This document shows, piece by piece, positions 1-64,000 of a DNA stretch of 64,000 nt. Positions within the stretch are counted from its first letter, which is position 1, and each line of letters starts with the position of its first letter. The stretch is from Centroberyx gerrardi (lineage: Eukaryota > Chordata > Actinopteri > Beryciformes > Berycidae). The notes under the pieces were generated by a model. It did not search any database. It was not told the origin of the DNA and saw only the letters and a list, made by a program, of their open reading frames with translations. Both the position numbers and the translations under genes were made by a program. The DNA lies in contig NC_136000.1 of assembly GCF_048128805.1 (NCBI RefSeq), positions 11,372,354-11,436,353 on the forward strand. Direction: 5' to 3'.

Positions 1-665
1 AGTCCATGAGGGATCTAAGGTGGGAAAAGAAAAGTATGATCATCAAAAAGAAACATCAAATCAAAAATCAACCACAAGAGAACATGTACAGGATATAACT
101 AAAGTGCATTATGGAATTTAGTCAGCAGCACCATGATACATTCACAAAATAAATACACACTTTAAACATGAAATAAATTATGGCAGACCAGTTCTAATGT
201 ATGTATTCAGTGAACAGTTCGTCATGATTGTACGTCCACAATTAGTCAGTACATGAAGAGCCAACCAAATAGCAGACCACTCAGCATCCCAATTTGTGTG
301 AAGTTACACTATGTACAGACAATAAATATTTTCCTCCTAAGCTCTACTCTGCACACAACTGGTTAGAGATTAAACCATATGGCATTGTTTTGAAGTAACT
401 CAGGGTTATAGAGGCGTATAGATTAGCCCAAATAAATATGGATCTAAGAGGATGTTATGATGATAGTTCGTAAAACTCCAGGAAGTATGAAATTGTATTA
501 AAACACAAAAATACAAACGTAGCGGATTATAATCATACAAGCAAAGCCCCAAGGCCGTAATATGAAGTGACTGAGCGAGCCGTGGGTTGAGTCTCTCACA
601 CCTCAGTCATGCTGAACCTGTGTCAGTGTCTTAGTGCAGCACCCAAAGGCCTTTTTTGCAGTCTG
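1..665 (-). other. Presumed 3' UTR and downstream flank of pthlh
   Basis: AT-rich sequence immediately past the pthlh stop codon. On the minus strand I see no AATAAA (it would read TTTATT on the plus strand), so the 3' UTR probably continues beyond the left edge. Several AATAAA strings are present on the plus strand but in the wrong orientation. No other gene is visible here. Confidence 0.5.
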
Positions 666-1080
666 TCACCCGGGGTACTGTGTCCTTTGTGGCTCCTTTG
701 CTGTGACCGACCTCGCCCTCCTCCGCTTCTTGTCGCTCTCCCTCCGCCGGCCTAACCTCACCTTTTTTTTCCTCTTGGTGGCCACCTTCAGCGGCTGGTC
801 CTTGTAGGCCAGAGCCTTGTTGGTCTCCTGGGGCAGGTTAGCGCCCTCCCTGTCCAGCCTGAACCTGAGGGGGAGGTTCTTGGTGCCCCCGGGGGGCTTC
901 TGGCGCAGGGCGCTCCCGCTGAAGGTGTGGCCGGCGGTTCTGCTCTGGAGGGGCGGGGCTCGCTCGCCGTCGGCCGTGTGCACCTCCTCCAGCAGCTCCT
1001 GCAGCCACATGCGCCGCTTGAACTCCTGCAGGGAGCGGCCCTTGTCGTGCATCAGCTGGGCGTGGCTCACTGACCGCCTC
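666..1080 (-). CDS. pthlh: Parathyroid hormone-related protein, terminal coding exon (partial gene)
   Basis: This exon encodes the mature secreted hormone, which in vertebrates signals through PTH1R-type receptors in skeleton, ion balance and development. Seen in sequence: a CAG acceptor at 1082-1081, then one base completing a split codon, then Arg-Arg and 135 residues to TGA at 668-666. The mature part opens SVSHAQLMHDKGRSLQEFKR, the PTHrP 1-34 receptor-binding block (human begins AVSEHQLLHDKG). Further on are an ETNKALAYKDQPLK segment that matches the mid-region, and a very basic tract (KRKKK, GRRR, KKRRRAR) that corresponds to the nuclear/nucleolar targeting region. The C-terminus ends QRTQYPG; the TRSAW osteostatin motif of tetrapods is replaced by ARSVT. 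The signal-peptide exon is not firmly located, so the gene is incomplete as annotated. The family assignment is secure. Confidence 0.93.
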
Positions 1081-2151
1081 CTGCGAGCATGGAGGAGAGG
1101 AGTCACAGGTCATACTCAGATCTACATGTTGTAAAGATAGAAAATAGGTTGTAGAAAAGCTTCATATGTTGACTAGATAGTAGCATCCTACAACAGCATC
1201 ATGCATGGAGAGAGCAACTAGGGTAGTAAGTTCACTTTTCTTTAAGACTGCCAATAAGAGAGAGTTTTTTGTGTGAATCAAACGCCAATACCAAATTTCT
1301 GAATCAATACCAACAAAAACTTTCACACATCTTTTTTTATATGACTTTGCTGTAATGTTTTATGTGACACCACAGTGTAGGGATTGTGTCTTGAACTGTT
1401 TTATAAGTGCTGGCTGCTGAAATTGAAGGTCATGATCCTGAAAGCCTCGGTACAGTAGGTGGCAGCATAAACGAGATTTCTGAGAGCCGCCAGCAGTCTG
1501 AACTCAAGAACCCATAAAGCCAATGTTAGACTTAGTGTCTCCTATCCCTTTCTTTTATCTGTACTCACAGACTGTGGGTGTGTGTTCTAATTGTAAACAG
1601 CAAGAATCTTTCAACAATTTTGCTCCCGTGTTTAGGTGTTTTCTAGTCTCTCATTTACAAAGTTCAATATTTCACAACTTTTGGATTCATTCATTCTTTT
1701 TCTGTTCTTTTACAGTGTTGAGTTTGACAGAGAATAACAGAGGTGCAGTTAATGCAACAAAAATAACAAAAAAGTATAACTCACGTTCTGCTACTAAGTG
1801 CATCAATTGGCCTCCCATAGAGAGTCACTGGGGAGCAAAGCAAGAACACAGCAAGGCTCCACTGATGGAGCATGGCTATCGAGCACATCCTGCAACCTAC
1901 GATCTGCAGAATACAAGACATGTTACTCTAACATTCACTTCAACAGCAAGAATCATCTACTGCATGCATGAATCCAGACTTTGTTTTAGACACAAATGCT
2001 TAACAGCTACTCTGCTATTTAACAGTTTATGGTGCCAGCAGTGTAGACAGCCCAAAACATTACACTATAACTAACAACATGAATGCTCCCACCTGGCATT
2101 ACTTGTGTCAATAAAACAGTTTATTAAAATGAAGAAGTGATAGAGACTTAC
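1081..2151 (-). other. pthlh intron sequence with an old repeat
   Basis: No coding exon was recognised. Around 1450-1505 a stretch reading cagtaggtggcag followed by a gagagccgccagcag block resembles a dispersed repeat motif common in fish. The remaining sequence is AT-rich and unremarkable. Confidence 0.4.
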
Positions 2152-2216
2152 ATGTGGTGAATCTTTAGAATGAGAATCCACAAAATGGTCAGTCCACAAG
2201 TTCTTAAAAGGATATC
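2152..2216 (-). other. Candidate 65-bp upstream exon of pthlh
   Basis: On the minus strand a T-rich tract ending TTTTTTAG (AG at 2218-2217) precedes a 65-bp open segment followed by CACAT|GTAAGT (donor at 2151-2150). The last two bases (AT) would join the G that opens the mature exon to give Met-Arg-Arg. Read in that phase it encodes 21 residues including a hydrophobic run LTILWILIL. Splice signals are strong and the phase fits, but no start codon is placed and I cannot match the peptide to a known PTHrP leader. It may be a noncoding or chance exon. Confidence 0.3.
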
Positions 2217-2694
2217 CTAAAAAATAATAATATTAATAAAAACAAAAAATTATACTGCCAAATACAATTTGGCCAAATCAAAAATTCTGTCCAACTCCAT
2301 TGGTGCGAGGGCAGTGTGGGGAAACCCCCTGTGACTCTGCTCCATTCAGTTGCCTCCCAACAGTGTGTGTTGAGCTATTTATTTCTCCCCAACGTCCCAA
2401 TGAAAACAGAGATAAAGATAGAAAGAGCAGCAGCAGCCCATCAGCTGCACTGCTGCCACACCACCCGGTCCTTCAGTAATCTCATGAAGAGCAACAGTGA
2501 AGCATCTTCTCTGGTGGCCGGAGCGAGAGAGTTGAGCGTGTGTCGAGCCCAGCGGTGTGAGCCCAGCCTGCCTGTTTGTCTGAGTGAGGCAGAGAGAGAG
2601 AAAGTGGAACTCCTCTTTGGGTGAAGATGCAGGCACTACCTTAGCCCCTACCCATTAAGTCCAGTCCTGACACCCTCTCCACCCCCCAAAACCC

Positions 2695-2719
2695 CTCACA
2701 CACACACACACACACACAC
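2695..2719. repeat. (CA)n microsatellite
   Basis: About twelve uninterrupted CA units. Confidence 0.95.
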
Positions 2720-2930
2720 CTGCAGTGGCAAGAAGGTGGCGCCCATGCAACATTCAAACGAAGAGAATATTGAAGAGGAGCTTCAGGAAGAACACCCAAA
2801 CCTTAATTTAACCAATTTTAAATGGGTTTTTTTTAGCTTTACTTTCTAAGAGCAGCCTGAAATAGATTAAAAATGCGCTAATGGTTGTTCATAATTTCAT
2901 CATTTAGGGGTCAGAAGTGACAGGTGTGCA

Positions 2931-2973
2931 CCAATGGAGGTAATCATAGGTTGCCGAGCGGAGGCTATATAAG
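2931..2973 (+). promoter_or_regulatory. CCAAT and TATA box pair (candidate core promoter)
   Basis: CCAAT at 2931-2935 and a full-consensus TATATAAG at 2966-2973, embedded in a G-rich strip. As written the TATA box points rightward, where no gene is recognised. On the minus strand the same site reads TTATATAG, so it could also serve the pthlh promoter. Vertebrate PTHLH promoters include TATA-containing ones, which makes assignment to pthlh plausible, but orientation is unresolved. Confidence 0.4.
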
Positions 2974-3169
2974 GGGAGGGGCAGAGGTACTCCAAAGTAA
3001 ACAGCCAGGCTTCACCACTTTCCCAGGGGAGAATGACCATAACCTCAGAGAAACCCAACCCACAGCCTCTCACTGCAGACCATTCAATTCCACTCCACTC
3101 TGCCTCAGCAAACCAGCTCACCGCCGAATGGTTACAGTGGGCGCTGAGGCATCTCCTGTATTCAGCTAA

Positions 3170-6100
3170 TAAGGACACTGGATAGTTATGCATTGACGCA
3201 GTGCTATACAATCCCAGGATAAATAAATTAAAATGCTGCGTGCGTTTGGGCGTTGCACCCAAACCCGAAGCATCCAGTCGTTTTATGCATTTATAATTGT
3301 GTTGAAAGTGCATTAAAGGCACAGTCAGGAATCTAATATAAGAGGTAGCCCGAAAACTATTTTTATTATCAAATTGATTGACAGAGCTTTTTATGCCCAA
3401 AACATACCATATGCAACTGCAATATATGTGTTTTTAATGTATCTGTAAAAGGTTTAACATTTGTAATGTTTGATATTCAGGTAATTGGAGTTGAATAGAT
3501 CTATATTTTGAGTTATGATTGGTTTAGAAGTTAAAAGCCTCTTCTCTTTCTTTTCCACCCAGAGTCTGCTGTAACCCTAATTATACAGCATGTGGTAAAA
3601 TTGTGGATTGGGGTTTTAAGATTGTACATGTAGGATTTTTTCTTCAATATATTACTGTGAACTTGGTTGTGATGACAAATTTTACTGTCATCACCAAATA
3701 CAATCTGTTGCGGTCACAAACAGTAGCATCGATGATCTGCCTCATGCTTTCATTTGGTCTATTTTGGGACTTAATGGGTTCATTTCCACCCAAAAATTCC
3801 CCTAGAAAATCCCCTCCAGTAAGTTATTAGTCGCATTTTAGCAGACCCAGTCCTGAAATAAGTGAACTACTGAGTAACAGCATAGAATCACTAAGTAATT
3901 TCGTTTAGCTGACAGGTGGTTTGTAAATTACCAAATAATGGTTGGTAATGAATTGGTAACTGGTAGCCGTTTAATTGTTTTCTTGCTTTAAATGATGTTA
4001 CAAATGAAGATGTGGCAAAATTTATTGAAAATCAAGATATTAAAAAACCTCTTCTTTATGAATAAAAAGCAAAACTAAGAAAAATTGTGGGCCTTTGCAG
4101 AATTATTTGGAGTCTGGTCATGTATGATTTAAATAAGTCCTCATAGAATTCAAGACCCCGAAACACTGCATGGTCCTCACACACTATGAAACTTTGGCAA
4201 ATTTTGTCAGCAACATTCCTGTTTGGTACGGTGTGAGCATGTGGTTTTAGGGTCTATTCAAAGTGATCTCTGTTTTTATCTGTGTAAAGCATCGTATCTG
4301 CATAAGTATTTTATGTTCCCAACAATATGAAAGAGGATATTTCAGCTCGGGGTTCATAACGGCCCTTCAATTGTTGTTAAAGTCAGTCAGCAGGTTTTTT
4401 TATGGCCATCTTGTCCACAACCCTGTTAAATGGCCCTGCAACATATTTCTGGGTCATGACCCGTCAGTTAAAAAAGCATGAACTGATAAACTGTATTTGA
4501 CCAGAAATGCTGCTTCTGTCTGCAATCTCAGGGCCCAGGTTTCTTTCTTTTGTTTGTTTTGAGGTTTGTTTTATTTTCCATAAAGTCATTTGGGCTTTTC
4601 TATTTTTTTGAAATTTGTAATTTTACTTTTCTTTTCTTGATTTTTTTAACTATTAAATCACAATTTCTAATGACTTTGCTTCTTTATATCACTGTGAAAA
4701 TAACTAAAATTAAAACTGAACTAAACATTGATTCAAGCAGCTCAATAAGTGACCAATATTTCCTGTTATTTACAATGTTATATTAAAAAAAAATGTTTCA
4801 GCAACAGCAAATGTCTTTTCACTGTAAGGTACAAGTAGAATCATATGAATAAATTGTATCGATCTCTGCATATTGACCAATATTAATTGTTAAGGTTGTT
4901 TGCATGATGATTAGATGAATAGAATCCATTCAAAATCCTGACTAATTTACAGTATGTGATTACCTACATACAGCATTTTACTGGACGGAATAACTTGCAT
5001 TTCTCCTCATGAATAAAACTCATAAATTATTTTCTACGAGTACTTATGTAGTGTTGATTAGTAGAATCACTTGAGGCTAAACTGTATACCCAGTGGGTGG
5101 CAAATTACTTAATAGAGGGCTCAGTATTTTACAAGCAGTCATGATTCAATTCAGCAAGGGGTCCAGAAGGGGTTTGGAGTTGGGACCAATATATGGCAGA
5201 CCCCCCTGCTGTCTCCAAAATTCAGCTTTCTTCTGTTTCCAACTGGTCTGCCCCAAACTTCTAACACTTTAACATTCGGTAGGGAAAAAATACCTCATTT
5301 GATTCCATTCTGCAAAGACTTTTACCTGCAAAAAAATATGAAAAAAATCCCATTTCCTGGCAGACAGCAGCATACAGAACGGGAGCCAGGAAAGCTGCTT
5401 TTGATTCATGCTAAATTGCACTCTCAACACAGAACAGTATTCCTGTCCGTTTTTCATCCTTTTCACACTGCACCTACTTCACATTCACACATACAGAGCA
5501 CATGCACCCACCCACCCCCGTTTCAAAGAATTTGCACTCCTCTGTTCCAAGCCAGCTCATACACACACGCCGAATCCAGAGAAACACCCTCATTTCATGT
5601 ATAAATTCAGAGTTCAGCATCTATTTTTGGATGTGTTGTACCCATTCCCTGTATTGGCCCACCCTATTATGTCATAAATCCTGGCTTCGCTTACAGCAAC
5701 AGTTCCTCCTTTTGTTGTGGAGTTACGTTCAGACACATTATGTTCTTTGCATGCACATTGCGATCCTGTCCGTGCCAGAAATACAGCGTTTATTCCCCAC
5801 CCAATGTGAGTGGGTCATTGTCACAGTCTGAGATTGTCAGCATTGACTATTACTGTTTCACAGTCCCACTGACCTTTAACTCTGACGATTATCATGGCTT
5901 TAAGTGAAATTTGAACATTGCAGTGAAGTGGAAAGGTAGCAAATGAACACTGAAAACATCCATAACATGTAAAAACCTGATTTAAAAGAAATTCTCCATG
6001 GGTCACACTTTGAGCGCAGTTTCTGTTAAACATGACATTGGACAAACCAATAAAGATCTCAGATGTCATCCATAACCGAGTCTATAGCTTTTGCTGCAAA

Positions 6101-8160
6101 GAACAAAGTGGAGGGTTTACAATGTATTCGATAATGGTCCCTTTATGGTGCAGCCAGGGCTTTGATAGCTTGGCCACTTCTTCACATGAGAACTTTAAGG
6201 TTTGTTAGCCTGGAAAACCTCACTTGAAAAATGACTTTTGCAGAGTTACTTTTTCTCTTAATGGTTTCTTAACTGTGAGTTATAGGCAGCTTCGGTTAGT
6301 TCATTCGAGGTATGCTTCATAAAGTCGCATTGTGGCCAGTTGGAAGACTTTTCTGCTAATCATTCACACCTACCAATCATAACTGTCATCTTGGGAATGC
6401 TCTTTATTCCACTTTACCTTCCCCCATTTCAGCTATTTCAACAGCTCCGCTACTGAGGCAGCGTTTTATTCATATAAGCTAAGGAGATGTTGAAATTGAT
6501 GCACGCTGTTTTCTTTTCAGTTGGTGGTTCGTTGGTGCTTAAAATCTGTCACCTGTTTCAAGATCACATTTTGCTACATTAATCCTGGACACTTGACAAT
6601 GAAATGAAATCAGTGCTTGAAAGATAGAGAGCTCCTAATAAAATTTACTTTGGGACACAGCAAAGAAATGTGTTAAATATACATAAAGGTCCAACCTGTA
6701 ATTACAGTATGGCTCACCCTGTTGAAATGCTGTTACCCTGCTACTGGTTTTGTTTAAATAGTGATTCATGGAAGAATGTTTTTACTCTGAAATTTGTTCT
6801 CTGAGTTTTGCATGAAACGACTGCAAGTTAAACACAAGTTTTATGTTTACTGAGGCTGTAAAAGCTTTCCTTACAGTATTGTTTGTAAACAGTGGCGTGA
6901 AACAAACCTGCATTTAGAGTTGTGAAAGGCTAAGAAAGTTTGAAAAAGCTTTTGTTTTCCATCTACTAGTCAAACAATTCAAGAATCTATACCCAAATAT
7001 TTAGATGGGCAAATAAAATTGTGATTACATCTTTAACATTTGTATTATAACTGTAAAAAGTGGGTTAGGGTTAGGGTTCTTTTGCTTAATTTTATTCCCA
7101 AATATCATATAATATACAGATATACAGATATACAGAATATACAGATAATGCTGATATTGCTTCAGGTGGGACTAAATCAAAATGTATGTAACATCCAAAG
7201 ATTCACATTCAAACTATGTCTCCTTTTCCCATTAAAGAAAGGAAATGTCCCACATTGTTAGCCATAACAACTCATTGTTGAAAATCACTTTCAGTGATGT
7301 ACTTGATAAAGCAAATCACTGTGATGATGCTGTTTATGGTCGATCAATGAAAGGCTTCAAAAATGGATCCCATTCATGATTCGGATGTAGCTCATGCTAA
7401 ATATCTGTGTTCATTATCTTATTAGAAAAGTGTTTTAAAAATCTTTGTTCAATGCAACATTTCATATCTTCACATACAATCTATTACACAGATGTTAGCA
7501 ATGAACAGCAAATCTAGACTTAATTTTTTTTTTTTTAGCTACAATGCACAATGGGCAGGTTTAGTCAGGATGTCAGGAAAGGGTCACTCCTCCACACACT
7601 TTAAGAAGCATACATCCTGAACATTACCTAATGCCTGCTCTGGGTTACCAAAACATGGCCTCCTCTGTCACTCATTTATTTGATCTGAAGTAGCTGCAAG
7701 ATTTGTCTGTTTCTGTTTTTGCTATGTGATATATGATGATCCACATAAGGCAGTACTTGGGGGCTGATTTCTTATTTACAACTTGATTTTTTTTATGCTG
7801 CCATAAATGTCAAGCTCCTGGAGACAGTGAGTCGGGGAGGTCCTACTGGGACAAAAGCATGTTGTCCAGGCTCAGTCTAGAGCACAGGTACATTAAATAA
7901 TTATTTTTCAGACAGGAAATATCTGCCATTGGACATTTTGCTTGTAAAATGTATTTTTAAGATGAAGTGATTCCTGCCTGGCAAAGCTCTGCTCTCATCT
8001 GAACTGGAGTTTTACACTCATCTATTGAATGTGGGACTTGCTTGTAGCAAAAACCTTCAATATCGTCCGTCTTATGATTAAATCGTGGATGTGTGTTTGA
8101 TCACGCCCTCGATGTGATTCAGAGTGATTCATGAAGCAGAAAAACAAGTCCAAAGCCTGA
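3170..8160. other. AT-rich intergenic sequence, no gene recognised
   Basis: Scanned on both strands. Open frames are short and low-complexity, without convincing splice signals or family motifs. The only distinct element is a short telomere-like string at 7062-7078. Confidence 0.6.
7062..7078 (+). repeat. Short interstitial telomere-like repeat
   Basis: The string is GGGTTAGGGTTAGGGTT, two full TTAGGG units plus flanking partial units. It is too short to show a former chromosome end. Confidence 0.7.
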
Positions 8161-8164
8161 GTCT

Positions 8165-8581
8165 TTGACCTGGCCTTATGAGGTGGCCACCGCATTAGCA
8201 TTTCTCCCTTGGCAGATGTTGCTGGTGGGGTGTCTGACTGTGGCCGGCCTCTCTGCAGTGGCCCTGTGCTCCAGGCTCTGGGGAGGGGGCTCCTCACTCT
8301 CCCCACCCAAACCGCAAGCTGCCCCATGTCTGATGCCCCCTCTCACTCTCCTGACCTCAGAGGCAGACCCCAGGCCAGCTGGACGCGGCCTGAAACCCCA
8401 CACAGTCACCACACAGCCACCACCGATGGTTGCCACCCTCCTGCCCCTGACCTATCACCCAAAACATTACCATAAACTTCTGCCCCGCTGCCAAGCAACA
8501 CACGCAGCAGAGCTCACAGTCAGACCCTCTCTCTCTCTCTCTCTCTCTCTCTGTGCACCTCTGCACTCTCTGCCCATGTAA
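8165..8581 (+). other. GC-richer open frame of uncertain meaning
   Basis: A 138-codon frame lies in a local GC-rich island. From an internal Met it starts with a hydrophobic signal-like stretch (MLLVGCLTVAGLSAVALCS) and is then Pro/Thr/Leu-rich, ending in a (CT)n-encoded SLSLSL run. I recognise no domain and see no matching exon nearby. Most likely chance openness or a regulatory island. Confidence 0.15.
8527..8552. repeat. (CT)n microsatellite
   Basis: Uninterrupted CT dinucleotides inside the GC-richer island. Confidence 0.95.
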
Positions 8582-9067
8582 AGATAGCTCTGTCTGAGGG
8601 GAGAGAGTGGAGTCGGTTGAGAGGGGTAAGCGCTCTTGGTTATGATGGCATTTTACACGCAACATAAAACCTACTGTGGTGTTTTATGTTTTGTGGCTTG
8701 TGGTGATGCCATGGCATTGCCTGTGGAACAGTCTTCTGCCACCGCAACTACTGTACAGTATTTGAGGCTGATGAAAAATGTGTTAGCCAGTATGAACTGT
8801 TGAAACATGCCGCAAGTCTGCATGTTCCAGCACTTTACTTACTTGACAAATCTTGCCATTTCATATTGCCTTAGCCTCAGTGAAAATTGAAGAATCAATA
8901 GGAGTCTGATTGAGAAGACCACACACACATGGCGTTACGGTAATGACGGGCCGAGTCTGTTTGTTTGCATAAGTGAAGAGCAGGCTCAAACCGTTAATGA
9001 GTGCTTTGCGTACAGCGTGTAACCACAGCTAAGCCAGTGGGTCAACAAGGTTGGCCAGACTAACCAC

Positions 9068-9107
9068 TGTGTGTGTGTGTGTGTGTGTGTGTGCGCGTGT
9101 GTGTGTA
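9068..9107. repeat. (GT)n microsatellite with CG interruption
   Basis: A run of GT units with an internal GCGC break. Confidence 0.95.
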
Positions 9108-12100
9108 CATGCCCATGTTTGTGCATGTAGTTGAAGAAAAAAAGTTCACATTCAGAGACTAAAGTAATATTATCAGAATTTGTCAGACTTCCCTTATTTT
9201 CCTTACCTACCTTAATTTGCTCTTACATCATCTATAAGCACTTTCTGTAATGTTTCTATATTTAACAGCATTCTATATTTACTTGTGCGCCGACACACAG
9301 ATACAGTTTTGTTTTTCCAGTGAAAAAAAATATATCTAGGAGACATTTCAGTGAATATTCAAACAGTGAAAAAAAAGCTTCACTTGAAATTTCCAAATCG
9401 TTATAATGCACGGTGTGAGCCAAGTGCACTTCACCGACTCAAAGCTGATCCATTTACTGTAAATGAGCTTGTCTCTGTTGGTTTCCTGACCAATTACTGT
9501 ACAGTGAACTTAGGTCCCGTATTTATTTATCCATAGGTTATTTTAAATGGACTGCACTCAATGCGCAGGCCTTGTTGAGCGGTCTTGTCCTCCCAGCCTG
9601 CCCCGGGACATGCTAGCGGCGCTTGGCAGACAGACACGGATGCTGAAGGCAGCCTCTGGACAGCTTTATCCTGCGTCGGGAGAGGCCACCCGCCTCGTGC
9701 TCACCAGGGCACAGTGACTGGCACGGCTCTCCCCAGCCTCAGTTTTCACCTCTCAATTTTCTGCTTCTCTGAGAAAACTGGAGAACACTGTATACTTTCT
9801 AAAGCTCCATGACCATGAAAGGATATCGAGGCCGACCAGAGAATAGGAAGGCTCGAGTGGAGATGTGAATACATTATTAAGCAAGTGCTGTTTTAAAAAA
9901 CACTCAAATGAGGAGATGATTCAGTGAAATATATAATAGAGGAGCTCTCACTAATCAATGCTGGTCTGAAGTACAACATGAATTAAAGTAATTTCCTTTA
10001 GGAATACTGCAAATAATACTGACATGAGAATCCTCCATTAGATCTAAAGACCAATACACACATACATATAAATTAAAAAACAAAAAATTATATTTAGGTT
10101 CATAGAGATTTATTCATGTTCAAATATGATTTTGGCTTACTTATGGGAGGTATCTATGGAAACATTTGTTGTTGCACAGAATTGAGAAATGCTATCATAC
10201 AAGGAAATCCTACAGACAAGATAAGAAATGATAAGATGAAACTTTAATTGGATCATTGCAGCAGCAAATAGCAATGGGATAGAGCAAAGAAAATAGAATC
10301 TAAATGATAATATAGCAAATGAGGGTTATATAAACACAACCGACAATTTCAAAACTAGAACATGTTAAGTAGAATGTATGAAAATTATGTGAAAGACTTA
10401 CAGTATTATGAGGGTGTGCAAAATAACAGCAACAAACACTAACAGTTGTAGATTATCTTGGTTCTTTGTAAAAATGTGTCATAGTTTCAAACTTGTGACA
10501 AATTCAGACAATGGTGTCAATAATTGTCATTCGATAGCAGTGGATGTTAAAGGTTGTAGTAAAGCACAGTTCAGAAAGAGCCACCTACTCTCTGCAGACT
10601 TGTCATGTTTGATTGTTATTACTACAACAGTAGGGCTGAATATGTGGTCTTGTTTGCAGAACTCTCTTTATAAAAGGAACTGTTAAATCTGCAACATTCA
10701 AAGACGAGACGAGACTTGTCCTATATTTTATTGAATATATTTTCCAGTTGGATTATTAAAGCTAAAATCGTCAAATGTGGTGAACAATGACATCATGTTC
10801 TTTTACTGAAGGCCACATCCTTTGTTATTGAGGATATCCCCAAACACAGACAGCCATAAAATTACATTTGCACTGTCATCTAAGTCATTGTTTTTCTGTG
10901 CTTCAGAAATGAGACACATAAAATCACCAGTGCTAAATCAAAAGTTCAGGAGAGGAGAGAAGACATAGGACATGGATGCTTATTTCTCTTAAGACCTGCA
11001 CTATGATCAACTAGAGATTGATTAGTAAAATTGAAACTGGCAAACTTAACTATGAATGAATAGATCCCATATCTACGGTCTAAATTGATACCTGTTATGA
11101 ATGTCTGTAGATAATTCTCCAAAATTCACATGCTCATGCATTTCTTTTTTAACACTGGAAATAGCTAAGACACATTGTGCTTGGGCCTGACAAACAAATT
11201 ACTGACACTTAAATTGAAGCTAAATAGAGTAAAAACCCAAATGAAACATTTCTGAAAAATAGAAACTAGAAGACTGACTAGAAGACGAATCAAAGTCAAA
11301 CTAAAAGTGAAATCAAAACTGAAAATAAATCCCAATAAAAATGAATGGTAGTCACAATGCTAAAATAAGCCCAGTGTGAGTATGGAGTCTTCTGATCTTG
11401 CAGGATCATTTTAGGTTTTCTCAGGGACAAAACTTGATGTTTGACCTTGTACTTTTTGGATTCATTTGCATATGTTCTTGAACGGCTTGCCCTGTAGGTG
11501 GAAAATAAGCTTTTTAGAGCTTTTTTGGCCTGTCATAACTCAAAGTACAGGTCTGTTTCACCTCAATGTTTACAAGCATTACAAATGTAAACAAACCTTT
11601 TACAAGCTCAAAATACATGAAGAACTCAACTTTAGTTGTCACATACTGTCAGTCCTTGCATCAAAAGATCAAACTGTAGAGTTAAAAAAAAATATCCTTA
11701 ATCCAGTAAATCCCTATGTAAACAAAGCCAGTTGTGGGGTGATAGTGTTTCAATAGGGGGCGCCATATTGCACTTATGGATTGGGCCTTTAATATTAATA
11801 GTAGTAGTCTTCCTTCTAATTCTTGAGGATGCATAATTTTCAGAGGTGTTCTGGATTTGGCCTTTAGTTGATGAAACTGGTTCAGTAATTCTATCGTTTC
11901 CAGAATGGTTCATAAGGAGAAAAATATCCCCACCCTCTGAGCAAAAACTCAAAAATAACTTTTTCTTTCTTAAATTGAAAACATATGCTTAGCCTTGATG
12001 ATGTAAATGTTCAAATGTGTTAATTCACTAATGAACAGTGAGTCCATTAGACATTCGATTACACACTCTGGGCAGGAGATAAATCAACATTGAGTGTAAT

Positions 12101-14590
12101 CCAAACATGGGCACTTGCCAGGCGGCTTGTTTTCTGTCCGACTGTGGTTTTCCAACAGTCTAAATCCATGAAGCGGATTTGCTCACAACAGCCAACATAT
12201 TTCTCCAATCTGCATCCCCCTTGTAAAGCAAAGGAAGGAAGGCAGAGCTCACAACTGTTTGTTTTGTGCTGCCCACGGTCTCACAACCCTGTAACATAAG
12301 GCTGGGCTTTCATTGCCTGTGTAATGTATGAGCAAAAGGGAATTAGCCTTTAAAAGTTTGCTTTCAAAGAGTAGTAAATAAAGCAGCACTGATTCAGAAC
12401 TAGATCCCCTTTCTCTCAGATGGGGTATGGCTTGTGTGGGTGGCTTTGGAAATACTGAGGCACGCTGAATATGTTTATATTACATTGTCCCAAAGGAGAG
12501 TTGAGCTTTGTGGTGCAGATGGATTACAGGGGGAAAAGAGCTGTTGTAGACCTTTAAAGTTCAGTGTTAATGGTGGGAGTGAAGTGGTTGTGTAGGTGTG
12601 ATCTGCTCATTTCACAGGTCGCTGGCATTTCTGTCCAGTCAGTGAATGGAACGGGGGATTCCCAAGTCAGCCCAAAAAACGGTGTTTAGACTGAGTGTAA
12701 AGATGCAGAGATTATGAAACGACTTTGACAAACCAAGGGCTTGGAGAGGAAAAAGCCTGGGGAGCAAAAAAAGAGTAAAAGATGTCCATAGATTTATTCT
12801 AACACCTTCACAGCTGTAGATATCTGTTCCCAATCAGGACTTTTCCTGTAAGAGCACACCTTGGACTCAGCCCTCTCCTACAGTAATGAACCACAGCGAG
12901 TGCAGGCCTGTGCTATTTGGATGGGAGAGTGTGTGTGAGCGTGTGTGTGTGGGCAGGCATGCCTGAGGTTGCTGAGACTCGGCCTTCTCCTCAACATTAA
13001 TAAGGACTTCCTTCCTACCAGACAGAGTCAAACACCTGATCACTTACCGAGGAGGACATGCCCACGCATCCCTCAGAGCTGGCAGCCTTCAGGGTCTAAT
13101 AAGCATCGGCCTGTGTTCTTTAGCTGCCCATCAGTCAAAATGTTCAAACGCCGGACATCCATACACAAATCCTGTTTTCTCTCCGTCCATAGCCTGCTCC
13201 ACCCCTAATGTGTGAGAGTGTGTTTGTTTGGTAGGTTTCTGGGTTTACGATGCCAGTTTAGGGTTAGATATTGTAGGTGGAAACTATACCTGAACTGTCC
13301 AGAGACACAGAAAGAAGAAATAATCCCTCTTCTACGTACGCCGCTTCAGAAATTATAACTTTCTCCAATGGCAATAACTTTTGGCCTCTTTTAAAAACGT
13401 TGGGCCAAGATACACCTGGTGAAATGTGCATTTTTATGATGTGCATAACCTCTTATTTTTCCTCTTTAAATATCAAGTTTTGAAATGGTTTTTCCATAAT
13501 TGAATTAGAGTGGCTAGTCACAACTGACTCAAGAATACATCCACAGAGTTTCCAGCCCAGATGCTGTCAAAGAATTACTTGGCCCAAGCGATGGACAAGT
13601 TAATAGGAGCTGAACAGAAGATTGTCCCATTCACTGAGCTCAGACTTGTGACTGAGATCTGAAAGTCTGAACTGAAATATCTTGATCAAATTACCACTTT
13701 TCATATGATATTAGATTATGGACATATGATATCTTAATTGCGTGGGCTGAAGGCCTCCTCTTGCATCCCATATGTTGGCTGTCATAAATCTGGCTGTGTT
13801 CAGATAGAGCGCTAGTGTTACAGGATCACATACTGTCAACATACCTCCCAGGAACGGGATGTTTCAGCACCAAGACCTGCCTCAGTCAGATTGTGTTCAG
13901 CAAGGGTTGACATGAGCAATCATGTGGGTCTTGCAGGGAACAAAATATCCCCAAACTAAATCCAAACCTGCTCTACTTTAGTTCTTCAGCCAGGGAGTTT
14001 ACCCCAGTGAGGGTCAGCATATATTAGTGATTCAAATACGATTTTACAAGCCCTGTTGAATTGGTTCTATATTTAATATTCAATATCATCTGGTCTTCAT
14101 GTTCTGTACGCAGTATAACAATATCAGTATCAATTGATGCAGTTATCTCAATTACTTTGATAATGTTATAAAGCAGATCATGTGTGATACAGAACATGCT
14201 GATAGCATTGAACAGATCAAGCATGAGATCCAAACAAGAGGCACTTGAGCTGCATAATGTCCTGCCATAACCATCATGATATATTAAATATAACCAGTTA
14301 TGCTAATGAGACCATTAATTAAACTAATCAATGCATTAATTAGCAAATATTTAATTGTCGACACACTTGTCTTTTACATAACGCATGGTGCTGTTAATAT
14401 GAACTACTTAAAGTATTAAGGAGTTGTAGTAGTTTTGAGAAAATGTGTTTTTCCTCATTAATGTGCAAATTTACGCAGCAAGTCCAAACATCTAATTAGA
14501 TCATCTACTCTTCGACACCACAGGGGAAACCTGTGGTGTCTGCATGATGTTTCTATCATGTTACTGCGTTCATGTGAATGTGCCTACACA
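9108..14590. other. Intergenic sequence, no gene recognised
   Basis: AT-rich with only short, unconvincing open frames. A GC-richer strip at about 9585-9760 has no coding signature I can name. Possible regulatory DNA cannot be judged without comparison to other fish. Confidence 0.55.
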
Positions 14591-14615
14591 CAGACAGACA
14601 AACAGACAGACAGGC

Positions 14616-14648
<33 letters not shown>

Positions 14649-14827
14649 GGCAGACAGACAGACAGACAGACAGACAGAGAGACAGACAGACAGACAGACA
14701 GACAGGCAGAGAGACAGACAGGCAGACAGACAGACAGACAGGCAGACAGACAGACAGACAGGCAGAGAGACAGACAGGCAGACAGACAGACAGGCAGACA
14801 GACAGACAGACAGACAGACAGGCAGGC

Positions 14828-14890
<63 letters not shown>

Positions 14891-15139
14891 GAGACAGACA
14901 GGCAGACAGACAGACAGACAGACAGACAGACAGGCAGGCAGACAGACAGACAGAGAGACAGACAGGCAGACAGACAGGCAGACAGACAGACAGGCAGACA
15001 GACAGACAGACAGAGAGACAGACAGGCAGACAGACAGGCAGGCAGACAGACAGACAGACAGACAGGCAGGCAGGCAGACAGGCAGACAGACAGACAGACA
15101 GACAGGCAGACAGACAGACAGACAGACAGGCAGACAGAC
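14591..15139. repeat. Large (CAGA)n tetranucleotide array with CAGG and GAGA variants
   Basis: 549 bp of almost pure CAGA tetramers, interspersed with CAGG units and occasional GAGA changes. Open frames run the whole length on both strands only because the repeat lacks stop codons; they are not genes. Confidence 0.98.
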
Positions 15140-15309
15140 GCCTGCATGATGAAAATGTCCTGCATATCATGTACCATGGTGGCAGGGCATAAAAAGTATC
15201 TATTAATGGCTCTGTAAGGCACTTTGGATGAAAATCAAATGATTATGTAATACCTTGTTTAAGTAGGCCTATATATTATTGGTGACATAAGTCTTCTTTT
15301 TCATGTGTT

Positions 15310-15660
15310 TATAGCTCACTTGGTACGGTGGACAGTATAGGGCATCAGTGCTGAAATACTCTGGTTACTTGTTTGAATCCAGCTTGCAGGACACTTCCTT
15401 TGCAGGGCGGCAGTTTGTAAAGTTCCCATCCTCATCAATGCATCTTTGAGGAGGATCCTAAACCTCTGCCCACTCCAGTGGCCAGCTGAAGTTCTCTAAA
15501 ATTCCTGTTAAACAAGCATGTAATTTGTGATAAGCCATGACCTATTTGGCTCTGTGAAACCAAATACAGAAGCCTAAATTGGCAAGTCAGGCATTAAAGC
15601 CTCGGATCCCCGCATGACAGGCTGCTAAAGCAGCAGTGTGGCTGCTTGACAAGGTATGGG
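15310..15660 (+). mobile_element. Probable tRNA-derived SINE copy
   Basis: An A-box-like tagctcacttgg near 15312 and a B-box-like gtttgaatcc at 15371-15380 sit about 60 bp apart, as in tRNA-derived SINE heads. Downstream is a unique-looking body, then an AT-rich ataataacataa tail around 15690. Family not identified. Confidence 0.5.
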
Positions 15661-16163
15661 GAGGCAAAGTCATTATGTTGCATAATAATAACATAATAAC
15701 ATAATGTTCACATTTTACATAACAAAGTAATCTGTACTGAACAGACCTTGGCCAAATAATTCTTCACATTTGTTTTAACCTAAATGGAGTAACAGAGGGG
15801 TGGAGTTTGGAGAACCAAATCAAGACATGTTAGATCATAGGTAAATCATAGAGATATATAGGCTATACCTTCAAAACCCTCCTGTGATTGTCTAAACTGT
15901 CTGGCTCTCATTCAAACTGTCTCCTAAACAGCAACCAGTGTGCACTCCATCCACAGAAAGCTGGACTCACCAACGATCTTTTGTCTCTCTCATCCCTTTG
16001 GTATTCTTTGGTACAAAGAGATCACAGACCAGCCGGGTTGGTAAACATTAGCGTGCTGTGTGCAATTTACTGCCGTCACATCACATGACTTCTGGGTATT
16101 GAAGTTCAAATTTTTAAGACACAAGTTGCCTAGTGTAACTTAAAGTAGGCTAAAACAACACTT

Positions 16164-16176
16164 CCCCCCCCCCCCC
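16164..16176. repeat. Poly(C) tract
   Basis: Thirteen consecutive C residues. Confidence 0.9.
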
Positions 16177-16929
16177 ACATCCTATTGGACCCAGGTTTGG
16201 TACTGGGATAGATTGCTTTGTTCCACCTACTGACAAAACTCAACGTCACTATCAAAGACAAAGCAAAACAAATCTTTACAGAGCCCCATTTCCATAATGC
16301 AGCTTCTTTTTGAATATCCCTCTGTGTAGGTTTTCCACAGCACAGGTCTGAACGAATTCAAGCCCGAGTCCTATGCAGCTATTCTACAGTACTAAGGTTC
16401 TCAGCTCTGTTTGATTAGGGCAACACACAGGAGGTCCACTGCCACGGTGTTTTCTTTACCTGGGCCCATAACTCTTAAAAACACACAAACACTTGGGTTC
16501 TAAATGACCTGTTCATCACACAGTGACAGGAGAGGTGATTCTGGACTCTTGGTGGGCCAGGTGTGCAGATCAGGACAGCCGCGCCGTGCCAAGACCTGTT
16601 GGCATGGCGACGCAGGACCATGGAAAGTTCTGGAATCTGTCGCTGCTGGCAGGGCGCTCTTGAGTGGGACCGGTGTTGGCTTTGCCTCCAGCTGTTTCTT
16701 TACAGACATGCTGAACGCCAGCAACAGCCAGGGGCCAAGATCAGCCCAGCGAGTCTGGCCACACACAGGCCACTTATACACACATATACACCCACATTTA
16801 TACAAACACACACTAACAAACACACAAGCGTATTCTGCAATCAGCCCGTCTTTTGCCAGTGCCACAAAATGCAACAGCCCAAACACATATGCATGCATCT
16901 CTGTTTTCTTCATATTCCCATATCCTTCT

Positions 16930-17290
16930 CATTGTTATATATTGTATAAATATTCATACTTATATGCATCCACCTGTTTCATTAGGGGATATATTTCTTA
17001 TTTTTGGTATATTTTCACACTGTACACATTCTGCATTCATTCTTTTCTTTATCTCAATAAGTTATGATGCTGTTATTTTGCACAGCCTAATTTGTTTTGG
17101 TGTTAAAATTGTTGATTGTGTATGTTTACATAAACCCCATTTGCTATATTCCTGTTTCTATCCTATTTTTATCTGTTTTTATTCTATTTTATTTGCTGTA
17201 TCCTATTGCTATTTGCTGCTGCAATGACTCAATTTGCCCATAGGGATTATTAGTTTTATCTAATAATCTTATGTCTTATATGGTCACACA
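16930..17290 (+). mobile_element. Probable LINE/SINE 3' remnant
   Basis: The sequence tgctgcaatgactcaatttg followed by catagggattatta resembles the conserved 3' end of teleost L2/V-SINE-type elements (ctgaatttcccc...gggatcaataaa). It is decayed and lacks coding capacity. Confidence 0.4.
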
Positions 17291-18630
17291 ATTTACAATG
17301 TCCATGAAATACAAGATCCATGAAAAAAACAACAATAATATACAGGTCATTGCAGTAGCTTAAAATTATACATGTCAACAGCAAGCCAAACACATAATTT
17401 TACAGCACCGAGACCTTTCCTGGACAAATACTTTACAGATGTTACTTTTGGTCTCTGACATTTCGAAAATATACTGTCGCAGTTCTCACAGCACCGTCAT
17501 GTTCCCACTTTAGTTAAGTACTATCAGTGGTGCTTGAAACCCCTGATTGAGGAACCTTTGAAGGTGGTGTCAGTGAATAATCGCTCTGTTGAAATGGCTA
17601 CACCACAGAAAAATAAACTTGCCATCTTTTGTTTTCCTTGTGTGGTTGACGGTAATTCATTGAATAAAGAGAGATGGAAGTGAATTCTTTTGAGGCTTTT
17701 GTTTGCTAATTCATTACGTTCTCAAAATGGAGGAAAGTGGCTGCGGAAATTAAAATTTATTGAAATCTATTTCAGTGGTAAAGTTGGCTGTATTTCTTGG
17801 ATAGCCAAGCCCTTTTTAAACTCAAACAGTGAGTTTTGGTCAATGAGGAGGTGAACTCCTTTTGTGGCTGTGCTCGGAGGTAAGAATGTTTAGGTTTGTG
17901 GCTGATGGAAACCTGCAGCTAGAGGAACTGGTAGCAACGGTGATGGTGTACTGGGAGTAACGTATAGACTGATCAGCAGTTTTAATGGTTTAATGAACTT
18001 AAAGGAAAAATCCACTCTAAAACAGTTTAGTGCTGTTAAAAAAACAGCTATTGGTGATGTACCTTGAATTCCTGGGCCCATTTTGTTGTTTGACGGTGAA
18101 TTTTTCTTATTCCTGCAGATAACTGGACTAATGTAGAAAATGTGATGTCCTGTTGAGATATTTCCAGTGCAGTTACACTGGAGTTTGATAGCAGAAATGT
18201 TTTCAGCTGTGTAAAACATCAAATGTCAGATTTTGGTGTCAATCCCTCAGAATCAAAGAACAAGTTATTCTTACTATATCTACCATTTTGCGTCAATGTT
18301 CAAGAATCATACAGGTGGAAATCCATCGTATAAGAGGATGAGATACCAATTTCTGCACTGACAGTAGCCTCAACAGACCAGAATGCAATGCAGCCACAAG
18401 ACATGCGTTTTGAGTCAGAGGCGCCACTCTTGCTCTTTCTCAACTGGAAAAACTTGCTTGTTCTCTTGCTTTTACTATCCTGTCACTATCTCTACCACTA
18501 TTACTCTCTCCACCAATATAACCAACAGCTGAATGGAACAAGTTTGGGCGCGTTCTCTGGGAAATATAGGAAATCACTAACTGAAGTAGAAGTAGACTTT
18601 AATATTATCTGAGGGTGGATTTTCCCTTTA

Positions 18631-18656
18631 ATGGATGGATGGATGGATGGATGGAT
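18631..18656. repeat. (ATGG)n microsatellite
   Basis: Six ATGG units, followed about 15 bp later by a short CTT repeat. Confidence 0.95.
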
Positions 18657-21600
18657 ATACGAAAGATACTGCTGCTTCTTCTTCTTCTTCTGTTGGACTC
18701 TGTGTTGAACCCAGGAGAGACTGTATAGAAAAGGTCAAAGAATCAATGTGATTTTCTTGGGTTGGTAGGTGAAGCTACTGCACACTGCCTCACACATACA
18801 ATCACAACATTTTAATATGAGGAAATACAATGTTTGAGTCTTCCTCAGCTATTCCCAAGATATAATTTCTTCTTTCTTAAAATGTGATTTGCAAGTGTGA
18901 GAAAGTGTTTTTTCACATGTTTTGTAGGCTGTCTGCTCTTCTCCTGTGCATTTGTCACCATTTCTCGGATATGCAAAGGACTTACTGCTTACTTACTGCT
19001 CTGGTGGCAGTGGCTGCTTCACCTGGAGCTCCACTGCTGTCCGCCCTCCAGTGCGGACAGCAGGATAGCCTGCTGAGATGAAGTATGACCTGACTGACTG
19101 AGAGACTTCCTCTGCTCTGTCCCTTCTCGCTGGGCACAGAGTGGGTGGATACGGTTAGCAGCAGTCATAACAAGCATTTTTCAAAATGAGCTTCATTTGA
19201 TGACAAGCTCGGACATATTGAATGCCCAACAGTGTTTTCCAATCCAAGTCTCTGATGATGCTGTCCAACAAAGACTTTGCTCTCCAAATGTGTAGAGGTA
19301 GGAAATAGAAAAAAACGTTTTTGGAAGATGGTGCATACATCATCCAGGAAAGCAATGTTAGCATCTTTGAAGTGCATGTATGCACACAGTTGGACATGCA
19401 CATGCTTTAGTTGCTTACTTGTACTTTTTTTTTTTTCTGAATTCATCCCAGATAGTTATGTTGTCAAATTACATGAATGTCAGTCTCAAACATGCTATTA
19501 TATTGCATGCATGTGGTTTCTATACGTATTGTATCATAGTAATGCACTGTTGAGATCTCTCTGAATGCCATATCAACTTGTTACAAAGCTTCACCAATAA
19601 ACAGATTTCCATTTACTGTCAAGTGTTGATATTGCACGTCTTAGCTTTCCATTTCCACAGCAGTCATCCAACCCACCCATCTGGTCTCATTTTGCCACCT
19701 GAGGTTGCCATCTTGTAAGCGAGAAAAAATAAGAGCTATAGAAAGGTGACAACAGTTTTCCCTCCTAGTTTACCTCCGTGCACCACACTGAGTCTGACAA
19801 GCTGCTGAAAAATAGGACTGGGTCACATTTCACCCTCAAAAGAATGTGCAGGGGCTGTGAGTAACCCTGTGGTCTGCTTTGGCATGTTTGGTCTGGCTCT
19901 TCATAATATCATGTAGTGTGCCATTGAGGACCGAGGGCATGAACACCAAAGAGAAGTGCTGAGGGCGTTCCTACTTTGGACTTGCAAAAATCGACGCCAA
20001 AACCTAATAGTAGCACTGTAATCAGTCTTCCCCTAATATTAGCACCAGGGCTTTTTTCTCCAGGGTGGCGGTTGGTGTGTTTGGCTCAGTACATCCTCTT
20101 TGACCTTAAATTCAGCGCTGCGGCTTTACAAAGCAACCCTTGGCATCATCAGCAGTCCGCACACTAATAAAATACTGCATTAACCTTGTATATGATGCGT
20201 TTGCCTGAATGTGAATTTGGCTTTGTAACACAAGTGAGACGACACCATGTGATTTCAACAACGTCCTCAACTTCAATGTATTAATCCCTCTTAAAACAGA
20301 GAGGATTATTTGATTTATCCATTATGTTTCATGGCATGTTAGCCGTATTAACTTCTCGAGCTATTTTTGCCATATGGTTTTATCATTGAACTCAGGAAAT
20401 CTCACAGAACTGGTTTCTCTTTTATCAAAACCAGAAGTATTGGTGATGGCAAGCCAAAGCAGGCACTAAGAAAGGGTTCGGTTACATAGAGAAATAAATT
20501 ATGTGTCCCAGAAGGAGAAGACAGGAACTTAAAGACAATTTGGTCAAAGCTCTTGAAATGACGGTTTGTATTCAGTGTCACCCCCCCTGGCATTTGTTGC
20601 CCTCCCAAACTGCAGGGTTGCTTTTCACTATTGCACCTGTGCTGAATTTGCAGGAAAACCCATATTCTGGCCTAAAGGGAAGAGTGTGTCAATTAGGGCA
20701 GGAGGTGATCTATGGTCAATCAAGCCACCCAGTATGCATTCTCGGTGTGAATTAAAATTAAAATTGATATCCCCAGCAAGGCCAATATTTTTTGTTCTGC
20801 CACTAAATGTCGGCGATTTATCATTCAAACATCCTAGGGTTTTGTGTAGGTACTTTTGGACCTCAAGTTCAGTGGGTTTGATGCTCGGCCAGGGACAATA
20901 TCGTATCCATGCCAAGAGTCCAAGCTGTGAACGCTTGTCTGAGAGTTACCGTAAATCCTTCTGCTTGCACCACTAAGAAGCTCAGAAAGCCACAGCCCTG
21001 CTATTTGCCACCCCTGTGGTCCTTACAGGTAGCCACTGAGACTCCCCAAATTATGATCTCCATGTGTAGGGGAGCAATGCAAGAACAGAGCTCAATGGAT
21101 AAAGGCCTACCTGTTGCCCCTTGTTTCCCTCATTGGAAAAGACTGGGGCTGTCAGTTTTCCTCTGTGTTGATTAATCTGGCACTTTATTGGATATGATCC
21201 TGGTGATTAATGGGATATTATCCTGGGATGGCTTCCCCTCTGATAAAACATTCAAATTTCAGATATTTCCTGGCTGAACTTGACATTTTTTGGCTGTCAT
21301 GCACATGCACAAACCTTTGAATTCCCTAACATGTTAATCCTTTGAATTTGATACATACATCATTTCATCATTCATTTCAAGTCAGATGTCATTTTCCCTT
21401 CAAACTTATTCATTTGATAACATATTGCCATGCAGGTAAGCTGTATGAACCACAGAAATGCATCAAATGTATTTAAGGTGTTATTTTAACCTAGAAAAAA
21501 AGCTCCATGGAGCCCTTCACCTAATTTGACAGTAATAGTTAAACTGTAATAACTCATTTCCGTCAATGGAATATAAAATTTGCACATTTTATACATGTTG

Positions 21601-24600
21601 AAAATATAATTCACTGATGATGGTCAAATGACAAATTCAATACAGCTATAAGTGGATGATGGTTCATTAATGTTGCAGTTCCCTCCTGACAGATTTCACT
21701 GGCTTTGTCTGATACAGATACTTAAAGCACCACTGAAGCTCAAAACAATGAATTCCCATAATGTCAATAAACATGATTATGTTCTTAATTTAGACCTTTT
21801 TTCCACATGGAAAACAGTCAACCTGAGAGGTCCAGGAGCTGAAGTCCAACACTGCCCCCACCAGGAGTTCCCAGCAGGTTTCTGGGATCACACATCAAGG
21901 TCTGTCGCTGGCCCTCGACCCCTGCCCAGGCCTCTGGGACGGGGAGGGGGGAAGATTGAGTGGGGCGGAGGAGACAACACACCATAGCTGTGTGTAACTG
22001 CACAGTGAGTCCTTTCGCTCGTTGCCATGCTGTAGTTGACCGCAGGATTGCAGTGTTTACTTAAGAGCCGGTGCATAAGAGAAAGGCGGACCACCGGCAG
22101 TCACCACCCGCCGGGCCCTGGGCAGGACCTGGGGCTCATCTTTGTTGAAAATGGCTCTGGAACCTGCCACCTCCCACTGGGTTGGCCTATATTTAGCAAC
22201 AAACTGAAAAACCTCTTCATTCTTAAAAAGCTGTTTAGGTTTCCATTGAGAAGGGGGTTCAGAGGAGGACGGGTTGTGATGCTGCACTCCTTTGCTCTGA
22301 GAGGTGCTTCTCTTTGCCCTGGACTCACCTGTAGTAGATGTTTATGTTGCAGTCTCTCCTTGGTTGGATGGAAATAGACTATCTGCCAAGGAGTGCCAGA
22401 AATGCTGTAAAATAACAAGATGGGTCATTGGGAAATCCAGTGGCAGACATCGTAATGCCATATAGGGCTCCAGTGGCACAGCAAGATAGCAGATTACGAT
22501 ACAGTTGACGTGTGCGAAAAATCCCTTGAAAGCATATGTGCATGTACAAAAATCTATTTTTCTCCAAAGTTGAAACTTTTCACATACTTAAACCATCACA
22601 TATTGCAGAGAAATGATTTGTGAACATGAAGGAAAATGGCCTTGATTTTCTGTTTACGGTTTAGGTCGCATCTTTATCTTGTCTGATATCAGATGCTAAT
22701 GATTAGCCTGGGTGGACTATTTGACTATTTAGCCAGGAATTTCCCTCAAAGCTGGTGTGCAGGTGTGACCATTTTGCATTTTGTAACAGAGATAATTTGT
22801 TTACTTGGCTACAATTTCAAATGAACACATGCTTTTGATCCCAACTTATAAACATTTTGAATTAGTCTTGACATGGAAAGTGACTATTAATTCTTAACTC
22901 TGCAAGGGATGTGAATGGTAATATGGTGTAAGCACGATGCACGAGCTAACGGAAAGGCATAGTTACATGTGAAACTGCTCTCAACCAAAACCAAACAAAC
23001 ATCTGGTGAAACAGAAACAGATTTCACCTTGTTGAAAGGCACCAGTCATTTAGAAATACTAAAAAAGAACGGAACAACAAACAGATTGAATAGCATCATA
23101 TTAGGTTTATGCCTTGAATCACATCACAGTGTGTCTACTTTCCCACCTACTCAAAAAATATCTTGGGGAAGTATTTGTGAGTCAGGTTGGATATGAACTG
23201 CAAGATTTTGGTCAGATCTAAGCCCAATTAAGCCGTTCCACATAAATTTAGAGGATCAAGGTTAAGACCTAATGTTGGAGTTTTTCTTAAATATTTTCTT
23301 AAAGCATCTGGATATTTAATATTTGACTAAAATCAAGACTTTGTTGCTTCATTTGTCCAAGAAATCTAGTAGCGTGTTTCCATCCTGATGATGTTTTATT
23401 AATGAAGATCTGCTGACTCTGTGTTTTTATAGTTGCATGATGTTTTACTCTTCCCACTTCTCAACGTCTCATTGAATTCAGGAGGAGGGCAAATCCAAGA
23501 GAGGACATGCGTATTACATGTTTTCATTTGCCCTTATATGTGCCTGAATAGTGAAACAATCCCCCTTTTCATGCCCATGGTTTCATTCAGTGGGTGGCGA
23601 GAGCACCACTATGATTGGGGATGAGGGAGCTGGGTGATTTTTTCCAAGGTGAGCACCTCATGGGAGATGACTGTTCGCTGCCATTAGTTTAAGTGCAGGA
23701 GTGTCAGTTAACCCGACACTGGCACCAGGAATACTTAATGCCAGATGGAGGGAGCTGTCCTTGAAGTCTTAACAAGCAGGCACAGAGAAACAAGCCTTTA
23801 TTCAGTGTAAGAGAACATAGAAAAAATTGATAACTTAGCAAGGTTACCACAAAGTGTACGTTAAATCCCACATAGGAAAGGGAGGGATAAAGGAGATTGA
23901 AGGGGGTGGGGAGGGGCAAAAGTCCAAAGTGGATAAAAACACAGTTTGGATGTTGCTGACTGTAATTTTTTATTGCGTTCAAAATAGGCAGGAATATAAA
24001 ACAAAGCAGTGGTTGTCACGCTAAAGGGTCCTGCTGCTTAAGAGGTGTCAAATTATTGTACCTCAGCTGGATACATCGGTGTTGGAAGCCAGGGGGTGAG
24101 AAAAGAGCCAAACCCAGCAGACTTTGGCACATTTGTCCTTTACCGCTGGCACGGATGAGCCACGCTGTGAGGCTTCAGAGCATCGATAGGCCCCTGGTGT
24201 TTTACTACCCAAAACTATGAGTTGCTACAAGAGCCGAACCATCAGGACCACCGCCTTGAAGGATAGTAAACATGACAAGTGCCATTTCCAGATGGCGCAC
24301 CTCCTAGTCCACGAACACTGACTAAATATTCTGATAAAGGTCCGGCCAAAGAGCCGTCCGCTCAAGCAGCGAGACGTTTCAGTTTTCAGGATTGCATAAA
24401 TAAGATCATATCAGAGGAAGTGCTAGGTTTTAGGGAATGTGTGCTAGCTGTTATATTCACACATTTTAGAGCTAAGAGTCATTACTTAACTTAACAAAAA
24501 CATGATACTAAAATGACCCCAAACCTTCCAGTAAGGAAATTACAAACACAATCATGTCAGTCTGTGGAAGCAGCTCACATAAAGGTCCCCAAAGGAGGCT

Positions 24601-27600
24601 CTTGTTGTCAGCTTTGATAAAATCCACTCCCCGTTCGTTTTTTTGGGCTTAATTGAAAATTGAGCCCGAGTTCTGCCAACAATCGCAGTAAAATGCTGAA
24701 TGTATTGAGCTGCTGGCATGTTCCCTGATCTGGCCCTTGAGCCTGTGAGTGCCGGTGAGCCTCTGTTGATTGTCTACTTCTCATTCATTAGGTACGGTTA
24801 ATGCCGAGGCTCCCGAACGGCGACTTGCTTGAGCGAGGCGGCCGTGAGCTCAGGACACAGGCATCCAGGAAGGAGAGGAAACAGTTGAGGGGCATGGCGG
24901 TGTCACAACCGACACATCACAGGAGGCTTTTGAGAAGTCTTTTGGCTCTTCCCATACTGGTCCGGTACCAGTGTTCAGCCATGCGGACAGAAAAACTAAG
25001 CAGAGGCAGGTCTGTTGAGAGCTTCGGCCAAGTTAAGCACGGAAATATTTCTTTCCTGTTAACTCAAGAGTCTGGCAGTCACCTGTGTGAGGTTACCCTC
25101 TCTGTTCGTCGTGAGCCACTGGCCATTCGGTTCAGCCGTGTGAGGCACTTAAAACAAGCTCATTTGATGATGAACCGTGTGTGACATGCGCCTACTCATA
25201 TCAGATCTGCGGTTTTATAAAATCTTAGAAATTGGATGAGAATTTTAATGCTGCATTGTCTGTAAAATACGAAAACTTTCACTTTGCACGATGGATTTGC
25301 TGGCTGAATGAAATTCCCTTAATTGTTGAAGTATAGAGTTGCAAGGAGTTCCTGAAGGCCCTCAGGTTGGGGAGCCAGGGTTGTGCTTGGGGACAGTGGA
25401 TAAATTTCTGTTTGGGCAGGGCTGGTGATTGTGTTTGGCGCACAGTAGCCCGCTGGCACACGGTGTGCTTAGCTATGCACATAGGGTGCATGATCTGTTG
25501 AATTGTGGATACAGGATCTACAGCATTGTAGCTCGGTTTCTCGTAGTACATCTGCACTGGTCACCCTGAGCTACTGTGGAGGCACCTTCAGTGGCTGCGA
25601 CATATCAAATTCATCTTGATCCTTTATACCAATTACATGTGACTTTATTACATTTTGAGGAGATGGATGGTCAACATCAAGTTTTCCTCCAAATGATCCA
25701 GCATGGCATCCCATGGGCGGCTCAGCGGAGATTTAATAGAAATTTTTCTTTCACTACATGGAAGTTCACATACAGTAATATTTGTCTAAAGTTCAGCGAG
25801 GACATGAGCAGTGTGTTCTGTCTTCAATGGCCAAACAAAACGGCAAAAGCTCAAATCATAATAATAATGCAAATATATGGAGGAGTACTTAGCTCTTATG
25901 ATACTAACAGGCAGCTGGCCAAATGGGCATCAGCGAGGGCCGGAGAGGGAGTCTCATTTTTCCTTCTGAGAGAAATGTCTACAACTAAGTGTGTGTCCTT
26001 TAAGTACAGTTTGGATTGTCAACAGATGAAAATATACTGTGTGAGCACTACTAGATGGCTGTTCCTAGGCCAGGACACACAAATCTCCACTCCTGTGAAA
26101 TGCGCTGCACCCACTGCCCGCATCCTACCCTCCTTTTTGCACAGGAAACTGCACAGGGCCTGATCTTAATTAGTTTGGCAGTAAGGAATAACATCCTTGG
26201 AGGATTACAGATTGTTGTTATAGATTACTACAGGGAAAATGACCTAACCTTTTTTTACTTTTGCATAGAAGTGGCACACACCAACTGCACAATGGGTTCA
26301 ATATTCAGTTTAATTTTACTGATGTAACTCACCCAGGATCACACAAGAGGCCCTGTTAATGCAAAACCTATAAATGTGCATTTATGGGTAACAGGATCAA
26401 CTTTTCAAAAATAAAAATACAGCTGACTGTCTGATTGTTATTCAGATCTTGACCAAGTAGCAGATGTATGCCCATGAGGTGACACGGTTTACCTGTGATC
26501 ATACAGTGTGCTGAAATTTCATAACTTTGATTAATTTCTCAAGTATTTCTTTTGTTGTGTCAGTGGAATTGGATCAGACATTCTCTGGGTGGTAAAGGTT
26601 GACTTTTCCTAAGCTGCTCCTGTGGTTGGCTCAATTGGGATTTAGAAATGCTTAAAATCCAAGATAAACTGGACCAAAAGAGTCTGTGTTCAACATTTCT
26701 CTAAGTGATCAAAAATCCATTTTTAGAACTTGGATCTTTGAGTCTGTGTTCATTCGAGACCTATGTGCCCTCTCCTCCCCATTATATAACATTTTATTAT
26801 TTCAATTGTCAATACAATACTTTTTTTAATGTAACTGCACCAGAGATATTCATACACAGGCCTTTATATTTTCTATAATTAGATTTTTTGTTTGTTTCTG
26901 CCAATATTTTTTTTAATATCTTGATTTCACAAACTGTCAAAAAATGCAGCACGATATACTGCCTGGTAGGCCTATACAGCTGCATGTCAGGTACAGCAAC
27001 TCCATTTTAAATGAACTCATTCTGAAAATGTGAATGTTGACGATTAAAGAGTGAGCTTTGATCATTTTTCAGAGGCCATGACTGTTATGCTTAAAGAGGC
27101 ACTCTCTGTGATTCTTGGCCCATGCCTTATTTTCTGTATAAATTACATACAAAGAAAGCTTAAGAGGTGTTTCTCAAGGGCTCAACATTTTTACGCTTAC
27201 ACTCCATTGGCAAATCCACTATGGAAAACCTGAACTATACTTCAAGTGCTGTATTTAGTGCGGTTTGGAGCTGAGGTGGGGATCAATTGCTCGGTTTCTG
27301 CAGCAGCATCCCAGAAAGCCCCGGAGAGGCCGGTCTGAAGGACAGGTGGGGGAGCCGCAGTGCCACCTCAAACCACTGTCCCCAAGGCAACATGGGCCCT
27401 CACCACAGAGTTACACACCGGCAAGCCCAGAGACCCAAGACAGGCAGACAGTGGTCAGACTGCCACCTCTGTGCATGTTTGTGTGTGTGTGGGAGGAATT
27501 TCTGCTGCACAGCTATGCCTAATTTTAACTGAGGCTCGGATAGGAAGCAAGTGACGGCTGTACCACCTTTTGTCCTTGTTCTTTTCCCTTTCCTGGTGTC

Positions 27601-28085
27601 AGACGAGATGAAAAGCTCATAATAAGCCTACCTGTGGTTTCTTTTTAATAAAGTGGTTGATGCTGCCCTCTTCTGCCGCAGGAGCAGATTTCGTCTAAAG
27701 GGCATAACGTTCACTATCACGTTATGTAATTTGAAAACCCCTCCAGCTCTGTCTGAATACCAGGACTGTATTAGCTGTTGTGCCATTAATTACAATCCGT
27801 GAACAGGTTTGGCCTACAGATTAGGCCAAATTCGTACAATGAACATACTCAAAACGCAAAAATGCAATAGTAATATTTTATTTGAACGCACTGATAAATG
27901 TTCACTAGTCATTTAGTGTGACTCGTACCGGATATTTAACGTGACGTTTCTTTACTTTTTCAAAAACAATTATGTTGGAGGTCTTGTCGAGTTATTGAAT
28001 TATACTGCCAGGATTTATGTAAAGCTGCATCTCAGCCTGCGGTTTCTTTGTGGCGGGTGCCAGCGAGCGTTCCATTCATAGCAAA

Positions 28086-28200
28086 CCAATCAGATTTGAG
28101 TTTATTGGGGTCTTTAGTCCAATAGCGTGCGCGCTTATTGTTTGGCCCTGATGCGACCGCGGACAGACAGTAGCAAGTGGACCGGTTTGAAGCTAAGCTA
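28086..28200 (+). promoter_or_regulatory. tmpo promoter with three CCAAT boxes
   Basis: CCAAT at 28086-28090 and 28119-28123, with an inverted copy (ATTGG) at 28104-28108, lie about 400 bp upstream of the tmpo start codon. CpG-rich sequence follows (gcgtgcgcgc, gcgaccgcgg). Multiple closely spaced NF-Y-type sites are typical of cell-cycle and housekeeping promoters. No TATA box is present. Transcription probably starts near 28150-28200. Confidence 0.55.
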
Positions 28201-28519
28201 ATTCAATCATTTTACAGCTAGTTAATTTTGAATTTTTGCGTTGTGTTCATTTGCAGCATACGCGTTTATCTTACTTCGAAAAAACATATCTGACTGAAAA
28301 TATTTTAGCTACGAAGCTAACAAGCAAAACAGGGCCTTTATTTTGTTAAACATTTCTGTCCTGTTAGCTGAATTGCCAGCGAGTAGGCGCCAGTCTCGTT
28401 TGACAACAGCGCTATTCGGTCACGTTCTCGGTGTTGTTGTTTGTAGCTGGTGAGCGAACTTGCTAATTTCCGTTAGCTGCAAGCAAAAAACTAATAATAA
28501 GCTAGCCGAAAAAGCAAAC

Positions 28520-31469
28520 ATGGCAGAATTCCTCGAAGATCCGTCGGTTCTCACGAAAGATAAGCTCAAAAATGAGCTGACGGCAAACAATGTGCCACTT
28601 CCCAGCGGAGAACATAAAAAGGAAGTGTATGTTCAGTTGTATCTGAAGAACTTGACCATACTAAACAACAAGAAAAGTCCACCCACAGACACGTTTTCCA
28701 GCGACGAAGAATTACCCACTCCCGTGATCTCCAACAAAAGTCGCTCTGGCAGAGTAAGTTTGAGTTTTGCCTCCAAAATTGATCTAAATCGGCTATTTGC
28801 GTTTACGAGCACTATATGATTTGATGCAGTGGTAAATGCCTATAGGCGTTTCTTGTCGTCTATATGGATTGATAAACAAAACACATTTGTGTATGATTTT
28901 TTCAAATATTCATATAATCCTTTGGCAGAAAGCTACCAGGAAGACCGACAAGCCCCGCACAGAAGAAGTAGAAGTGACAGATCTCACTGATGAAGACTTA
29001 AAACAACAGCTGGCAAAGCACGGTGTGGACTCAGGACCCATTGTGGGTAAGTTTCTTGAAGCAGGAAAAATCTGGGGAGAAGTCATGCAATTTGAATGTT
29101 GTGCTTTCCAGCCCTTGAAATTTTCGAGTAAGATTATATACATTACCAGAAAGATTTGGAATTGGAAATAGAAATTTGTTTGGAATCTTATCAACCAATG
29201 ATTACTGTCAACTTGCTTGCTGGTATCTAGTTACCTTTGAACCAGTAGTAACCCAAATAAAACATTTCTTGACTTTCAATAAAACCTTGGGCCTTTGAAG
29301 CTGAAGCTGTGCCATATGTAATGGAATAGTCGCATAAAAGCTGCATTTATTCAACAAAAATGTGTGTGAACCCTGTTGGAGTGAAAATATGTTGGGTGTT
29401 CGAAAGGCAAGATGTTATCTAACTCCTTTCTCACCCCTGTATCCCCTCCGTTCAGCCTCCACCCGTAAGGTGTATGAGAAGAAGCTCCAGAAGCTTCTGG
29501 ACCAGCCTCCAGCTGAAACCCCCAGCGCCCCTGAACCTGCCACAGACCTCACAGTTCTGCCCAAGGCAGACAGCAACCAGAACGGCAACACAAATTCTGA
29601 CCAGTACAGCGACAAGGAAGATGGTGAGCTCTTACCACAGATCACTGACCATCACTTGAAATAAAAACATGGCCTGAAAATGTCTATGAACATGTTGATA
29701 TGTGAAAGAACATGTCACCGCAACTAGGGATGGGACAATAACCGGTATTACTATATATAAGTAGTAAAAAACAATAATAGTTATGACACCGCCAATAATT
29801 TTTATTATTGTGACCACCATGATAACTGGCTCTCATCTGTCATCACTGATGTTTTATTTTCCCCAAAAGGGGGAGCACTATAATAAACTTATGTTCACTT
29901 TTATTCATGTTGCTGACTGAGTTGGAGTAGATGCAGACCAGTCGCTCTTTATTTGAGACGTATCTGACTTAATTTTTTTTTTTAAATTTATTTTAGTTAT
30001 TTGGATTTTTATTTGTTGTGTAAAACTATCCTTACAGTGTCTATAAGCTAAATCAGTATTTTATAATTTTCTTTTTTAAGAAAAAGGTCGAATGTGGGAG
30101 GGAGGGGGGGTCACTGCTATAGTTAACATTAAAAAATCTATTGTAACCATTATTTCTCACTGTTATGTTTGCATTGCCTCTGTTTTTGTCAGAGGAGATT
30201 GCTGCCCCTGAACCAGAGCCAGTCCCTGTAGTGGAGAAGCCTGTGCGGAGCCGAGGGAAAACTCCTGTCACTGTCAGGACCAGCAGCAGACGACAAACCA
30301 AGGTGAGACGCTTTCTACCGGTCCTAAACCCAGATATATATATATATATATATAGAGCCAGTCTGTATGTAGGCTATACATTTGTACGAAGGCACAGTAT
30401 CTTACTTTATGTCAACATACTCACAGGTGGTGGAGGAGAAGCTTGCCAGTGGCGACGAGACCCCTATGAAGACTGGGGAGAGTGTTGTTGAAGATATCCT
30501 TGCCAATGAAATTAGCACGCCAACAGGCATCAGGTAACAATCAAACATCATTTTCTGTCTTTGTTATTGTTTTAAGGTGCTCACATACATTTACTGAGGT
30601 GCCCATGCATCATTTACTGTGACACATTACTGCTTTTGGAACTAGAGCTGAACAATTAATCAAAAAAAAAATCGAAATTGCAATATGAACTTTCAGAGGC
30701 TGCAATTAATTGCTAAAGAGAGTGAGGTGTCCAAAATGGACTAACCAAGATATTTTACAGCTCGGGGAAATCTTTGGTCCATGAATCAAGTACAGTATTG
30801 GTGAAAACCTTTCATGATAGTCAAACTCCGTAAATCCTGCACACTGACATCAATTGTTTATTAACAAAATCACTTTTATTTAAACAATTTTAAAGTTCTA
30901 AAAAATGTATGACAAGAAAAACTTGTGATGATGTGAATCTCAGTTTAAATCGCAATTGCAATATTCTGTCAAATAATCACAGATTTTTTGTCAATATCTT
31001 TCAGCCCTATTTGGAACATCAGGTCAATGTTAACATTAAAGTTTGATTTTGTTGTTTCATATTTCGATGTTCCTCTGTGATCAGTGCAACCTGCAGGCGG
31101 CCGATTCGAGGGGCGGCTGGTCGACCATTGAAGCCTAGCGAGTACTGGCTGGACGAGACCCTCATGCAGCGCAGCATCCGCACTGAGACCCGCTCCTACT
31201 CCGAGTCCGTCTCCCGCATCGGCAGCACGGCTTCTTCAAGCAAGGCGCCAACCCGAAGAGGCTTCCTGTCTGTGATGCTCAAGCTGCTGCTCCTGGTTGC
31301 GGTGGCCGGCTCCCTCTACTATGCCTACCAGAACCTGGATGCCAGTCAGATCGACACCCTCAAAGGCCTCCTGGACAGCGTGATCGTCCCCCTCCAGGGC
31401 GTTGTGGACAGCGCAGCCACCTACCTGGGCATCGGCGGCAGCGGCGCCGCAAAGAGCGCCGGCAAGTAA
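28520..31469 (+). CDS. tmpo: Thymopoietin / lamina-associated polypeptide 2, beta/gamma type
   Basis: Inner nuclear membrane LEM protein that binds lamins, and chromatin through BAF. Coding exons: 28520-28753, 28929-29046, 29456-29623, 30193-30302, 30427-30533 and 31085-31469. They join in frame to 373 aa with GT-AG introns. Residues 1-50 form the LEM-like domain ([20 protein letters not shown]). Residues about 93-135 form the LEM domain ([23 protein letters not shown]). Exon 5 ends with the highly conserved [16 protein letters not shown]. Exon 6 continues [16 protein letters not shown], then one transmembrane span at about residues 306-327 and a short Ser/Gly/Ala-rich lumenal tail. Human LAP2-beta is 454 aa; the shorter length suggests a gamma-like form or beta-specific exons not recognised here. 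No alpha-type large exon is visible. A probable poly(A) signal is AATAAA at 33127-33132. Confidence 0.95.
29727..29830. mobile_element. Fragment of a hAT-like short element
   Basis: Begins tagggatgggacaataaccg, a terminus type seen in non-autonomous teleost elements. No matching opposite end was found before tmpo exon 4, so it is probably truncated. Confidence 0.4.
30334..30354. repeat. (TA)n microsatellite in tmpo intron 4
   Basis: About ten TA units, 70 bp upstream of exon 5. Confidence 0.9.
30643..31009. mobile_element. hAT-like non-autonomous element in tmpo intron 5
   Basis: The 367-bp element starts TAGAGCTGAA and ends TTTCAGCCCTA, so the ends are inverted copies of TAGRGCTGAA. It is flanked on both sides by the perfect 8-bp duplication TTTGGAAC (30635-30642 and 31010-31017). 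An 8-bp target duplication is the hAT-superfamily hallmark. The interior has no coding capacity. It ends 75 bp before exon 6. Confidence 0.85.
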
Positions 31470-33132
31470 GGACCCTGAGCCGTCCCTCACCATGCCCACG
31501 CCACACCCTGCCATCTGCCACAGCACACCACAACCCAAGCAGCAAACTCAGATCACCTCTTCTTTTTATACATGGTTGAGTAAAGGACACTGTTTTAATT
31601 GGGAACGGTAGACTCTCCCCCCTCGTTGTTCCAGCTTTCCTCCCACAACAAGAGGGGGGTCTATTCAAACAGCTTCTTCTGGATAACACTGTTTTGTGGC
31701 AGTCTGAAGAGACTCGTTTTAATGTTTTTAATCTGTGAATTGTTTGTGTCCTTGTGTGTATTTAACCCTTATATGTAGAAATGAGTGCAGAATGGAGAGG
31801 CCAGTTTATCCGTGCATGGTTGTAGTTTTTGAAGGACATAGTTTCTAATGCTCTGTGCCAGGTGTTTTTCTGATGGTGAAGTGCCTGGACACTGTTAGCA
31901 CTTAGTGCCCTCCCATTTTAAAGCACAAAGCGATGCTACTAATAACAAAAAGTCAACATGTATTTCTCTATGAATTTTTAAATCTACACTGTAGTTATAG
32001 AGCTAGATAGAATGTCTCATTATTTTTATGGTGCTCAGGTCAATTCCGCTCTAACTTAATGTGATCTGTGCTGGGAGGAGACACGTGGTGTAATCAGGTC
32101 ACATCACTGTATGAGGAAAATCAGCCCATCTTCGAGTTGAGGTAGAAAACTGTTGTTTGTTTGTTTGTTTTTTTCTTTCCAGTGGCTGATCACTGATTGA
32201 ATCCCAGTGCAGAGGGCTTTACGATTATGACTAAAATGATAATTCTGGTCATTTTGCTCCATGTTGTGATCACGATTGTTATTGTTGATTAGCTTGAGGA
32301 AGAAGATTTTACTGCACTCTTGTATAAACGTCTTCACTGTTTTCAACTAATGCTACAGTGGATATCCTAAATTAAATGAAGTTTTTCAGTATTGTTGATA
32401 TACCATTATTTGACAGTTACTCATTGAGGAAGCTCAAATTGCAGCGAACGATTTATAGATGATTCATTGTCCAGCCCTACCAGTGTGCCCATGTGAGTTT
32501 ACATGCTTTGGGTTTTAGTGCTCTGTTGTGCTTTTTATTTTATTTTTATTTTTTTTGTTAGATTTCTGATCCTTGAGTCCCATCTGCAGGACTGGCTGTT
32601 ACAGTGCACCCACATAGCCCACCTCACTTTACTGCATGTGTCCGCACACCACTGATCTGGAAAGAAGACCCAAGGAGGACGTAAATCCTTTTTTGGGACA
32701 GTTACTTCATCTTATTCTCTTCATAACTCTCGACTACTTCTGCCTGTGTAAATTACCACGATTTAAGATATTGTAGTGCTACTGTGAAAGGGGTCCTTTA
32801 CCCGCCGGAAGTGGGGTGCATCATGGGTGCATTCTCTGGAGGTGATGTTGTGGGAGAGAAAATTATCCGGGGCATCTTTGTTTCTATTTTGATATTTTTC
32901 TAACGTGGTGTGTTCAACTTTTTATAGCACATTTTAAGGTAATATTTGAAAGCAATATGTAATACATGCAAGTGATACTGTATCTTAAATCTGAACCTTG
33001 TTTACTTAACACATGATTTGGTCTTTCATCAGGCAGCTCTCCGACAAATGGACAGAAATGCTAGGGGTTATGTGGGTAAGGATTTTTAATCTGTTTATTT
33101 ATGATAATGTAGATGGTATATCATGAAATAAA
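31470..33132 (+). other. tmpo 3' UTR
   Basis: From the stop codon to AATAAA at 33127-33132, about 1.66 kb. It includes a decayed repeat fragment ending cattgtccagcccta near 32478, so part of the UTR is transposon-derived. Confidence 0.5.
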
Positions 33133-33493
33133 CTTGGTTATTGCCAAATGTTTTGCTGTTTGTGTCTTTCTGTAACTGACAACATCTTTAAAAGACAGTA
33201 GTAAACGATAAGGACACATAGAACACAATTAGGGGGAAAAAAGCATAAAAGGACAATATTCTATATTGCAAACTAAGGTTTAGCCCGGAATAGAAATGAC
33301 AGCTAAGAACAACAAATCATACATCAGAGATAATGGATACATCACCAAAGTTATTCCTATCTGCCTATATCATGATATAACAGCAGACCAGAACCCTGTC
33401 TTTTATTATTTATCCATATTTTTGTTGTATTTTCATACACACTTTCATTGTCACCACTCTAACGTCTATGCATGCCCATTTATGGAGGTTGTA

Positions 33494-33748
33494 TGACGTC
33501 TGATCTCCTGGCTGGACAGAGTGCGTACGTTTATATATTCCTTGATGGTCCCGGCGGGCGGAGTTCTCGAACTGCACCAATTTCAATGGAGAGAGACTGA
33601 AGCCAGGGAGCATGTGTGGAACAAATCAAGCATCCCACCGTTTGTCAGACAAGATCCTACTTGTACATTTTCCTGCATTCTCCCTTTTTGCCGGCGGAAG
33701 CCCAGAGCGGCAGCGCCATATTTCTAACCTTACAACAAAGTCTTAAAA
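33494..33748 (+). promoter_or_regulatory. slc25a3 promoter and noncoding first exon (candidate)
   Basis: A CRE-like TGACGTC at 33494-33500 and a TATATA string at 33532-33537 precede a GC-richer strip containing gccggcggaag (ETS-like). A donor AAAA|GTAAGT has its GT at 33749-33750. The next acceptor is at 34065-34066, directly before the start-codon exon. The exact start site is inferred. Confidence 0.45.
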
Positions 33749-34078
33749 GTAAGTAAAGAAACTTTCTCTCTTGTGTAATTAAATACAACCTGGCTGACTA
33801 CTGGGTACGGCACAGGTGATCCGTTGTTTTTGAATAAACCAAATTGAGCAACGCGATAGATTTTGAGAACAATGGTGCCAGTTTAAATAGCCCAGCTAGC
33901 CAGCCAACGTGCTAAAGCAAACGACAATGAAGACAGCAGTTAGCATGACTTTCAAGGCTAACGCTAGCTGGCCAGCCGTTGGAGATGCTTTACCAAAACG
34001 TGTATTTAATTAGAGTTTTGTCTTGTTTTTTTTTTTACTTATTTCTCCTAATTTCCCAATGTACAGCTGAGCCGGACA

Positions 34079-37000
34079 ATGTATCCCAGTACGCTGACTC
34101 AGCTCGCCCGGGCGAACCCCTTCAGTGCCCCGCTGTTCTCCCTGCAGAAGGTCGAAGAACCGGCGCAGAGCCCGGCTCCTCATGGAGGACACCGGCGCAG
34201 ACTGGCAGCTGCTGCAGTGCCTGGTAACTAACTCTCTATTATTCTTTGTTTTTTGGTTTAATTGTTCCCTTCTCAAGTGAAAGACCTCACACGGTTGAGC
34301 AATGTCAACTTGCTCTCCCTAGTGATTCAGGTGTTACGCAAGAAGAAAGTTGTACTATTGCCTAATGTTAAGGTAAATCTGACAGATTGCCCCACTATCT
34401 TTCCATCAGAGGGAGATAGTTGTGATATTGCTTCACTGAAATACGTGATCCTCTGTGGCTTCGGTGGGATCCTGAGCTGTGTCCGCCCTTGACTTAGTGA
34501 TGCAGGTCTGTGGCCTCACCTGGAGTCCCGTGGCATGGATGTCTGCTATTGGTTGCCCTTTGATCACAACTAAAGCTACTGATTTATAAACCCGTTTGAC
34601 GTTTCAGCACTAACATCACTGGTGAAGAATGGGAAAACAAACAGTGAATTAACCATTTGCTTTTCTTTTGAGTGACAGACAGGCCTAACTGAATGCTCCC
34701 TTAAACATAAAACCATAACAGCCCCATGTATGTAGCGGAATCAGTTTTTTACATTTTCACTACATTGTTTGAGTGCAGTTAACCATTTGAAACCAACAGG
34801 ACAGTGCTGTTTATGTATATCTGTTGATTTACTTAAGTTTACTGAGAAATCTGCAACCCAGTGTGTGATGTATCTGCAACCCAGTTGAAATGTCACTTTC
34901 TACAATGTCATTGTGTGGGTGGAACACTTTGTCAGTAAATTCATGGCTTGTGTTTGCATTGTGTGATAAACTCTAGCATGGCTTGATGCAGGCTAATCGC
35001 ATGGTGTGTGTTTTGCCTTATCGTCTCTGCTGCAGATTCTGATGTGAGCTGCGAGTTTGGCTCTATGAAATACTACGCCTTGTGCGGCTTCGGGGGCATC
35101 CTGAGCTGCGGAATAACGCACACAGCTGTCGTGCCCCTCGATCTGGTCAAGTGCCGCCTGCAGGTCGGTGTTTGAGCTCTACTGTGCACGCATTATAGAT
35201 TAAGATAATACACATAAAGTACTTCTCACATGAGTGTATTCCCTCTTGGCGACATCATTGCCACCCCTAACATCATGAGTAGTCATTAACAGCCTGTACT
35301 GTCCTCATGCTTTAGGTTGACCCTGGCAAGTACAAGAGCATCTTCAATGGTTTCTCCATCACAGTGAAAGAGGATGGGGTCCGAGGGCTCGCCAAGGGCT
35401 GGGCACCCACTTTCATCGGCTACTCCATGCAGGGCCTCTGCAAGTTTGGCTTCTACGAGGTGTTCAAGATCTTTTACAGTGACCTTCTGGGAGAGGTAAG
35501 CACTGTTCAGCACTGGGCCAAAGTAATCGGTTCTTCCTTTCTGAACTTTAGTGGTCTGGTGGTTATAGAGGCCATCCCATAACTGGAAGATCGCTGATTT
35601 AGATTGCTGTAACAGCTAATGTGTCCATCCCTGTCGAAGTTTCCCTGAGTACGTCACTTAACCCCTACCTGTGCTATTGCACACCTGAACTACATCAGGG
35701 TATGAAATTCACAATTTTTGCCCCTTGATCTGATTCTTAGGGGCATTTTGGTCTTTTTTGAGGGTAAATGTATTTAACTATACTAGATTTGCATTGCATA
35801 TTGGCAAATGAACACTAAGATTTGTTTTACTTTAAATTACAATATACCATTCTTTCTTACTGCTGTACTCATGGCAGGCCATACAGAAGAGCATGGTGTC
35901 ATTTTTCCTACTCTCTGTCCCTAATCAGTCCATCTTCCACCCTTCGATTGTTGAGATTTTTACAATGTTGGTTGTTTTATTTCTTGTTGACACAGCGGTT
36001 TGTTGTGGGGTTGGTTGCATTTTCTTCTGTTGCTGGCTACACGGTGCCAACATTGCTACTGCTTCAGGCTGCGTACTCTTGTGCACAACCTCCTACTCAA
36101 CTCCTACTCAAAAACTGTTCCATTGTTATTGCTGGAAATAAACGCCCGGTCATAGGCTCCCACTAATCACCTATGTTGACCCACGGGAGACAGTAGACAA
36201 ATTCATGCCGTGAGATGGTGGGGGGAGGGTAGGCCTAATTATCGGGGGCATTTTCCCCCCTTATATTTAATTGCACATGTATTTTACGAACGTTCAGGGG
36301 CATTTTTGCTCCACGACCCTGTTAATTTCTGACCTGTCCATGTATGTGTCTCTGAGAAATATGTGAAGAAACAAATGTAATCTTACTGAGTGTTTACAAT
36401 GCGATTTAAAGGCACTAAAATTCCTACATATAAAAATGAACATTACTGACTTCTCTCTTCCCCGTTCAACAACCAGGAAAACACCTACTTATGGAGGACA
36501 TCTCTCTACCTGGCTGCCTCGGCCAGTGCAGAGTTCTTTGCTGACATTGCTCTCGCCCCCATGGAGGCGTGTAAAGTGCGGATCCAGACCCAGCCTGGTT
36601 ACGCCAACACCCTGAGAGAGTGTGCGCCCAAGATGTACGGCGAGGAGGGACTGTGGGCGTGAGTATTTTGTCTCATCTTAAACGAACTGTACTTTGTAAC
36701 AGAAATAAAGAAATAAGGTGTTCTATATACAGAATAATGCCTCTCATGCTTTATTTTACAACATTGCTTACAACATTTCACCCAAGTAGGGCTTCAGCGC
36801 AAAACATTGTAAATAAAGCACAGAAGAAACGTTATGCCGTATACTATGTAGACACCTTATTTCTTTATTCCATTTTTCCTTTTATCAGTTTGTAAAATAA
36901 GTTTTTGGATGAACGTATGCATTGATTTTCTGTAAGAATCCATAGTCGTAAAGCTTCAATATGCAACTGTTCACCTTGAAGCAGGAAGATTATTGTTAGT

Positions 37001-39791
37001 CCAGCCCTCCTCCCCCTCAGTTGGTCAAGGTCACTTTGAAGCGGTATAACAGGCAAAGCGGTGTTGAAGAATCAGACAACGATGCAATCTGTAATTGTTC
37101 ACCTGTGTTGAACGGGTTTTGTCTGCTACACATTGAGCTTTGTTGCTCTTCCTTTTCTTACTGTTTTTTCTGCCATTGTTGTTGCTATTGCAGCCCTGCA
37201 CTGTGGCTACTAGCCTCATGTTGATAGCCACAACCGAGCCCACAGCAAATAATATACACCCCAAAACATCCTGAACATAAATGAAAAGCTAGATTCAGGC
37301 AAACGTTTAGGCATGCACACACATGGATAATATATCCTATTTATTGTTATTTTAATGTCAAACAAGTTGCATATTGTAGCTTTAATTTTCTCTCTTTCTG
37401 TGAGAGGGGACACGCTCCTTAGATCCACCTCTGGGAGGCCACAGGCCCCCAGCAGCTTCCTGGCTGTACAGTTGGAGGTGCTTGAGTCATTGGCGTGTGA
37501 GAACAGTCCACCTGCTCCTCAGTCCAAACGCTGTACTGGCCCTTTACTGGACATCAACCAGTGCAGACAGACTGGGGGGCAGACACCATTTGCAATTATA
37601 TGTCTCCCAATAACTCTTTATAATCGCAACTGATTTTTTTTCACACACCATTCAACACACCCTTTCCTGTTTGTTTCTTTCTGTAGTTTCTACAAAGGTG
37701 TGGTGCCTCTGTGGATGAGGCAGATCCCTTACACCATGATGAAGTTTGCCTGCTTTGAGAGAACAGTGGAGATGCTGTACAAGCACGTTGTACCCAAACC
37801 CCGCAGCGAGTGCAGCAAGTCTGAGCAGCTGGTGGTCACCTTCGTGGCCGGGTACATCGGTGAGTCTGAGAGCCGCTACAGAAACCAGCATGGAAATCTG
37901 TCAAAGATTTATGTTGTAGTGGTAGTTGTTTGTACTTTTTACCTGCCAAATCACATTCTGTGTGTAAGAATATTGTTTTTTTTGTATATTGCATTTGATG
38001 TTAAAGCAGTTGACTCTTGATGGGGGGGTTTTCACATCTGACCTTCAGCAAGTTTGACTATTCAGTGGTGGGGGAAACTCTGGGATACATTAGACCTTTT
38101 TTTTAAATGAATTTATTTCCAAACAACATAACTGAACAATTAAATGAATAAATAAATGTGCAAAGAAAATACATTTTCGATGTAGGTTTTAGAGACTGTT
38201 TTAATGTAGCTGTGGTCAGGGAGGAATGTCATATCATATCAGAGTTGGACGACATGACTGGCTGATAGCTAATATATATATGTAATAAAAGCTGTATACC
38301 TTTAATAGAAGGCCAATATATATCGACCCGATATATCAGTCTAATGCTAATCTTGAGTGTAGCTGCCTTCCACTGCTAATGAAGTGTCTGTGTCTTGTCT
38401 GGTCGTCCCGTTTCCCCCTGCAGCTGGTGTGTTCTGTGCGATCGTGTCCCACCCTGCTGACTCGGTGGTGTCTGTGCTCAACAAGGAGAAAGGCAGCACA
38501 GCCGTCGGTGTGCTCAAGAAGCTCGGACCCAAGGGTGAGTACAGCGGTCGTCTTCAAAGCCCCTGCTGGGTAGTAAAAGTACCTGAATCAGACACGCTCC
38601 TTAGATCCACCTCTGGGGGGCCACAGGTCCCCAGCAGCTTCCTGGCTGTACAGTTGGAGGTGCTTGAGTCATTGGTGTGTGAGAACAGTCCACCTGCTCC
38701 TCAGTCCAAACACTGCACTGGCTCCTCACGGACATCAACCAGTGCAGAAAGACTGGGAAGCGGACATTTATTTGCAATCAATACTGAAGTATTTACAATT
38801 CCCCTGAATGTCTTGGTGTGGTACATGTGACCAATCACAACCTTTGAATGTGCACCCATGTGATCAAAAGTGAAAGGTAATATGGAGAAGCGGGCAGGGA
38901 GAAATGTAGCAATGTGCAAAGTGGAAAAGAATCGATCGGCCCAATGTTAAGAGAGGAAAATCCTTCTACCAAGTCTGAACATGAAAACACTGTATTAGTT
39001 CCTAAAAGTGGATCATCGTCTGAGATGACGACAAACGACTATAGTATTTGTGCAAAGTTTGCTGAGGGTTGTAGCTGCTCCCCAAAGTAATAAATATTTA
39101 TTACTTGAATTTTGTTAATAAGGACTGCAATAAGACTAAGACAGTAATAGTGAAAACAAGACTTTCTAGCTACTGCATTGAAAAGTAAAAATGTATGTTA
39201 AAGTGTGAAAAATACAATAAAATAGTTTTGTTTCCTGAAACTGAGAATAATAACCGTGATCATAATATTACATAATATAATTGGGATTATCATTTTTGCC
39301 ATAATTGTGCCACCCTATTTCCAAGTACTAGGACATTTTGGAAATGCACAAAAAATATTGTGCAGTCTAGATACACATAATGACTATACATTTAAGGTAG
39401 CTGTAGACCCGCTACTTTGTACGATGTTCAGCTATGGAGTGAGATGGCATAGTTGACATAACCGCTATCAGCAAATGCATATTTATATATATTGAACACG
39501 GGCCAAAATTTTCACATTCAGTCAAGAACTTTAAGGTCTGTTTATGTTAAAATGTGAGTTGAGTAGGAACCTTGACAGTATAACGCTATTTATCCTGAAT
39601 GTAAACCCTTTTTCCTCTGTCCGACCCCAGGTGTGTGGAAGGGTCTGGTGGCTCGTATCATCATGATCGGTACGCTGACCGCCCTGCAGTGGTTCATCTA
39701 CGACTCGGTGAAGGTGTACTTCCGCCTGCCCCGCCCCCCTCCACCAGAGATGCCCGAGTCCCTGAAGAAGAAGCTGGGACTGACGGAATGA
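34079..39791 (+). CDS. slc25a3: Mitochondrial phosphate carrier (exon 3B-type)
   Basis: Inner mitochondrial membrane carrier importing phosphate for ATP synthesis (family knowledge). Coding exons: 34079-34223, 35036-35163, 35316-35495, 36477-36658, 37687-37859, 38424-38534 and 39631-39791. Together they give 359 aa in frame. After a presequence-like N-terminus ([15 protein letters not shown], then an Arg/Ala-rich stretch) come three carrier repeats with signature motifs PLDLVK, PMEACK and PADSVV. The C-terminus [20 protein letters not shown] closely matches the vertebrate protein. The first membrane-repeat exon reads [21 protein letters not shown], the 3B isoform type. A decayed 3A-type exon lies upstream. 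It sits directly downstream of tmpo in the same orientation, as in human 12q23. Poly(A) signal AATAAA at 40022-40027. Confidence 0.97.
34410..34505 (+). pseudogene. Decayed mutually exclusive exon 3A of slc25a3
   Basis: A CAG acceptor at 34407-34409 opens a segment encoding [21 protein letters not shown], clearly homologous to the working exon at 35036-35163. Directly after that Cys the reading gives VRP and TGA. Nucleotides that follow (cttgacttagtgatgcag|gtctgtg) still align with the end of the working exon (ctcgatctggtcaag...ctgcag|gtcggtg), so about 30 bases have been lost and the frame is broken. Mammalian SLC25A3 uses two alternative third exons, 3A (heart/muscle) and 3B. The residues SCD and ILCG fit 3A better, and the upstream position fits too. 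Confidence 0.85.
35698..36345. mobile_element. Inverted-repeat element in slc25a3 intron 4
   Basis: The left edge reads cagggtatgaaattcaca followed by tttttgcccc. The right edge, reverse complemented, reads caggtcagaaattaacaggg followed by aaaaatgcccc. These are imperfect inverted termini of a kind known from non-autonomous hAT-like fish elements. I found no clear target duplication. Interior open frames have no recognisable domain. Confidence 0.45.
37409..37598 (+). repeat. Copy A of a duplicated ~190-bp segment (slc25a3 intron 5)
   Basis: Nearly identical to 38591-38779 (about nine in ten bases by eye). Both are open in one frame and translate to similar peptides ([22 protein letters not shown]). 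No exon-like splice sites bracket it consistently. Confidence 0.85.
38260..38352. mobile_element. Dispersed repeat fragment in slc25a3 intron 7
   Basis: A ggccaatatatatcgacccg block followed by atatatcagtctaatgc resembles a common teleost interspersed repeat. Fragmentary. Confidence 0.3.
38591..38779 (+). repeat. Copy B of the duplicated ~190-bp segment (slc25a3 intron 7)
   Basis: Second copy, in the same orientation, starting 57 bp past the exon 7 donor. The boundaries of the similarity match copy A at gacacgctcc on the left and ttgcaat on the right. Confidence 0.85.
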
Positions 39792-40419
39792 GACGAGCGG
39801 CCTTAAACCCAACCCCACATTTCACGCAGCCTTAACAACCATCCGCACAGCACACGGCTTCCTTTCTGTTACAGTCAGAGCTGACCTGGCGCCCACCTGT
39901 CCCGGGCCTCAGGTCACACTTGTAAAAACTGTGAAACTAGGGACGAGTGAGATTTGGAGAGAAGACTGAACTGAACGCTCACAGGTTTTAACACGGGATT
40001 GTAGATGATGGTGAATGTTCAAATAAAAGACAACTTGAGGAACAATCTTTTTTTTTTAAGTGTCTTCTTCCTTTTCTATTTCTGTTTTCAAAAGGGAAAC
40101 CATGTTCTTATAGGTGAATATCGTACCAGCTGACTGAGGTGACTGTTGGATTGCCAAACTGAGTCTCTGTAGGGGGATGGAAAAGCTTAGTCAATTAAAT
40201 CCAGTAGGCAGCAGCAGCCTGACAGCACAGCGGGGAGAAGAGCAGACACAGTACAGCACATCGAGGGTAAGTCTTGCTGTAGCGTTGGAGAAAGGGGAAA
40301 GGACAGTGTTTACAATTCAACAGCAGACAGCAATGGGATAGATATGCATTGAAAGTATAGCTGGACCTTTGTATCAACAGGTGAACTGCCAAGTTTTTGA
40401 TGTGGTGTGCATGTTTAGA

Positions 40420-40502
40420 TCTAGTTAGGCTCCTTCTCTGTAAAGTCCTTGAGACATGCTTGTGATAAAGGGCTTTATAAACAAATGAACTTGAACTTGA
40501 GT
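40420..40502 (+). mobile_element. L2-like retroelement 3' tail
   Basis: The string ttgtgataaagggctttata followed by acaaatgaacttgaacttga matches the typical 3' end of teleost L2-type elements, with a short repeated tail. Confidence 0.5.
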
Positions 40503-42173
40503 AGCCTACTTGAGGTAGAAAGATTTAGGCACTGCTTTTATGCTTCAACAGTCTATTTGGGGTAATGCTGCCCCCCTTTTCTGTGTTTTTTTTTGTATTC
40601 TGTACTTGTTTTGTTATTCGTGATGACAGCTGCTCTGATTTGTGCATATTGTGTGTTTTGGTCATTTTCAGCCTTTGTATCCCTTTGTGCGCCTCCCATA
40701 ACATAAAAATTATATTTATTTTAGTGTTCATTTAGTTATTTATCATGAATTTCAGACACGTTTAATTTGCTGTGATATATGATATGTATAGTCCAAGTGT
40801 ATGAATCGACACTTTGGTACAAGACGCCTCACATGAACCATCCATATGACTGTAGGCCTACAGGCGACGTGGGGGCCGGTTCTTATAGTTAATCATCTGC
40901 AGCAACTTCCGTTTTGGCTGCTTTCTCCAGCAGAGCTGTCGCGCGCCTCCATAGAGCCACCGCTGTCTTCTCATCTGGACCATTAACAGGACAAGTCGCT
41001 CTTTTTATCAGGAAAAAGCAAAAGTATGTACCGAACATGAATAGCGTATTCAAGTATCTGTAGTTTTGTTATTCTTGTCACACGTTTTTGTCTGGGACCT
41101 TTTTTTGGCTCATCAAATAAGTATCATGATGAGGAAGGAAATTCTGACTAATGAAATTAAATGATGACTAATGAAATGATGAAAAATAATTCGCAAAAAT
41201 GTTGATTTTTTTGGTAATATATTGTTCATATGTGCGCTACAGTAGTCGTCTTGAAATCGCCTTCTACAGCTTAGCCTATTGCAGACTTATAATAAAGCCA
41301 TTTAGATTATAGCATTAAGACACGTATTTGCGGCTTTATCAACAAAAAAGCCTCATAGATTTAAAAATCCTGCCACCATCACTACGCATAGCCTGCCTGC
41401 TATCCTCAGCTATATTATCCACGCACCTCGCTGTTGATGAAATGTCTGACTTCTCCACTAACACTAACACGGTCTCTGTTCAAGTTCAAGGCTATCTTAT
41501 CTTTCTTGGACACCTTTCAACCGTTTGTTATTCTCAAGCCCGTGCTGTCAGTCACAAAAAGTCTCCAGAAATAAGCGACAGAGGCTATTATACCTTATGG
41601 TAGGCTATTTTAATTGAATGATTAGTCAAGTAGTAACGTCTGTTCAGAAATTCATAATTAAGTGTCATGAAAACTATTCATTAATACCTCCTGTGACCTT
41701 GCCGGCTAAGCCTCCGCATTAACCGCTCATGTCTTTATCCATACGCTTGGAGCGCACGTTGCTTTCTCTTGGTAATCTTGGTTTCCCATACACTTTCACT
41801 GGAAATGTATCTCCGGTGTCTCGTGCATCCTCCGGGGGCGATGCACTGCAAAAGAGACGACTGTTTTGTTTTGTTTTTAGATATTTTGGCTCAGATAACG
41901 TCAGGATTGGTACATTCAGGTTTGCAATACATCATGACTTGTATTGTAATCTTGTAAAGCACTTCACAATGTCATGAGTACAATGTAATCTAGTTGGCAC
42001 TGTCCCTTTCAAGTATAAATCCCTTGCAGAGACAACAGTTGGAGATGTAATGTGCTACAGTATGTAAACAATGCCCAAATGTATGATATATAGGTGAATA
42101 TTGAATTTTGAATGAATTTTGCATTGAATGAGCATTGAATCATACATAATTCAGATGTTATTTCTGCAAATTT

Positions 42174-42746
42174 TTATTTGATAATGACAAGATAGCAGCT
42201 GTGCATTACATTGATATTATATCAGAAAGAGAGAATTGTCTAACATTGTCTAACAATTTATACACTATATCTTTCAGCAAGTATAATAATACTTTATTTA
42301 TATGGCACTTTTCAAAACAAATATTACAAAGTGCTTCACACAAACAGATCAAAACAAAAGATGTATCATCATCAAGCAATGTGAAGATAAAACATAAAAC
42401 CTTAGTCATGCCAAATTCATTGGATAAAATGTCAGATAAAACAAGTTTACATTAAAATAATTACAAATACAAGAGATTAGAGTGATTATAAAAGGGCCTT
42501 CTGATAAAAATACATTTTCAGAAGTGTTTTAAAGGAAGACACTATTTTTATTTGATACTGACAATATAGTAGCTGTAACATACTGTCATGCATTACATTG
42601 CTCTTATATCAGAGAAAGAGACTTGCACATCATCTAACCATAATTTATACATTATATCCTTCAGCAAATATGATAGCAGTCGTTTCATATTGTTTTTCTA
42701 ATGACAATAAAGTGCTATCTCATCTTATCTTATCTCATCTTGACAC
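42174..42746 (+). mobile_element. LINE-like fragment bounded by ~110-bp direct repeats
   Basis: Two related segments (about 42174-42290 and 42548-42678) share cattacatt, tatatcagaaagagag-type and ttcagcaa(g/a)tat blocks in the same order. Between them is actttatttatatggcactt with an aaagtgcttcaca block, as in teleost retroelement 3' regions. The right copy is followed by gacaataaagtgctatctca and a TCTTA-rich tail. Confidence 0.5.
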
Positions 42747-42879
42747 CCCATTGGGCACAAGGTTAATGTTCATGTGGGGTGCAGGTGCAGCAGATGGAGG
42801 CAGCGTTAAAGGATTACAGTAACTCCTTTAACAGTCTGCAGGCAGTCAGTCAAGTTCGGCATCCGATTAGAGCGTCCCG

Positions 42880-43030
42880 TCCTCCATTTGGGCAGGAGGG
42901 AGGAGGGAGAGGAGCGGAGCCGTGTGTCTGAGTCACATGCGCTCTGTGCTGCCGCTGCAGCTGACGGGATACCTGCCTCGGCCGACTGGACTGCACAGCA
43001 GCGTCTGAGTCCGGGAGGTGTTGTGGATGC
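42880..43030 (+). promoter_or_regulatory. Possible ldhb promoter / noncoding first exon
   Basis: GC-rich, CpG-containing strip with GGAGG-rich boxes about 0.6 kb upstream of the start-codon exon. A weak donor (ggag|gtgttg) follows near 43018. Vertebrate LDHB has a noncoding first exon, so placement here is plausible but not proven. Confidence 0.3.
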
Positions 43031-43522
43031 AGGGGGGTACTGAACTCTGTGGACACACGCACCTTAGATACCGTTTCAGCTTGCCATGCTGATTACATGG
43101 TGGTATTTATACTTCGCAGCTCGGAGCATCGCCAAACAATGCAAGTATTCTGTTGCTGTTTCTGTGTCTGGCCGAGTGTCTTTTCAGGGTGAAGCCTGCA
43201 GAGGGATAATGTCTGGCACCCGCCTCATTCACTGTGGGTTTTTTTGTTTTTTTTTCTTCCTGTGCGGATGCAATGGATCTAGGTGGCAGAGAGAAGTCAT
43301 GCTTCCATTAGGGCTAGTGAATTAAATGTCAGGCTTAATTTGTAATCCCTCTACACTCTAAATGACTAGAAGAGGCTGTGTCCTGAATGCAGTATTTATG
43401 AAGTTTGCCTTTGATTATTCAGCCTGCAGACTGGATGCAGCACCGTTTGTCCTCGTTCTGTCTGTGAGTTATTGGTCACTCGTCTAAGACCGACATTTTG
43501 TCTGACCAGGTACGCTCTTCTC

Positions 43523-43560
43523 TCCCTCCCTCCCTCCCTCCCTCCCTCCCTCCCTCCCTT
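43523..43560. repeat. (TCCC)n tract upstream of the ldhb start-codon exon
   Basis: Nine to ten TCCC units inside the intron, ending 33 bp before the acceptor at 43592-43593. It acts as an extended pyrimidine tract. Confidence 0.9.
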
Positions 43561-43601
43561 CTCCTCTTCCCTCTTCCCTTTTTCACTCTCCAGCACTGAG
43601 A

Positions 43602-48052
<4,451 letters not shown>

Positions 48053-48400
48053 CTGAACAGCAGGGGGCGACATAGCTGCCCATCACCTTATTACTCTGCA
48101 GTCCCAAAATACCAGACAGCTCCCACCGCACACTCCTTCACCCGCTGCCCTCTGTAGATCCCCAGGCGTACGGGGTTTGTATCCCATGAGTCTTAGCTAG
48201 GTGTCAGGGTCCGCACTCGGCTGCTCGCTGGAGAGGAGACTAAAATGTGAGTCAACTGAGTGAAATCAAACGTTTCACTCATTTGTCTTTGACTGTGTTG
48301 CAGTATGGGACGATGTGTCACTCATGTTGCTTTGATGTGAAATAAATCAAGTTTGTTGGTGCTTGAACTGGGAGTGCATGTGTGCATTATTCAGTGTTTC

Positions 48401-48895
48401 CAGGGGTGGAAAGAATATGGATAGAATGTCCTACTCAAGTAGAAGTACTGTTACTTTGCTCATATTTTACTTAAATAGAAGTAAAGGAACTGGTGTAAAC
48501 ATCTACTTCAGTAAAAGTAAAAAGTAGCTCATTTAAAATGTACTCAGAGTGAAAGTTACTGAGTTACTTTTTAGAAAAGAGAACTTTGTTAGATGTGATC
48601 TTTTCCATGTGATTCTAAAAGAATGAGAGGACAGAGTTCAAACTAGATTCTTTTAATTTGAAAATTTAGAAATTACAAAATAAAGTGCACAAACAAAGTA
48701 AAGGCAGATTAGTCTTCTCACTGTGAATGGCTCCACAACTGGCCAATTTAGGATTGTCCAGTTTCTGTTGCTGATGGTGAGACACAAAATCTGTACTCTA
48801 ATGGATGTGATTTAAAATGTACAATACTTAAGTAAAAACATACACAAAAACGCTACTCAATAACAGCAAATGTAATTAGTTACTTCCACCCTTAG
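48401..48895. mobile_element. hAT-like 'aggggtggaa' element downstream of ldhb
   Basis: Left end CAGGGGTGGAAAG, right end CTTCCACCCTTAG, so the termini are inverted. The interior contains the typical actcaagtagaagtactgtt and aaaagtaaaaagta blocks of a common fish repeat. The flanking duplication is unclear. It begins about 55 bp past the ldhb poly(A) signal. Confidence 0.65.
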
Positions 48896-51138
48896 TGTTA
48901 TCTAATGAATGAAGTGGTGCATTAATTTAGCATGATCAGCCTTTGTGTCTTGAACTTCAGTGGGTGCAGGGGAACTTAACCTTACCGTGTTTTACTGGTG
49001 ACCAGTGATATAAACAGGTGGGTAAAGTATTGTGTGACCTCCCGCTGTTGATGATCATAAGGAAAACAGCTACCAAAATGAAGTACAATTGTATTTATTA
49101 TTAGTATTAGTATGATGCATTTATGTCAGCCCTAAAAATCTGGGTAAACCCTATTCTGCAAATAAAAAGATCAAATAAACTAAACTGAAATGAGTTTAAA
49201 ACCCCTTGCCGCCTGAGTATGCCCTTAAATTTCCTCTTAAGTAGCTTCAAAGTTAGAAAAGAAACATTTTTCCATACTGTATGACAATATCACATACATA
49301 TTCTGTATCTGCTCTTTGCAAAGCTTCATTGAAGCTATAGCTGCTTGTACTGAGTGAAATATTCAAACCAAAGGTGCCATTTTTTTTATGGTTGCACCAT
49401 TACATCAAATGAGGAAAAAAAACTAGATATGTGTGTACCATTTTATACACATTTCCCTGTAATTCAGCATGACATATTTGGTATCTTTGGAAACCTTGGG
49501 ACCTTGACTAGAATTTAAAATAAAGTTCTGTGAGTTTGAACAAAGCTTGGCTGCAAGACACGTGTTTGTCCCACATGCAGGACCGGCGGGATGGAAGCGG
49601 CTGTGGGTTTGCCCTCCTCTCCACCCCGGCTGTGACCTTAGTTTGACACAAACATGGTTGGTGGAGGCTGCCATTCCTGATCAGAGTGATGAGGCCACCT
49701 CGCCCCGTGACCCAAGCAGACGCTGTGATGATGTATGACTGAATGGTGTTCAGCATGGTGTTAATTATGGTGTGGTGTGAATGAGTTACTTGTTGCCTGG
49801 AGCCAGCGTGGATTTTTTTTTCCGAATCAGTGCAGGGAATTCCCTCTGCTGCAAGGTAACTTCAGGAACAAGTACATCCAAAGACTTCAATCCAGCAATA
49901 CATTTAAGATAGGATTCAAATTTATTTTATGTATTATTTTACAGCTCACAGTGTGTCCGTGACCTCTGGGAATCATACTGTATACATTGGCTGGAAAACA
50001 GGTTCACAGTCACAAATAATTCAAATTCAACCCTCGTTCATTCTGGTAATGCAGATAACCTGGATTGTCTCCGCCTGAAACACACAACAGATGGATAATC
50101 TGTTATCATAGTTGTTCAGAGAGCGGTCAGGCAGAGCAGGAGTGTTAATTTAGTGCTTTACCTTCTTCCATAGCTTGCCGCAGAAGCTCCAGAAGAATGG
50201 ATGCAGCCAGAGACATTCCCAGTCCGTCACTGCTCCGACTGTGTGTCACTGACCAGAGGGAGGCACAGAAAAAACACTTTAGAAACTTGGTCACAAAAAG
50301 GAAATTGCAATGAAATACTAAACAGATACAAAGGCATGCCATAAAAAGTTACCTGAATACAAAACTATACAGCTTAAAGGTATATGCATGTGCAGAGTTT
50401 TACTGCCTCATTCTCAAGATGAATGCCTAAATCTATAATCCTTGTTTTTGGGTTGGTGGGGTGAAAGCAGTTTACCCAGCTTTCTATTGGTAGAATAGAG
50501 TTTACTCAATCTCACTCTTTTTAGGGTGACATAAATCTTTGAGATAAATTCATAGTATATATCAGAGGAATTAGTATGAAACTGATAAGTTAAATGAGGA
50601 TAGGGGCTTTCAAGGGGGAAAAAATCATAAATAAATTTGTATAAAATTGTTTTTTTTTTTTTTTGTATTAGTGGTTGTTTGTCTAATAATGAGACTGGAG
50701 TTGATAGTTCACCCATATTTTTTATTCACCACTACATCACTCATTGGACTCACCTAAATGTAAAGTGTCCCCCTCCTCTCTGCCGGCGCGCTCTAATACT
50801 GAACGGTGTCGCTCTGCAACAGATTAATACAATCACATCATCCCACTCCTACACCGAATTTCACCAAATTAATTTCTTTATTTTTATTTTTATTTTATAT
50901 AAAGTGCAGTTCAAAATTAGCCAATTCTGTACAGTTTTAATTAACACTATAAAGCAGGTATGATATGATGGATATGATAAGAAAAAAAATATACAGGCAA
51001 TACAGAATTATTCTTACGTGCGCCTTTAAGGTATAAGATGGCCTGGGGAGTCCAGTTTTTCCACTGAAGAGGGGTGAAGAAAATGTCTGAACTTAATATC
51101 TGATATTAACATTTTTATATACTCCATATTAGATATTA

Positions 51139-51142
51139 ATAG

Positions 51143-51173
<31 letters not shown>

Positions 51174-51180
51174 GATAGAT
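51139..51180. repeat. (GATA)n microsatellite
   Basis: About ten GATA units with one AATA interruption. Confidence 0.95.
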
Positions 51181-51944
51181 ATGATTTTTACAACTTTCGC
51201 CCACCTGTGGCGCACTCCAAGAATGGGAAACCAATGTCACTAAAAGCAACGTGACTGTCAGAGCCATCGCTGAGCTCTGCAATAACATATTTATTTTCAT
51301 TAAATAATAACATCAATAACAAGAAGAAGAAGCAGAAGAAACAGAAGAAGAAGCAAACAATTTAGCCTACATTTAATTTATGATACACTTTTTCATAAAT
51401 CAAATGACTTAATACTTTATATTCAACTCCCTCTGAAAAGTATGAATGTTTCCAGACTTACACTTCTCAGATAAACATTTTAAAGTTTCCGACAAGTGCA
51501 AAGCTGCTAAAACTGATCAAAACACCGTTAATTTAACTTACTTTCATTTCCTGAGCCCTCCTCCTCCAGACAGTTTGTTTGGTTTATTAGTTTGTTCTGG
51601 TCTTAATGAGGCTTCGGTTGTTTCCTCCTCCTCTGCTGCTGCTACTAGATATAAAAAATCAAACAGCCTTATTATACAGGCTCACAGATGAGGATGATGA
51701 TGCTGGGAGACACCTCATGCGTAATATTTCAGTTTGCCAGAGTGAGAGGTGCTGTTAAAACTGTCATTGCACATCCGTCACATCAATTAAAACACACACA
51801 CACACACACATCATATGAAACAGATTCAAACTTTTAAGAGGAAGACTCTCACATGCACCTGAGCCATTTACAGTAGTGAGTTTTCACAGGGTTGCCTAGT
51901 GACGACACAGGTGAACTTTTATGAATGAGGCTGATGTGATGACA

Positions 51945-51951
51945 GCATGTG

Positions 51952-51992
<41 letters not shown>
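51945..51992. repeat. (TG)n microsatellite
   Basis: TG units with interruptions ending gcgcgcgtgtgt. Confidence 0.95.
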
Positions 51993-52000
<8 letters not shown>

Positions 52001-52621
52001 CCTCGCTGCAGCAGCTCCAGGACTCATAACCTGAGGCTTGGCTACTGGAGGAAAAAGTGTAGTTTAAAAGTGATGTATCTGAAGGAATGCATTAAAAATG
52101 TTTTCCATAACAAGCTGCAAATGATATTCCAACAGTTTTGGTGCAAGACTTTAAATGTTCATGCAGATATTGCGTTGTTTTACTCCCATATAGAGTCTAG
52201 GAGGGATTCATTTGCATATATATATATATGTAAAATACCACATGTACAGCCTGGAGGCCGATTGTGTGAACTGACAGTTTTGGGGTTTTTCTCCTTATTC
52301 AGTTGTGACTAGAATATGCCTCCTTATCCCCAGAAAATGATAAGCACTTTGGGGATAAGGACACTCTTAGCACTCTGCCGCCTTTTGCATCTTTTATAAT
52401 TGATTGGAAATGCAGCTCTCTATCAGCATAATATCATAGATTAGGAGGGAAGACAGACTTTCCTCTCTTATTTCTGGCAACAGGTCACAGTTGTGCAAAC
52501 TCAACTTTCTTGAATGCTGAAATCCGTCTGTATGATCCTTTAAAGTAAATCTGAAATGCATGATCTCTGAAGCGAAAATATGTTGACAACACAAATTTAA
52601 AAAAAAAAAAAACACACACAC

Positions 52622-53256
52622 TTTATTTCAAGTATGCATTTACAAAAGTTACACAGAGTAAAACATCTCTCTGACAAGCCTCTTAATATATTTAAATAGA
52701 AAGTGACTGCGGTGAGAGCAGCGTCGTCTGAGCTGCAGATGCGTCTAGAGCCCGTCTGTTGTGTTCAGGTTCGCCCGGCCTCGGTCAGGTGGAGCACAAG
52801 CTGCGGCGTTTTTAACAACTGTACAAAAATTTCAGTAACACTTCATTGAAGAACCTAAAAATACTCTCAGTGACCGTTCAGGCACACAACATAGAGGAAA
52901 GGCTGCCGAGGCGTCCAGATAATCCAGTGGTTGGTCCCAGCGCGTCCATTATCAGTTGGTAACGAGTGGCAATGATACAAAAAAGGGAGGCCTGCTTCCA
53001 GCCTTCAAAATAAAAGTCCCTTAGTAACAATGTCCAATGGCAGCGAGATATAAAGCCATTTCCTTCTGACAGAGGAAACGTCATGATGTCAGTCGAGTGT
53101 CCAAAGGAAAACGTCTTTCCTTTGTGTCGAAAGATGTTTGGATTCACAGTTGTGACTTTTTTGCTATGGGGAGGCGATGACCAGAAGGGAAAAAGTCACT
53201 ATTAGAAGCAATCATAAATACTGAGATTTCTCCTCCAAACAAACGACAGCCTGTTG
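52622..53256 (-). other. golt1b 3' UTR
   Basis: From the stop codon to the minus-strand AATAAA at 52627-52622, about 0.63 kb. Directly beyond the signal lies a CA/poly(T) stretch (plus-strand poly(A) and CACA). Confidence 0.55.
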
Positions 53257-56200
53257 TTATACCATATTGTTGCTCTCGCCAACTTTGTCCACCAACTGGA
53301 AGAGAACAAGAGAGTAAGACATGGTTACACATGAGCTACAAACACACCGTTAAAGCTTAGAGGGAGAACAGAGGCAGGAAATACAACAGGAGAAATGTGT
53401 GTAGATGCTTTTTATCATTAGGTCCCTTTAAAGTCACAATGAAATGGCATTTTGAGAGCATCTTGCCTTCGTAATTTAACATATTTCCAGGTGAAACAGG
53501 ATGGTGGGGTGGGGCAGAACGTGTGGAGAGGTCAATCAAGACGGGACAGCAGTGTCCGTTTGGGAGAGAAACGCAGTTTGTTCAAAAATCTGTGAAAATA
53601 TTACTGGTTGGAAATTGTATGTATGCTTACTGGTATGTGATTGCCTGATATTGAGACTGAGTGGCCATTTCCTTTTCAACTTCATTATTTAAGTCTTTAT
53701 AATATATGACAGATTTATCATCTATTTTTCTTGACAGATTAAGGTGTGACTTGCAGGAAATTAAAGCCAAGTTATTCCTTCTGTATAAAGAAAATGGTTC
53801 ACTGATATCTGGTTTAAACCTAAATTAAGGACGTACTGTCAAATCAACAAAGCTCATAGTACAGATGGTCGACTACACTGCACACCTACAGTATAGTGAA
53901 CTACATGGGGACAAACTGCTGTGATAACTGACGCTGGACACTGACAGTCTTCACAAGCTCTTCACACTCACAGAGGCTTTACAGAGACAACTGACACACA
54001 ATGTCACATCAGCCATGAAGTGGGGAATCCCAGACGGCTTCATGATGCACAGTGCAGCTCTGTTCAGTACAACAGAGTCTCTGTTCTGAGGCGAGACGAG
54101 CGGCTCGTCCAACAGAGAGCAAGACTGAGGAGGCACCGGAGAGCACAGGACAGGAAAAGATTAGGAAAAGTCATCATTTACATTTCAGTGTGAGACTTCC
54201 CGTCATTTCCAAATGTGTTAAAATCCGGGCAGCCTGGTGGCTCGGCAGTCTAACAGGCGCACCATCTGTGCAACATCCTGGGTCCCTTTCTCTCTCTCAA
54301 TCTTTCCTGTCTCTCTCAATTTTGAACTATCTAATAAATGGCAAACTGTTGAAATGCTGCAATAACAAATGTGAGACAGTGTGTGGGAATTTTTTCCAAA
54401 CCCTGTCTATATGGATTTTTTGTAGGGCCGGGCAACATGGCTGAAATCAATATCACGATAATAGGATTTTTTTCGTTATCAATATATATATATAGTATAT
54501 ATCGAGGGCTTGGAGCCAAAGGGACGTAAGTGCGTTATAGTAGATTTTACAGGAGAGCCAAAACAAATTTTGATTAAACTTGGATCAGCTGCCGTTACCA
54601 CATACTAAGCACAATATTTTTACTTTTTGTGTTATCAGATTGAGCATTACTATAAAAACAATACTGCTACAGTTTAAGTTGAATTATATTTGTTAACTTT
54701 TTTAGAAATGGCAAAAGAGTGAAATACGCCTTTTTGGCACAAACATTGTCCCAATACAGCCATGCAGAATATGGGCGTATGTAAGTAAACAATTGTAAAA
54801 CACATTCATTTTAATACAAATCTAACATTTACACTTCAATCAATACTGAAATATAAAACAAGATCAGAATGAATATCTTTATGTTTAAGTAATGCTCAGC
54901 TACTTTCACCAAGGCCTTTAAAATTGTAGGCTACATTGAACATAATCAAATTGATTGATACATTTTTTTCTGTTAAAAACTTTTAATAAACCTTTTTAAT
55001 AAACCTCTGTAGACATAAGAAACTACTTTTGATTCTAAACTACCACTTTTTTTTTCTTTTGCTAGTATAATACATTTTTGTAAGTCCTTATTGACGTGTC
55101 CTGGGACACATTCAAAGACCTGTAAAGCTCCTCATAACACTGAGGGATAACTTCAGCTACCAGCAGTCTTACTACCAGAGCTCATCTTGACCAGTTCACA
55201 CTCCTAACATTATAAAATAACATTTTGCATCTATAGGCCTAAGTATTTCATGGGAATATTAACATATTTACATTCATCTAATATTGACCTAGAATATTAA
55301 TTAGGATATGAATAGGATACTAAAAATGATGTGATCATGCTGCCATGCTAGCATTACTTACGTCAGCATGCATTTTGAGCTGACCTAAGTGCTGTTAGAA
55401 TCCTCTACCCACAATGCTTGTTCAGTGTCAAAAGTGGGGTTTTGCTTGGTCTTACGCCCTTTTGGCAGCAAACAAAACCCTACTTTTACTGTTACGGCTT
55501 TCAGTTTTTGTTTAATTAAAACTTATGGGTCATGATTTCAGTTGTGTCCTTTTGGCACTGAAAAGATCTCACTGAGACCTTTCAATTGATATATAATACT
55601 CATATTCACCCAAAATCACACTTACGCCCCTTTGGCTCCAAGCCCTCGATATATATATCACGATATGGCTTATCTATGCAAAATCACATGTTAAATAATC
55701 AAATTGATGTACATCGCTCTGAACTGCGTAGTAATGTTAGGTGTGATGTCACATTTCAATTTTCAAATAATATTCCTTAAAAGATAAGAGTATTTTAGTT
55801 TTTAAATCAAATTTGCTTGTCATAATCAATTTAGATGACAGAATTGTGTATCACAATGTCAAAATATCTTCATATCATCACAATATGATTCCACTGAAAG
55901 ACAAACGATAATATTAAAGCCCAGCTCTACTCCTATGAACCAATTACCAATAATCACGTGAGCCGAGGACCGATAACATGTCCTCAAGCTCTGACACCAA
56001 CTATATCCCAAAGTTTGATGGTGAAAGCAAGTTTTCACACTTTTACTTAGAGATGGGCAATATGGTTGAAGTCAATATCATGATAATCATAAGGATCAAT
56101 ATCGATATATATCATGATGTGGCTTATGTATGCAAAATCACATTAAATAATCAAATCAATGTTCATCCCATTTAATCGAATGGTAATGTTAGGTGTGATT

Positions 56201-57203
56201 TTCAAGTACAATTCCTTAACATGTTTCATACCTCATTTGATCAGAGTGTTTAAATAAAATGTGCTTGTTATCTTCAATTCAGAAGACAGAATTTTGTCAC
56301 GATATCCCAGTATGTTCATATCATCACGATATTATTCCACTGTTCCACATAAGATGATAATAATGAACTATCCGCCCAGCCCTACTTTTACTGCAGTCAA
56401 AGAGGTGAATGATTACTGTAGTGATGCGAGTGCTGTAATGGAAAGTGCAACCCAAACTATCTGAAGGGACGGTCAGTGTCTGTGGTTCACTGCTCATCCT
56501 GATACTCACACTGCTGATCCCTGGTAAGTTGAGCAACGACCCGAGAACAGGAACCCGCCTGATGAAGCCTATCGCCACTGGGAAAAACCCCCTGTTAAAA
56601 AAAGCAAAAACAGAGAACAAGATGAGACCAAAAACCCCCACTAATCCAGGATATAAAACTGAAACAGCCTTTTACTTCTGAACTGAACTGACCTGAATAA
56701 GAGGAAGAAACCGTAGATCTCCAGGACGACGCCGATGATTGGCCAGCCAATCAGAACCACGAACACGCCTCCCAGGAAGAAGCTGGTGGCTTTTACTTTG
56801 TGTTTCTGGAAGAAGAACCTGAACGTGCGCTCCAGGCCGATGACGAACGACAGACCTGCCACAAACAGAATCTACACACAAAAGACAGACACACAAATAA
56901 ACGTTTTTGCGATAAGAAACAACATGGCAGTCTGATCCAAGGCGGTGATAGTAAAGGAAGAATTTAAAGTTCCTGAGATCAGATATGGGGGTCGGCGGGA
57001 TCGTAGATCAACTCACATTTCCAATGGCAAGAAGAGCTTTATCGAAAAACAGCATCATCCCAAAGAAGAGGAAAAACACCCCGAAGCCCGTCAGCCCCAT
57101 GCCAATTTCTGCAGATTTGAAAAAAAGAAAAAGGAAAGGAGTTATTTTTCTTGCCATGTAGCTGCATTAACAAAGTCATACAGTTATTTTAAGAAGAAAC
57201 TTT

Positions 57204-57235
<32 letters not shown>

Positions 57236-58207
57236 GTAATTTTGGATCAAATGGGGGTTATATGAACATAAACAAACAACAATTTTAAAGAAGATATTAA
57301 GAAGGATGGATGAAAGTATGAAAAAGGCATGGATTACAGCATTAGGAGGCAAAGTAGCAGCAGCAGTCTTAGTAGAAATTACTGTGACCATAAAAGAATG
57401 AGAAATATGAGTAGAATGGCATATGTGTATTTTTTTTATTATTATTATTATAACAAATGAAAGTAATGTGACTATGTGAAGAAAACAATATGTGAAAAAT
57501 CCCTTTAAATTACAGGAAATAACTAGTAATATAATAGCAAGTAATATCCAAGTAAAATAGATGTAATAACTATAGTTATAGCATTAGAATGACGGGCAAT
57601 TACTGAGTAATATACAAGTACAAAAAAGGTGCTTTTACCAGTATTGTATTGTATTGTATTGTATTGTATTGTATTGTATTGTATTGTAATAGATAAGTGG
57701 CACTATCACACACTTTTGAAAACTTAGAAAGGTGCTGGAGGCGAAGGATAAACTAGTTCAAAAAGGTAGAAACACACTGTCTCTATTATCTTCCACAGAG
57801 GGGAGGGACATTCATTACAGAGTGACTACACCTGTGCAGAAACAATCTGTGTTTCTTCATTTTTATTCATTTTTCATCTATTTTACTTGGATATTACTTA
57901 TTTTTCCTAGTCATTACTGCGTAATTAACAGCCTGTAATTTAAAGGGTTACCAAATCTTGCTATGTTGCTCTAGGATATTCTTCATATCAGTTTTACACA
58001 GTGACCTACTATCTTCCCAACATGCTAAAATAAACGATGAGAAAAACAGTGCTGGTTAGCTGGGCCCGCCACCAAAAACAACTAACCCCATTCATTCAGC
58101 AAAGCTAAACTGGGTTACATAGCAACATTATCACTTTGTTACAGACGAAGAACAAATGCGGAAATGCACAAACGGCTCTTACTTTGTGAATCCGTGAGAG
58201 AAATCAT
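53257..58207 (-). CDS. golt1b: Vesicle transport protein GOT1B (Golgi transport 1B)
   Basis: Small four-span membrane protein of the early secretory pathway, GOT1 family, involved in ER-Golgi transport. Minus-strand exons in transcript order: 58207-58183, 57108-57017, 56871-56693, 56591-56510 and 53295-53257. They give 138 aa, exactly the human length. It starts [20 protein letters not shown] and contains four hydrophobic segments, [13 protein letters not shown] between segments 2 and 3, and [18 protein letters not shown]. The last exon adds only [12 protein letters not shown], 3.2 kb from exon 4. All donors are GT (GTAAGA, GTGAGT, GTCAGT, GTGAGT). Intron 4 is filled with SINE and hAT-like repeats. 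Divergently placed from slc35b4. Confidence 0.96.
54226..54345 (+). mobile_element. SINE-like copy in golt1b intron 4
   Basis: Head cagcctggtggctcggcagt (A-box-like), then a CT-rich body (ctctctcaat, cctgtctctctc) and aataaatggcaaa near the end. It shares its CT-rich and aataaa-tail layout with the copy at 61788-61963. Confidence 0.5.
54423..55929. mobile_element. hAT-like element copy 1, split by a nested insertion
   Basis: The left part (54423-54502) begins TAGGGCCGGGCAACATGG. The right part (55649-55929) ends GCCCAGCTCTA. The two halves align with the intact copies at 56048-56384 and 60223-60556. A 1,146-bp element sits between them. No matching target duplication is evident outside this copy. 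Confidence 0.75.
54503..55648. mobile_element. 1,146-bp terminal-inverted-repeat element nested in copy 1
   Basis: The left end reads CGAGGGCTTGGAGCCAAAGG and continues GACGTAAGTG. The right end, reverse complemented, is the same over about 30 bases with one or two mismatches. Flanks are AT alternations (gtatatat on the left, atatatat on the right), so the target duplication is ambiguous (2-8 bp). There are no long open frames, so it is non-autonomous. Short strings such as cctttttggcac, cccttttggcagc and ccttttggcac recur inside, resembling subterminal repeats. Superfamily undetermined. Confidence 0.75.
56048..56384. mobile_element. hAT-like element copy 2 in golt1b intron 4
   Basis: 337 bp, beginning TAGAGATGGGCAATATGG and ending CGCCCAGCCCTA. 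Perfect 8-bp target duplication CTTTTACT at 56040-56047 and 56385-56392. No coding capacity. Confidence 0.85.
57206..57234. repeat. (AAT)n microsatellite in golt1b intron 1
   Basis: About nine to ten AAT units. Confidence 0.9.
57641..57687. repeat. (GTATT)n pentanucleotide repeat in golt1b intron 1
   Basis: Nine uninterrupted GTATT units. Confidence 0.95.
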
Positions 58208-59293
58208 TTTGGCAGTATTGCAGGACTTGGCAAATCACGCAAAACTCTTCTTAATATTCAACAAAGTTGTTGTTTGGCGTTAACTAAATTGTTGATAGCA
58301 GCAGTAGAGGCGAAGAAGCTAGTAGCGGCTTTTCGCCACGTCTTCCGGAACCACGCACGCACGCAATCTACCAAAGATCGTCTATGTCTCGAGATGATAT
58401 ATCACTCAACAGTAAAAAAAAAAAAAAAAAAAAAAAAACTGACCCGCCTTCCGGATTAGTTTCGCCACAAAATGTGCTTCCCTGGCGGTGTGCCTTCATC
58501 ATCAAGAAAATAACAACATCATTTCAATTTTTCTGGATTATTTTCCTATCGCTGGCTGGCAAAAACGAAAAGAACAATCTAAAAAACATGCCAAAATTAA
58601 TCTATCTAGTTGCCTCCTAATCGTATCGTATCCCAAACGTTATTCCTACTTTATGATTCATTACTCGAAGACTACTCTCACAAAACAAAATCTCAAAATT
58701 AACTTCTGGGTGTTAAAAATGCTTTCAGCTTGTGTTTAATATGGTCCAAATGAACAATACATGTTTCTAACGGAAGAAAACAGGAGGCCAGCAACTTTTC
58801 TCCGCTGACGTTTCTGGTCCCCGGATATACGGGCAGAGTGAGGCATCTTCGCTTTTTATCCTCTCAGACCCTACTAACTTGCGCGCGCAAGCACGCCCGA
58901 ACACGTCTGTGAATCACAACTGCGCAGTGACTCCGCCGATATCTACTGTATTCACGATTTTTAGATGTTATGATAGCATTATTATTATTTACGAGAATAA
59001 ATATATTACAATAATTGCCGTTGTCTAACTTTGTCTGGGATACAGAGACTGTGAAACAAAAGCTTTAAGAGTTCCGTGTGTTTTTCTGCGCGATGTCAAG
59101 TAACGAACTACAACACCCATGAGCTCATTATGAGGAAGAGACTACTGTAACCTCAGACGTGTTCAACATAAATTGGAGTTTGTGCAGAAGATCCTCAGGA
59201 AAAACAAACACTGCTGAATATTTGCCAGAATGCTCTTAATGGGAATTCGCTTCGAGAAGTGACACATTTTGCCAAAAAGCTTTCATTGTCATC
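58208..59293. promoter_or_regulatory. Divergent promoter region between golt1b and slc35b4
   Basis: The two start codons face away from each other across 1,086 bp. Features: ETS-like cttccgga near 58342 and ccttccggat near 58448, a poly(A) run near 58412-58438, a CpG-rich strip with gcgcgcgcaagcacgcccg near 58880 and tgcgcagtgac near 58921, and an ACTACAACACCCATGAG string at 59107-59123 resembling the ZNF143-type motif. No TATA box was assigned. Whether one core or two separate cores drive the genes is unknown. Confidence 0.5.
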
Positions 59294-62200
59294 ATGGGGA
59301 CCGTTTTTGCCATTGTTCTTGTTTTTGTTGGATGCTGTAGCAATGTGGTGTTTCTGGAGCTACTTGTAAGGTCAGTGACAAACTTGGACTGTTATGGACT
59401 GTTTGATCATTTCTGATGCTTCTGTCTTCTCTGTTGCACTGCCAATACAAAACATTATCATAGCTGTAACATTCATATTACTCTGTGATGGCCTGACAAC
59501 GATTTGTTACTTTATCTAATCAATATCTGTAGCCACTGTTGGGCTAACTCCTACATTTGCATATTTAAAAACAAATGGAAGAACCAAACCCTTTCCAGTA
59601 AGCTGTGCACCATTAGCTGGAGGCCTATTGCATGTTGATGCTGGATATTTCCCTGATTTATTCCAGTCTCCCCTGTTGTTTTGCTCTTCAGAGAGTTTCC
59701 AGGATGTGGCAACATTGTCACCTTCGCTCAGTTTGCATTCATTGCACTGGAGGGCTTCATCTTCGAGACAAACTTTGGGAGGAAGAAACCAGCGATCCCC
59801 ATCAGGTAAGAGAGGTGGCTGATGGGGGTTTGAACCTCCTGCCATGGATGAGATGGAGAGCAGACACTCAACCTCTTAAATTCTCTGTTCCAGCAACTAT
59901 GTGATCATGGTGACCATGTTCTTCACAGTCAGTGTGATCAACAACTACGCCCTCAACTTCAACATCGCCATGCCGCTGCACATGATCTTCAGATCTGTGA
60001 GTCCTGCTGTCCGTCTGCTGTTCACCTTCCAGCTCTGAGTGTTTTCCTCCACCCATTACAGACACCTTGGCCTAATCTCCCTGTTTGACTGCTGCCTTGT
60101 GTGTGTGTGTGTGTCTTTACAGGGTTCGCTAATCGCTAACATGATCCTGGGCATAATCATTCTGAAGAAAAGGTATCCCTGCAAACTCACAATCCCTTAT
60201 TGCTTTAACGAACATTTTAGCCTAGGGCCGGGCAATATGGTTGAAATCAATATCACGATAATTGGATTTTTTTTTTCTACATCGATATATATATCACAAT
60301 ATGGCTTTATGCATGTAAAATCACATGTCAAGTAATCAAATTGATGTTCACTGCATTGAACTGCATGGTAATGTTAAGTGTGATGTCAAACAAAACACTG
60401 AAATTTTCAAATAATATTCCTTAAGATGTTTCATACCTTGTTTTGTCAGAGTTGTAAAATAAAATGTGCTTTTTGTCATCATTTTACACAACAGAATCAC
60501 AGTATGATTCCACTGAAAGATGATAAACAATGATACTGAATTATTGCCCAGCCCTATTTTAGCCTAAACCTTTTCTAAATAGAGTCAAGTGTTTGCATGC
60601 TTGTGTGTCAGAGTAACAGTCATCCTATTTCAATGCGCTCTTTGATTGCCGTTATTTCTCGTCCTGCAGGTATTCAGCAAGCAAATACCTGTCCATAGTA
60701 TTGGTTTCAGCTGGCATCTTCATCTGCACCATCATGTCTGCCAAACAAGTGGTGAGTCACCCACTGATGGTGTTGTATAACACATTTTTTTACACATAGT
60801 TGGTGGACCTCAAGCAATATAACAGTACAGTTTGTAATGATATGTGCTCTGCTGCAAGCTTTCTGTGATTTGTAATTTTGTTTCTGCAGAGTTCATTCAT
60901 TCATTCAGTGTTTATTTGAATAGGGACAGATACATAAAATTGTTTGATGTCATAATATGTCATCATAACATTTGTAGCCTAAGCTAATTTACAATGTTTG
61001 TCCCTAGAATGTGTCAAATGAAGGTTCAGAGGAGGAAAGTGTCTACGCCTTCATGCACTGGCTTTTAGGTGAGTTCTGGCTGCAGTCAGGCACAGCGAGT
61101 CTGTGTTTACTGTGTAGCTTTCATCGCATGACGTCTTTGCTCTAGACTGACTTGCAGTTTGACTTTGTAGTTTGAGGCTCCTCTATAGATAGATACAGGG
61201 TTCCTACACGGGCCTGGAAAGTATGGAAATGTACACAAAAAGAATTGGGTGTTTTCCAGGTCTTGAAAAGTTTTAGATTTGTCACTGTGAAGAATAATCT
61301 TCATCATCCATGGAGTGATATGGCAGTTAGTAGCGACAAGACGACTACATAAACTGTACTACATAAAATGCATAAAACAATAATCTGGTAGCAGTGATAT
61401 AAAGAAAAGCATAGAAATGTAACGACTTGTTATATTTTTTTTTAACATTCATCTTCACGGTTTGCCCTGTTACGTTATCAGCAACATAACCACAGTGTCA
61501 TATAACGGCTTTTCTGTGTTCCCTGTCCCTGCAGGTATTGCCATGTTGACCTTTGCTCTGCTAATGTCTGCAAGAATGGGCATTTTCCAGGAGACGCTGT
61601 ACAAGCAGTACGGTAAACACTCCAAGGAGGCCCTCTTCTACAATGTGAGTGAAATGTCCTTCAGCTCCAGCATGCAGTTCTCACTCTGAAAGATTCAACC
61701 CTCTTCAAGGAAATTCAAGTTCAAAGTTTTTGTTTTGTCAGGGAATGTTTCCTCTAGCAAACTCATTATTTCCCCAACTACAGATTTTTACACAGTGAGC
61801 TGTGCAATGTATGAAATGTTACAAGTCAGACCCGGGTTCGAATCTAGCCCGTGGTCATTTGCTGCATGTCCTCCCCTCTCTCTCCCATACCTTCCTGTCT
61901 CTCTCTCTCTATCTCTCTGTCAATAAAGCATAAAATGCCAAAAATAAATCTTAAAAAAAAAAAGCTCTTCCCTCTCTTTCACAGCACTGCCTGCCTCTGC
62001 CTGGCTTCCTGCTTCTCTCCACAAACATCTACAACCACTCTGTGTACTTCAGCCAGAGCAGTAAGTTGAACTGCTAATATGCTTTATCGATGTATTTGGA
62101 GTGTGGAGTTTGCGTGTTCTCCCCGTGTTCGCGTGGGTTTCCTCCCACAGCCCAAACACATGCAGGTCAGGTAGATTGGAGACTCCAAATTTCCCATAGG

Positions 62201-63726
62201 TGTGAGTGTGTTTGTCCGTCTATCTGTGTTTGCCCTGTGATGGACTGGATTTCCCTACCTTCCCCCCAATGCATGCTGGGATAGGCTCCAGCCACCCCCA
62301 GTGACCCTGAATAGTAATAAACGGGTAAAGAGAATGAATGAATGGAAATGTTGGCTATAACATGCCAATATTTTCCAATATATTCTTTTACATTCAGCGT
62401 TTAGTGTTGATTTTTTTCATACATGTAAGACAGAAAAGAAGGGATTAAAGGATGATCTGTGACAAAACTGAAGAGTTGAAATTTAACTCCCCAGTGCATG
62501 AAATGACCTTAGTCCACTGATCCATGGAGAGACACAAATATCGCTTTAATTCAGACGTGCAGTGACTTCAGAGACACATTCTTGTATTCACAGGAGAATA
62601 GGGACGGAAGTGAGTGGAAAGATTGTTTTTGACTGTCTTTAATCTCAGATGTTTTGTTGTGGGAGTGTTCAAAGTTGGGATGTAAATAAAGGTTTTCTCT
62701 TGCAGCTCCTGTAGCGCTGCCTGTGATGGGCCTGACCATGCCGGTGCTGTGGATCTACCTTCTGATGAACGTCATCACACAGTATCCTGACAGAAAAACC
62801 TTCTTACTGGCTTTTATTTATTTAGCTACTTCTCTATTATACATGAATATTATAATATTGCAGGGACTCAGATATATCTATCGTCTGGGCGCTGCTGTGG
62901 TTTGGTGCGCTTACTGTTGTCAGAACTCACTACTATCACATCACTGTTGTCGGGTGAAAACCTTGAACCTCCAAAATGTCAACTTCAAAAATAGCCTTTT
63001 TTACAACTATGCATTTTTTTCCCTTTTTATCTAACTGGTTTTGAAAAGGTTTCATAAACCCACAGAGGTGCTTGTAATCCTTCAATTGAAGTTAAAACAT
63101 GAAAATCACCAAAATTGGAGTTATGATCTCACCTGACTGTGACAATATGATATATAACTCCTGTCTTAATTATAAGATAGATATTCATATTTTTCCAGAA
63201 TTTCACGTCTTGGTGATAAGATCTTTTTCAGCCAGTAAAAGATCTTATTTTTCAGCCGGAGCAACCATGCTACTAGCTAACATGCTACAGACACACCTAA
63301 TCTAACAAGCCAACATATCAATATACCAGCGAACATGCAGCTAACAATCAGCCAAAGCAACCATGATAATGTTGGCAGTCTGGGAGTTTACACTGTTTTT
63401 TTTTTACTGTTGCACTCATTGTATGTTGCTCTGGTTTCCTCCATTTCCTGTTGTAGCCTTTAACCGCCTTCCTCAGGTACGTGTGTATCCGCGGCGTCTT
63501 CATCCTGACCACAGAGTGCGCCTCGCTGACGGTCACCTTGGTGGTGACGCTGAGGAAGTTCCTCAGCCTCATCATCTCCATCCTGTACTTCCAGAACCCC
63601 TTCACGGCGTGGCACTGGGTCGGCACGGCTGTGGTGTTCCTGGGCACGCTGCTGTACACGGAGGTGTGGAGCAGCGTGCGGACGGCCCTGCGGGGGCCGG
63701 AGGTGAAGGAGAAGAAGGCGCAGTGA
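59294..63726 (+). CDS. slc35b4: UDP-xylose / UDP-GlcNAc transporter (nucleotide-sugar transporter)
   Basis: Multi-span Golgi/ER membrane antiporter that brings UDP-GlcNAc and UDP-xylose into the lumen for glycosylation. Coding exons: 59294-59370, 59692-59805, 59894-59996, 60123-60172, 60670-60751, 61008-61068, 61535-61644, 61985-62060, 62706-62781 and 63477-63726. They give 332 aa (human 331). Conserved blocks seen: AIVLVFVGCCSNVVFLELL, FPGCGNIVTFAQF, NNYALNFNIAMPLHMIFRSG, SARMGIFQETLYKQYGKHSK and CIRGVFILTTECASLTVTLV. It ends in a Lys-rich EKKAQ tail. All introns are GT-AG; exon 9 ends CA|GTATCC. No poly(A) signal was seen before the window ends. Confidence 0.96.
60223..60556. mobile_element. 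hAT-like element copy 3 in slc35b4 intron 4
   Basis: 334 bp, beginning TAGGGCCGGGCAATATGG and ending TTGCCCAGCCCTA. Perfect 8-bp target duplication TTTTAGCC at 60215-60222 and 60557-60564. The most intact copy of the family in the window. Confidence 0.88.
61788..61963 (+). mobile_element. tRNA-derived SINE in slc35b4 intron 7
   Basis: B-box GGTTCGAATC at 61835-61844, then gtggtcatttgctgcatgtc, a CT-rich stretch and a caataaagcataaaatgcc segment with a poly(A) tail ending at 61963. The tail lies 21 bp before the exon 8 boundary. Confidence 0.75.
62096..62345 (+). mobile_element. Dispersed retroelement fragment in slc35b4 intron 8
   Basis: Contains gtgttctccccgtg, cctgtgatggactgg and tgctgggataggctccagcc, strings recurring in very many fish introns, and ends in a gaatgaatgaatgg tail. 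Usually attributed to L2/V-SINE-type elements; exact family not determined. Confidence 0.65.
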
Positions 63727-63892
63727 GGGAGGAGGGAGAGGGGAGAAGGGAGAAGGGACTGGTCGCATGGAGAGAGCTTCTGCACTGGAGCGGTGTGTCG
63801 GTCACGGACCTCAAGGCTGTTCTAGTTTTTTTTTCTCACCCAGCTGTTGCAGCAAGCCCAGTATTATTTTAGATGGTTTACTTTCTATGAGT

Positions 63893-64000
63893 AACAGAGG
63901 TGGGGACTCGAGTCACATGACTTGGACTCGAGTCACAAATGTAACTGCTTGAGACTTGACTCTGCATGAGGAGAATACTTGAGACTTGACTTGGGTTCTG
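63893..64000 (+). mobile_element. 'cagaggtgg' hAT-like element, cut by the window edge
   Basis: Begins cagaggtggggactcgagtc and continues with gacttg-rich units. It has the same terminus as the element at 44222-44696, in opposite orientation. It lies about 170 bp past the slc35b4 stop codon and so probably in its 3' UTR. Confidence 0.65.

Follow-up and report, generated by a model that had tools for sequence, protein, structure and literature searches.

The slc25a3 gene in the window analysed here, a stretch of 64,000 nucleotides (C4:11372354-11436353) from a fish genome of 779 Mb, very probably carries the decayed remains of exon 3A, a spare exon that was lost after duplication of the chromosomal block while the second gene copy, on contig C24, kept the 3A/3B pair. 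One genome assembly was analysed, and this reading refers to that assembly. The remains lie at positions 34410-34505 on the plus strand. The acceptor, readable block, frameshift, TGA, distal exon end and donor that the original prediction had described there were all confirmed, and its coordinates proved exact.

The slc25a3 gene in the window is complete: its seven coding exons, all on the plus strand, can be joined to a 359-codon open frame. Family profile tests matched three Mito_carr repeats in this frame; the name of the phosphate carrier subfamily, slc25a3, is our own assignment. None of the NCBIfam models matched the gene product, and a comparison with solved structures returned only other carriers, with no phosphate carrier among the 8 distinct sequences matched. 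The first coding exon (exon 2 in the numbering of the original prediction) spans 34079-34223 and ends in phase 1 with the donor CCTG/GTAACT. The intact exon 3B of this copy follows at 35036-35163 (128 nt), and five further coding exons are located at 35316-35495, 36477-36658, 37687-37859, 38424-38534 and 39631-39791. As predicted originally, this copy is 3B-only: the 359-codon frame runs via 3B and is otherwise intact, so that a full protein would be made from the 3B splice form alone. A transcript that includes the fossil, with or without 3B, meets a stop at codon 76, and one that skips both exons meets a stop at codon 50. Two introns of the gene harbour stretches of about 180 bases (37400-37582 and about 38590-38764) that look closely similar by eye and are perhaps copies of a SINE-like dispersed repeat.

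The fossil has exon 2 upstream and exon 3B downstream of it, and its phase at entry equals that of 3B. It measures 96 nt, compared with 125 nt for the intact 3A of the paralogue. Its acceptor tract (34387-34409) has pyrimidines at 13 of the 16 positions from -20 to -5 and ends in the CAG that directly precedes 34410. The readable block of 24 codons extends over 34410-34480, the first base of codon 1 being supplied by exon 2. There follow 7 residual bases (34481-34487) of a stretch that comprises 27 bases in the intact 3A, 20 having been lost, and then the alignable distal exon end (34488-34505), which corresponds to LDLV, a gap of 9 bases and MQ. The 9 bases missing before the last two codons bring the total loss relative to the paralogue's intact 3A to 29, in good agreement with the roughly 30 bases estimated before. 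Owing to the 20-base loss the frame is shifted: read in the phase of exon 2, the fossil specifies 27 residues and then a TGA (34490-34492), which is codon 76 of a fossil-containing transcript. The distal boundary reads CAG/GTCTGT at 34505/34506, and the donor GTCTGT (34506-34511) is the same as that of the paralogue's intact 3A. Both splice sites are therefore present. Because the TGA at 34490, the frameshift and the two deletions leave no open frame through to exon 4, we regard the segment as a fossil rather than a working exon 3A.

That the segment is a genuine homologue of the alternative exons is indicated by two kinds of search. Local alignment of the intron with its own 3B gave a score of 41, whereas the best of 1000 dinucleotide shuffles reached 35; under looser scoring the values were 26 and 18. 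A six-frame search of the whole genome with the paralogue's 3A as query, accepting E-values up to 10, returned four candidates, all of which were scored: the query exon, the 3B exon of each gene copy, and the fossil (E=1.2e-5, 72% over residues 1-25), which was the only broken one of the four. The original prediction had named an intact 3A elsewhere in the intron as an observation that would speak against it. With 3B as query, no intact 3A was found in this intron or in the window and no other 3A remnant in the intron, and the genome search with the paralogue's 3A brought up neither an intact 3A besides the paralogue's own nor a second remnant.

The identity of the fossil as exon 3A is well supported by comparison with the three intact exons. 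In global alignments the fossil scored 62.5 against the paralogue's 3A (70/96 bases identical), 38.0 against the 3B of its own gene (67/96) and 40.5 against the paralogue's 3B (67/95), the base identities as such differing only slightly. The 27 aligned codons contain 10 informative sites, seven of which group the fossil with 3A, two with its own 3B and one with the paralogue's 3B (binomial 0.020). Maximum-likelihood AU tests on all codons rejected both alternatives to the grouping with 3A (p-AU 0.0216 and 0.0211). Omission of these three N-terminal codons, which cannot be aligned to 3B with certainty, gave p-AU values of 0.125 and 0.114, which are not significant. Marks of 3A in the DNA of the fossil are the EGDS start, the donor, and letters that it has in common with 3A in the codons for VIL and MQ; the EGDS start and the GTCTGT donor are common to the fossil and the paralogue's 3A and occur in neither 3B. 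A closer similarity of the fossil to 3B in all fish had likewise been named as evidence against the prediction; in this one genome, the fossil was not closer to 3B by alignment score or by informative sites.

One may ask whether the segment could instead be a failed later duplicate of exon 3B that never was the ancestral 3A. The fossil does share with its own 3B the residues KY and two third-position letters, and at the amino acid level it is equally distant from all three intact exons, differing from each at 7 of 27 codons. Zebrafish 3A and 3B are also reported to be alike (84%; PMC6468709). Against such an origin stand the higher score and the larger number of informative sites obtained with the paralogue's 3A, the matching EGDS start and GTCTGT donor, and the location of the segment at the place expected for 3A, with no other 3A remnant in the intron or the genome. 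We consider a failed 3B duplicate extremely improbable; the two informative sites, in codons 11 and 18, that join the fossil to its own 3B may reflect homoplasy or an old gene conversion.

The second slc25a3 copy was found on contig C24 with a query composed of 3B and exon 4. Its exon 3A (18046438-18046562) and exon 3B (18047620-18047744) each comprise 125 bases, are in phase and are bounded by AG and GT, and with either exon the gene has a complete open frame. When prokaryote genome contigs and viral contigs were scanned with exon 4, no fish sequence came up (82 and 17 pattern matches, respectively, none confirmed). In the window, slc25a3 is preceded by coding stretches of tmpo (thymopoietin; 28505-31466, plus strand), for which the Thymopoietin family was matched on 28505-28750 only and LEM matches were obtained at 28971-29048 and 29455-29499; the remaining stretches we assigned to tmpo from their position. 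Downstream of slc25a3 are coding stretches of a lactate dehydrogenase (43605-46881, plus strand; family tested on the first two stretches), which we take to be ldhb. LEM/tmpo, slc25a3 and lactate dehydrogenase agree in order and strand between the two contigs, tmpo on C24 being assigned from its LEM match (E=3.1e-4). Judged by this arrangement, the two regions form a duplicated block, and this duplication is most likely that of the teleost genome, as far as synteny in one genome can tell.

The window holds several other features. Just downstream of the lactate dehydrogenase exons, a tandem array (47464-48082) has an open (VD)n frame on one strand and (TS)n or (NI)n frames on the opposite one. 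Another long tandem array, at 14574-15183, has several open frames on both strands. An exon at 63463-63723 matches the UAA transporter family and presumably belongs to slc35b4. Among the coding-like stretches listed for the window, the top-scoring one is situated on the minus strand at 669-1109; its peptide, SVSHAQLMHDKGRSLQEFKRRMWLQELLEEVHTAD, looks like parathyroid hormone-like hormone.

The suspicion that a second paralogue might carry an intact 3A was borne out by the copy on C24. The further proposal that alternative splicing had been replaced by gene copies is unsupported, because this paralogue retains intact 3A and 3B exons with full frames for both. A reciprocal division of labour would leave one copy with 3B only and the other with 3A only. 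The 3B-only window copy and the presence of a 3A in the other copy agree with such a scheme, whereas the intact, in-frame 3B of the C24 copy, complete with splice sites, makes the scheme as a whole very improbable: the two copies do not each retain one exon, as C24 has both. To judge from their exons, the loss is one-sided, a redundant exon having gone from one copy with no reciprocal split. The capacity for alternative splicing survives in the C24 copy, which alone in this genome has the sequence required for a 3A/3B switch.

We propose that the ancestral slc25a3 gene had a choice of 3A or 3B to join exon 2 with exon 4, and that this pair would have been retained for a long time in both copies after the block duplication. 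Exon 3A of the window copy could die because a spare 3A existed; after constraint was lost, it would have suffered two deletions, the frameshift and extra amino acid changes. The window copy would then be left with the 3B form, and the C24 copy, with both exons, would supply any 3A protein. The distribution of unique changes is in line with this sequence of events, small as the counts are: 10 in the fossil (5 of them altering an amino acid), 4 in the intact 3A (1) and 2 in each 3B (none). The 5 changes in the fossil fall on 63 amino-acid-altering sites, which gives 0.079 per site (Poisson 95% range 0.026-0.185). At a neutral rate of 2-4 changes per billion years per site, the fossil would be roughly 20-40 million years old (about 6-90 over the range), an estimate that is very uncertain. 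With the teleost duplication dated to 350-320 million years (PMC8297816), the loss of 3A from the window copy looks late, well after that event. We infer that the fossil is normally skipped, and its former tissue use is deduced in the same manner.

Since usable-looking splice sites and an early stop are combined within a coding gene, the fossil resembles poison exons, which are coupled to nonsense-mediated decay; unlike in these exons, inclusion of the fossil and selection for its splice sites are hypothetical here. According to such a reading, the fossil would still be spliced in heart and muscle, drawn into the transcript by muscle splicing factors with a preference for the 3A site, and the TGA at codon 76 would lead to decay of the transcript, turning this gene copy down in muscle. 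Intact acceptor and donor sites agree with this, as do an acceptor tract no poorer in pyrimidines (13 of 16) than those of three working exons (12, 13 and 13), the donor identical to that of intact 3A, and a stop located far upstream of the later junctions. Survival of the splice sites is nevertheless no strong sign of use: by a hand calculation, at about 0.08 changes per site all four obligate splice bases would by chance stay unchanged in about 70% of cases. Nor is there elevated intron conservation between the paralogues, as the best local score did not rise above shuffles in any of the three C4 and C24 intron pairs, 33, 84 and 144 out of 200 shuffles having attained it.

Splicing motifs leave a similar impression. 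In mouse heart, use of 3A is lost without QKI and is accompanied by QKI motifs that follow 3A and precede 3B (PMC10202634). The intron between the fossil and 3B has one ACTAAC (34609) and three GCATG motifs (34533, 34976 and 34999, i.e. +28 from the fossil and -60 and -37 from 3B), and a further ACTAAC lies beside the exon 2 donor at 34227. These counts were reached by 60/1000 shuffles for GCATG and 144/1000 for ACTAAC in the fossil-3B intron, and by 50/1000 for ACTAAC in the intron between exon 2 and the fossil, which is near chance for 24 motif-by-region tests. TGCATG is missing from the fossil-3B intron, compared with three in the 3A-3B intron of the paralogue (C24:18046563-18047619), at +98 from 3A and at -48 and -36 from 3B; there, 46/1000 shuffles reached the count for TGCATG and 16/1000 that for GCATG (same 24 tests). 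It is suggestive, though not firm, that RBFOX control may have weakened along with the window exon. The motif ACTAAY was not found in the paralogue's 3A-3B intron, which argues against carrying the mouse QKI model over unchanged. In view of the 24 tests we do not rely on the RBFOX and QKI motifs. Taken together, we consider it very improbable that the fossil is still spliced as a poison exon, and equally so that the dead exon has been retained to switch this copy off in muscle, with the paralogue doing the work of 3A; if it were, a former alternative exon would have become a tissue-specific expression control.

On the preferred reading, that of a spare exon in decay, slc25a3 presents an alternative exon caught part-way through its death, with the intact sister exon in the same genome as a control. 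It suggests that the loss of mutually exclusive splicing from a fish duplicate can be late and one-sided, and not a clean division of exons. The general principle that alternative exons decay in fish duplicates has already been published, so that this instance is a clear but ordinary example. In mammals, 3A is the form of heart and muscle (PMC13252106, PMC7226361), and human mutations in exon 3A accompany cardiomyopathy and myopathy (PMC7226361). The stakes of losing 3A are lowered by the report that survival of mouse myotubes is rescued by either isoform (PMC13252106). How much the 3A form is needed could be judged in part from a comparison of fish lineages that have a second 3A with those that lack one. 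Among the matches listed, whose titles and abstract openings were considered, there was no report of this slc25a3 3A loss, the broad searches having been covered in part; four short peptide words gave no match in literature text.

Several known systems can be set beside this case. The mutually exclusive exons 3A and 3B of vertebrate SLC25A3 correspond to those described here in gene, position and phase, and the pair is intact in the C24 paralogue as well as in zebrafish slc25a3b, for which both exons are reported (PMC6468709); in the window copy, by contrast, the 3A partner is broken and 3B is left alone. As it is zebrafish slc25a3b that carries both exons, we provisionally designate the window copy slc25a3a. 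In rainbow trout, SLC25A3 is listed among the top muscle-specific splicing patterns, the exon being unstated (PMC8321248), which suggests that fish may use the 3A/3B switch too. Degeneration of alternative exons in teleost duplicates has been described for mitf (Altschmied et al. 2002) and, across five fish, in a survey that covered about 90 human genes (Abascal et al. 2015); the two are cited here after PMC5306129. In these accounts an alternative exon decays in one fish duplicate and is kept by the other, as is also seen here. According to PMC5306129, some genes in the five-fish survey are at odds with reciprocal sharing, so that one-sided losses may already be contained in it. For mitf, each copy is reported to have retained one of the two exons, whereas in slc25a3 the loss is confined to one copy, the other has both exons, and the dead one can still be read.
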